Shown: piece after piece, positions 1-35,930 of the stretch
Position numbering within the stretch: the first letter of the stretch is position 1
Layout of the letters: the number at the start of each line of letters is the position of its first letter
Source of the DNA: a virus
DNA length: 35,930 nt
IMG/VR virus record: IMGVR_UViG_3300037847_004068
Span: 1 to 35,930 of that record
Direction: 5' to 3' (one strand)
The notes under the pieces: model-generated
Told to the model about the DNA's origin: nothing
The model's input: the letters and a program-made list of their open reading frames with translations, nothing else
Database searches by the model: none
Position numbers and translations under genes: made by a program

Positions 1-1765
1 GAATACAGCTACCATCTTCAGCGTTAGCTTCCGGATCATAGTTAAACATTGTTGCGTCCGTGCAACCGTAGACGAAAGGTATACAGCTATCATCGTCAGT
101 ATTAGCGGCCGAGTTGTAGTTGAAAGCAAGTGGGTTCGTGCAGCCTAACACTACAGGTATACAACCCTCGTTATCAACGTTTGCTTCTGGGTTATAGTTA
201 AATGCTTCTTCGTCCATGCAACCGAATACCGCTAACGTCTGACAGTCTCCGTTATCGTAATCAGCTTCATAGCCTTGTGTATAATATTCTAAGTAACCTG
301 CTTGAGTACAACCAGCCTGGTAGTAGCAACTACCGTCTTCTGTGTTTACCTCAGCGTTATAGTTCTGTGCTAGCTCGTCTGTACAGCCATAGCTAAATGG
401 CTCACAGCTATCGCCGCAATAAGGTATAAAGCTATATGTAGTCCAGTTAGGTTCATCAAACGGCTGTAACGCACCTTGTCCATTATCAAAGAAAGGATTT
501 GTACCTTCAGATAATAACGTGTCACCAGCTTCGTTAGTGATCAACACAGAGTTGTGTAACGTCTGAAACGCTAGCTCTTGCGCTGACTGTTGAGCATTAC
601 CTTGTTGAAAATAATAAAGCTTTACCTCTGCGTCAGAGTCTAAGTTAATAGTCCATGACTGCTCAAATGAACCAGGACCCATGGTAAACAACCATTGTTG
701 ATCACCTTGTATCATACCTAGCTTTGAGTTGCCCCAACCATCACCACCGTCATCTTCAATAGTAACGTTAATAGCACAAGGGCTATTGTTGTCTGATATA
801 GTAGCTAAGGTATCGTAGTTAAATGCTTCAGGGTTTGTACAACCCCACACATGTAGCGTTTCACAAGTATCTTGCACTGTAGCTAATGGGTTATAATCTA
901 CATAGTCATCGTCCATACAACCAGGTACATCAGGTGTAGGTGGGCACGGCTCAGTAAATATAGCTCCAGAGTACATTGTACCTCCGTCAAACTCTTCAAA
1001 CGCTAGATCATCTAACTCCCATAATACACTATCACAAGCTGTAATAACACAAGCGCCATCTTCACCACCTGACGCAGAGCCGTTAAGTCCGTCACCAAAC
1101 GTATCTACTAGTATCAACTCAAAGCCTAGTGATACACAAAAGTCATATGTGTATGTAACAAGTTGATCACCGAAGTTATATTCACCAGGTAATACCTGTT
1201 CGTAAAACTGACCAACAGCTAAATCAACTAATGTAAAACCAGTTTCGTTAGGCCAAGTGTCTAACGTTAACTCCATAGACACTAGCGTCTCAGCTGAGTC
1301 ACACTCGATTACGTTACACGTGCCGTCTTCAATAGTAGCCCATGGGTTATAGTTGTTTGCTAAATCGTTAGTACAACCTGGTACTAGCGGTAGACAGGGG
1401 TTAAGTGTAAAGTCTATAGTATCAACCGCTGTAGAAAACTCGTAGTTAGCTGTGTCTAAACCACAAGCATTGTGTAGCCTGTAAAATCCTTCACCAAAAC
1501 CACAGCATATGCCGTCGCCATAAGCGTCCATAATTACAAACTGATAATCGCCAGCAGGTAGAAACTTTGTTACGGTTAATAAGCTATTGTCCTGGTATGG
1601 AGGATTAACAGCAACAACTTCTTCATCTTCGTTTAATATTTCCCACGATGTTTCAGCCGCATAGTTATCTGTCTGTACGGTAATATCTAACCAGCTACCT
1701 TGTCCTAACACCGTGCTAGCTAAAAGCCAAAACAGTATTACAAATATATATCCTAACTTCTTCAT
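1..1765 (-). CDS. Secreted adhesin-like protein with GCTD/Cys repeats (C-terminus beyond window)
   Basis: The frame is open from the ATG at 1765 to the window edge, giving 588 visible residues. It begins with a Sec signal peptide (MKKLGYIFVILFWLLASTVLGQ in outline: Lys-Lys, hydrophobic core, Ala-Ser...Gly-Gln cleavage area). Residues about 24-100, 155-250 and 335-430 look like three beta-sandwich modules with acidic loops (DAYGDGICC, DTFGDGLNG, DDGGDGWGNS) that could bind calcium. Between and after them are eight Cys-bracketed units of the form GCTD-x-A-x-NYNP-x-A-x-DDGSC, near residues 129, 278, 307, 459 and then tandem to the edge. Such units are known in secreted proteins of marine Bacteroidetes, often type IX secretion cargo; a sorting domain would lie outside the window. 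The start overlaps the stop of the 39-residue ORF by ATGA. Surface adhesin, receptor-binding or host-envelope decoration are all possible; the exact role is unknown. Confidence 0.85.
   Translation of the reverse strand, partial: MKKLGYIFVILFWLLASTVLGQGSWLDITVQTDNYAAETSWEILNEDEEVVAVNPPYQDNSLLTVTKFLPAGDYQFVIMDAYGDGICCGFGEGFYRLHNACGLDTANYEFSTAVDTIDFTLNPCLPLVPGCTNDLANNYNPWATIEDGTCNVIECDSAETLVSMELTLDTWPNETGFTLVDLAVGQFYEQVLPGEYNFGDQLVTYTYDFCVSLGFELILVDTFGDGLNGSASGGEDGACVITACDSVLWELDDLAFEEFDGGTMYSGAIFTEPCPPTPDVPGCMDDDYVDYNPLATVQDTCETLHVWGCTNPEAFNYDTLATISDNNSPCAINVTIEDDGGDGWGNSKLGMIQGDQQWLFTMGPGSFEQSWTINLDSDAEVKLYYFQQGNAQQSAQELAFQTLHNSVLITNEAGDTLLSEGTNPFFDNGQGALQPFDEPNWTTYSFIPYCGDSCEPFSYGCTDELAQNYNAEVNTEDGSCYYQAGCTQAGYLEYYTQGYEADYDNGDCQTLAVFGCMDEEAFNYNPEANVDNEGCIPVVLGCTNPLAFNYNSAANTDDDSCIPFVYGCTDATMFNYDPEANAEDGSCI
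2..388 (-). repeat. Tandem GCTD/Cys protein repeats
   Basis: Five consecutive units of about 25 residues, each beginning Gly-Cys-(Thr/Met) and ending with a second Cys, run to the window edge. Four have the core NYN/NYD-x-x-A/V (for example GCMDEEAFNYNPEAN and GCTDATMFNYDPEAN); the second unit is diverged (GCTQAGYLEYYTQGYEADYD). The DNA is repeated only approximately, with recurring tracts such as ttatagttaaa, so selection appears to act on the protein. Three further isolated units lie between 840 and 1385. Confidence 0.8.
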
Positions 1766-1881
1766 ATTCTACTTAATATTTCTTGTGATACTTCAGCTTG
1801 AGTTCTTACTCCATTAGCTATATCTTGTAACATTTGTGGTATGTCAGCCTTTACGTCAGCTGGTAAGTCTTCGTAATTCAT
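1762..1881 (-). CDS. 39-residue conserved-looking small ORF
   Basis: The ATG at 1881 shares its A with the TAA of the preceding thioredoxin-like gene (TAATG), and its TGA overlaps the ATG of the secreted repeat protein (ATGA). Exactly tiled junctions on both sides argue that it is translated. The product is acidic and probably helical: MNYEDLPADVKADIPQ at the N-terminus, then MLQDIANGVRTQAEVSQEIL. No membrane segment or Cys is present. Function unknown. It could be a small regulatory or chaperone-like partner of the downstream secreted protein, or merely maintain translational coupling to it. Confidence 0.65.
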   Translation of the reverse strand: MNYEDLPADVKADIPQMLQDIANGVRTQAEVSQEILSRI

Positions 1882-2249
1882 TAAAAATCGCTATATATAA
1901 TTTCATCTACTACACTTTGTACTTCTTTACGCGTAGCTTCCATCTGCATCATAATGTTAGCTTGAAACCTCTCAACCTCTTTACCGTTGAACACAATGAT
2001 AGTAGGTACTACTACGATCTCATAGTCAGACTGATAGGTACCTTCGTCAATGTTAACGTTCATAACCTCACAATCAGTAAGTTTATCTAGGTAGTCTACA
2101 CTATTACTAGCGTTCCAGCTAGCGTTAAACTGTACAACGCAAATGTCACTATTGCACATGTTCTGGCTTAGCACTGTACCGCCAATAAGCATGAATAGCA
2201 TTAACAGCAGATATGTTAATACAGTCTTGAAGTTTAACGTCTCTTCCAT
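1881..2249 (-). CDS. Membrane-anchored thioredoxin-fold protein lacking the CxxC site
   Basis: 122 residues. Residues 10-28 form an N-terminal hydrophobic segment, either a membrane anchor or a signal peptide ending near LSQ. The remainder reads as a compact thioredoxin fold: strand VVQF, then NASWNASNS where the usual WCGPC would be, strand EVMNVNID, and VVVPTIIVFNGKEVERF with the cis-proline context VPT at 81-83. The active-site cysteines are replaced by Asn and Asn; the only Cys are C32, C37 and C60. Disulfide exchange through a CxxC site is therefore unlikely, although the C32/C37 pair just after the anchor is worth noting. It could be a binding module, or act in the periplasm on envelope proteins. 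Its stop overlaps the next start by one base. The fold call is from motif order and is fairly firm; the role is unknown. Confidence 0.8.
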   Translation of the reverse strand: MEETLNFKTVLTYLLLMLFMLIGGTVLSQNMCNSDICVVQFNASWNASNSVDYLDKLTDCEVMNVNIDEGTYQSDYEIVVVPTIIVFNGKEVERFQANIMMQMEATRKEVQSVVDEIIYSDF

Positions 2250-2250
2250 G

Positions 2251-2535
2251 TTATTGTAGTTTATCTATTTTCTCTTCGATACGATCTAGATCTTCTTTAA
2301 GCTCAGACACGTCTTCTTGTGTAGTCATAATTGTCTGACGCACTAGTTTATCTTTCATATCAAACTCCATGCGAGTTACATCTGGTGGTAGTGGTTCAGG
2401 TAATTCTTTTGCTAAAGCTATGTCAGCTTGTAGCGTAAAATACATACCAATTAAAGCAGCCAAACCTGCTGATGCCATACCTATTGTCTTGAGGTCTAAT
2501 GTTACTTTAGTATCCTCACCTATTTGCTTTGCCAT
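2251..2535 (-). CDS. Small membrane protein with C-terminal coiled coil
   Basis: 94 residues with start MAKQIGEDTKVTLDLK, a single membrane segment at about 17-35 (GMASAGLAALIGMYF), a Pro-rich linker (ELPEPLPPD, 44-52) and a charged heptad-like coiled coil at about 70-94 (EDVSELKEDLDRIEEKIDKL). One segment plus a coiled coil resembles the architecture of holin/spanin accessory or virion membrane-channel proteins, but no family motif decides. Its ATG overlaps the previous gene's TAA (TAATG at 2535). Similar small proteins are, from memory, common in uncultured marine phage contigs and unassigned. A lysis or envelope role is inference only. Confidence 0.8.
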   Translation of the reverse strand: MAKQIGEDTKVTLDLKTIGMASAGLAALIGMYFTLQADIALAKELPEPLPPDVTRMEFDMKDKLVRQTIMTTQEDVSELKEDLDRIEEKIDKLQ

Positions 2536-2813
2536 TATTTCTCACCGCATTTTTTACTTGGATCATTAACTTGTCTCCAATCTTCTTTTTGAAACCAATC
2601 TCTTAATGTAGCGCCTTTTTTACGAGCGCCTTTAACGTTTGTTTTGCTAGATCTCTTGTATTTACCACTTTTAGCAGCTTTGCGCTTAGCTCTCACAAGC
2701 TTGTCACGCTCAGACTTACTCATGCTTCTAATCTTAGCAGCGGGTAAGCAGGTTTTTTTAGTACCTCCACCTTTTTGTTTTTTAAAAGGATTATTTAACT
2801 GCTCAAAAGCCAT
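2535..2813 (-). CDS. Small basic protein with NNPF N-terminus
   Basis: 92 residues, very rich in Lys/Arg. It opens MAFEQLNNPFKKQKGGG, then has a central segment KTCLPAAKIRSMSKSER followed by RAKRKAAKSGKY, and a C-terminal Trp-containing block (ATLRDWFQKEDWRQVND) ending in a second Cys. The DWFxxEDW block and the CLPAAK-x-RSMSKSER block recall short basic proteins of unknown function in large and marine phages (possibly the DUF5872 type; unverified). The NNPF motif is shared with the 124-residue gene upstream. Flanked by TAATG junctions at 2535 and 2813. Possible nucleic-acid binding or capsid-interior role; not established. Confidence 0.78.
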   Translation of the reverse strand: MAFEQLNNPFKKQKGGGTKKTCLPAAKIRSMSKSERDKLVRAKRKAAKSGKYKRSSKTNVKGARKKGATLRDWFQKEDWRQVNDPSKKCGEK

Positions 2814-3097
2814 TACTTCTTCTTCTTTTTACCCATTTTACCAGGACCACCAGCTTTAGTACATCTTACACCCCATCCAGAAGCGTACGCGCTAGGCCAC
2901 ACTTTAAACTTACGCTTAGCCGCTGTTTTGCATGGCCCACTAATCTTGCCTTTCATAGGAGAAGTCATTTTAGTTGGAGCTTCCATGTCTTTTATATGAT
3001 CTTCAATAACTTTAGCTTGTCTACCGTGAGCTTTAACAGCTCCTTGTAATTCTTTAACAACCTCTTTGAGGTTTTTATATTTCATTTTAAATGCCAT
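2813..3097 (-). CDS. Small basic protein with Lys tail
   Basis: 94 residues from the ATG at 3097 (MAFKMKYKNLKEVVKELQG). The reading frame stays open to a GTG at 3142, but that would overlap the upstream gene by 41 bases, whereas the ATG lies 4 bases past its stop, so the ATG is preferred. An N-terminal amphipathic helix (about 5-40) is followed by CKTAAKRKFKVWPSAYASGW and a Cys, ending in GKMGKKKKK. The C-x-x-AAKRKF-x-VWPSAYAS-x-W block is a motif I recall from short orphan proteins of marine phages. The two Cys around the motif suggest a small metal- or disulfide-stabilised fold. Role unknown; basic character suggests DNA or capsid binding. Confidence 0.75.
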   Translation of the reverse strand: MAFKMKYKNLKEVVKELQGAVKAHGRQAKVIEDHIKDMEAPTKMTSPMKGKISGPCKTAAKRKFKVWPSAYASGWGVRCTKAGGPGKMGKKKKK

Positions 3098-3101
3098 GAT
3101 T

Positions 3102-3476
3102 TTAACATTTCCATCTACGTCTAGCAGCTCGACCTCTTTCACCTGTCCAGCCTTTTGATCTAGCGCAGAACGATTTTCTACGTTTAGCAGCTTTACTACC
3201 TGGTTTAACTTTACCGGTTACAGCTGTTTTTAATTTGCTACCAGGGTTTTTACGCCTGTATTCTTTTACACCTTTTGCTGTCATTCCAGCGCCTTCCTCT
3301 ACAGTTCGGAAGTTGCGGCCCTTGCCTTTTGTTGTTTTTCTAGGCTCGTTACCTTTTTTTCTTTTTTCAAAAGGTGAGTTTTCCTCTGTTTTTAAAAAAC
3401 CTTTGCCGATGCCGCCGGCTCTACGCCTACCACATGATGTCACTGGAAAAGGATTATTTTTTTGAGTATACGCCAT
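3102..3476 (-). CDS. Basic protein resembling DUF6321 family
   Basis: 124 residues, strongly basic. Starts MAYTQKNNPFPVTSCGRRR. The C-terminal half (65-124) has the pattern GMTAKGVKEYRRKNPGSKLK, then KPGSKAAKRRKSFCARSKGW, and ends in RRRWKC; this matches my recollection of the DUF6321 phage domain (helix, Gly-Ser-Lys-Leu, RRKSFCAR, terminal W-x-C). Cys at 15, 104 and 124. First gene of the run of small genes; it lies three bases from the stop-side neighbour at 3480. Probably a nucleic-acid-associated or virion-packaged protein, but no function is proven for the family. Confidence 0.8.
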   Translation of the reverse strand: MAYTQKNNPFPVTSCGRRRAGGIGKGFLKTEENSPFEKRKKGNEPRKTTKGKGRNFRTVEEGAGMTAKGVKEYRRKNPGSKLKTAVTGKVKPGSKAAKRRKSFCARSKGWTGERGRAARRRWKC

Positions 3477-3479
3477 ATC

Positions 3480-4514
3480 TTAGAAGATTACATAGTTTGC
3501 TCCACACTTAAAGTTGTACCACTCTCTATTCCAGTACTTATAGTATCTACCTTCAAGGAACACACCTATATGTTTATTAAATCTTTTACCAAATATCAAA
3601 CCTCCTGAATAATCAAGCCATTGACCATCTACTGTATTATGATACATATATTCACCTCCAGTGTCGTAATGATAGGGTAAAATATTTCCCCATGTGTGGA
3701 ACCAGAAGTCGTCTGTAAAGTGATAGAAGTCGAAGCCGGCAACCACTGAGTAATTCCATTGACGAGCGAGTTCACTTCTTTTTCTAGCAGTGTATTCAGA
3801 TAAGATGTTAGGGATAGTGACTGCTTCCCAGACTTCAGTGTTTGTTGCAACGACTGTCCCGTCAGGAGCGAGGTACTCGCCTGTAGTAAGGTTGTGTGAA
3901 TATCCTTCTTCAATTGCGAGGTAAGTATAGTGTATGTCTCCTGTTGCCAGCTTCCACTCTTCAAGTGGATCATATCCGTAAGGCTCTGAGATACGTTGCG
4001 CGACGCCTGCGTGCAAAGAAAACTTGTTACCGAGCTTAAGTCGAAATCGTTGTGATCCTTCAAAGTACTCAATGTCTGCAAACCCGTCTTCAAGGTACTC
4101 AACCTTTGCCATAACTTTGTCTCCGATATAGCGAAAAAAGTGGTGCTGGTTAAAAAACTCTCTACCTTGTTGCCTTTCGTATGTAACCTCGCCAAGAAAC
4201 TCTATACCGTTACGCTTACCTATATTAGCATCAGCAGACCAAGATGTTTCTGATCCGTCATAGAAAGCATTAGCTCTATTCTCATACCCAAATCTAGCGA
4301 TCTTACGAACACCCATAGATAGACTATAGTCAAACGGTGTAGCTATAGTCTCTTGAGTTAACCCGTCAGTAACAGAGTATATAGTTTGATCTGACACAGA
4401 GTTACCTCCGTTAACAGCTGCGTAAAACGTAGAAAACTTAAAAGCTTTTTTTAACTCTTGAGCTTGCAACGTAAAGCAATTTAGTGCTAGTATTAGTAAA
4501 AATATTTTTTTCAT
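3480..4514 (-). CDS. Outer-membrane-like beta-barrel protein with signal peptide
   Basis: 344 residues. The N-terminus MKKIFLLILALNCFTLQAQ is a clear Sec signal peptide with likely cleavage after Gln/before Glu-20. The mature part is rich in alternating aromatic/hydrophobic strands (for example FEGSQRFRLKLGNKFSLHAG, VFLEGRYYKYW) and ends in an aromatic residue (CGANYVIF), typical of Gram-negative outer-membrane barrels. This fits phage modification of the host outer membrane, such as receptor masking or superinfection exclusion, or an egress role; a virion protein is less likely given the signal peptide. Codon choice in about 3660-4200 differs from the flanks (CGA, CGC, CTT, CTC, C-ending codons), suggesting a mosaic origin. 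Leader before the ATG is A/T rich without a Shine-Dalgarno sequence. Confidence 0.82.
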   Translation of the reverse strand: MKKIFLLILALNCFTLQAQELKKAFKFSTFYAAVNGGNSVSDQTIYSVTDGLTQETIATPFDYSLSMGVRKIARFGYENRANAFYDGSETSWSADANIGKRNGIEFLGEVTYERQQGREFFNQHHFFRYIGDKVMAKVEYLEDGFADIEYFEGSQRFRLKLGNKFSLHAGVAQRISEPYGYDPLEEWKLATGDIHYTYLAIEEGYSHNLTTGEYLAPDGTVVATNTEVWEAVTIPNILSEYTARKRSELARQWNYSVVAGFDFYHFTDDFWFHTWGNILPYHYDTGGEYMYHNTVDGQWLDYSGGLIFGKRFNKHIGVFLEGRYYKYWNREWYNFKCGANYVIF

Positions 4515-4521
4515 TGTCTAT

Positions 4522-7500
4522 TTATTTAGGTAAAGTTCCTTTGCGTTTTGGTTTACCAAACCCTTGTTTTTTACTTGAGCCTTTTTTCTTTTTTGATTTA
4601 GAATCTTCTTCTTCTATATCTAAGTTCCATTTGCTCCAACCGCTAAACATAAGTATTCTATTCATAATAGAGTGCTCGTTATTAAGGGCTTCTCTTACAT
4701 TTTGAGTTTTCCTGTAAAGCTGTGCAGTTGGTATATTCGTAACACCCTGTATATAAGAAGCGGTAGCAGACCATTGAGGATTATCTATATCAAAAGTCTC
4801 CATTTCTTCTATTTCTTTTTTATTGTAGTTTAATGTTTTTTCTGCATTAACTATTTGCCTTGCTTTAATACCAAGAGGAGGCGAAACATTAAGCATCTCC
4901 ATAAGAACAGCGCTCTCATCTTTAGCGTGCGCAGGTTTTTCACGCTGCTCAAGTTGTTTAATTACCATGTTTTTTAATGTAGCAGCAACAGCTCCATAAA
5001 CTCCAGTACCTCTAAGCACAGAGTCGATACTTCCATTAATCATGCGGCCTTTCTTCTTCAATAGCTTTTCATCGTCTTCATCATCATCAAACATTGTTGC
5101 AAATAAAGCGCTTTGTAAAGCGTAGAATATAAGGTTTTGTACCGCTAGATAATAAACTACTCTTGAAACATTAGACAAGTCGTTTTGCAACTGTGTTGCG
5201 TTAGGATTTGTTTTTCTTCTATTTTTAAGATCTAAAAACGCTTTCTTACCAACCCTATTAAACTGAGATGTTACGTTTTGGAAAGCTAGTATAAATTTAC
5301 CTAATGGAGAAGCCTGCTGCTGTGAAACCATGTCTGGTCTTGCAGACTGCTGTGTTGTTTGCGTTACATCTAAAAAGTCCTCCCAAGCTTTGTTTTCAGC
5401 CTCTTTTTTGTTTAAACCTTTTTTAATGTATAGGTTAACTCTATTTCTATAGAACGTAGCGCCACCAGTTGCTATAGCCATACTATCCGCAATTTGCGTA
5501 GGTGTAAAACCAACTCTAAGTAGCTCTTTAACAGCAGCTCTAAAAGGATTTCTTGAACCCTGTATTTTAGAAGCTAGCTCTGCACCGTTTACGTCTGTTT
5601 GTATACCACCTCTTCTTTGTTTTAAATCAGCAGAATTAAATATATAAGCCCAGTCAGTCCAATATTGTTTTTGATTTGCAAAAGCTTTAGCGGCTGCCAA
5701 CATGTTGTTGTCTGCAAAGTTTATATAGTTAACAATAGACATTTGCTGCAACACGGCTGATCTCATATTAAAAAACATAACACTACCAACAGCACCATTA
5801 ATAAAGTTAACAAACTCATTAACTATTGCATTAGTACCACTTGGTCTGTTTCTACCTGTTTTAATTCTATAGAGCATATCTTCTATAGCATCGCGCATGC
5901 TCTTACCGTACGCAGCTTCTATCTTATTAAGATTTTCTTTTGAAAATATAATATCAGCGTTGTTGATAAACTCTTCAAAGTATTGCGCTCTACCCACTCT
6001 ACCAGTGGCTGCTTCAAGATCAGTTCTTATGTCGTTAACCTCCCAAACTTCTGATGGTGATACATAATCTTCTAGTTTAGATATTCTATTTAACACCTCA
6101 GCATAAGCTTGTAGCTGTTGATCATTTTTAACTAAATCAACTAAACCTTGTTGATCTGTTTTACTTAAGCCAGGTATAGTGTGACCATGTTTGTCCCACA
6201 AGTAAACTCTTATAGCGTCTTGGAAAGTAAAATCACCTTGAGGTACTTCTTTATTAAATTTTTTCTTTACATCTGGAAAACTTTTGTTAAGCTTTTTATA
6301 GTCATTAGCAATAGCTTGACGAGCTGTGTCTAACTCTCTGTTAGCTCTATTAAGAGGTCTTAATAAAGATTTTTCAAAAAAGTCTCTATGAGCGTTTCCT
6401 TTTTCTCCTTTACCCATAAAGTTATAAAGTAGCCCTACAAAATCTTCATGAGACGGTGGTACAAAAAATCTAAACTTACCTTTATCCTTACCTCTTTTAC
6501 GGGCTTTTGTGTCAGAAAATCTTTTTGCTGCGTCTATGCCTGAAACCTCTTCAAGTATTTTGTTAAAGTCTACATTCATGGACTCGCTAAACTTTACTTT
6601 AGCTTGCTGTACTTTAGATTTAACGTCAAACTGATTAAGCATGTTTTTTACAGCCTTTACGTTTTGTATAGCGTCATCAGCAAAGTAAAAATCATTATAA
6701 CCTTCAGCAACTTTTCCAGCAATCCAATCAGCTTTTGCTTGAGCAGTAGAGTTACCTAAACCAGTAATATTTTCAATAGGTATTACTAATCCATTTGCAT
6801 CTAAAAATTCTTTAATAGCAGCCTGTGATTCTGGAGCTCTTGCCGTAAGTATAAACATATTTTTTGTTCCAAACTTACCTGCTAGCTTTTGAGCCTTAGC
6901 AAATAAGGGTGCTGTTTTGCCTTCAACTACTTTGTTAAACTCTGAAAAATCAAATGTATAACCTTCAGCTAAAAGGTCTGCTCCTTGCTTAGCAAACTCT
7001 TCTGCGTTTAACTTACCAGTAACGCCGTCAGGAGTTGTGTATAAAACGTTAGACCTAGTAGTTGCTAACGTGTCGTCAAAATCTAGAACTGTAATGCCTT
7101 TAGGCTTTCTAGGTATTCTACTATTACGTATAGCTTTTATTAGCGACTGATTACCAGTGCTCATGCTTTCGCTAAACTTAATGTTTGCTACATTTTCGCC
7201 ATATGTTTTTGTTTTAGCACTTGGATCTAAGCTTTCAATAGCGTATAAATCCGGATGCCCAAATGTAGACATGTTATAGTAACGACTTGTAGAGCTTTCG
7301 CCAGGTCTATATCCTACAGGCATAACATGTACTAAGCCCATGTTTTCAAGTATCTTGTCCATAGTAGCTGGTATTACAGCTACGGTATACTCTTTAAATA
7401 AGGCGTCTAGATCAACAGCACCATCGTTCATATAAGCATTTGTAATTTGCATAACCATGTAGTTAGTAGGTATCATATGCTCATAACGTAGCTCTCCAGT

Positions 7501-10500
7501 ATATTTCTTACCAGCTTTATCTTTATATATGTAAGCAAGATTTGCTGCACGCTTAAGTGGAGACTGCATGTTACTGCCCATACTCATCATAAGCATTGCA
7601 AAATCTTCTTTGGTAAGCGCTCCTTTTTTAATTTGATCTTTATAATGTTGCGCAATATCTTTAACAAACTCTTCAGAAATTTTAGCTTGTTTTTTTCTAG
7701 CTTTATAGTTTTTGTCTGACATAGCAGACTTAGAAGTTTCAGACAAAAGAGATGTATCTATTTTATTACCATCTATGTTTTGAAACTTAGATAGACTACC
7801 CTTTTTAGTAGTTTTTATTGTTTCGTCGCTAAAAACTTTTTTTATTACGTTGTCAACAAAATCTTTTTTGCTGTCAAACACCTGATATCTTTGAGATCCA
7901 AAAGACTCACCTTCTTTTAATATTACTTCTACAACAACCCCTTCTTTATTAACAGTAAAATTACCTCTACTAATTTTCGAGCTAGTCGCGTACATACCGC
8001 TAGCGTGAACAAGCATCATAAACGCTTTTTCTTTACCGTACTTGTTTATTAGTTTTTTAGCTACAGCTACTACTTCAGCTCTTGCTCTATTTATATTGTC
8101 AATATTATCGAAGCTTTTTGATAACTGTATAAACTTACCAGCGTCGTCTTTTAAATCTAAATACTGCGCTAGATTCATTTCAAGCTCAGCCGCCTTTAGA
8201 TTATCATATAAGTATTCGTTTAAAGTTTGCTCAGGCTTTGTTTTTACATTAACATGTCTTTCGTTTATGTCGCCATATCTACTAGCTAACTTAAATATTT
8301 CTTTACCTAATTTTGTTGTTTTGCCAGTTGTAAATATATCTCCGTAAATATTTTTAACAGCGTCCATAACCTGCTCTTGATCTCTAACATTTACGATTTT
8401 TAAGTTCGCACTTAGTAGTGGTAGATTTTCGTAAAAATTAGCTAGCTCAGCGTCAGTTAAACCTTTTACAACAGCACTAAGTTTAACAGTATCAAAGCTT
8501 AGTTTTTCACTTTTTTGGCTTTCTCTAGCTTTATTATATAACCTAAGCTCAGCTTTTAAAACCTCGCTTAAGTCGTTAGATTTCTCTGATATTACTTTAT
8601 CAATAGCTTCTGCTGTTAAATCTGCAGAAATAAACTCAGCTAATCCTCTTTGTCTAGCTAATAGTGTAGTGTAACCACCTTCAGTAAAATACTTAGTCCA
8701 CTTAGCCTTTGTAGTCGTTATGTTAAATATACCTTTTCTATAATAACTATCTTTTTTAAGGCCTGGTTTGTCAGACTTTCTAGTAACCCTTTGCTCCTCA
8801 CCAATTTTTTCTATATCAAATAACTGATTGTACTTTTTCTTTATAGTAGTAACGTCGAGTCTATTTATATAGTCTTGATAGTTAAGAGCATGATGCGCTT
8901 TGTATTCTTCACTTACAACTACTTTACCACCTACGTTTCTAATAGCACCCATTTGAGCTTTAACCGCTTTAGCAAAGTCTTTTGATACAAGCTTTTCTAT
9001 TTGTTCAATTAAATTTTCTGGATTTTGCTCTATTAAATCATTTATTTTATTTTCAATTTGACTAGATATAACGTCTTTGTTGTCAAGAGTAATATCTTTT
9101 AGTGACTTAATTTCTCTAGCTTTTTTAACTCTTTTAGTATCAGCTACAACCTCTTGTTTCGGCGCAGCTATTGTTTCAGCCACAGTTCTGCCGCTATCGT
9201 CTTTAGCATCGATCCTTGTCTCTTGTTTTTTCCTTGCTCCCTCTACCGCTAGCTCTTTAGCTGCAACTAGCTTACCAAAGCCAACGTTAGCCATTAAAAA
9301 CTCACCAATAGTTACACCCTCTGTACCGCCTACTTTTCTTTCAGCTTTCGGATCATAGTTTATTAAACGATCGGTTACAGCTTCAATAGTCTTTTGAGTC
9401 TTTTCAGGACTCATGTTTAAGCTTCTTATGTAATTGTTAATAGCACCACCAGGTAGCATAGTGTTATAGATTTTATCAAAACCTTTTCTTCCACTAGCTT
9501 GAAACTCTTCTTTAGTATATTCCTTGCCTTCTGCCTCTATGTTTCGCTTAATCTCCTGCTCTATAGCATTAACAGCTTCAACAGCTTTAGATCTATTCTT
9601 AACAGCAACAGACTCTTTTACTTCTCTTTCTTTATCGTCAGCGTCTACACGGCCAGTAGGTGTTCTACCCGTGTATCTTTCGCCAGTGCCGTTAAAGTCG
9701 TTATACTTTTGTAAAAACTTTAAAGTATTTTCAGCGTTAAAATTACTGAAGTCTATATCACCTACTTTTTGACTTGTACCTTTTCTAAAAATATCTTGAA
9801 GCAACTCACCCATAGCTGCTAAAGTACCACCGTTTTCTATATTAATATCTTTAGTCTGCACGTAATTTAACGCGTCTGAAAGCGATGTAAAAAACTCTTC
9901 TTTACCTATCTTTGTGTCTAATCCCGTACCTTGCATTTCGTATACCGCTAGCTTTTCAAATAAACGCGCCTTTACTTCTTGCATTTTAGGATCGTTGCTT
10001 TCCCGTATTTCCTTCAACGCGCCTTCAATAAAAGAGTCTAGCTCTTGCGCTTCCATGCCATCAAGTACAAAGTGCAATATCTCGTGGTGTGCTACGTTAC
10101 TAGCAGACCAATCACCTTCTCTTATGTTTTTCCTAACGTTATCGTTAACTAAAATCGCAATATCTCCTAAATTAGCTCCGTTAATATCGCCATTTAACAA
10201 TCTTTTAAGATGCTCTTCCCCTAGTCTATCTTGAAGTTTATTTTTCTTTATATAATTTTCAGCTTCAGTTACAGTTTCAAAAGTGACAACTTTCTTATCT
10301 TTAAAGATACCTTCGTTTTTGTTATTAACCCAATTAGCAATTCCAACACCAGTAGTTAAATAGTCTTGAATTAAAACTTTATATTTATTTTCGTCTTTAA
10401 GCTCTTGTAGTTTGTCTTTTTTTCTTTTTACCTGTATCTCTTCGTCTGTAGTGTATTTGCCGTAGTTTTCTTCACCAATCTCTTTTTTAGTTTTTTTGAT

Positions 10501-12801
10501 ATTTTCTTCTAAAGCATTAATTTCTTCCTCAAGTTTTGTTTGCTCTACAAGGTTGTCAATAACTTCACCTTTTTCTTCGCCGTCTAAGTTTTTAAGTTTC
10601 CTGTTACTAACAAGTTGTTCTGCGGCCTCTAGCTCTCCAAACAAATCGTTTCTTGTTCTTTTATCTATTTCACCAGCTTTAAACAGCGCATCTATCTCTT
10701 CTTTCTTTTTATTTATAATACCTCTTACAGACTCAGGATCTCTTATACCTTGAACGTGAGATATAGTTTCTTGTACACTAGTGGTAATAACATTACCACC
10801 TGTAATTAAAAAAGGAGTTGTTAAAAAAGCTTGACCAGCAGCCTCGCTTATTCTTTTTATATTAAATGAAGTGTCTTTAAAATCTCCAGTAGCAATACCA
10901 ACATTTGTGATGCTTGACACCTCTTGCAAACTTTCTGTTATAGACTCCATAAGAGAAGCTTGTGTTAACTCTTTACCAGCTGATTTCCAACCTTGGCTAA
11001 GAAATTTCTTAAAATTACCGTCAAGCAACTTCCTTAACATGTCTTTTGGTAAAAATTTTGTTCCAGCTTTAAGCACAAAAGCGTTACCAATAAGGTCTAG
11101 ACCGGCAGTTTGAAAGCCAGTTCTTACAGCAGCATCGGTATTAGCCTCCCCTTTGTTAACGATATCTAGCATAGCATCTGCTTTTTCTTGATCGTTCAAC
11201 GCTGACCATTTCTGCATTTTCGCTTCATCACTATCACCAGGAAACATTTTGTCTCTGGCTATTTCCGATACAATCTCAAAGTACGCTCCGCCACCTTCTT
11301 GCATATACGTTGAGCCACCCATCGTAAGTATAGCGCCTAACATTTGGACACCTTGTGTTCCAATCATACGCCAATATTCGTCAAGAGTTAAGTCAGGATC
11401 AAGTACGCTTTCACCAAAAATAGTAGGGTGAATTACATCATTTAAAGATTTTTGATAATCCATCGATGTAATAATATTATCTCTAATATCTTCTTCGTAA
11501 AATTTAATTCTATTCTCTAAAACTTGTCTTCTTTCGCCAACCGTATATTTTCCTTTTACTCCAGAAGTTTTTTCCCAGTTTTTGTTAAAAGCAGGCATAT
11601 TAAGATCTGGTCGTTCTTTGCTATCAGGTAAATACGTAATTACTTCTCCACTAAACTTAAGTATCTCATCATCAGCTCTACCTTCTAGACTTTTTAGTTC
11701 TTTTGCGGCATCTTCAGCTAAAGTGCTAACTTTTAACGCTTGCGCATTGTAGTACGATTGCGGTATTTGATAAATACCAGTTATATAAGCACCTCTAAGC
11801 GTCTTATTTGCTATAGGAAGGTCTTTTATTATTGAGCCTACAAAACCTTGAGAAAGAACTGCATCTTCTTTTTCTACTCTAACTTTCTCTTTTATAGCAC
11901 CGCCAAACCTAGTGCCAACACCTTGGTGAATTGAGTTTATAGTTTTAGCAAGATCTTCGTCTACAAGTAATCTATTATACACTTCTTCACTAAAAAGTTC
12001 ATTAAACTCTTTCATAAAGTTTTCTTGACCTTCTTGTGTAGAAATATCGTGTTTAGATTTTAAGCTTTCTGCCAAAGACGTCAAAAACTCGGTATCTTCA
12101 CCTAGTGATTCACTAAGAGATACTGCTGCTTTGTCAACAGCCTCACTATCAGCTTTTTGTAATATACGATTGGTGTGATCAAGTAGTTCGTCAGAAGTTA
12201 GTTCTGCTATAGTTTTTGTTGATCCGTCTTCATTTTTAAAAGATATCTCGCTGGTGTCAGCTAAACTCCATCCGTTAGAGTATTCCGCAGAGTTTATAGA
12301 AGGGTCATCATCAGCGTGCGCTTTAATGAAGTCATTCATTTGATTTGCCATCTTATCACTTGCTCCAGTGGCAAATCCAAAAATATCAGCGTTGACGCTA
12401 AATGTTTCTTCTGCTCCATCAGGAGCTATTACTTTAACGTAGTCAAGACCAGGTACAGCCTCTTCAAACTCAAAGCCTAAACCACTAAATCTGTTTTTCA
12501 ACATTTCTACGGCCTTACCTTCACCTCGTCCTGTAATGTCACTTGTAACTTGAGGTAATGTAACTTCGCCAGGTGTTGTAGTAGCTACAGGCTTATTGTC
12601 TTCAGCAACTTTAGAACCTAATCCAAGTAAAGAAGAAAAGTCTTCAACATTTCCTCCGTAGCCTGCTGCTGCAGAGTTTTTGTGAGCTAAATTTAACGCT
12701 TCTTGATTGGTAGATATAAGTTCAACGAACTGTTCTCTAGTACCACCATAGCCATTAGCTTTAGCGTCTTCAAACGCTTGATTTAAAGCTTCTTCGTTCA
12801 T
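4522..12801 (-). CDS. Giant polyvalent internal/ejected virion protein (zincin motif, HAD phosphatase domain)
   Basis: 2759 residues. Two GYGG repeats open the protein (about 6-60). A Gly-rich, moderately hydrophobic region lies near 470-700, then a charged coiled coil near 700-800. HEILH at 906-910, in the context SNVAHHEILHFVLDGM, is a gluzincin-type metalloprotease motif; a downstream EEFFTSLSDAL may supply the third ligand. A complete HAD set follows: DFDDTLA (D1907, D1909), T1986 in FILTAR, K2023 and DD 2042-2043. The HAD module is bracketed by FSESM at 1876-1880 and 2071-2075. The C-terminal third ends in a hydrophobic segment near 2545-2570 and a Lys-rich tail. Multi-enzyme giants of this kind are described as phage polyvalent proteins, thought to be packaged and delivered into the host. 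Position after internal-protein genes supports that. Substrates are unknown. Confidence 0.85.
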   Translation of the reverse strand: MNEEALNQAFEDAKANGYGGTREQFVELISTNQEALNLAHKNSAAAGYGGNVEDFSSLLGLGSKVAEDNKPVATTTPGEVTLPQVTSDITGRGEGKAVEMLKNRFSGLGFEFEEAVPGLDYVKVIAPDGAEETFSVNADIFGFATGASDKMANQMNDFIKAHADDDPSINSAEYSNGWSLADTSEISFKNEDGSTKTIAELTSDELLDHTNRILQKADSEAVDKAAVSLSESLGEDTEFLTSLAESLKSKHDISTQEGQENFMKEFNELFSEEVYNRLLVDEDLAKTINSIHQGVGTRFGGAIKEKVRVEKEDAVLSQGFVGSIIKDLPIANKTLRGAYITGIYQIPQSYYNAQALKVSTLAEDAAKELKSLEGRADDEILKFSGEVITYLPDSKERPDLNMPAFNKNWEKTSGVKGKYTVGERRQVLENRIKFYEEDIRDNIITSMDYQKSLNDVIHPTIFGESVLDPDLTLDEYWRMIGTQGVQMLGAILTMGGSTYMQEGGGAYFEIVSEIARDKMFPGDSDEAKMQKWSALNDQEKADAMLDIVNKGEANTDAAVRTGFQTAGLDLIGNAFVLKAGTKFLPKDMLRKLLDGNFKKFLSQGWKSAGKELTQASLMESITESLQEVSSITNVGIATGDFKDTSFNIKRISEAAGQAFLTTPFLITGGNVITTSVQETISHVQGIRDPESVRGIINKKKEEIDALFKAGEIDKRTRNDLFGELEAAEQLVSNRKLKNLDGEEKGEVIDNLVEQTKLEEEINALEENIKKTKKEIGEENYGKYTTDEEIQVKRKKDKLQELKDENKYKVLIQDYLTTGVGIANWVNNKNEGIFKDKKVVTFETVTEAENYIKKNKLQDRLGEEHLKRLLNGDINGANLGDIAILVNDNVRKNIREGDWSASNVAHHEILHFVLDGMEAQELDSFIEGALKEIRESNDPKMQEVKARLFEKLAVYEMQGTGLDTKIGKEEFFTSLSDALNYVQTKDINIENGGTLAAMGELLQDIFRKGTSQKVGDIDFSNFNAENTLKFLQKYNDFNGTGERYTGRTPTGRVDADDKEREVKESVAVKNRSKAVEAVNAIEQEIKRNIEAEGKEYTKEEFQASGRKGFDKIYNTMLPGGAINNYIRSLNMSPEKTQKTIEAVTDRLINYDPKAERKVGGTEGVTIGEFLMANVGFGKLVAAKELAVEGARKKQETRIDAKDDSGRTVAETIAAPKQEVVADTKRVKKAREIKSLKDITLDNKDVISSQIENKINDLIEQNPENLIEQIEKLVSKDFAKAVKAQMGAIRNVGGKVVVSEEYKAHHALNYQDYINRLDVTTIKKKYNQLFDIEKIGEEQRVTRKSDKPGLKKDSYYRKGIFNITTTKAKWTKYFTEGGYTTLLARQRGLAEFISADLTAEAIDKVISEKSNDLSEVLKAELRLYNKARESQKSEKLSFDTVKLSAVVKGLTDAELANFYENLPLLSANLKIVNVRDQEQVMDAVKNIYGDIFTTGKTTKLGKEIFKLASRYGDINERHVNVKTKPEQTLNEYLYDNLKAAELEMNLAQYLDLKDDAGKFIQLSKSFDNIDNINRARAEVVAVAKKLINKYGKEKAFMMLVHASGMYATSSKISRGNFTVNKEGVVVEVILKEGESFGSQRYQVFDSKKDFVDNVIKKVFSDETIKTTKKGSLSKFQNIDGNKIDTSLLSETSKSAMSDKNYKARKKQAKISEEFVKDIAQHYKDQIKKGALTKEDFAMLMMSMGSNMQSPLKRAANLAYIYKDKAGKKYTGELRYEHMIPTNYMVMQITNAYMNDGAVDLDALFKEYTVAVIPATMDKILENMGLVHVMPVGYRPGESSTSRYYNMSTFGHPDLYAIESLDPSAKTKTYGENVANIKFSESMSTGNQSLIKAIRNSRIPRKPKGITVLDFDDTLATTRSNVLYTTPDGVTGKLNAEEFAKQGADLLAEGYTFDFSEFNKVVEGKTAPLFAKAQKLAGKFGTKNMFILTARAPESQAAIKEFLDANGLVIPIENITGLGNSTAQAKADWIAGKVAEGYNDFYFADDAIQNVKAVKNMLNQFDVKSKVQQAKVKFSESMNVDFNKILEEVSGIDAAKRFSDTKARKRGKDKGKFRFFVPPSHEDFVGLLYNFMGKGEKGNAHRDFFEKSLLRPLNRANRELDTARQAIANDYKKLNKSFPDVKKKFNKEVPQGDFTFQDAIRVYLWDKHGHTIPGLSKTDQQGLVDLVKNDQQLQAYAEVLNRISKLEDYVSPSEVWEVNDIRTDLEAATGRVGRAQYFEEFINNADIIFSKENLNKIEAAYGKSMRDAIEDMLYRIKTGRNRPSGTNAIVNEFVNFINGAVGSVMFFNMRSAVLQQMSIVNYINFADNNMLAAAKAFANQKQYWTDWAYIFNSADLKQRRGGIQTDVNGAELASKIQGSRNPFRAAVKELLRVGFTPTQIADSMAIATGGATFYRNRVNLYIKKGLNKKEAENKAWEDFLDVTQTTQQSARPDMVSQQQASPLGKFILAFQNVTSQFNRVGKKAFLDLKNRRKTNPNATQLQNDLSNVSRVVYYLAVQNLIFYALQSALFATMFDDDEDDEKLLKKKGRMINGSIDSVLRGTGVYGAVAATLKNMVIKQLEQREKPAHAKDESAVLMEMLNVSPPLGIKARQIVNAEKTLNYNKKEIEEMETFDIDNPQWSATASYIQGVTNIPTAQLYRKTQNVREALNNEHSIMNRILMFSGWSKWNLDIEEEDSKSKKKKGSSKKQGFGKPKRKGTLPK

Positions 12802-12802
12802 A

Positions 12803-14770
12803 TTACTTTATCTTATTATACTCTTCTAGTATGTTCTCGCTAGTAAGAGGCACGTTTCTTGCTCTTAAGTTTTCCGCAGCTTGCTGCATAAGCCGATCTC
12901 TTTCTTTATCTTTTTTTGATTTGTTATCGTCAGCACTTTTAGCTGCCCCAGAGCTCGTCTCTGTGCTCGTTTGCCCAGCGGGCTTAGGAGTTGTACCTAA
13001 AAGCTTTCTAACCATCATGTCTGCTTGTGACGAGCTAGCAAATACTCGTTTACCGTCTATAACAACCATAGCGCCCCAGTCTGACTGAGTGCCTTTGTCA
13101 TATCTTCCACTTCCAGCGTATATCTTACCGCCTTTACCATCTGTCCAGTTTCCTGACTTTTCATCTCTTGTCCAATCGTTAATGTTAAATACTTCATCAA
13201 CGTAGTTGCTAGGGAACCCTTGCGCTTCTTCTTCTTGGTTAGTATCAAAGTTTGACCAGTTTCCAGTACTTTTACCGCTAGACTTAGGAGTAACTAAATC
13301 TAAGAACTGTGGTTCAGATATACCTAAGCTTGATACAAATGATTGAGGGCCACCGTAAGATAATCTTTCTTCACCATCCTCTCCTTCAATCATTTCATAC
13401 CATTCATTTTTAGCAGGATCGTATGTGAATTTAGTACCTAACATAGTAACACTCGTTTCTTTACCATCTACTGATTTACTAAGAGCATTATATAACTGCA
13501 TTGCTGGCCCGTGCTTTAAATATTGATCAGTGCCTCCGATGTATAAGCTATCTTTTGTTTCTGTCCAGAGTTTAGTTTCGTCTGTTGTAGTTGTTTCCTT
13601 TTTTAAGTTAGATATTCTCTCATTAAGCGCATCTATTTTATCTTGAACCTTGTCGTTAGCACCCATGAGTTCTCGACCTATATCAAGGCTTCTTTGACCC
13701 TCTGTGTCTGTAAACCATTTAGCAGCAACGCTAAAAGCAAAATCTCTATCTTCTGCTGAAGGTTGAGTTAATGTTTTTACAAACTGTATGTAATTTTCTT
13801 CTGTGCCAAAATCTTCTCTAGTTATTTTTCCATCAGGTTTACCGTTGTCTCCCTTTGTATCTAGCTCAGGTTTCATTTCATATAAAACAGAAAATATTTG
13901 AGCTGCTACCTCGCTATTAGGGTCGTGCAAAGCTTCATAATAACTCATAGGTTGACCAAACATTTTGGCAGTAGTAACACTTGAAAAACCTGAAGCATTA
14001 TTTTTAAACAATTCTAGCAAATCGTTTTGCATCTTACCAAACAACATCTCTTCTGTTAAGCCTCGAGTATTTTTAGCAGTTGATTTAGCATCGTTAAAAA
14101 TTTTATTGACATCAGCAATTAAAGCTGTATCTTTAACAACAAGCATGTCGTTTAATTCAGCTAAAGGTACGTGATCAAACTTTTCACCGTCTTTAGAAGT
14201 AAACGAAAATGAAACTTTACCGTTTTCTTTGTGTACTTGAAAATTTGCATCTGTATCGTCTCCAGTGTAATACTTAGCAACTTGCCCTATAAAATCTAAT
14301 GTACCAGCACCAGTTAACACAGGATCGTAAGCCTTAGTTTGAAAATTAGTAATTAACTCTTGAGACTTTTGTGCTGTAGACTGGTTGTCTTTAATGTATT
14401 TATTAACGTCATATAAAAGATCTTCTCTTTTTCTTTTGTTTTCCTCGCCATACAAACCTATTCCTTCTAGTTGATTTCTATAATCAGCTAATACGTTCAT
14501 CATTTCATCTCGTTCGTCTCTGTTCTCTATAGTACCATCATTTATTTGAGTTGCAAGTTTATCTATTGCACTTTGAACACCATCGTTGACACTATTTATT
14601 TCTTTCATACTTTCTTCAAAGTTAGTAGAAATATTTTCCATCATGTCTTTATAGTCACTGATAAAACCAGTGGCCATATCTTTCATGTCAAATGGCTTTT
14701 GTGCTTCAGCAAACTTACCTGCTGCGCTTACTATCGTTGCGTCTGCTTTTATATTCATGTTAGTTGCCAT
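12803..14770 (-). CDS. Probable internal virion protein, 655 residues
   Basis: No clear family. Residues 1-170 are mostly helical and charged (repeated Asp/Glu/Lys with heptad-like spacing, for example NFEESMKEINSVNDGVQSA), followed by a short beta-rich stretch (FQVHKENGKVSFSFTSKDGE), and a loop DTKGDNGKPDGKITREDF near residue 307 that resembles a degenerate EF-hand or dockerin-like calcium loop. The C-terminus is Ser/Lys rich then ends in a short helix (RARNVPLTSENILEEYNKIK). It lies one base from the giant polyvalent gene and three bases from the 295-residue internal protein, so the three probably form a unit comparable in position to the internal core/ejection proteins of T7-type phages. 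The role is inferred from position. Confidence 0.75.
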   Translation of the reverse strand: MATNMNIKADATIVSAAGKFAEAQKPFDMKDMATGFISDYKDMMENISTNFEESMKEINSVNDGVQSAIDKLATQINDGTIENRDERDEMMNVLADYRNQLEGIGLYGEENKRKREDLLYDVNKYIKDNQSTAQKSQELITNFQTKAYDPVLTGAGTLDFIGQVAKYYTGDDTDANFQVHKENGKVSFSFTSKDGEKFDHVPLAELNDMLVVKDTALIADVNKIFNDAKSTAKNTRGLTEEMLFGKMQNDLLELFKNNASGFSSVTTAKMFGQPMSYYEALHDPNSEVAAQIFSVLYEMKPELDTKGDNGKPDGKITREDFGTEENYIQFVKTLTQPSAEDRDFAFSVAAKWFTDTEGQRSLDIGRELMGANDKVQDKIDALNERISNLKKETTTTDETKLWTETKDSLYIGGTDQYLKHGPAMQLYNALSKSVDGKETSVTMLGTKFTYDPAKNEWYEMIEGEDGEERLSYGGPQSFVSSLGISEPQFLDLVTPKSSGKSTGNWSNFDTNQEEEAQGFPSNYVDEVFNINDWTRDEKSGNWTDGKGGKIYAGSGRYDKGTQSDWGAMVVIDGKRVFASSSQADMMVRKLLGTTPKPAGQTSTETSSGAAKSADDNKSKKDKERDRLMQQAAENLRARNVPLTSENILEEYNKIK

Positions 14771-14773
14771 TGT

Positions 14774-15661
14774 TTAGTTAAGAAAGTCAAGGGATATATC
14801 TCCGTATGTATTTGTCGGTAATCCAGTTACTTCAGTTCCTCCACCAACGGTTGTTGGAGTAGAGATTGTTCCTCCTGATCCTGAGTACGCAAAAGGATTA
14901 GTAGTTGTAGTACTCCCGCTGCCCATGTTGTCAAATAGACTGTTAAAATCTATTTGATTAGCAAAATTCATCATCATCTGATTATTAGCCATTTGCATTT
15001 GCGCGCCTAGCATACCCATCTGCATTTGATTTGCGTATGCACCCTGTACGCCAGCCGCTGCACCCGCTGCCTCTTGGAAACCAACGCCCAGTAAAGTAGC
15101 TTGCCTTTGCATCTCTGCTTGCTGGACAGCCATATCGCCACCTCTTCTAGCCATCTCAGCTTGAAATGCCCCTTGTCTTTGTAGCTGTTGTATTCTTGCG
15201 CCACCTTGTGCAGCAAGTCTTTCGTTCATAGATTCTTGTCGAGCTATATCAGCGGAAACTTGTCTCGCTTGTATAGTACCTTGTTGGGCTAAAGATTGCG
15301 CTAAACTAGCTATACCAGAAGCACCAGCGGCGCCACTTAGTCGCTCTAATATATTAGCCCTTTGCTGAGTGCCTTGCTCCATTTGAAACCTAGCAGCGTC
15401 TTGACTTACTGTTAAATCTTCAAACGTGTTTTCCATGTTTGCAAAAGGATTTTCAAGACTTGCGTATGGGTTAAAAAACTCGAACTCTCTATATCTTTGG
15501 CGCTGCTCTTCGAGTTTAGCCATAGCTTCTCGCTGCAATTGTAGCTGCGCTTCTGCTTGTTCGGCGGCTAGCCTTTGACCTTCTTTCGCTGTCTTATTAG
15601 CTTTTTGTTGCCCAAATAGACTTACAACTGCAGGTACTACTACGTTCCAAGGAAATGCCAT
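14774..15661 (-). CDS. Ala/Gln-rich coiled-coil internal virion protein
   Basis: 295 residues. A short hydrophobic N-terminus (MAFPWNVVVPAVVSLFGQQK) is followed by a long Glu/Gln/Arg helix (about 25-60), the conserved-looking segment FFNPYASLENPFANMENTFE, another long Ala/Gln-rich helical stretch with Gly-rich hinges (GAAGASGIASLAQSLAQQG), a Met/Gln/Asn-rich region (MQMANNQMMMNFANQ) and a Gly/Thr-rich tail. This composition matches small ejection/internal core proteins that line or traverse the portal channel; similar sequences are familiar from marine phage contigs. First gene after the 64-base gap at 15662-15725, so it may head a transcription unit with the 655- and 2759-residue genes. Confidence 0.78.
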   Translation of the reverse strand: MAFPWNVVVPAVVSLFGQQKANKTAKEGQRLAAEQAEAQLQLQREAMAKLEEQRQRYREFEFFNPYASLENPFANMENTFEDLTVSQDAARFQMEQGTQQRANILERLSGAAGASGIASLAQSLAQQGTIQARQVSADIARQESMNERLAAQGGARIQQLQRQGAFQAEMARRGGDMAVQQAEMQRQATLLGVGFQEAAGAAAGVQGAYANQMQMGMLGAQMQMANNQMMMNFANQIDFNSLFDNMGSGSTTTTNPFAYSGSGGTISTPTTVGGGTEVTGLPTNTYGDISLDFLN

Positions 15662-15684
15662 TTTGATTATTATTTATTGATTAT

Positions 15685-15698
15685 TATAGTATACTATA
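15685..15698. repeat. 14-base perfect palindrome in intergenic gap
   Basis: The only gap of note in the tail region (15662-15725) contains TATAGTATACTATA, a perfect inverted repeat. An overlapping, competing stem ACTATA/TATAGT lies beside it. On the minus strand TATAAT occurs directly at its downstream edge. It could be a promoter/operator for the internal-protein genes, but low-complexity A/T sequence makes chance likely. Confidence 0.4.
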
Positions 15699-15725
15699 CT
15701 CATATATAGTTACATTTTTTACTTG

Positions 15726-16064
15726 TTATTTACTACTTACCGTTATTTCTGAACCTACTGAAAAAAGCTCTGCTGGTTGTGTAGAGTTGTTTTGCAATGT
15801 TACAGTTGCGTAATACCCTTTTAATGAAGATACGCTAATCAACTCGTCTTTAGCAAACGCTATAATATCTCCTTGGCTCATAGGTATGTCAGCATCTATC
15901 TCTACATAACTAGGTCCTATAGAAACTACTCTACCAGCATAACCCATGTTGTTTGCTAATGTTTCACCTGTGTCTGATATATTTGTTGTAGAAGAAGATA
16001 CGAATAATCTATCTCCTATGGACACAGAAGAGTCTACTATTGAGTTTTGTAAGTTTATTATCAT
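15726..16064 (-). CDS. Small beta-rich virion protein (decoration or fibre-associated)
   Basis: 112 residues, almost entirely short beta strands separated by Ser/Thr/Gly turns. Features: SIGDRLFVSSSTTN, a barrel-like segment GYAGRVVSIGPSYVEIDAD followed by GDIIAFAKD, and the conserved-looking C-terminus LKGYYATVTLQNNSTQPAEL then FSVGSEITVSSK. The last block is one I recall from structural proteins of marine phages. Its ATG overlaps the stop of the 474-residue gene (ATGA), implying coupled translation with that protein, perhaps as partner or cap. Function not determined. Confidence 0.75.
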   Translation of the reverse strand: MIINLQNSIVDSSVSIGDRLFVSSSTTNISDTGETLANNMGYAGRVVSIGPSYVEIDADIPMSQGDIIAFAKDELISVSSLKGYYATVTLQNNSTQPAELFSVGSEITVSSK

Positions 16065-17485
16065 GTCTGTGTTCCTATAGTTATAAAGTTATCGAGAAGA
16101 ATTTTTATCGTGGCATTTGCCTTTGGAAACTGAAAAACCTCAAGACTCATTTTTGTAGTTATCTTTTTTGTGCTACCTTTAAAACGTAATTTAGTACCAT
16201 CAATTAAGGTTTGAGCAGCGCTAACTGTTATTCGGCCAGCGGTCAAGCTAGGCGTGTCTACATTGGTTACTGTATTTGCGCTAGAATTATCAACACCAGC
16301 GCCGGAATAAGTATTCCCCGCAGATATACCTCTAGTACTATTTACTTCGATCTGTGTTCCACTACTAACATCTGTTCTTACGGTTGTAGTTAAGTCTTCT
16401 TCTGTAGACTTAACGGATCTTAGACGCATAAGCGCCCCGGTAGCTCTAGCTATAGACTTAAATCCCCTTGCGTGAAAAGTCATTGTTATGCCATCAGCAA
16501 ACGTTTGAGCTCTAGAAAGTGTTATTGTTTTAGTAGGTACGTCAATTTTCTTTATAGTTGGAGTTCCAGACAAACTACTTGTTGTAACAGCAGTAACAAC
16601 CATGCCTACAACCAAATCATCTATACTGTCTAAAACAACGGTCTTTGAACTTGATATAGCTCCATCAACCGTTTGGGTTTTTTCAAAAACAAAATCTGAA
16701 TCTAAGATTTGTCTACTTAATTTTAAACCAAAAGCACTACCCGCTGTAGCCGTGTTCTCTACGTCAAAATCTCTATTAACTGTAGCTCTATTTGTTTTTG
16801 CTTTTGAACCTGTTAAGTTAGTAAGAGTAGGTAAAGTAGCATAGCTACTAGTATTAGCAGTAGACAGCGAAAAAGTAATAGTTGTATCTGTTACTTGATC
16901 GATTTTTTTATTTATAGCACCATTACCATTTGATATAAATGCCTCTGTTTCTTTGTCGGTTGGATTAGGCATAACTATTATATTATAAGACGACCCGCCA
17001 CTAGGAAAATATATCGGATGAGAAAAAGATACTCCAGATATTTTATTTTTTAATAAAGTCTCTCTAGTTGAAGTTGCTACAAAAGTTCTAGTTTGAAAAT
17101 TGTAAAAAGTATTACTATTACTAACGACTTGAACTATAAAAGAAGCGCCATCATCTCCAAATATAGAAAAAATTCTATTAGCACCTTCGTTAGGTAATAT
17201 TGATAAGTCAATATCTAAACTAGTTATTTTTTTTAATACACTTTCTTGAGTACTTGTTGTAGTAGCTTGTGAATGATCAAAACCAGCCATATAACCAACA
17301 GTACCTCTAAAAGTATGCGTATGATATCCTTGTAAGCCAATACTCTGGCCATAGTCTATCGCTTGCTGTATAGTTCTAAATAAAGGTTCGCCGTCAATAT
17401 ACGTTAATATATTTTGTTGCGGTTGCGCAGTAGCTGTTTGCATAGGCTGCATAGAACTACTTGTATTTATATTATGATAACTCAT
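16061..17485 (-). CDS. Fibre-like structural protein with YHTHTF motif and duplicated beta module
   Basis: 474 residues. A Gln/Thr-rich start leads to LTYIDGEPLFRTIQQAIDYG and YHTHTFRGTVGYMAGFDH (54-71), a motif familiar from cyanophage- and marine-phage virion proteins. Two homologous beta modules follow at about 275-341 and 372-438, aligned on TITLSRAQTFADGITMTF and RITVSAAQTLIDGTKLRF; this pattern is common in phage fibre shafts and baseplate-type proteins. No enzymatic motif. Neighbours: its start overlaps the stop of the giant tail protein (ATGA at 17482-17485) and its stop overlaps the 112-residue start. Likely a tail appendage or neck protein. Confidence 0.78.
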   Translation of the reverse strand: MSYHNINTSSSMQPMQTATAQPQQNILTYIDGEPLFRTIQQAIDYGQSIGLQGYHTHTFRGTVGYMAGFDHSQATTTSTQESVLKKITSLDIDLSILPNEGANRIFSIFGDDGASFIVQVVSNSNTFYNFQTRTFVATSTRETLLKNKISGVSFSHPIYFPSGGSSYNIIVMPNPTDKETEAFISNGNGAINKKIDQVTDTTITFSLSTANTSSYATLPTLTNLTGSKAKTNRATVNRDFDVENTATAGSAFGLKLSRQILDSDFVFEKTQTVDGAISSSKTVVLDSIDDLVVGMVVTAVTTSSLSGTPTIKKIDVPTKTITLSRAQTFADGITMTFHARGFKSIARATGALMRLRSVKSTEEDLTTTVRTDVSSGTQIEVNSTRGISAGNTYSGAGVDNSSANTVTNVDTPSLTAGRITVSAAQTLIDGTKLRFKGSTKKITTKMSLEVFQFPKANATIKILLDNFITIGTQT

Positions 17486-20400
17486 GACTCTGTACTTTCT
17501 ACTGTTCCTAATCCTTGGAAGTTAAGCTTGCTAGCATCAAAACTATACACGTTGCCTGTACCTCTTATATTGTTAAACCACTTACCTTCTTTTTCAATAA
17601 ACTCTCTTAGAGTTCCAGACTCTAAATCTGTCTGTATACCAACAATATTTTCATTTGCGTTATTAACAACGTGCCAACCAGCTATGGTTATTCTATTGTT
17701 TAAATCTATATCAAAGTTAGTTAGTGTTAATTCTTCGCCGTTAAAATCAACTGTTTCTGTATCGTAAGAATAAACCCTTGATTGACTGCCTTCATAAGTT
17801 AATGTTTGGAAGTTTTTAACGACCGAGGGATTGTCATTAAGTATGACACTTACAGCGGCGTTATAACGCGTGTTATAAAATGTTCCTCTAGTTTCATTAA
17901 CATGGTGTTGCCATAAACCACCTTCAAACATCGTATAATATTTGCTAGACAAGCTTAAGCCGCTTTCAGGTATAAATGATTTGAAACTTACCCAGCCTCC
18001 AACGCTTTCGCTAAAACTTACCGTATAACTTGGTATGCTAAGACTTTGCCTAAGTTCTAAGTTATCTATATAACCAGTAGTTACATATTGGTCTGGACTA
18101 TTTGGATTTGGCTTTTTAGCATGAATAATAAGCGTGTTAACAGGTACGCCGGTATCTTGCAATTGATCTACCGGTACATTGTTATCGCCTATTGTAACTG
18201 TAGTTTCTACATAACTTGCTACTGGTACCATACCAACTTCAAATACTTCAACAAAACCTTGACCATCTTCATTGAAGTACGAAACTACTATAGCACCTTC
18301 GCTAAAGTTTTGGAAAAAAGAAAGATCTAAAACCATACCGTCTTCTAAATAACCAATATTTTGACCTATATATTCTGACTGCGTATTATCTAGAGTGCTT
18401 AAACCATATAAATAAGGAAGTTGATACCACCCACCGAGCGCTCCTGGAGCTTGATCAAAATTAATCGTACCGTTTTGATCGTCCCAATATATGTAGTTTT
18501 CTGTAGCAAGAAGATCACCACCTATGTTGTCTGTTGGCAGGTTCTGTATTAACCAGTCCGTAGGACCTCCAATAGTAAAATAGTTCGTAGCGTTTGTTAA
18601 GCTTATATTATCTATAGCTCCTGCAAAACCGTTTGGACCTGGATTTATTCTTATTCTGTTAGTAGCATTATCATTAAACCAAAACTGCTCGTTAGATACA
18701 TCGATAATATTATGTGGAACATATTGATCTGAACCTGGAGCCTTGTACTCTGATGTTATGGCAGTTCCAAGGCTATTAAATATGTTAGATACTCTATACT
18801 CACCTATCTCGCTGAAATTACCGGCTGCAAATAAATCTGCGTTGTCATTTTTTAAACCTACTCTTAAACTACCAAGTATAAATCCTGGCGCGCCATAATC
18901 TGGATTTTCTTTTATTTCGAATTTTAACTGCCAACCATCTGAAGTAGGAATTACAGGATCAAGTTGTTGAGCTAAGGTAGCTTGAATTGCTATAGCTGGT
19001 GTTGTAGGAAAAAAGGCGTTCAACCAATTAACTTGCTCATAAGCGTAATAGATGCTAGGAAAATCTAAAAGATCTTGCTGTGTCCACGAGGCTTGATTAC
19101 CAAACTGACCCCAAGACTCTGGAGCATAAACAGCATCTTCCTCAACAGTTATGTCCCATAATTTTATACTATGGACACGAACTAATGCATCGTCGTAAAA
19201 TCCAATTTTTAAATTGTTAGGATCAAAATCACCAGTCACGTCATTATCTACATATGTAAATTTACCGTAATACGTAACTATGCCGCTAGTTTCTGCCTCT
19301 CCTTCTAGAAGCTCTAAGTGAAGAGAAGAACCGTAATTAATCGATAGGTCGGATGGAATAAAGTTTCCAGTCCAGCCACTTAACGTTGAAGGCCCTGCTT
19401 CACCAAAAGACGGAGCGCCATACATTAGTATAGGAGGATTATTTGCAAAGTTGCATCTCACTTCAAGATAGTACACATGACCTTGTTCAAGAGGTTGATC
19501 TAAAGCCTGTATAATTTGAGGAATATTATCTGAATTGTCGCCTGTAGCAATCGCCGTCGCCCTCACTCCAGCTGCGAAATAACCGTCTAATCCATCGTTT
19601 ATTTCTTCTTGAGTTAAATTAAACTCGCTATAGTTTTGGTTTTCTACAGGATTACCTGGATAGTCTAAGTAATTAGTTTGTCCATTACTTTCACCTACAA
19701 AATACAGGAAGTTACCATTGTCGTCAAGAACTTCTTCAGCCAAGTTTTGCGGGCCGTATAAATACTCTATGCCGTAGTTTAAATTAACCGAAGGATCATT
19801 ATAAATATCCACGCTTATACCACCTACTGTTACTTGATCAACAATCTCTGCCGGTATATTTGTAGTCCAGCCTTCAAAAGGACCATGTATAACCTCTGCC
19901 CAAGCAGGTATTACTTCGTTAGGTATAGGAGGTTGACCATCAACGGCTTCAACACCATCTTGCGCTGGTGTTTTTAATCTAAACACCTTGCTTATGTTTA
20001 TATTTTTTATAAACATCTTCATTGGTATATCACCTAAACTACTACTAAACGTGACGTTAGGAGATACAACAAGATTATCTATAATTTTACCTTCTTGATC
20101 AGGGTTTACTGTGTCTCTAAACTTAACGTAAGCCACGAATTTAAATAACTGATCGTCAGTTGGAACAAGCCCAGAATACGTTGCGGGAATTATTTGAAAT
20201 GTGAAGCTTCCAGTTCCTTCTGGATATACATTAAATATAGTACCACCTGGATTATTTTCCTGCAGAGACGGCATGTCTATTGGCAAATATCCTCTACTAT
20301 TGTAAGGAGTCATTTCTTCTGGATCCAACGTGTAGGTGTATGGGGGAGACCATGTCTCTACTGGGTTATCTAAGTTGGAAATTAAAGTTTCTCCATCTCT

Positions 20401-23400
20401 AAGAGACACTCTCCATGTAAACGGACCAGACACTTGAGCAGAACTTAAACCAGCTTCATTTAATACACCTTTCCCTGGAATTCCTATAGCGGCGTCAAAC
20501 TCAATTCTTATTTCTTCACCGTTGAATATTGTATTATTTTTTACAGAAGGAGATAAAGACCCATAAGCTTCACTATTTAATACGTTTTCTGGTACTGAGT
20601 GGTTCCAATGCACCCCTGGTCCAGGAAAGCTAGGATCAGCATAAGGACTCCAGTAAGGCGTTCTTATTCCATAAAAATACCCAGGCTGTAAGTCATAAAA
20701 AGCAACGCCGTTATTAACTACCGTATAGCCGCCTTGCACGTTAGGAGGAGTTGGACCGACTTGGGAAGGTAAATTGAAAATTGAGTCAACATCCTCACCT
20801 CCAAACGCTTTTGATGAGGCTTGAGGTATAGCTGAAGATAGCGAACCACCTATCTGAGAAACAAAACTAAGAGGATTAGTGTAGTCGTCAGCGAATATTA
20901 CATCACTTGATTGACTTTCAAAAGCGTTTACCGCAAAAACTGTTTCTATAGGATCTTGAGCATCCACGGCTTCAACACCTTCGAATATATCTCCAACAAG
21001 TATTTCATGGTGGTTTCTAATAGTAACAGTAGACTCAAGATTTGGGTTAATTAGAATTTGAGGTAAATCTGCCAAAGAAGTGATACCTGGAAACTGCACG
21101 CCACCAACGCCAAAAGTACCATTAGCTATAACGCTTTGCTCTATGAAAAATTCATTAGACGCCTCTCCAAACTGAACTGTAGCATTAGATATTAAATTTT
21201 CGTATAGCTTTGGTCTTATAGTTATATTGTATTGCTGGCTATATTCATCGTAACTACCTAGCAAATCATTAAAGCTATTTATGTTATCTCTAAACCAATC
21301 ACGCATGCCTGCATCTGATATAGGCGTTATCCCGTCTTTTGATAGTCTAAGTATAGATGTTCTTTGCTGATCTGCAAAATAAGCTCTATATGACTCAGAA
21401 GCAAAAGACTCTGGATTTTGAGATATACCATAATCACCAACGAAAGGTATAGCTTGGCCTAGCACATTTTCTGTTGCAACAAGTTGAGGGTTACCGTCTG
21501 CGTTAAATAAAGCATCTTTATTAGCTAGTATCTTTAATACTCTATCTTCACATAGAGCCACTAAGTCCGTATTTCTTGCAAATAACTTTTGAATACTACC
21601 GTACGTAGGATTAAGGTCTTTTGTGATTTTTAAACCAGAAATAAACTGATTTAAATTATTCACCCCAGAGTTAGAGTTGTATATACCAGAATATATCAAA
21701 CCAGATTTACGATGTTCTTCTGAATATGGTTCTTCTAGTGTAGCAGAAGCCTTAGCACCACTAAACAACTGCATGTCGTTAAACTTATCTCTAATTCTAT
21801 TAGATTCTACTCCGTCACCAAAAGAAAAACAATTATACCAGCTTAACCCCACGGGTAGATCTTCGCCTATAATAGAATCAACAACAAACTTAGTTCTAAA
21901 GTTATCATTAATAGTCTGTGTATCCACGTCTATGTCAGCTATTCTTGCGTGAACGTAACTATTATCATATTTACTAAATCTAAATATTGCGTTATTATAA
22001 TTTACAACTTCATTATCGATAGTGTGAGGAAGGCCAGGGTTTAAATAAAATACGCCAAGTTCTTGTTGGTCAAAACTTTCTAACACTAATTGCTCAGGTA
22101 ACGATAAAGGATCAACATTGCTTAAGTTTGAAACTTGAACATCACAACCGTTTTGAGCAAATATACTTATTGAATTAAAACTATCTAATCGCAAAGGTAA
22201 ATTTGCGCTAGCTTCGTAATATATATTTAAATCCGCTAGCTGCTGCGGCTCGGTTTCCCATATAGCTGGGTATGTAAGCAGTTCTGACGATAAAGCTTGG
22301 GGTTCAGTTGTAATAAACTGTATTAATGTAGGAGTATCAAAATCTATACCATCAGTAGTATTAGTAGGATTCCAATAATCATTTGGATTTTTATCAACTT
22401 CTATAATATAACAGACTCTTCTATTTGAAGCGCTTCCAAAAGAACATATTTTTTTCTTTAGCGCTTCTGCTGCTTCAATTACATCTTGGTTTGTATTACC
22501 ATTTGCAGCTGCGACTTCCCTAGCCCAGTTTTGCGCTGCTTCTTCAACGCTGTTGTTTGCTTTTTCATACGATTCACCATTCCATATCCATCTCGCTCTC
22601 CATGACGTGTGATTGTATAACTTCTTTTTTGAAATACTTAGTATATTATAAACTGTTCCGTTAGGATCGTTGGCAAATCTAAAATCTGTTTGATTTTCTA
22701 AATGATCAATAAACTCTTGTATAGCTGGGTTAGTAGAACCAGATAAATTATTACCTTCGTAAGCAGCGTTCCATTGATTTAAATGCGCGTCCAAGTAAGT
22801 TGTATCATAACCTTGACCTTGACCTATACCAGGAGAGCCTTGCAAACCTTCACCAGTTACTGTATCATAATGCCCTTCAAACTCAACAATATAAGTAGAA
22901 GGATGTTGAGCTAGATTGGAGTCGGATACAATAACTTCGTACGCGGGGTGCCAAGGAGTTAGAGGTAAGTCACCAATAGACCCTTGTTCTAAAACATCAG
23001 GTGAATTTGTAAAAATACCACCTCCGTATATACCCTGCAGCTTCGTTGCAATACTATCTTTACCAGTTATATGTACATTAGGTAAGCCAGTACCATCTAG
23101 CCAATCTTCACTTCTAAGATCAACACCTGGGGCTAAAAAAGATAAATGTATAAAGTATTTACCAGGCTCAGTACCGTAAGTATTATCTAAACCACCCCAA
23201 TCTTGGTATAAAGTACTATCGTGCCACCTTCTATAACCAGAAGTACCATCGGCTAAAATATGTTCAGTTTGGCTTGTAATAATACCTTCTATACCATTAA
23301 TCAAGCGCTCTGGAGTATAATTAACTTGTGGTCTAGGATATAATCCGTGAGATGCATACGTGCCAAAGTGCGATAGAGTAGGTATATGCTCTATAGTTCT

Positions 23401-26190
23401 AACTAAATACGGATCTCCATCTTCGTCAACAAGATTTAACGTGGGATGCTCTATAAATGGTGGTGCTTCGTCTGGTTCAATTGGTTCTCCAAATATCCAC
23501 TTATAACCATCATCGCTTCCATCGTATTCAGGTATGCTACCGTCTTGCTCAAAAGGTCCAAACGTTTCGCTAAAGTCGTTTACTATATCTATAAGAGACT
23601 TAAGAACTACATCATCACTATAGTTTCCACCGCCCAAATAATAACCAGATCGCCATACTTTTCTTTCCCAATATCCCCAATGAAATTGTTCATAACGAGT
23701 GTTTACGCCTTTCCAACCTTCACCTGCTTCTTTAGCCCAGTTGTTAACATTTGGATTAGAAGCTATGAAGTTCATATTATCTATGAAAAATCTATTATCA
23801 CCCATAGCAGATAATATATTCTCCCAGTCTTCTTGTGAGTTTGGAAGGTCACCAGATTCTAAGCCAGTTACAGAGCTACCGTCACTTGGAAATTGAGAAG
23901 GGTCTGCAAGGCTTTGGTTATAAGAGTTTATAATACCCGTAGACTCGTTGTAGTCATCCGGATCATTGTGTTGACCCCATAACCAAAGAGAATTTTGTTG
24001 CGATAAAATAGACAGTTGGTCTTCAGCTTCGCCTACTGGCACAGAAGTTAAACTTAAATCTTTTTTTATTTTTACAAAAAATTTACCGCTAAAGTCTTCT
24101 GGCGGTCTTTCGTCCCTGCGCTCTACTTTAAACGTAAGACCAAGGTTTAATTCATTATTACCGCTGCCATCCGCTATAGCTTGGTCAACCTCTGTAATTT
24201 TCTTTTCTAGTTTAACAACGTAGTTTTCAGCGTCTACAGAAACACTTATAGCCTTGTATCTTTCAGAGTATTCGCCAGAGGCATTCCATGAAACGTAAAT
24301 ATCTTTTACAGCATCTGGATTTATAATTTCGCCATTAGTGTTTGTTACTACTAAAGGAGACCCGTTTAAATTTTCAGTTACCCACTCATCTTTGTCTATA
24401 CGTAGCGTATTAGTATCATCGTTAGGACGGAAGCCGTCTGAGGCAAGTATATCTTGAGCAAGAGTATCATCAATGTCGTTTTCTAAAGTTCCTAAATTAG
24501 AAAACATATATCTAACAGCGTCTGGAGCTTCGTTGGATATATCTAGTATTTTGTATCTGTTATTATAATGTACTTGCTCGGGCTCAGGAGTAATAACTTT
24601 TTTAATGATAATAAAATCATCTTCTGTTATTTTGTTTCTATCTGATGACGCAAAAGAAATCCAAGCGTGCGCCCCTGGATTTTCAAAGCTAGTATGCTCT
24701 AAACCTGGATAAGCTTTATCCATGATCAAGTTGTAGTACTCGCCAGATGTTTGTTTTATGTAAAACTTATAGTAATCAGCCCAGTCTGGTATGTCAGAAG
24801 TTATGGCAGCACTAATCATAGTAGATACGCTAGCGTAATTACCAAGCGTTAAGTCTGACCAACCTATATTTAACTCGGCATTATCAGATGTAAACACAGG
24901 TGTTTCTCTACCATATTTATCTCCAAACACAACGCCTAGTCTATAGTTTCTTAATGATTTTATAGACTTTAATCCGCCTGACTGAAAGTCTTGATTATAT
25001 CTTAAATGTATATTTGCTTTAAGTGAAGGTTGTATTGGTATATCATAACCTTGAGTATAATTTCCATATACTAACCTATTACCAATAATCTCTTGTGCTA
25101 ATGCTTTTTTAGGTACATTATCATATGCTCTAATAGTTTGTTCTGAAGATAGAGCAGCGTGTATATTTTCTGAATTTACAGTGTACTTACCTTTGTGAGT
25201 AGAATTATATCCTTCATATTGAGTGAAACCTTCTTCATTCCAAGCATCACTATCTCTTTTTATATTTGCTATAGAGTAAACTATGGGTGAATTCTCTTGC
25301 TTGTAAAGAATATCAACCTGTACTACATCATCTGGTATGTCTGCTGGAACAAAATCATACAAGTCTATTGAGCTTATAAAGTTTAACATAACTTTATTAT
25401 ACGGCTCGTCAATAGAATAAGCGTTAAACTGATTTATATTACCAATATATTTAGGATTAAATATCACATCGGTAAATGGCCCTAGCGCTGAATACTCTCC
25501 GTCTACATATTTGTATCTAAAACAGAATCTTGGAAAAATTCTTTCAAATATAGGAGATAAGTTTAAACCCGAAGAGGTAGTTATATCGTAACACGGCGCG
25601 ATGCTTGGCTTTTTCTTTATAACAGTAACGTGTTCTTCTCTCATGAACACGCTTTCGCCGTCGACAATAATTGTAGAGTGATCGTTAATAGTAGCCGGAT
25701 ATTGATCGTTTTCTAAACCTATATTTATTTTTTTAGGTTCCGAATCACCGTCACTCCAAAACAAAAAGTCATCAATAATATTTATGCCGGTAATGGGCTT
25801 GCCAGTAAACTTAAGAAAAGCTTCATATGGAACATTAGGCTCCTCTGACATCGACAAATCAACAGCTATTAACATCGAAGTGTTAGACGCTTCGTCATAT
25901 CTAATTATTGCCTCTCTATTAACAGCTTTAACAAACCAATATAATTGATTTCTATTTTCATCTGAAATACTACCTACACAAATAGAGTTTTGAGGTACTA
26001 TAAAGTTGCCGTTAGCGTCCCTGTCTATTCTTAGATTTCCTAATATATTTTGCACAGTACCAACGTCAGAGCCCTCTGATACTGACACATCTATATTTTG
26101 AGCGTCTCTATACTGTCCATTAGGAACTAATCTTTCATCAAGGTCTTTATTCATTTTACCTTGAAGAAAGTTGTGTTTAATTTCTGGCAT
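17482..26190 (-). CDS. Giant tail nozzle/stabilisation-like protein with carbohydrate-binding-like modules
   Basis: 2902 residues, no signal peptide. The N-terminus GKMNKDLDERLVPNGQYRDA (12-31) and a later conserved stretch near 1510-1660 (SESYRAYFADQQRTSILRLS, SKDGITPISDAGMRDWFRDN) are, as I recall, hallmarks of a marine-phage stabilisation/structural protein with a beta-propeller-like core related in position to T7 tail tubular protein B. The family is usually much shorter; here long inserts and an extended C-terminus enlarge it. Three C-terminal segments (about 2197-2354, 2400-2533, 2557-2717) look like CBM-type jelly rolls, closing in IKLWDITV, IDNISLTN and IDNLELRQ. It probably forms the distal tail and contacts cell-surface glycans. 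The nozzle role is inference. Confidence 0.82.
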   Translation of the reverse strand: MPEIKHNFLQGKMNKDLDERLVPNGQYRDAQNIDVSVSEGSDVGTVQNILGNLRIDRDANGNFIVPQNSICVGSISDENRNQLYWFVKAVNREAIIRYDEASNTSMLIAVDLSMSEEPNVPYEAFLKFTGKPITGINIIDDFLFWSDGDSEPKKINIGLENDQYPATINDHSTIIVDGESVFMREEHVTVIKKKPSIAPCYDITTSSGLNLSPIFERIFPRFCFRYKYVDGEYSALGPFTDVIFNPKYIGNINQFNAYSIDEPYNKVMLNFISSIDLYDFVPADIPDDVVQVDILYKQENSPIVYSIANIKRDSDAWNEEGFTQYEGYNSTHKGKYTVNSENIHAALSSEQTIRAYDNVPKKALAQEIIGNRLVYGNYTQGYDIPIQPSLKANIHLRYNQDFQSGGLKSIKSLRNYRLGVVFGDKYGRETPVFTSDNAELNIGWSDLTLGNYASVSTMISAAITSDIPDWADYYKFYIKQTSGEYYNLIMDKAYPGLEHTSFENPGAHAWISFASSDRNKITEDDFIIIKKVITPEPEQVHYNNRYKILDISNEAPDAVRYMFSNLGTLENDIDDTLAQDILASDGFRPNDDTNTLRIDKDEWVTENLNGSPLVVTNTNGEIINPDAVKDIYVSWNASGEYSERYKAISVSVDAENYVVKLEKKITEVDQAIADGSGNNELNLGLTFKVERRDERPPEDFSGKFFVKIKKDLSLTSVPVGEAEDQLSILSQQNSLWLWGQHNDPDDYNESTGIINSYNQSLADPSQFPSDGSSVTGLESGDLPNSQEDWENILSAMGDNRFFIDNMNFIASNPNVNNWAKEAGEGWKGVNTRYEQFHWGYWERKVWRSGYYLGGGNYSDDVVLKSLIDIVNDFSETFGPFEQDGSIPEYDGSDDGYKWIFGEPIEPDEAPPFIEHPTLNLVDEDGDPYLVRTIEHIPTLSHFGTYASHGLYPRPQVNYTPERLINGIEGIITSQTEHILADGTSGYRRWHDSTLYQDWGGLDNTYGTEPGKYFIHLSFLAPGVDLRSEDWLDGTGLPNVHITGKDSIATKLQGIYGGGIFTNSPDVLEQGSIGDLPLTPWHPAYEVIVSDSNLAQHPSTYIVEFEGHYDTVTGEGLQGSPGIGQGQGYDTTYLDAHLNQWNAAYEGNNLSGSTNPAIQEFIDHLENQTDFRFANDPNGTVYNILSISKKKLYNHTSWRARWIWNGESYEKANNSVEEAAQNWAREVAAANGNTNQDVIEAAEALKKKICSFGSASNRRVCYIIEVDKNPNDYWNPTNTTDGIDFDTPTLIQFITTEPQALSSELLTYPAIWETEPQQLADLNIYYEASANLPLRLDSFNSISIFAQNGCDVQVSNLSNVDPLSLPEQLVLESFDQQELGVFYLNPGLPHTIDNEVVNYNNAIFRFSKYDNSYVHARIADIDVDTQTINDNFRTKFVVDSIIGEDLPVGLSWYNCFSFGDGVESNRIRDKFNDMQLFSGAKASATLEEPYSEEHRKSGLIYSGIYNSNSGVNNLNQFISGLKITKDLNPTYGSIQKLFARNTDLVALCEDRVLKILANKDALFNADGNPQLVATENVLGQAIPFVGDYGISQNPESFASESYRAYFADQQRTSILRLSKDGITPISDAGMRDWFRDNINSFNDLLGSYDEYSQQYNITIRPKLYENLISNATVQFGEASNEFFIEQSVIANGTFGVGGVQFPGITSLADLPQILINPNLESTVTIRNHHEILVGDIFEGVEAVDAQDPIETVFAVNAFESQSSDVIFADDYTNPLSFVSQIGGSLSSAIPQASSKAFGGEDVDSIFNLPSQVGPTPPNVQGGYTVVNNGVAFYDLQPGYFYGIRTPYWSPYADPSFPGPGVHWNHSVPENVLNSEAYGSLSPSVKNNTIFNGEEIRIEFDAAIGIPGKGVLNEAGLSSAQVSGPFTWRVSLRDGETLISNLDNPVETWSPPYTYTLDPEEMTPYNSRGYLPIDMPSLQENNPGGTIFNVYPEGTGSFTFQIIPATYSGLVPTDDQLFKFVAYVKFRDTVNPDQEGKIIDNLVVSPNVTFSSSLGDIPMKMFIKNINISKVFRLKTPAQDGVEAVDGQPPIPNEVIPAWAEVIHGPFEGWTTNIPAEIVDQVTVGGISVDIYNDPSVNLNYGIEYLYGPQNLAEEVLDDNGNFLYFVGESNGQTNYLDYPGNPVENQNYSEFNLTQEEINDGLDGYFAAGVRATAIATGDNSDNIPQIIQALDQPLEQGHVYYLEVRCNFANNPPILMYGAPSFGEAGPSTLSGWTGNFIPSDLSINYGSSLHLELLEGEAETSGIVTYYGKFTYVDNDVTGDFDPNNLKIGFYDDALVRVHSIKLWDITVEEDAVYAPESWGQFGNQASWTQQDLLDFPSIYYAYEQVNWLNAFFPTTPAIAIQATLAQQLDPVIPTSDGWQLKFEIKENPDYGAPGFILGSLRVGLKNDNADLFAAGNFSEIGEYRVSNIFNSLGTAITSEYKAPGSDQYVPHNIIDVSNEQFWFNDNATNRIRINPGPNGFAGAIDNISLTNATNYFTIGGPTDWLIQNLPTDNIGGDLLATENYIYWDDQNGTINFDQAPGALGGWYQLPYLYGLSTLDNTQSEYIGQNIGYLEDGMVLDLSFFQNFSEGAIVVSYFNEDGQGFVEVFEVGMVPVASYVETTVTIGDNNVPVDQLQDTGVPVNTLIIHAKKPNPNSPDQYVTTGYIDNLELRQSLSIPSYTVSFSESVGGWVSFKSFIPESGLSLSSKYYTMFEGGLWQHHVNETRGTFYNTRYNAAVSVILNDNPSVVKNFQTLTYEGSQSRVYSYDTETVDFNGEELTLTNFDIDLNNRITIAGWHVVNNANENIVGIQTDLESGTLREFIEKEGKWFNNIRGTGNVYSFDASKLNFQGLGTVESTES

Positions 26191-26193
26191 GAA

Positions 26194-27642
26194 TTAGTGT
26201 TTTATGTGCTTAGACTGTCCTCTAAGTATCTGAGTTAACTCTTCTATCTTAATATTTGATAAGCGTAGCTTTGCTTTTCTTACAGCTGCGAACTTTTCTT
26301 TCTTGTGAAAGGCTAGTCTACCTCCACCAATATTCGATCTGGTAGAAATAATATCATAAAGTATATGCTTATACATAGCATCTTCGGCTAGTTTTGGAAC
26401 TTGCATTTCAGCGTCTGTACCTAAGCTATCGCTTATATAATCTAAGATTACAGTTTTTCCGTTAATGTTAGAAGAGAAATGTATCCTACCTAAACGCTGG
26501 TCAATATAGAAGTTTCCATTCATTTGAGCATGTTCGGGATCAAGACCGTACCTTTCATTAGGATTTAGGTAGTGATGCTCGTATCTATAGTCATCTATAG
26601 AGTTTTCAGAAGGAGTGTGAGTTTTGTACGTATTCCAAGTAGAGCTATTAACTTCAAAACCTGGTTCAGCCGAAAACTCAGCTGTAGCGTCTGGATTGTT
26701 TACAGTTATATTATCTACTGTATTTATGGCTGTAAATCCAGTAGCAGCTGAATTTGGCGATGACGAAGACTGCACTATTAAATACAAAGTATCGTACCCA
26801 GAAACATCTAAGTTGTTTAATTCATGAGTACTAACAGTACCATTGCCATTAAGTACTTGTTTAAAATAATCATTACTTATAAAAGCTGAGTTACCATTAG
26901 TTGAGCCTAGTGTTACTTGATTGTCTCCAGGCGTTTCGCTTAAACCAAATCTTACAATACCTACTGAATGTTCACCTGCTGACGACGGAGCCGACACAAT
27001 GTCAGCAGATATGTTAATTTCTGAAACTCCGGAAACGTCGATTTCTTGCCAACACGCTAGTTGAGAAGAATAATTACTACCCTGCGCGTTAGTGTGCAAG
27101 TGGTGCTCAAATGTTAAAGTGCCATCTACAACGCTAACGAAAGAAGGTTCAGTAGGACCGGCCGGCAGTGTCGTGTCTGATCCGCTAAAATTCCAAGCGT
27201 AATCTCCTTGCGTAAAGTTTCCATTTGTTAAAAGCTCATATTGAGAAGCCATAAACTCATACGCGCCAGATGCATCTTGATTGACTTGAAATGGGTTTGA
27301 TGTGTGTTTTGTAGGATACAAAGGTCTTTTAATACCCGCGCCATCTACAGAAGATATTTTAGTATAATTAACGTAATCGTGCGGTAAAGGCATGACTAAA
27401 CTTGGCGGTAAATCTATCTGCTGCGACTTAAAAGATTTAAACGTGTCAAAAGATAATTCAGCTAACGCTCGTTGAGCATGAAAAGCGATGTCCGCTCTTT
27501 TAGCTTTTGGTATGATTTTATCTTCACCTACGTACATAATTTGAAACTGAGTTATTACGTCGTCTAATGATACGAATTGGTAACTACCTAGGTGTTGACC
27601 TTCGTAATAATCTTTTTTTGATACTCCGTCTAATAAACCCAT
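26194..27642 (-). CDS. Head-tail connector/tail tubular A-like protein with inserted carbohydrate-binding-like domain
   Basis: 482 residues. The outer parts (1-130 and about 325-482) form one recognisable unit: FVSLDDVITQFQIMYVGEDK, RADIAFHAQRALAELSFDT, then QRLGRIHFSSNINGKTVIL, KLAEDAMYKHILYDIISTR and a basic C-terminus. This is the pattern of a tail-tubular-A-like connector found beside the nozzle protein. Residues about 136-318 are an insertion starting NGNFTQGDYAWNFSG and ending INTVDNITV, with beta-sandwich character typical of CBM4/9-like carbohydrate-binding modules. Three bases from the giant nozzle gene, four from the next connector gene. The insert could decorate the neck with a glycan-binding lobe. 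Confidence 0.78.
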   Translation of the reverse strand: MGLLDGVSKKDYYEGQHLGSYQFVSLDDVITQFQIMYVGEDKIIPKAKRADIAFHAQRALAELSFDTFKSFKSQQIDLPPSLVMPLPHDYVNYTKISSVDGAGIKRPLYPTKHTSNPFQVNQDASGAYEFMASQYELLTNGNFTQGDYAWNFSGSDTTLPAGPTEPSFVSVVDGTLTFEHHLHTNAQGSNYSSQLACWQEIDVSGVSEINISADIVSAPSSAGEHSVGIVRFGLSETPGDNQVTLGSTNGNSAFISNDYFKQVLNGNGTVSTHELNNLDVSGYDTLYLIVQSSSSPNSAATGFTAINTVDNITVNNPDATAEFSAEPGFEVNSSTWNTYKTHTPSENSIDDYRYEHHYLNPNERYGLDPEHAQMNGNFYIDQRLGRIHFSSNINGKTVILDYISDSLGTDAEMQVPKLAEDAMYKHILYDIISTRSNIGGGRLAFHKKEKFAAVRKAKLRLSNIKIEELTQILRGQSKHIKH

Positions 27643-27646
27643 TTAA

Positions 27647-28393
27647 TTATGCTTTTTCTTGATTAATAGCGTTAAGTTCTTTATTACCTGCCGCGTTAGT
27701 TAGATTAAAATCTTTAATAGAAACTCCAGAAAGCTGTAGTATCTTTAAAATAAGATCTTTTTCTTCAGATGGATGTAAGTAAAAATCTCTAGCATCAGCA
27801 GCGGCTGGATTATAAATTGGATCGTTACCTATAAGTATGTAGGTCCATCTTGGAGGTCGAGGTTTAGCAATGTAATGTATTTCAAGATTAGCACCTTCTT
27901 CCTGTGTTGATTCAGGGTATATTCTTATATTAATTGAATCACCTTCATCACCCTGAAAAAGAGATCTTGTAAATACAGGCCTAGCCATTGAAGGTGCAGC
28001 TAGCGGTGAGTTTTGGTATAAATATATTTCGCTAGCATTTTCCATCTCTTCTGCGATAACGTAGTTTTGATTATCGTAGCTAACTAGTATAGATTCTAGC
28101 TTATGCACTGTGTTTTGAGGCAATGTAGTTATACCGTTAGTAGTAGTAGCCTGTGTACTTGTCATGTGCATAGCTATTTTCTCTTCAGTTATATCTCTTA
28201 AATCTGAAGTTACAGTGCTATTGCCTACTGGAGCCCGTAAAGCTTGATTGAGGTCGTAAAAGTATTGCTCAAATATTTCGTTTTGAGCGTGCTCGGCAAA
28301 TAAGTTAAACTCCTGCGGAGTTATATAACCTCTTTGTTCTTTATTGGCTAGCGCCAAAACTGTTTGATAAACTCTGTTTACACTTATTGCCAT
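27647..28393 (-). CDS. Head-tail adaptor-like protein, 248 residues
   Basis: The N-terminus MAISVNRVYQTVLALANKEQ, then RGYITPQEFNLFAEHAQNEI and FEQYFYDLNQAL, is a helical pattern I recognise from marine phage connector-region genes. The middle is beta-rich (NYVIAEEMENASEIYLYQNS) with the segment LEIHYIAKPRPPRW, and the C-terminus is helical (SEEKDLILKILQLSGVSIKD). Position between capsid and tubular-A-like genes suits a ring adaptor attached under the portal. It begins just after the hairpin at 28410-28444. No catalytic motif. Assignment is by position and recalled similarity. Confidence 0.75.
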   Translation of the reverse strand: MAISVNRVYQTVLALANKEQRGYITPQEFNLFAEHAQNEIFEQYFYDLNQALRAPVGNSTVTSDLRDITEEKIAMHMTSTQATTTNGITTLPQNTVHKLESILVSYDNQNYVIAEEMENASEIYLYQNSPLAAPSMARPVFTRSLFQGDEGDSINIRIYPESTQEEGANLEIHYIAKPRPPRWTYILIGNDPIYNPAAADARDFYLHPSEEKDLILKILQLSGVSIKDFNLTNAAGNKELNAINQEKA

Positions 28394-28409
28394 AATTCGT
28401 TATTTATAG

Positions 28410-28444
28410 TTAGTGACCACCCCGAAGGGTGGCCGCCCAACTAA
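28410..28444 (-). terminator. UUCG-capped hairpin after the 276-residue gene
   Basis: On the minus strand GGCCACCC-TTCG-GGGTGGTC forms an 8-bp stem (one G-U pair), 28415-28434, closed by a C(UUCG)G tetraloop; outer TTAGT/ACTAA (440-444 with 410-414 of 28xxx) may extend it. It sits seven bases past the stop at 28452. There is no long T run (TCACTAACTATAA follows), so it may act as an attenuator or 3' end stabiliser instead of a strong terminator. Confidence 0.6.
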
Positions 28445-28451
28445 GTGATTA

Positions 28452-29282
28452 TTAATTTAATCTTTTTTCTATATTAGAATAAACTTCCATACCTTCATCT
28501 GTCTTAAACCAAGCGGCAAGCGCAGAATATGGATGCTCATCAAATGGAACTGTCATAAGTTTTCTATCATTTGATCCCCAAGAAAAAGTTCTTTGATCTT
28601 GTGATAACTTAATTATTCCCATCTCTGTAGCTTTAATACCAAAGTTTCTAAGCTGAACATTGTCATCATTAACAAGTTCTAAGAATAAACCTGGATTTTT
28701 CTTAGCGTACAGTAAAACATCTCGTTTAAGCTCCTTAGAACTCATCTGAGACACCTTAGAACCAATTTCTACTCTCATCACAGCTTCAATCATGTCGATG
28801 TCTAGGTTCATAGCTGCATTTAAAGCCTCTATTTCCATTTCAATAACTTCAACTTGATCTGCTGCTTCTTGAATCGGCTTTTGCTCTTCATACTTTGAAC
28901 CTTTGTGAGGGTGATACAAAGATAAAAGCTTCTGCAGAGTAACTTGATTTCTAGGTACTAATAAAAAACCGTTTTCAAAAGTAATATGAGCGAGTCTTTG
29001 ATCGCCTTGCATTTCGTCTACAAAACACGTCTTTTGATTTTGACAGTACTTAAGCTCTCTTTCATATCCTTTTTCTTCATCAAAATAGTATATGTCAGTA
29101 GCTTTAATAGTAGCTGTTAACGGTCGCCTATTACCAAGAAGATAGTATGTTCTGTCTTTGAACTCCCACGTATCTTTCTTTGGTTTTTCTACAACTGGAG
29201 TAGGTTTAGGAGCCGGAGCTTCAGCTACTACAGTTTCTACTTGAGGCTGTTCTACAACCTCTTCTTTTTTCTTTTTAGCCAT
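28452..29282 (-). CDS. Conserved virion-region protein, 276 residues
   Basis: Lys/Glu/Pro/Val-rich disordered start (MAKKKKEEVVEQPQ..., 1-38), then a compact domain: WEFKDRTYYLLGNRRPLTAT, CQNQKTCFVDEM, AHITFENGFLLVPRN and LLSLYHPHKG, followed by a Glu-rich helix (about 125-165) and a mixed C-terminus (SWGSNDRKLMTVPFDEHPYS). The two close Cys (CQNQKTC) could pair or bind metal. It lies immediately downstream of the capsid gene and is bounded by a hairpin on each side, so its level can be set separately. I recall related proteins next to capsid genes in marine phages, where it may be a head completion or decoration protein; function not established. Confidence 0.72.
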   Translation of the reverse strand: MAKKKKEEVVEQPQVETVVAEAPAPKPTPVVEKPKKDTWEFKDRTYYLLGNRRPLTATIKATDIYYFDEEKGYERELKYCQNQKTCFVDEMQGDQRLAHITFENGFLLVPRNQVTLQKLLSLYHPHKGSKYEEQKPIQEAADQVEVIEMEIEALNAAMNLDIDMIEAVMRVEIGSKVSQMSSKELKRDVLLYAKKNPGLFLELVNDDNVQLRNFGIKATEMGIIKLSQDQRTFSWGSNDRKLMTVPFDEHPYSALAAWFKTDEGMEVYSNIEKRLN

Positions 29283-29308
29283 AATATAATATAATAAAAG
29301 TTAATATA

Positions 29309-29338
29309 AAACTACCCCACCCGAAGGTGAGGTAGTTT
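29309..29338 (-). terminator. Probable Rho-independent terminator after capsid gene
   Basis: On the minus strand AAACTACCTCACC-TTCG-GGTGGGGTAGTTT forms a 13-bp stem (one G-T wobble) with a UUCG tetraloop, followed by TTATATTAAC. It starts 12 bases after the capsid stop codon. The stem is stronger than the one at 28410-28444 and shares the same loop and CACC/GGTG core. Likely partial termination that keeps capsid transcript above downstream tail genes. Confidence 0.75.
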
Positions 29339-29350
29339 CTTAAACACATC

Positions 29351-30814
29351 TTAGTTCAACAGCATGAAGTTGTTAGCTCCTTGAACGATCAAGCAACGCT
29401 CAGACAGGTAGTTTACTGTCATTACGTCAAGATCAGAAGTAGCAGCTCCAACTGAATCAGTGATCCATGTCTTCATCTTACGTGACTCTGTTTGAGAAGC
29501 ACGGAAGCGAGTGTGTAAGAACGGACGCTTCATGTTTCTTCCAAGAGCTTCATCGTATACTGAAGTTACACCTGCTGGAATAACAACACCGCGGATATCG
29601 TTGTATCCTAGACCACCTCTTAAAGATCCATCGTTAAGGTACTTCCAGTCAGACTTGTAGAAGTCGTAAGAACCACGACGGAAACCAGAGAATCCTAGGT
29701 TAAGTGCCATATCCTCAGAGTTATCAAATACTCCGTAAGAAGTACCACCAGCACCGTATGAATTCATAGATGCAAGCATGTCGTCAATAGCAAGAGCTGT
29801 TGCGCGATTAACAAATAGCATGTTTTCCTCAATAGCACCTTGTCCATCAAACTTCGCTAGGATAGCATCGAACTCAGCTAAGTCAGTAGCAGCATTAACA
29901 CCAGTGATACCAGTAGAAGTATGTCCACGATCTGAAATAGCCGCGAATAAACCTTCAGTACCAGCAGCGCCATCAGCTGAACTTGCTCCACCTACGTTTG
30001 CGTTAGCAGCGTCTTCAATAGTAGAACCAGCAACTGTTAGCTTGCTTTCTAGTAGCGCCATTTCTAAGTAATCCCCGAAACGAGCCATAGTATCACCATT
30101 TGCTTTTAGGTACCAGTAGTAACCGTTTTGACCTTCTTCGCCAGAAACTTCAACCCAACCAATTTGAGCTGCGTCAGAACCAGAGATTCTGTAAGTATCC
30201 TTAAGGATGATCATCTTGTTTCTAAAAGACTTGAAAGAAGGCTCAACAGCTGCAAAAGTATTAGTCTTGCCGTCGATACCTAAACCGTTCTGTCCTTTAC
30301 CAAACTCTGATCCGTAAACAAACACGCTAGCGGTGTTACCAGAATCGTCATCGTCTGTTAGAAACCCTGAAACAGCACCTACTGTAGCTGCTTCGTAAGG
30401 AAGAATAGTCATTGTTGTTAAATCTGCCGCTACAGCCGATACGTATCCTGGAATAACTGTACCAGCGTTGTCGCTAAGAACTACCGTTGCACCAACACGT
30501 ACCGCGTGAGTACCAGAAGATGCTACTGTAAATACACCAGCGTTCGTGATATCACCTGAGTATGAAAGGTGTAAACGGCCTTGTTCAGACCATACAACTG
30601 AGTCAGATTGTGAAGCTTCTTCAGCTCCTACTTGAGCAAGGAATCCAGATACTGTTCTTTTTCCGTATCTTTCAACCTCTTTGTCCATTAGGTCTGGAAG
30701 GTACTGTTGTTCCCATCCTGTTGACCCATCAATAAAATTAATATAATTCGAGTTGAGCGTTAGCTTCGCTGGTGCTGCAACTGGACTTATATTAGGTCCT
30801 GCACTTACTGCCAT
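29351..30814 (-). CDS. Major capsid protein (probable)
   Basis: 487 residues. Sits between the acidic scaffold-like gene and connector genes, the usual capsid slot. N-terminal helix region WEQQYLPDLMDKEVERYGKR and GFLAQVGAEEASQSDSVVWS, a beta-rich central part with Gly/Ala turns, then FKSFRNKMIILKDTYRISG and RGSYDFYKSDWKYLNDGSL, and C-terminal RPFLHTRFRASQTESRKMKT. A long N-terminal helix followed by mixed alpha/beta fits an HK97-type fold, but no motif proves it. Codon choice is the most biased in the window (TAC, AAG, ATC, GGT preferred), typical of the most abundant protein. Leader TTAAGAAAAAATG lacks a Shine-Dalgarno sequence. A strong hairpin follows the stop. Confidence 0.82.
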   Translation of the reverse strand: MAVSAGPNISPVAAPAKLTLNSNYINFIDGSTGWEQQYLPDLMDKEVERYGKRTVSGFLAQVGAEEASQSDSVVWSEQGRLHLSYSGDITNAGVFTVASSGTHAVRVGATVVLSDNAGTVIPGYVSAVAADLTTMTILPYEAATVGAVSGFLTDDDDSGNTASVFVYGSEFGKGQNGLGIDGKTNTFAAVEPSFKSFRNKMIILKDTYRISGSDAAQIGWVEVSGEEGQNGYYWYLKANGDTMARFGDYLEMALLESKLTVAGSTIEDAANANVGGASSADGAAGTEGLFAAISDRGHTSTGITGVNAATDLAEFDAILAKFDGQGAIEENMLFVNRATALAIDDMLASMNSYGAGGTSYGVFDNSEDMALNLGFSGFRRGSYDFYKSDWKYLNDGSLRGGLGYNDIRGVVIPAGVTSVYDEALGRNMKRPFLHTRFRASQTESRKMKTWITDSVGAATSDLDVMTVNYLSERCLIVQGANNFMLLN

Positions 30815-30827
30815 TTTTTCTTAATTT

Positions 30828-32015
30828 TTACTTTTTATTTTTAATCTTTAATTTAAAAGAGTTTGAATCATCACCTAGAACTTTAAACTTAGGGCCGCTT
30901 GTAGGATCTCCTTGATGTGGGCTTCTTGGGCTCATATCAATATTTTTAGACTTTTTAACGCTTTCCTTAAGCGCGTCAGCTTTGCCTTGCTCATAAAAAT
31001 GTTGAGCAATAGCATCTGCGTTCATAGCTGTGTATAAAGCTTTATGGTAGCCTCTAGCATCTGAAAGTGTTTTGTTTTCATCGACAAACTTTGACATGAA
31101 ATTATTAATATCACTTTGCTTAGCTTTAGTACCCTCGACATCTTTTACATTAAACCTATATCTTTTCTCACCGACGTTATATTCAAAACCTTTGAACTTG
31201 TCATTAAAAAGACTGTTAGTTTTCTTTTCAAAAATATCGCTACTTTGCTTTACAGCTTTGTTGGTCTGTTCAGACTCTTTATTGTATCTATTAAAAAAAT
31301 CAATTGCTTTCTGCTGTTCTTTAGTTAATTTGCTTCCAGCTTTAATTTCTTCATAGTATTTAGACTTTTGCCCGTCTAAGTAGGACTTAGCCTCGGCAAC
31401 TTGCTCTTTGAGGGCTAATTTTTTACGTTTAATATCTCTATCCTCGTCCATATCTTCGTCAAATGAAAAACGATCTTCAATAAGAAAATCAACTTCTTCA
31501 GAAGATAAATGAGGTTTTGTTCTTTCGTAGTACTCTCGTAAAACTTGTTGATCGTCTAAGTTAGACGTGTCTCTATTTAGTTTTACATAATCTTCAAGAT
31601 CCCCACCAGTCTCATCCATAAAGTCAATTAACTTTTGTATGTTTTCTGGTAGTGGTTTCCCAGTAGCTTCTGATTCATCAAGAGCTTCCATAACTTCTTC
31701 TTCAGTTACGGTCTCTTCATCAGTAACTTCTTCTAATACTGGTATTTCTTCTTGTACTTCTCCTTCCGGTTGTACTTGGTCTTCACTTTGTGCGGGCTTG
31801 GCGTCTTCATCGACTCCAACCACTCCTGCGTCGTTAGTGTTACTTTCTTCAGTTTCATTAGTTGGTGGTTTTGACAAATCTATTTTAATAACATCAGGAT
31901 CATCTGCGCTATCAAATTTACTTAAATCTTGTTCAACTGTTTCTTCTGTAGTAGTTGCTTCTTGTTCTACCTCTTGAATTACTTCTTCAAGGTCTGTTTG
32001 GTTATTGTCTTCCAT
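30828..32015 (-). CDS. Acidic scaffold-like protein
   Basis: 395 residues. The first 110 residues are extremely acidic and Thr/Glu/Val rich (EDNNQTDLEEVIQEVEQEAT and similar), the middle has paired helices (IQKLIDFMDETGGDLEDYVK, VLREYYERTKPHLSSEEVDF) and the rest is a Lys/Glu coiled coil ending in the basic tail FKLKIKNKK. Acidic N-terminus, coiled coil and basic C-terminus are the standard layout of phage scaffolding proteins, where the basic end binds the coat protein. Position between portal and capsid supports this strongly. No protease motif seen. Leader TATATTTTATATTATGG has no Shine-Dalgarno sequence. Confidence 0.8.
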   Translation of the reverse strand: MEDNNQTDLEEVIQEVEQEATTTEETVEQDLSKFDSADDPDVIKIDLSKPPTNETEESNTNDAGVVGVDEDAKPAQSEDQVQPEGEVQEEIPVLEEVTDEETVTEEEVMEALDESEATGKPLPENIQKLIDFMDETGGDLEDYVKLNRDTSNLDDQQVLREYYERTKPHLSSEEVDFLIEDRFSFDEDMDEDRDIKRKKLALKEQVAEAKSYLDGQKSKYYEEIKAGSKLTKEQQKAIDFFNRYNKESEQTNKAVKQSSDIFEKKTNSLFNDKFKGFEYNVGEKRYRFNVKDVEGTKAKQSDINNFMSKFVDENKTLSDARGYHKALYTAMNADAIAQHFYEQGKADALKESVKKSKNIDMSPRSPHQGDPTSGPKFKVLGDDSNSFKLKIKNKK

Positions 32016-32033
32016 AATATAAAATATAAATTG

Positions 32034-34448
32034 TTATTTAGGTCCAAAAGCTTCTAAACTAAAACCTTCACCTATAGTATCATTACCTGCTGATTCAAAG
32101 TTTTTAGCGGGTTTGTTACCTTTTCTTTGCTCAATCATTTCGCTTTGTTGAGTGGCTTGTATTTTAGTTCTTTCGTCTTTACGATCTTCTTTTTGTTTTT
32201 CTCTTTCTTTCATGCCGTCAACTTCCATGCCCTTGAGCTTCATATTGTAATTAAACTCTAGATCCATAAGTTGCTTTTTAGCTTGCATTTCTAACTGTAG
32301 CTTTTTAGCGTCAGCTTCGCTTTGCGCTTGTAGTAACTGTATTTTACTAGCGGTTACTGCTTGTTCTTTTTGAACTTCCGCTTGCGCTGCAGCTTGAGCC
32401 GCTTGTTGATTAGACTGTGTTTGCGCTTGGATGTTTTGCATCTGTTGCTGCCTGTCACGCTCTAATTTTCTATTACGTCTAATCTTCAATAACTGATTAG
32501 CTAGTTTTAGATTCTTTATTTCTCTAATATCAATAGCATCTTCAAGATCTATGCTACTTTGCTGCAACGCCATTTGAATATTATTTTCAAGTAGTTGTCT
32601 TTCTTCTTCGTCAGGAGACAACTCAATAAATATACCAAAGTCGTGCAGATGCAAGTCTTTTAGTTCTTCTAGCTTTGCTACGTTACGGTGACCTATTGAT
32701 TCTATAAACGCTTCTTTTGTAGGAGAATATTCAATAACATCAGATATACGTAGTGAAAGTTTTTCTGCTGTTTCCGCAGTTAAAAATAAACCTGACTGAA
32801 GAATATGTCTTGTAGCTGTGTTAGAATTAGCAGCGGCAATTTTTTGTATACCAACTAAAGCGTTTTTATCAGGCATACTACCGTCTCTAGCTTCATTAAG
32901 ACCCGTTACATCACGGATCATTTGTAGATAATAATTGTAAGTTTGTATTAAAGACTGAAGTTTAGCTCCTTTATTATTAGAATTTATTTCTTGAATTGGT
33001 ACCTTACCAGGATTCATATCACCTTCAGAAGTAAAACTTCTACCTATAATACTACCCGTTTGGAAGAACATATTAAGAGCTTCTTGCGGATTATAGTTTG
33101 TGCCATTACCTAGATCAACCTCTGCTAAACCATCAGCGTCTAAGTAAACACCATCAGGCACCATCTTAGACATAACTTGCTGCAACTTTAAATGCGTCAA
33201 CTGGATCATGTCGGCAAAACCAGTTATTCTACCTACTAAGCTCTCAACTCTACCTTTATACATACGAGGCGCAACAATAGAGTAATTCATTTTAACTTTG
33301 TTAAAATCACTCTTTGATCTAACCATATTCTTACAAAGACCCCATCTTAACAATTTATCACAACCTAGTAAATACACGCCTTCATAAAGAACCTCAATTT
33401 TTTTAGAAGCTTTTGTATATTCACCGTTCATGTCTGATGGAGGATTAAAGGCATCTGTTTTTCTTATAGCCTTTTGACCACCAGTACCAGTGGTTTTTAT
33501 TTTGTAAACCTCACTGTTGTATGTCTTGTAGTTAAAATATAAAACTTCAATAACGTTTCTATCTCTATCTGATCTACTGCCTCTATATCTATAGTTTTTA
33601 TTCTTAGTATTTTTACTTAATATTTCTTCGATATCTTCTTCACTAAGGTTAGGAAAGTCACGTACCAGTTCGTTAATAGTAATAGACTTTACTTCGCCAA
33701 CGTAATATATATCATCAAAAAACGGTGAGTCAGTGTAAGAGTAAACCATGTTCGCAGGGTCTACGTATTCAACTTTTAATCCATCAGAAGGATTAAACGA
33801 TGTTTTTGAAGCGCCTATACCTAACACAGCTAAATCATAAAATAATCTTTTCTTAATTAGCTCGTAGTTATTGCCTTCAAGTAAAACGTTGATAGCTTGT
33901 TCCTCAGCTATTTCAATTGCTTGCTTGTATTCTAACTGCATATACAACTGCAGCTCTTCTTGACTACCAGGTAATTCACGAACGTTGCTGCGGCTGGTGT
34001 CCATGCCTAACTGCTGCATCATAAGATCGTCAAACTCCCTCATCTGCATGTCTCCAGATATAGAATCTATGAAATTATTTCTTTCCTCAGATCCGCTGGC
34101 ATCAATAGAAAATGCTTTTATGTCGTACGTTCTTTCAGCAATACCATTAACTACAATATCTACAAACTTAGGTATAATTGGAACAGGTGTCCAATCTAAA
34201 TTAAGATAGGATAAATCACCGTTTATAGATAACTCATCCTTGTACTTTTGTATAGACTGCTCACCTCTAGCATACAGCCTAAGCTTATGAAAGTTGTTTA
34301 AATTAGTAGTATACCTACTAATATTAGCGTCTTTGTGAAACCACTCCGCATGGATAGCTTTAGCTACTTTTCTACCATACTCTAACGAGTCTTTTTCAGC
34401 GTCGCTTACGTTTTGCTTTGGAAAATTAACATGTACTGACTCAGCCAT
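32034..34448 (-). CDS. Portal protein
   Basis: 804 residues. Directly follows terminase. N-terminal helical region (MAESVHVNFPKQNVSDAEK, VAKAIHAEWFHKD), VPIIPKFVDIVVNGIAERTY near 90-110, DPANMVYSYTDSPFFDDIYY near 230-250 and a portal-type clip/stem section near 490-560 (YNYYLQMIRDVTGLNEARDG, NALVGIQKIAAANSNTATRH). The last 170 residues form a long Gln/Ala/Lys-rich coiled coil (QQQMQNIQAQTQSNQQAAQA) ending in a short unstructured tail, which would form a barrel projecting into the capsid or serve as the internal-protein docking site. Length is at the upper range for portals. This is the most secure structural call after terminase. Confidence 0.88.
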   Translation of the reverse strand: MAESVHVNFPKQNVSDAEKDSLEYGRKVAKAIHAEWFHKDANISRYTTNLNNFHKLRLYARGEQSIQKYKDELSINGDLSYLNLDWTPVPIIPKFVDIVVNGIAERTYDIKAFSIDASGSEERNNFIDSISGDMQMREFDDLMMQQLGMDTSRSNVRELPGSQEELQLYMQLEYKQAIEIAEEQAINVLLEGNNYELIKKRLFYDLAVLGIGASKTSFNPSDGLKVEYVDPANMVYSYTDSPFFDDIYYVGEVKSITINELVRDFPNLSEEDIEEILSKNTKNKNYRYRGSRSDRDRNVIEVLYFNYKTYNSEVYKIKTTGTGGQKAIRKTDAFNPPSDMNGEYTKASKKIEVLYEGVYLLGCDKLLRWGLCKNMVRSKSDFNKVKMNYSIVAPRMYKGRVESLVGRITGFADMIQLTHLKLQQVMSKMVPDGVYLDADGLAEVDLGNGTNYNPQEALNMFFQTGSIIGRSFTSEGDMNPGKVPIQEINSNNKGAKLQSLIQTYNYYLQMIRDVTGLNEARDGSMPDKNALVGIQKIAAANSNTATRHILQSGLFLTAETAEKLSLRISDVIEYSPTKEAFIESIGHRNVAKLEELKDLHLHDFGIFIELSPDEEERQLLENNIQMALQQSSIDLEDAIDIREIKNLKLANQLLKIRRNRKLERDRQQQMQNIQAQTQSNQQAAQAAAQAEVQKEQAVTASKIQLLQAQSEADAKKLQLEMQAKKQLMDLEFNYNMKLKGMEVDGMKEREKQKEDRKDERTKIQATQQSEMIEQRKGNKPAKNFESAGNDTIGEGFSLEAFGPK

Positions 34449-34451
34449 ATT

Positions 34452-35930
34452 TTACTTTATTATCTGGGAATTAAATCCTTTGTTATCATATTTAGATATA
34501 TTCAAATTAAGCGGCTGCTTTTTTCTTTCAGCGTGAGGTGCATATAAATGCCTGTTGCACGCCATAATAGCTAAACCAGTGCTTATTGAAGCATCGTGCT
34601 TTGTTCTTTTGTTTATATCAAACTTAGCCCAGTCTTGTAGCGTATCATTGAAATACATAGTGCCGTAATTTCCATCGCCTAAATGACCTACGTGGTCTTG
34701 TATATACATTTCAATAGCAGCTGCGTGAGCTTGCTTAATATCTTCACTAGAGTTTGGTATACCACCGACTTCTTTTTCAGCAGTCGATAGTTTGTTCCAT
34801 GATTTATCTGGTCTGTTCATACTGTAGCCTCTATAACCTCTACGTCGTAAATAATAGAGTAGTCTAGGTTTATTATTCTCCGCTAGTAATGGCATGCCGT
34901 AAAATACTAGTGCCATTAACACGTCTTCAAAAAATATTTCTGCGGTTTGTGGTCTCGCTATGTATTCTAGGAAGAACGAACTCGGCGGTGCGTCTTCCAT
35001 AGAAAATTTTGTAAGTCCGTGTAAAGCTCCTTTAGAACCGCGACCATCAACCGTGCCACTGATATCGTAACTATCGCAACCAAAGGCGCCAACATGATCG
35101 TTACCGGGATATTTAATTCCATTTTTAATTATTTGCCTATTTTGTAAATGAACTGGCGGCACCCAGCTTATTTTAAACCTACCTGTTGGATCTGGATTAA
35201 ACACGACTTTTGTGTCTTTAACTCCGTTAACCCAGCCAAAACTACCTACAGTAAAAGGAGCATTATGCATGCTACCTTCATTATAATCTATTTGTTCGTA
35301 TATCTTAATTAAATTAAATATACTGTTTTTAGTCTCATCTCTAAACGCATGCTCTTCAGTACGTGGAAACTGCCTGTAAAACTCATTTAGCGCGTCTTGA
35401 TCATCACGCAAGCCATCAGCTTCATTTTCCCAGTGATCAATAACACCTACGTCTATTAATTCACCGTCTGGTCCATATCGTACATCATCACTTCCACAAT
35501 TAAAGACTGGAAGTCCGTATTCGTCAATAAATCCTTCATAGTTCCATTCCATTGGGATAAAGAGAGAATAAAGCCCAGACTTCGTTTGTCCATTACGATT
35601 TCGTCGTGTGACGTCAGAATCATTGTATAGTTTTTTAAAGTTATCTCCACCCTTGTCAAGCGCGTTACTGGTACTACCCATTAAGCACTTACCAACGATT
35701 TTACTACCTAGCCTTAAACAGGTTTTAGTAACTCGCCAGTTGTTTAATATGTTATCAGGCCTCTCCCATTTACCGCTTTCATCGTGTACTAGCAGACTTA
35801 ATTTTTCACCATCATAGCTATTGTCTCCAGTATTTTTCCAGTCGATCGTAGTATCAAGGCCTACTATTTCTTCAAGCTGCTCGTTACTCTGTATCTTTTT
35901 ACGAGTAAACTTACTAGCCGGAACTCTATA
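34452..35930 (-). CDS. Terminase large subunit, N-terminus beyond window
   Basis: The frame is open from the window edge to the stop at 34452, 492 visible residues. An internal Met at 35681 is not the start: codons upstream carry conserved ATPase motifs. In visible numbering, LSLLVHDE (44-51) is Walker B with its catalytic Glu and MGSTSNA (84-90) is the coupling motif. The RNase H-like nuclease follows: FGCDSYDISG (Asp 286), FFEDVLMAL (Asp 336) and KHDASISTGL (Asp 446), supplying three acidic metal ligands. Walker A must lie outside. The protein pumps DNA through the portal and cuts the concatemer. Three bases separate it from portal. Confidence 0.92.
   Translation of the reverse strand, partial: YRVPASKFTRKKIQSNEQLEEIVGLDTTIDWKNTGDNSYDGEKLSLLVHDESGKWERPDNILNNWRVTKTCLRLGSKIVGKCLMGSTSNALDKGGDNFKKLYNDSDVTRRNRNGQTKSGLYSLFIPMEWNYEGFIDEYGLPVFNCGSDDVRYGPDGELIDVGVIDHWENEADGLRDDQDALNEFYRQFPRTEEHAFRDETKNSIFNLIKIYEQIDYNEGSMHNAPFTVGSFGWVNGVKDTKVVFNPDPTGRFKISWVPPVHLQNRQIIKNGIKYPGNDHVGAFGCDSYDISGTVDGRGSKGALHGLTKFSMEDAPPSSFFLEYIARPQTAEIFFEDVLMALVFYGMPLLAENNKPRLLYYLRRRGYRGYSMNRPDKSWNKLSTAEKEVGGIPNSSEDIKQAHAAAIEMYIQDHVGHLGDGNYGTMYFNDTLQDWAKFDINKRTKHDASISTGLAIMACNRHLYAPHAERKKQPLNLNISKYDNKGFNSQIIK

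Follow-up and report, generated by a model that had tools for sequence, protein, structure and literature searches.

The window analysed here (a complete viral record, in the form of a linear fragment of 35,930 bases) encodes a giant protein of 2759 residues (hereafter P0001), which we judge to be rather probably virion cargo. It would be the third and also the largest in a trio of ejection proteins (295, 655 and 2759 aa) situated just after the muzzle, polyvalent by architecture and fold, and equipped with a zincin peptidase and a HAD phosphatase. In its best reading it represents the largest (‘E3-type’) ejection protein of a phage related to Callevirus and Elemovirus. Both catalytic sites are retained by nearly every member of the family of this protein, which is likely injected, and the P0001 family offers a concrete case for asking what a phage brings into the cell before expressing any gene.

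Genomic context of the giant protein

The interval occupied by P0001 (Table 1) is covered on the minus strand by a single unbroken ORF starting with ATG, and is stop-rich on the plus strand. The initial annotation, which had described, without naming the strand, one polypeptide of this length combining a HEILH motif with a full HAD catalytic set, proved accurate to the residue, as HEILH (906-910), DFDDT (1907-1911, including D1907 and D1909), TAR (1986-1988, including T1986), K2023 and D2042/D2043 were all verified in place. The gene order on the minus strand runs from the terminase large subunit (C-terminal part) through the portal, several structural genes, the muzzle and proteins of 474, 112, 295 and 655 aa to P0001.

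Table 1. Positions of the features discussed in the text, with the evidence on which each is based.
Feature	Position	Strand	Basis
P0001 giant ORF, 2759 aa	4522..12801	-	last large gene of virion operon; 16 IMG/VR relatives span the whole protein
All-helical C-terminal core, residues ~2070-2740	4582..6594	-	A2, 66% mean column identity; fold of large polyvalent phage proteins
HAD-superfamily phosphatase-type domain, residues ~1899-2067	6601..7107	-	phrog_415, DUF2608, VIA-align
HAD motif IV, D2042-D2043	6673..6678	-	invariant in A5
HAD motif III, K2023	6733..6735	-	invariant in A5
HAD motif II, TAR 1986-1988	6838..6846	-	invariant in A5
HAD motif I, DFDDT 1907-1911	7069..7083	-	D, D and T invariant in A5
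Zincin-like metallopeptidase domain, residues ~835-1035	9697..10299	-	HExxH in 75/78; H906, H910 and E969 invariant in A4; AlphaFold2 model
E969, proposed third zinc ligand	9895..9897	-	invariant in 41/41
HEILH, residues 906-910	10072..10086	-	ORF translation
Helical/coiled-coil region, residues ~465-740	10582..11409	-	common to giants of phi40:1, elemo, phi13:2, Panino and MW202828
655-aa neighbour, candidate middle ejection protein	12803..14770	-	position of phi40:1 gp100 only
295-aa neighbour, candidate small ejection protein	14774..15661	-	position of phi40:1 gp99 only
Muzzle protein, 2902 aa	17482..26190	-	PF25731 crAss_MUZ, 36.9 bits (cut-off 27); phrog_14478, E 3e-127
Portal protein	32034..34448	-	phrog_6547, E 9e-152; 87 isolate records, best 52.7% identity
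Terminase large subunit, C-terminal part	34452..35681	-	phrog_6681, E 1e-90

The nearest cultured relatives of the portal (87 records, at most 52.7% identity) are phages of Flavobacteriia (Flavobacterium, Cellulophaga, Tenacibaculum and Maribacter), together with one environmental genome, and the operon order TerL-portal-...-muzzle-...-giant is common to the window, phi40:1, elemo, Panino and MW202828. The source is a marine phage and, given the affinity of the portal and the shared operon order, its host is probably a member of the Bacteroidota. Seven genes lying between the portal and the giant in the window have tblastn matches in the compared phages, and for the muzzle such matches are present in all five. 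The muzzle of the window (2902 aa, as compared to 1324 aa in phi40:1) is matched over residues 1-573, 1443-1668 and 2722-2900, with large unmatched stretches in between.

By position only, the 295- and 655-aa neighbours are candidates for the two smaller ejection proteins, a sequence match to phi40:1 gp99 and gp100, respectively, being absent; the count of three follows the analogy with T7 (gp14/15/16) and N4 (gp52/51/50) (PMC12633501). A strong transmembrane segment is absent from P0001, which we count against its being ejected cargo.

The giant is directly followed by a 344-aa protein (3480-4514, minus strand) that has a signal peptide, ends in NYVIF, looks like an outer-membrane beta-barrel and has no Pfam match. 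Its homologues (34-93% identity, mostly 53-61%; with lipoprotein-like signals in some relatives) follow the giant in nearly all of the ~50 relatives that have a large enough flanking ORF; this envelope-type protein is phage-encoded and closely tied to the virion operon. The same strand further encodes two small, very basic proteins with similar starts (2535-2813 and 3102-3476; MAFEQLNNPF and MAYTQKNNPF), the one at 3102-3476 matching several larger phage families at their C-terminal ends, a 122-aa protein (1881-2249) that is hydrophobic in its N-terminal part, matches thioredoxin weakly (E 0.01, below cut-off) and has no CxxC where the active site would usually lie, and a secreted protein of at least 588 aa (2-1765) with repeated GCTDxxAxNYNPxANxDDGSC units, which runs off the end of the record.

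Cultured relatives and probable packaging

The operon of Cellulophaga phage phi40:1 ends in gp101, which, like the two genes preceding it (gp99 and gp100), is annotated as structural from experimental MS/MS; the giant of Flavobacterium phage elemo carries a structural annotation as well. The giants of Panino, MW202828, phi40:1 and phi13:2 matched members of the P0001 family by blastp (E 5e-12 to 1e-6, over window residues about 464-798), and hhalign with the P0001 family gave 95.6% for the elemo giant and 86.9% for that of phi40:1, all controls for giant-giant homology (reversed, shuffled and unrelated virion proteins) staying under 1%. Between the C-terminal core of P0001 and the C-termini of the isolates nothing was detectable by profile; by eye, the latter display a similar hydrophobic-then-acidic pattern.

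Judged from these sequence comparisons, packaging in the virion appears well supported at the level of the family. Packaging, which the initial annotation had set as a condition, is supported for the homologue phi40:1 gp101 (by its MS/MS annotation and its sequence link to the family), and is extended by homology to P0001 itself, which we infer to be packaged in the virion and which, on this ground, is probably injected into the bacterium at the start of infection.

The syntenic giant of MW202828 (L019:741-12320; 3859 aa) has two HExxH motifs (at 1615 and 2500), and over residues 1-64 it shares 39% identity with the N-terminus of P0001. Moreover, phi14:2 gp078 (L112:1808-7201; Crassvirales, structural by MS/MS) has a 140-aa stretch in common with the phi13:2 giant gp127 (L022:28394-34366; Pachyviridae) at 81% identity; by eye the stretch is GNAT-like, and Pfam yielded no match for it. 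As both giants belong to otherwise unrelated phages of Cellulophaga baltica, this shows an exchange of domains between the cargo giants of different phages.

The P0001 family

Scanning IMG/VR with P0001 recovered 16 relatives, and the C-terminal profile matched 446 places (80 kept), which is indicative of an abundant marine phage cargo family; three more matches of this profile came from contigs assigned to a Woesearchaeota MAG, which have the look of phage contigs binned in error. The full-length set consisted of 78 unique ORFs (2118-3383 aa), i.e. 77 relatives and the window protein, and the counts given below for the alignments A3, A4 and A5 refer to chosen subsets of the family. HExxH was kept in 75/78 full-length members (absent in L001, which has HDAFH, and in L079 and L080) and the HAD profile in 76/78 (absent in L014 and L015; the profile used for counting excludes these two, and one that included them gave false HAD matches for both). 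The initial annotation had regarded it as evidence against its reading if close relatives had lost HExxH or the HAD aspartates; this was looked for, and with these frequencies the sites turned out to be retained.

Searches by tblastn with the whole of P0001 and with the HAD alone against 50,697 phage records yielded zero matches, as did the PDB sequence search with P0001 (with profiles, it returned only chance-level coiled-coil or unrelated rows). Matches to Pfam DUF2604 and ROS_MUCR and to NCBIfam YraN were rejected as being at chance level. One relative (L010) contains a further insert of ~450 aa between the HAD and the C-terminal core (residues 1895-2340; no PHROG match), and a gap of similar size is present in L049 and L088.

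The zincin domain

On its own an HExxH motif is weak evidence, because a single one is present in 1.8% of P0001 shuffles. As the rows of A4 (41 sequences, ~15% identical to the window) were picked by HExxH (except L001) and E969 was not used for their selection, the independent facts in favour of a zincin are this glutamate, which lies 59 residues past the last histidine of HEILH and is invariant in 41/41, and the unselected count of 75/78. The region is otherwise very divergent (18% mean column identity in A4), and the sequences around the site differ widely across relatives (e.g. HELLHGI, HEFLHAV, HELQHIND, HEVGHAID). The AlphaFold2 model (core pLDDT about 85-98) consists of three strands, the HExxH helix and a later helix bearing E969, which is the arrangement described for the zincins of polyvalent proteins (PMC5512222). 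Foldseek and VIA-align comparisons of the model with solved structures listed no zincin, the list being filled by the coiled-coil part of the 681-residue model, and Foldseek against PDB yielded no significant row for it.

That the motifs of P0001 are chance occurrences or decayed remnants without catalytic function seems to us extremely improbable: the shuffling frequency of a lone HExxH, the HDAFH of L001 and the two members devoid of the motif would agree with it, but the catalytic residues are near-universal at a background identity of ~15% in the zincin region, and those of the HAD are invariant. On this conservation we take the zincin domain to be real and not a chance motif. It is not essential to the operon position, since the giants of phi40:1, phi13:2 and Panino occupy it without HExxH.

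The HAD domain and the kinase insert of some relatives

Few parts of P0001 are as conserved as the HAD (70% mean column identity in A5), with D1907, D1909, T1911, T1986, R1988, K2023, D2042 and D2043 all invariant across the 25 members of this alignment. Motifs I and II were found in 76/76 members and a strict motif IV in 73/76, the rest being two DDS variants and one in-frame deletion. The domain matched phrog_415 (‘polynucleotide kinase’; window E 2e-4, 8/36 members matching, best 9e-6) and, below cut-off, DUF2608 (E 3.5e-4). With a medium-confidence model (mean pLDDT 66.9; residues 30-192 used), nearly all leading VIA-align rows were HAD-fold proteins, HAD phosphatases among them (Z 6-9), and Foldseek against PDB gave no row under 1e-3. 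Structure prediction, which had been suggested as a check, thereby bore out the zincin arrangement (AlphaFold2) and the HAD fold (VIA-align), and failed to deliver a match to a solved zincin; the presence of two enzyme domains is backed by both their conservation and their predicted folds.

Seven relatives carry an insert after HAD motif I, at the hairpin turn where HAD caps sit (as judged by comparing sequence with the model of the window protein). A P-loop kinase (Zeta_toxin/AAA_33 up to 1e-13; phrog_505 polynucleotide kinase, 1e-10) makes up the insert of six of these relatives (L010, L035, L036, L037, L042 and L053), being assigned for L037 and L053 from the insert length and the three matching A6 members; L026 has a different insert. 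The window protein has no kinase domain, the combination of kinase and HAD being present only in the six relatives. A kinase inside the HAD hints, as far as domain composition can tell, at the processing of nucleic-acid ends. An RNA ligase, sought as a kinase/phosphatase partner in the records of 18 relatives, was in none over the cut-off and in 1/18 below it. We may go further and picture P0001 as the most widespread form of an injected end-healing enzyme, in which a HAD 3'-phosphatase rides on a giant ejection protein and some lineages gained a 5'-kinase at the cap position (i.e. a pre-made polynucleotide kinase/phosphatase that mends broken nucleic acid at infection), a proposal that we hold to be rather doubtful. 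If true, the repair would concern either the ends of phage DNA or host RNA that defence nucleases have cut.

A strongly conserved HAD next to a divergent zincin suggests that the substrate of the former is constant, and that the latter would co-vary either with its own cleavage sites or with targets that change. The first of these options would also be expected if the zincin were a maturation protease that processes P0001 before packaging, with the HAD as a passenger having a metabolic role and neither of them an effector at the moment of infection. Such processing is known for P1 DdrB, for which the C-terminal metallopeptidase was proposed as the agent (PMC5512222); however, the virion RNA polymerase of N4, which is the closest mechanistic parallel, is packaged uncut despite such a domain (PMC5512222), and a mere passenger is at odds with the HAD being among the most conserved regions, so that we regard early maturation as an unlikely alternative. 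The zincin types differ between relatives, which is compatible with changing targets and speaks for zincin and HAD being delivered effectors that hit host targets or host signalling nucleotides in order to block defence, as the initial annotation had envisaged. Polyvalent proteins have been proposed as early-phase weapons (PMC5512222), and the GNAT-like domain swapped between the cargo giants of two unrelated Cellulophaga phages would fit this role; yet no defence-linked context or target was found, and the high conservation of the HAD argues for a constant substrate and not for an arms race. We give this alternative the same modest credence as early maturation.

The C-terminal core and the polyvalent-protein class

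The C-terminal core is the most widely kept part of P0001, and is present in all 78 full-length members (for which it served as the search query). In a BFVD fold search with the C-terminal ~680 residues the best matches, after four close relatives, were C-terminal segments from giants whose annotations read PolyVal ADP-ribosyltransferase, large polyvalent protein associated domain, MuF or nuclease (E 1e-10 to 1e-4, 10-14% identity, TM about 0.3-0.5). The architecture is that of the class too, a zincin and a HAD being united in a single giant of a phage with portal and terminase genes. The designation of P0001 as a polyvalent protein, already made in the initial annotation, is therefore supported by its architecture and its predicted C-terminal fold, the Pfam domains named for these proteins (LPD, PolyVal, MuF) being absent in 31 members at E 0.05 or 0.01. 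The fold of the polyvalent proteins is hereby linked to a group with cultured relatives whose syntenic homologue is in virions. The main text of the founding polyvalent-protein paper (PMC5512222) does not name a HAD, and relative to it we could not find a HAD phosphatase described for the class, to which it would be new.

Proposed mode of action

In the mechanism that we favour (where both enzyme activities, the self-processing and the ejection of P0001 are our inference), the protein would take its place near the portal on packaging, cross the tail in unfolded form upon infection and refold at, inside or beyond the inner membrane; the region ~465-740 and the helical C-terminal core would probably serve as scaffold in packaging and ejection. 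The zincin would be a zinc peptidase that most likely cuts P0001 into working pieces and, less likely, host proteins, and the HAD would remove phosphate from a small molecule or a nucleic-acid end. Of these two substrates we prefer the nucleic-acid end, given the polynucleotide-kinase-like domain that lies within the HAD of six relatives.

Comparison with known systems

The affinity with polynucleotide kinase/3'-phosphatase (Pnkp; phrog_415, phrog_505) consists in the match of the HAD to phrog_415 and in the P-loop kinase, close to phrog_505, that six relatives add to it; in contrast to Pnkp, this kinase interrupts the HAD behind motif I instead of standing before or after the domain, the window protein lacks it, and no RNA ligase exceeded the cut-off in the 18 records.

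The virion RNA polymerase of N4 (gp50, ~3500 residues) is an ejected giant as well, the third of three ejection proteins and likewise endowed with an HExxH domain (PMC12633501; PMC5512222). P0001 differs from it by having a HAD and no RNA polymerase, and the PDB sequence search found no similarity. In the Crassvirales (crAss001 gp45-gp50; PMC10172136) the muzzle is also followed by cargo genes and a giant, and crAss001 gp47 has one HExxH (HEAFH, 2157). As the giant of the window is located after the muzzle in the manner of gp47, and virion RNA polymerase subunits are cargo in Crassvirales (PMC10172136), P0001 could be thought of as a virion RNA polymerase, like those at the equivalent place in Crassvirales and N4. 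We disfavour this reading and deem it highly improbable: a DxDxD catalytic motif is missing (the only DxDx(D/T) of P0001 is HAD motif I, and DxD[GI]D is present in only 5/78 members), and similarity to the Crassvirales cargo is lacking, profile comparisons with crAss001 gp45-gp50 or phi14:2 gp78-gp81 all being under 2%.

The giants of elemo (Elemovirus) and phi40:1 (Callevirus) share with P0001 the place at the end of the same operon and the region ~465-740, and have C-terminal cores unlike that of P0001 by sequence. The elemo giant (3694 aa) has HExxH and lacks the HAD, whereas phi40:1 gp101 (1691 aa), which is found in virions by MS/MS, has neither. Finally, the large polyvalent proteins (PMC5512222) differ from the P0001 family by their named Pfam domains (absent in the 31 members), and have in common with it the several unrelated domains per giant, the HExxH zincin with a glutamate on a later helix and the same predicted C-terminal fold; a HAD, not named in the main text of that paper, is present in the P0001 family, which adds a phosphatase of this type to the known cargo of such giants.

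Follow-up and report, generated by a model that had tools for sequence, protein, structure and literature searches.

A short peptide signal at the module joints of a mosaic giant phage protein: probable protease cut sites

Organization of the locus

The window analysed, a stretch of 35,930 nt covering positions 1 to 35,930 of the IMG/VR virus record IMGVR_UViG_3300037847_004068, carried the giant ORF and the other features listed in Table 1. Within this ORF the peptide FSESM occurred exactly twice, in the contexts NIKFSESMSTG (upstream) and KVKFSESMNVD (downstream), and the two copies bracketed a HAD module with DFDDT at residue 1907, as an earlier note on this DNA had described. They were encoded by TTT AGC GAA AGC ATG and TTT AGC GAG TCC ATG, respectively, so that E and the second S differ in codon. 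In the AlphaFold2 model, the upstream copy lay in a coil (residues 12-21, block pLDDT 51), and the downstream copy was found in a coil followed by a helix (residues 206-213, blocks pLDDT 79 and 60). Shuffling of the giant protein gave an expectation of 0.31 repeated 6-mers per shuffle and KFSESM was the sole one observed; thus, within a single protein the repeat says little.

Table 1 Features of the giant ORF and of neighbouring ORFs in the window
Feature	Position in window (nt)	Strand	Remarks
Giant ORF, 2759 aa	4522..12801	minus	last large gene of structural block; mosaic polyvalent-type protein
Zincin-like peptidase region, residues 747-1057	9631..10563	minus	HEILH 906-910 at 10072-10086
Probable degenerate third site TVKLS, residues 1438-1442	8476..8490	minus	homology to L005, L011 and L012 stops here
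Upstream FSESM, residues 1876-1880	7162..7176	minus	between variable module and HAD
HAD phosphatase module, about residues 1894-2067	6601..7122	minus	T4 Pnkp 3'-phosphatase-like
Downstream FSESM, residues 2071-2075	6577..6591	minus	between HAD and conserved C-terminal module
Conserved C-terminal module, residues 2069-2759	4525..6597	minus	446 IMG/VR relatives
ORF, 344 aa	3480-4514	minus	next after giant gene; signal-peptide-like start
ORF	1881-2249	minus	signal-peptide-like start
ORF	2-1765	minus	signal-peptide-like start

The portal protein shared 44-53% identity with those in the first 40 of 87 matching phage records, and the nearest portal and capsid relatives were from phages infecting Flavobacteriia. 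None of the window proteins scanned matched a known protease or prohead protease, though for many of them no family was matched at all, and the record possibly covers just part of its genome. ORFs of about 350-370 aa were also located next after the giant gene in several relatives. The two ORFs farthest from the giant gene in Table 1 had no PHROGs match; one of them contained repeated cysteine-bearing GCT...FNY...C units, and the other appeared thioredoxin-like by eye.

Relatives of the giant protein

A viral-contig scan with the whole giant protein yielded 16 relatives, 15 of which were used, and the best 80 of the 446 IMG/VR relatives of the C-terminal module were kept; set A consisted of 84 distinct giant proteins, the window's included. 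The held-out set B comprised 34 more, mostly of other clades, which were added by a scan of genome contigs and two other scans and played no part in defining the motif described below. Sequence searches of the isolated-phage collection, for which the whole protein, a C-terminal module, or the HAD region served as query, detected no relative of the giant protein; likewise, none of three queries made up of cargo or HAD sequence had a match among isolated phages, and the module of the relative L024 matched kinases only. The sole relatives from genome contigs, L097, L098 and L099, came from a single Red Sea MAG of Woesearchaeota, in which their three contigs are probably misbinned viral ones. The C-terminal module received no Pfam assignment.

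HAD phosphatase module

The HAD motifs DFD.T, TAR, K, and DD were invariant in 96 of 96 aligned sequences, which had been picked by DFD[DE]T, the remaining motifs not being selected for. An AlphaFold2 model based on these 96 sequences had a mean pLDDT of 82, with a HAD core of pLDDT 89 or more between two flanking coils, and showed the fold of the Pnkp phosphatase domain. Plain Foldseek placed class C acid phosphatases on top (E 1.4e-3); upon realignment of the 1000 best Foldseek candidates, the 3'-phosphatase of T4 Pnkp led the list (Z 12.2, rmsd 2.5, 127 residues), and below it came other HADs, down to Z 9.1 at rank 50. On this ranking, assignment to the HAD family is firm and the Pnkp type is likely. 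The PHROG polynucleotide-kinase model phrog_415 matched the module weakly (E 0.001). Among ten cargo modules searched against Pfam, one gave a clear assignment, a P-loop kinase of the zeta-toxin/AAA_33 type at residues 1558-1717 of L024 (a protein on the same contig as L011), located inside the HAD module and suggesting a Pnkp-like kinase-phosphatase cargo. Taken together, the fold match to T4 Pnkp, the weak PHROG kinase match, and the kinase of L024 point to a predicted cargo that is probably a nucleic-acid end-repair enzyme.

Zincin-like peptidase region

The HExxH motif and a Glu located 59 residues past its second His (H161, E162, H165 and E224) were invariant in 52 of 52 aligned peptidases; these had been chosen for HExxH, whereas the Glu was not selected for. 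An HExxH with a downstream Glu ligand is zincin-like, although the region had no profile match and no fold match: its model (pLDDT 83) was dominated by long helices, and no zincin appeared among the Foldseek or realigned rows.

Within the family, the zincin profile (A3) matched 81 of 113 proteins. Seemingly more than one kind of HExxH peptidase occupies the same place, and in those outside A3 the residue preceding the last His was mostly G, Q or T. L046 and L091, with five strict junction sites each, had no match to the zincin profile and carried HEVGH or HELQH instead. Three of the 113 proteins were without any HExxH, and one of these, L021, retained FSES at both places. The motif at the C-terminal junction was present in 72 of 81 proteins with the zincin profile versus 21 of 32 without it (p 0.006, uncorrected for relatedness). 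An apparent association of the fourth motif residue with peptidase type, seen in raw counts, was dropped as confounded by relatedness; the upstream sites of L046, which were FSKS or FSRS whatever its peptidase, also count against it.

A recurrent signal at the module junctions

Exact FSESM was rare among the relatives, and what recurred was the position together with the pattern [VI]-K-[FY]-S-[KRE]-[ST]. The second site read mostly [KQN]FS[KE]S-M-N, and the first varied, with forms such as IKYSRD, INFSKS, and IQFSKV. The consensus over 123 distinct context pairs was V/I, K or M, F/Y, S, K/R, S/T, in which F/Y, S, and K/R were fixed by the search pattern; F-S-[KR] was retained while the adjacent letters drifted. 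What is conserved is not the five letters FSESM; [VI]K[FY]S[KR][ST] describes the unit better.

Up to five or six sites were found per protein, the bracketing of HAD being one case. In L011/L024, which had five or six, one pair enclosed an insertion, a module of some 410 aa, that separates HAD from the C-terminal module. In the window protein, BLAST matches to L005, L011, and L012 stopped at residue 1442, the end of the probable degenerate third site, where these relatives read KFSKK, KFSRS, and KYSKN, respectively. At the HAD/C-terminal junction, [FY]S[KREQN] was present in 93 of 113 proteins. No strict site was found upstream of this junction in 42 of the 113, including the window's, whose upstream copy is FSES and hence falls outside the strict pattern. 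The earlier note had named retention of HAD without the motif as an observation that would count against it; at the downstream site this was seen in 8 of 104 HAD-bearing relatives (L072, L075, L085, L092, L096, L098, L099 and L140), the others keeping the motif, which is therefore common and not obligatory. In L098, L099, and L129, FSKS or YSKS was observed inside HAD just past DFDDT, where cutting would destroy the domain.

The motif occurred 117 times upstream of the C-terminal module against 18.2 expected, and 18 times in the other ORFs of the same loci against 14.6 expected, the expectations resting on composition only. Inside the C-terminal module it was absent against 8.4 expected, a zero that spans homologous copies and is thus weaker than the expectation implies. 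On the N-terminal side of the HExxH peptidase, density was as expected by chance (0.11 sites per 1000 aa), and between the peptidase and HAD it was 0.78.

At the upstream sites, serine was encoded by TCN in 51 and by AGY in 31 cases (n = 82), similar to a background of 39% AGY. The TCN and AGY serine blocks are not interchangeable by one substitution. The mixture therefore indicates that selection acts at the protein level, as the earlier note had proposed from the differing codons of the two FSESM copies, and it rules out a DNA-level recombination site for the upstream sites. At the HAD/C-terminal junction, the serine was AGY in 44 of 44 cases, as common descent predicts. Two other ideas were set aside: a preference for AAG in the Lys before F amounted to a modest excess at most (56/84 in motifs versus 686/1530 for K before F/Y elsewhere), and initiation of translation inside the gene, at the FSESM Met, was dropped, most sites being without Met.

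Association with homology breakpoints

Family members were compared by BLAST, and the points at which matches ended were taken as homology breakpoints, with the HAD and C-terminal parts left out. In set A, the density of breakpoints lying no more than 12 aa from [FY]S[KR][STA] was 5.36 times the average (67 sites in 39 of 80 proteins); shifted positions gave 1.01, with a maximum of 2.07, and 0 of 2000 shifts reached 5.36. The held-out set B gave 5.86 times (24 sites in 18 of 34 proteins; 0 of 2000 shifts), and 53 redundancy-reduced clusters gave 6.39 times (30 sites in 21 proteins; 0 of 3000 shifts). BLAST match ends are fuzzy and the shifts preserve positions shared by related proteins; sites in related proteins are not independent, and the redundancy-reduced run meets this kinship in part. 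Among 792 tripeptide classes, [FY]-S-[KR] ranked first in association with breakpoints. Control patterns in the run on sets A and B ranged from 0.26 to 2.56, the nearest, [FY]N[KR][STA], reaching 2.25 in set A (6/2000) and 2.56 in set B (79/2000); LS[KR][STA] had given 2.03 in the first run.

Exchange of the flanking modules was evident when 322 loosely matched sites were clustered by their flanks, which gave 35 recurrent upstream contexts, 11 of them with at least two downstream contexts. The upstream context U1 (21 sites) had 13 different partners downstream, and for the HAD side (D1, 67 sites) there were 24 upstream contexts. Relatives had thus exchanged domains in mosaic fashion, and the peptide stood at domain boundaries where domains swap, as would be expected from the earlier note. 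By these sequence comparisons, the junction signal is roughly [VI]-K-[FY]-S-[KR]-[ST], situated where the modules of a mosaic giant protein meet, and the two FSESM copies are two cases of this family-wide signal, significant once the 117 relatives are included.

Interpretation of the junction signal

The reading that we favour, by a modest degree, is that the signal punctuates interchangeable modules and that its sites are probably protease cut sites releasing cargo. Within the giant phage protein, the short signal [VI]-K-[FY]-S-[KR]-[ST] would separate exchangeable modules arranged in an array, and a protease, most likely the HExxH peptidase of the same chain or its replacements, would cut at the junctions, during virion maturation or once the protein has been injected, and free cargo, for example the Pnkp-like 3'-phosphatase. 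As all modules end in this one signal, they could be exchanged without loss of release. The in-chain zincin-like peptidase is perhaps the cutting protease. A bolder version, in which one peptide both connects all modules and marks the cuts in an injected, plug-and-play polyprotein, having arisen repeatedly at unrelated module ends so that any swapped cargo is released by the preceding peptidase, is tentative, and we would put it at somewhat below an even chance.

Functionless linker scars, that is, inherited remnants of a shared linker travelling with modules in recombination, would also place the motif at breakpoints and would give the uniform AGY serine of the HAD/C-terminal junction by common descent. 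A single inherited linker, however, would retain one codon block, in contrast to the 51 TCN and 31 AGY serines of the upstream sites, and the retention of F-S-[KR] amid drifting flanks also speaks against this explanation, which we consider unlikely. The idea of the earlier note that the peptides are scars of domain insertion thus stood as regards their tie to swapped domains, whereas pure scars leave the mixed serines unexplained. Scar and cleavage site are not exclusive readings, and the companion proposal of the note, cleavage at the FSESM sites with the zincin as protease, is plausible. Also unlikely, to about the same degree, is an uncut docking peptide for a phage or host protein acting in packaging, ejection, or phosphorylation: both location in predicted coil linkers and repeated occurrence in one protein are features of docking peptides, but docking alone predicts neither exact placement at module breakpoints, nor absence from the C-terminal module, nor the jump in density just past the peptidase.

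The junctions might instead be cut by an enzyme of the host or by the product of a phage gene that has escaped notice, the in-chain HExxH domain having another role. The motif is retained in relatives with a different HExxH peptidase (L046 and L091) or with none (L021), and the window may represent a genome fragment; the motif was nevertheless not enriched in other phage ORFs, no known protease was matched by the window proteins scanned (many of which matched nothing), and proteins with the zincin profile more often have the C-terminal junction site, a comparison uncorrected for relatedness, so that we regard this as improbable, slightly more so than scars or docking. A chance repeat within one protein, compatible with the shuffles above, has very little probability in view of the family-wide enrichment and the association with breakpoints, held-out set included. 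Cleavage at the junctions thus appears the best of these readings.

Comparison with known systems

Enzymatic domains in the family include the well supported HAD, the HExxH peptidase, and the P-loop kinase of L024; none of the remaining modules received an assignment. Like the polyvalent proteins of phages and conjugative elements, for which processing by a zincin has been predicted (Iyer et al. 2017; PMC5512222), the window protein is very long, mosaic, and multi-domain, with an HExxH peptidase thought to process it; it differs from them, as they are portrayed in the relevant passages of that paper, by the recurrent junction peptide seen in its family. The whole protein, C-terminal module, and peptidase region had no Pfam match to LPD, MPTase or similar models, so the giant protein appears to work like a polyvalent protein and is not a formal member. 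The peptidase section of the paper and its passages on the topic name no cleavage motif or cut site, and a literature search of limited scope found no description of the junction motif. Thus, processing by an own metallopeptidase had already been proposed for polyvalent proteins in those passages (PMC5512222), and what is added here is a motif that predicts the joints. With such a motif, a single construct suffices to test the self-processing idea, modules can be delimited exactly for cloning or for predicting their structures, and the cargo domains of uncultured phages could be listed.

The likeness to T4 Pnkp consists in the best realigned solved matches of the HAD model and in the P-loop kinase that L024 carries in the same module; the window copy differs in being without a kinase, and its HAD is a cargo inside a giant chain with a predicted activity. 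The cleavage motifs of giant phages (phiKZ-like phages and SPN3US) differ from the junction signal. In the published passages on their head and ejection proteins, virion proteins are cut during head maturation, as is proposed for the window protein, whereas a separate prohead protease is used, of a kind recognised in none of the window proteins scanned.

The gene order of the window, with a giant last structural gene, is the same as in Callevirus (Cellulophaga phage phi40:1) and Elemovirus. Gp101 of phi40:1, in the same gene place, is annotated as a structural/virion protein from MS/MS. In the giant proteins of these genera FSK was not clearly enriched, and neither the C-terminal module nor the peptidase had a profile match there. 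In five syntenic giant proteins of other phages, [FY]S[KR] was found 1 to 3 times against 1.2 to 2.9 expected, without clear enrichment, and that of Panino had 2 strict sites against 0.3 expected; thus, the junction signal appears to be a property of the family of the window protein and not of all such proteins. Among the syntenic proteins, only that of ctfjg026 had a window-like N-terminus, residues 1-64 being common to both (39%, E 5e-7) and the rest different. From the synteny with the MS/MS-detected gp101 and from this common N-terminus, we infer that the window giant protein is located in the virion. The N-terminus of the window protein (residues about 1-64) itself contained two similar stretches, with GYGG in each.
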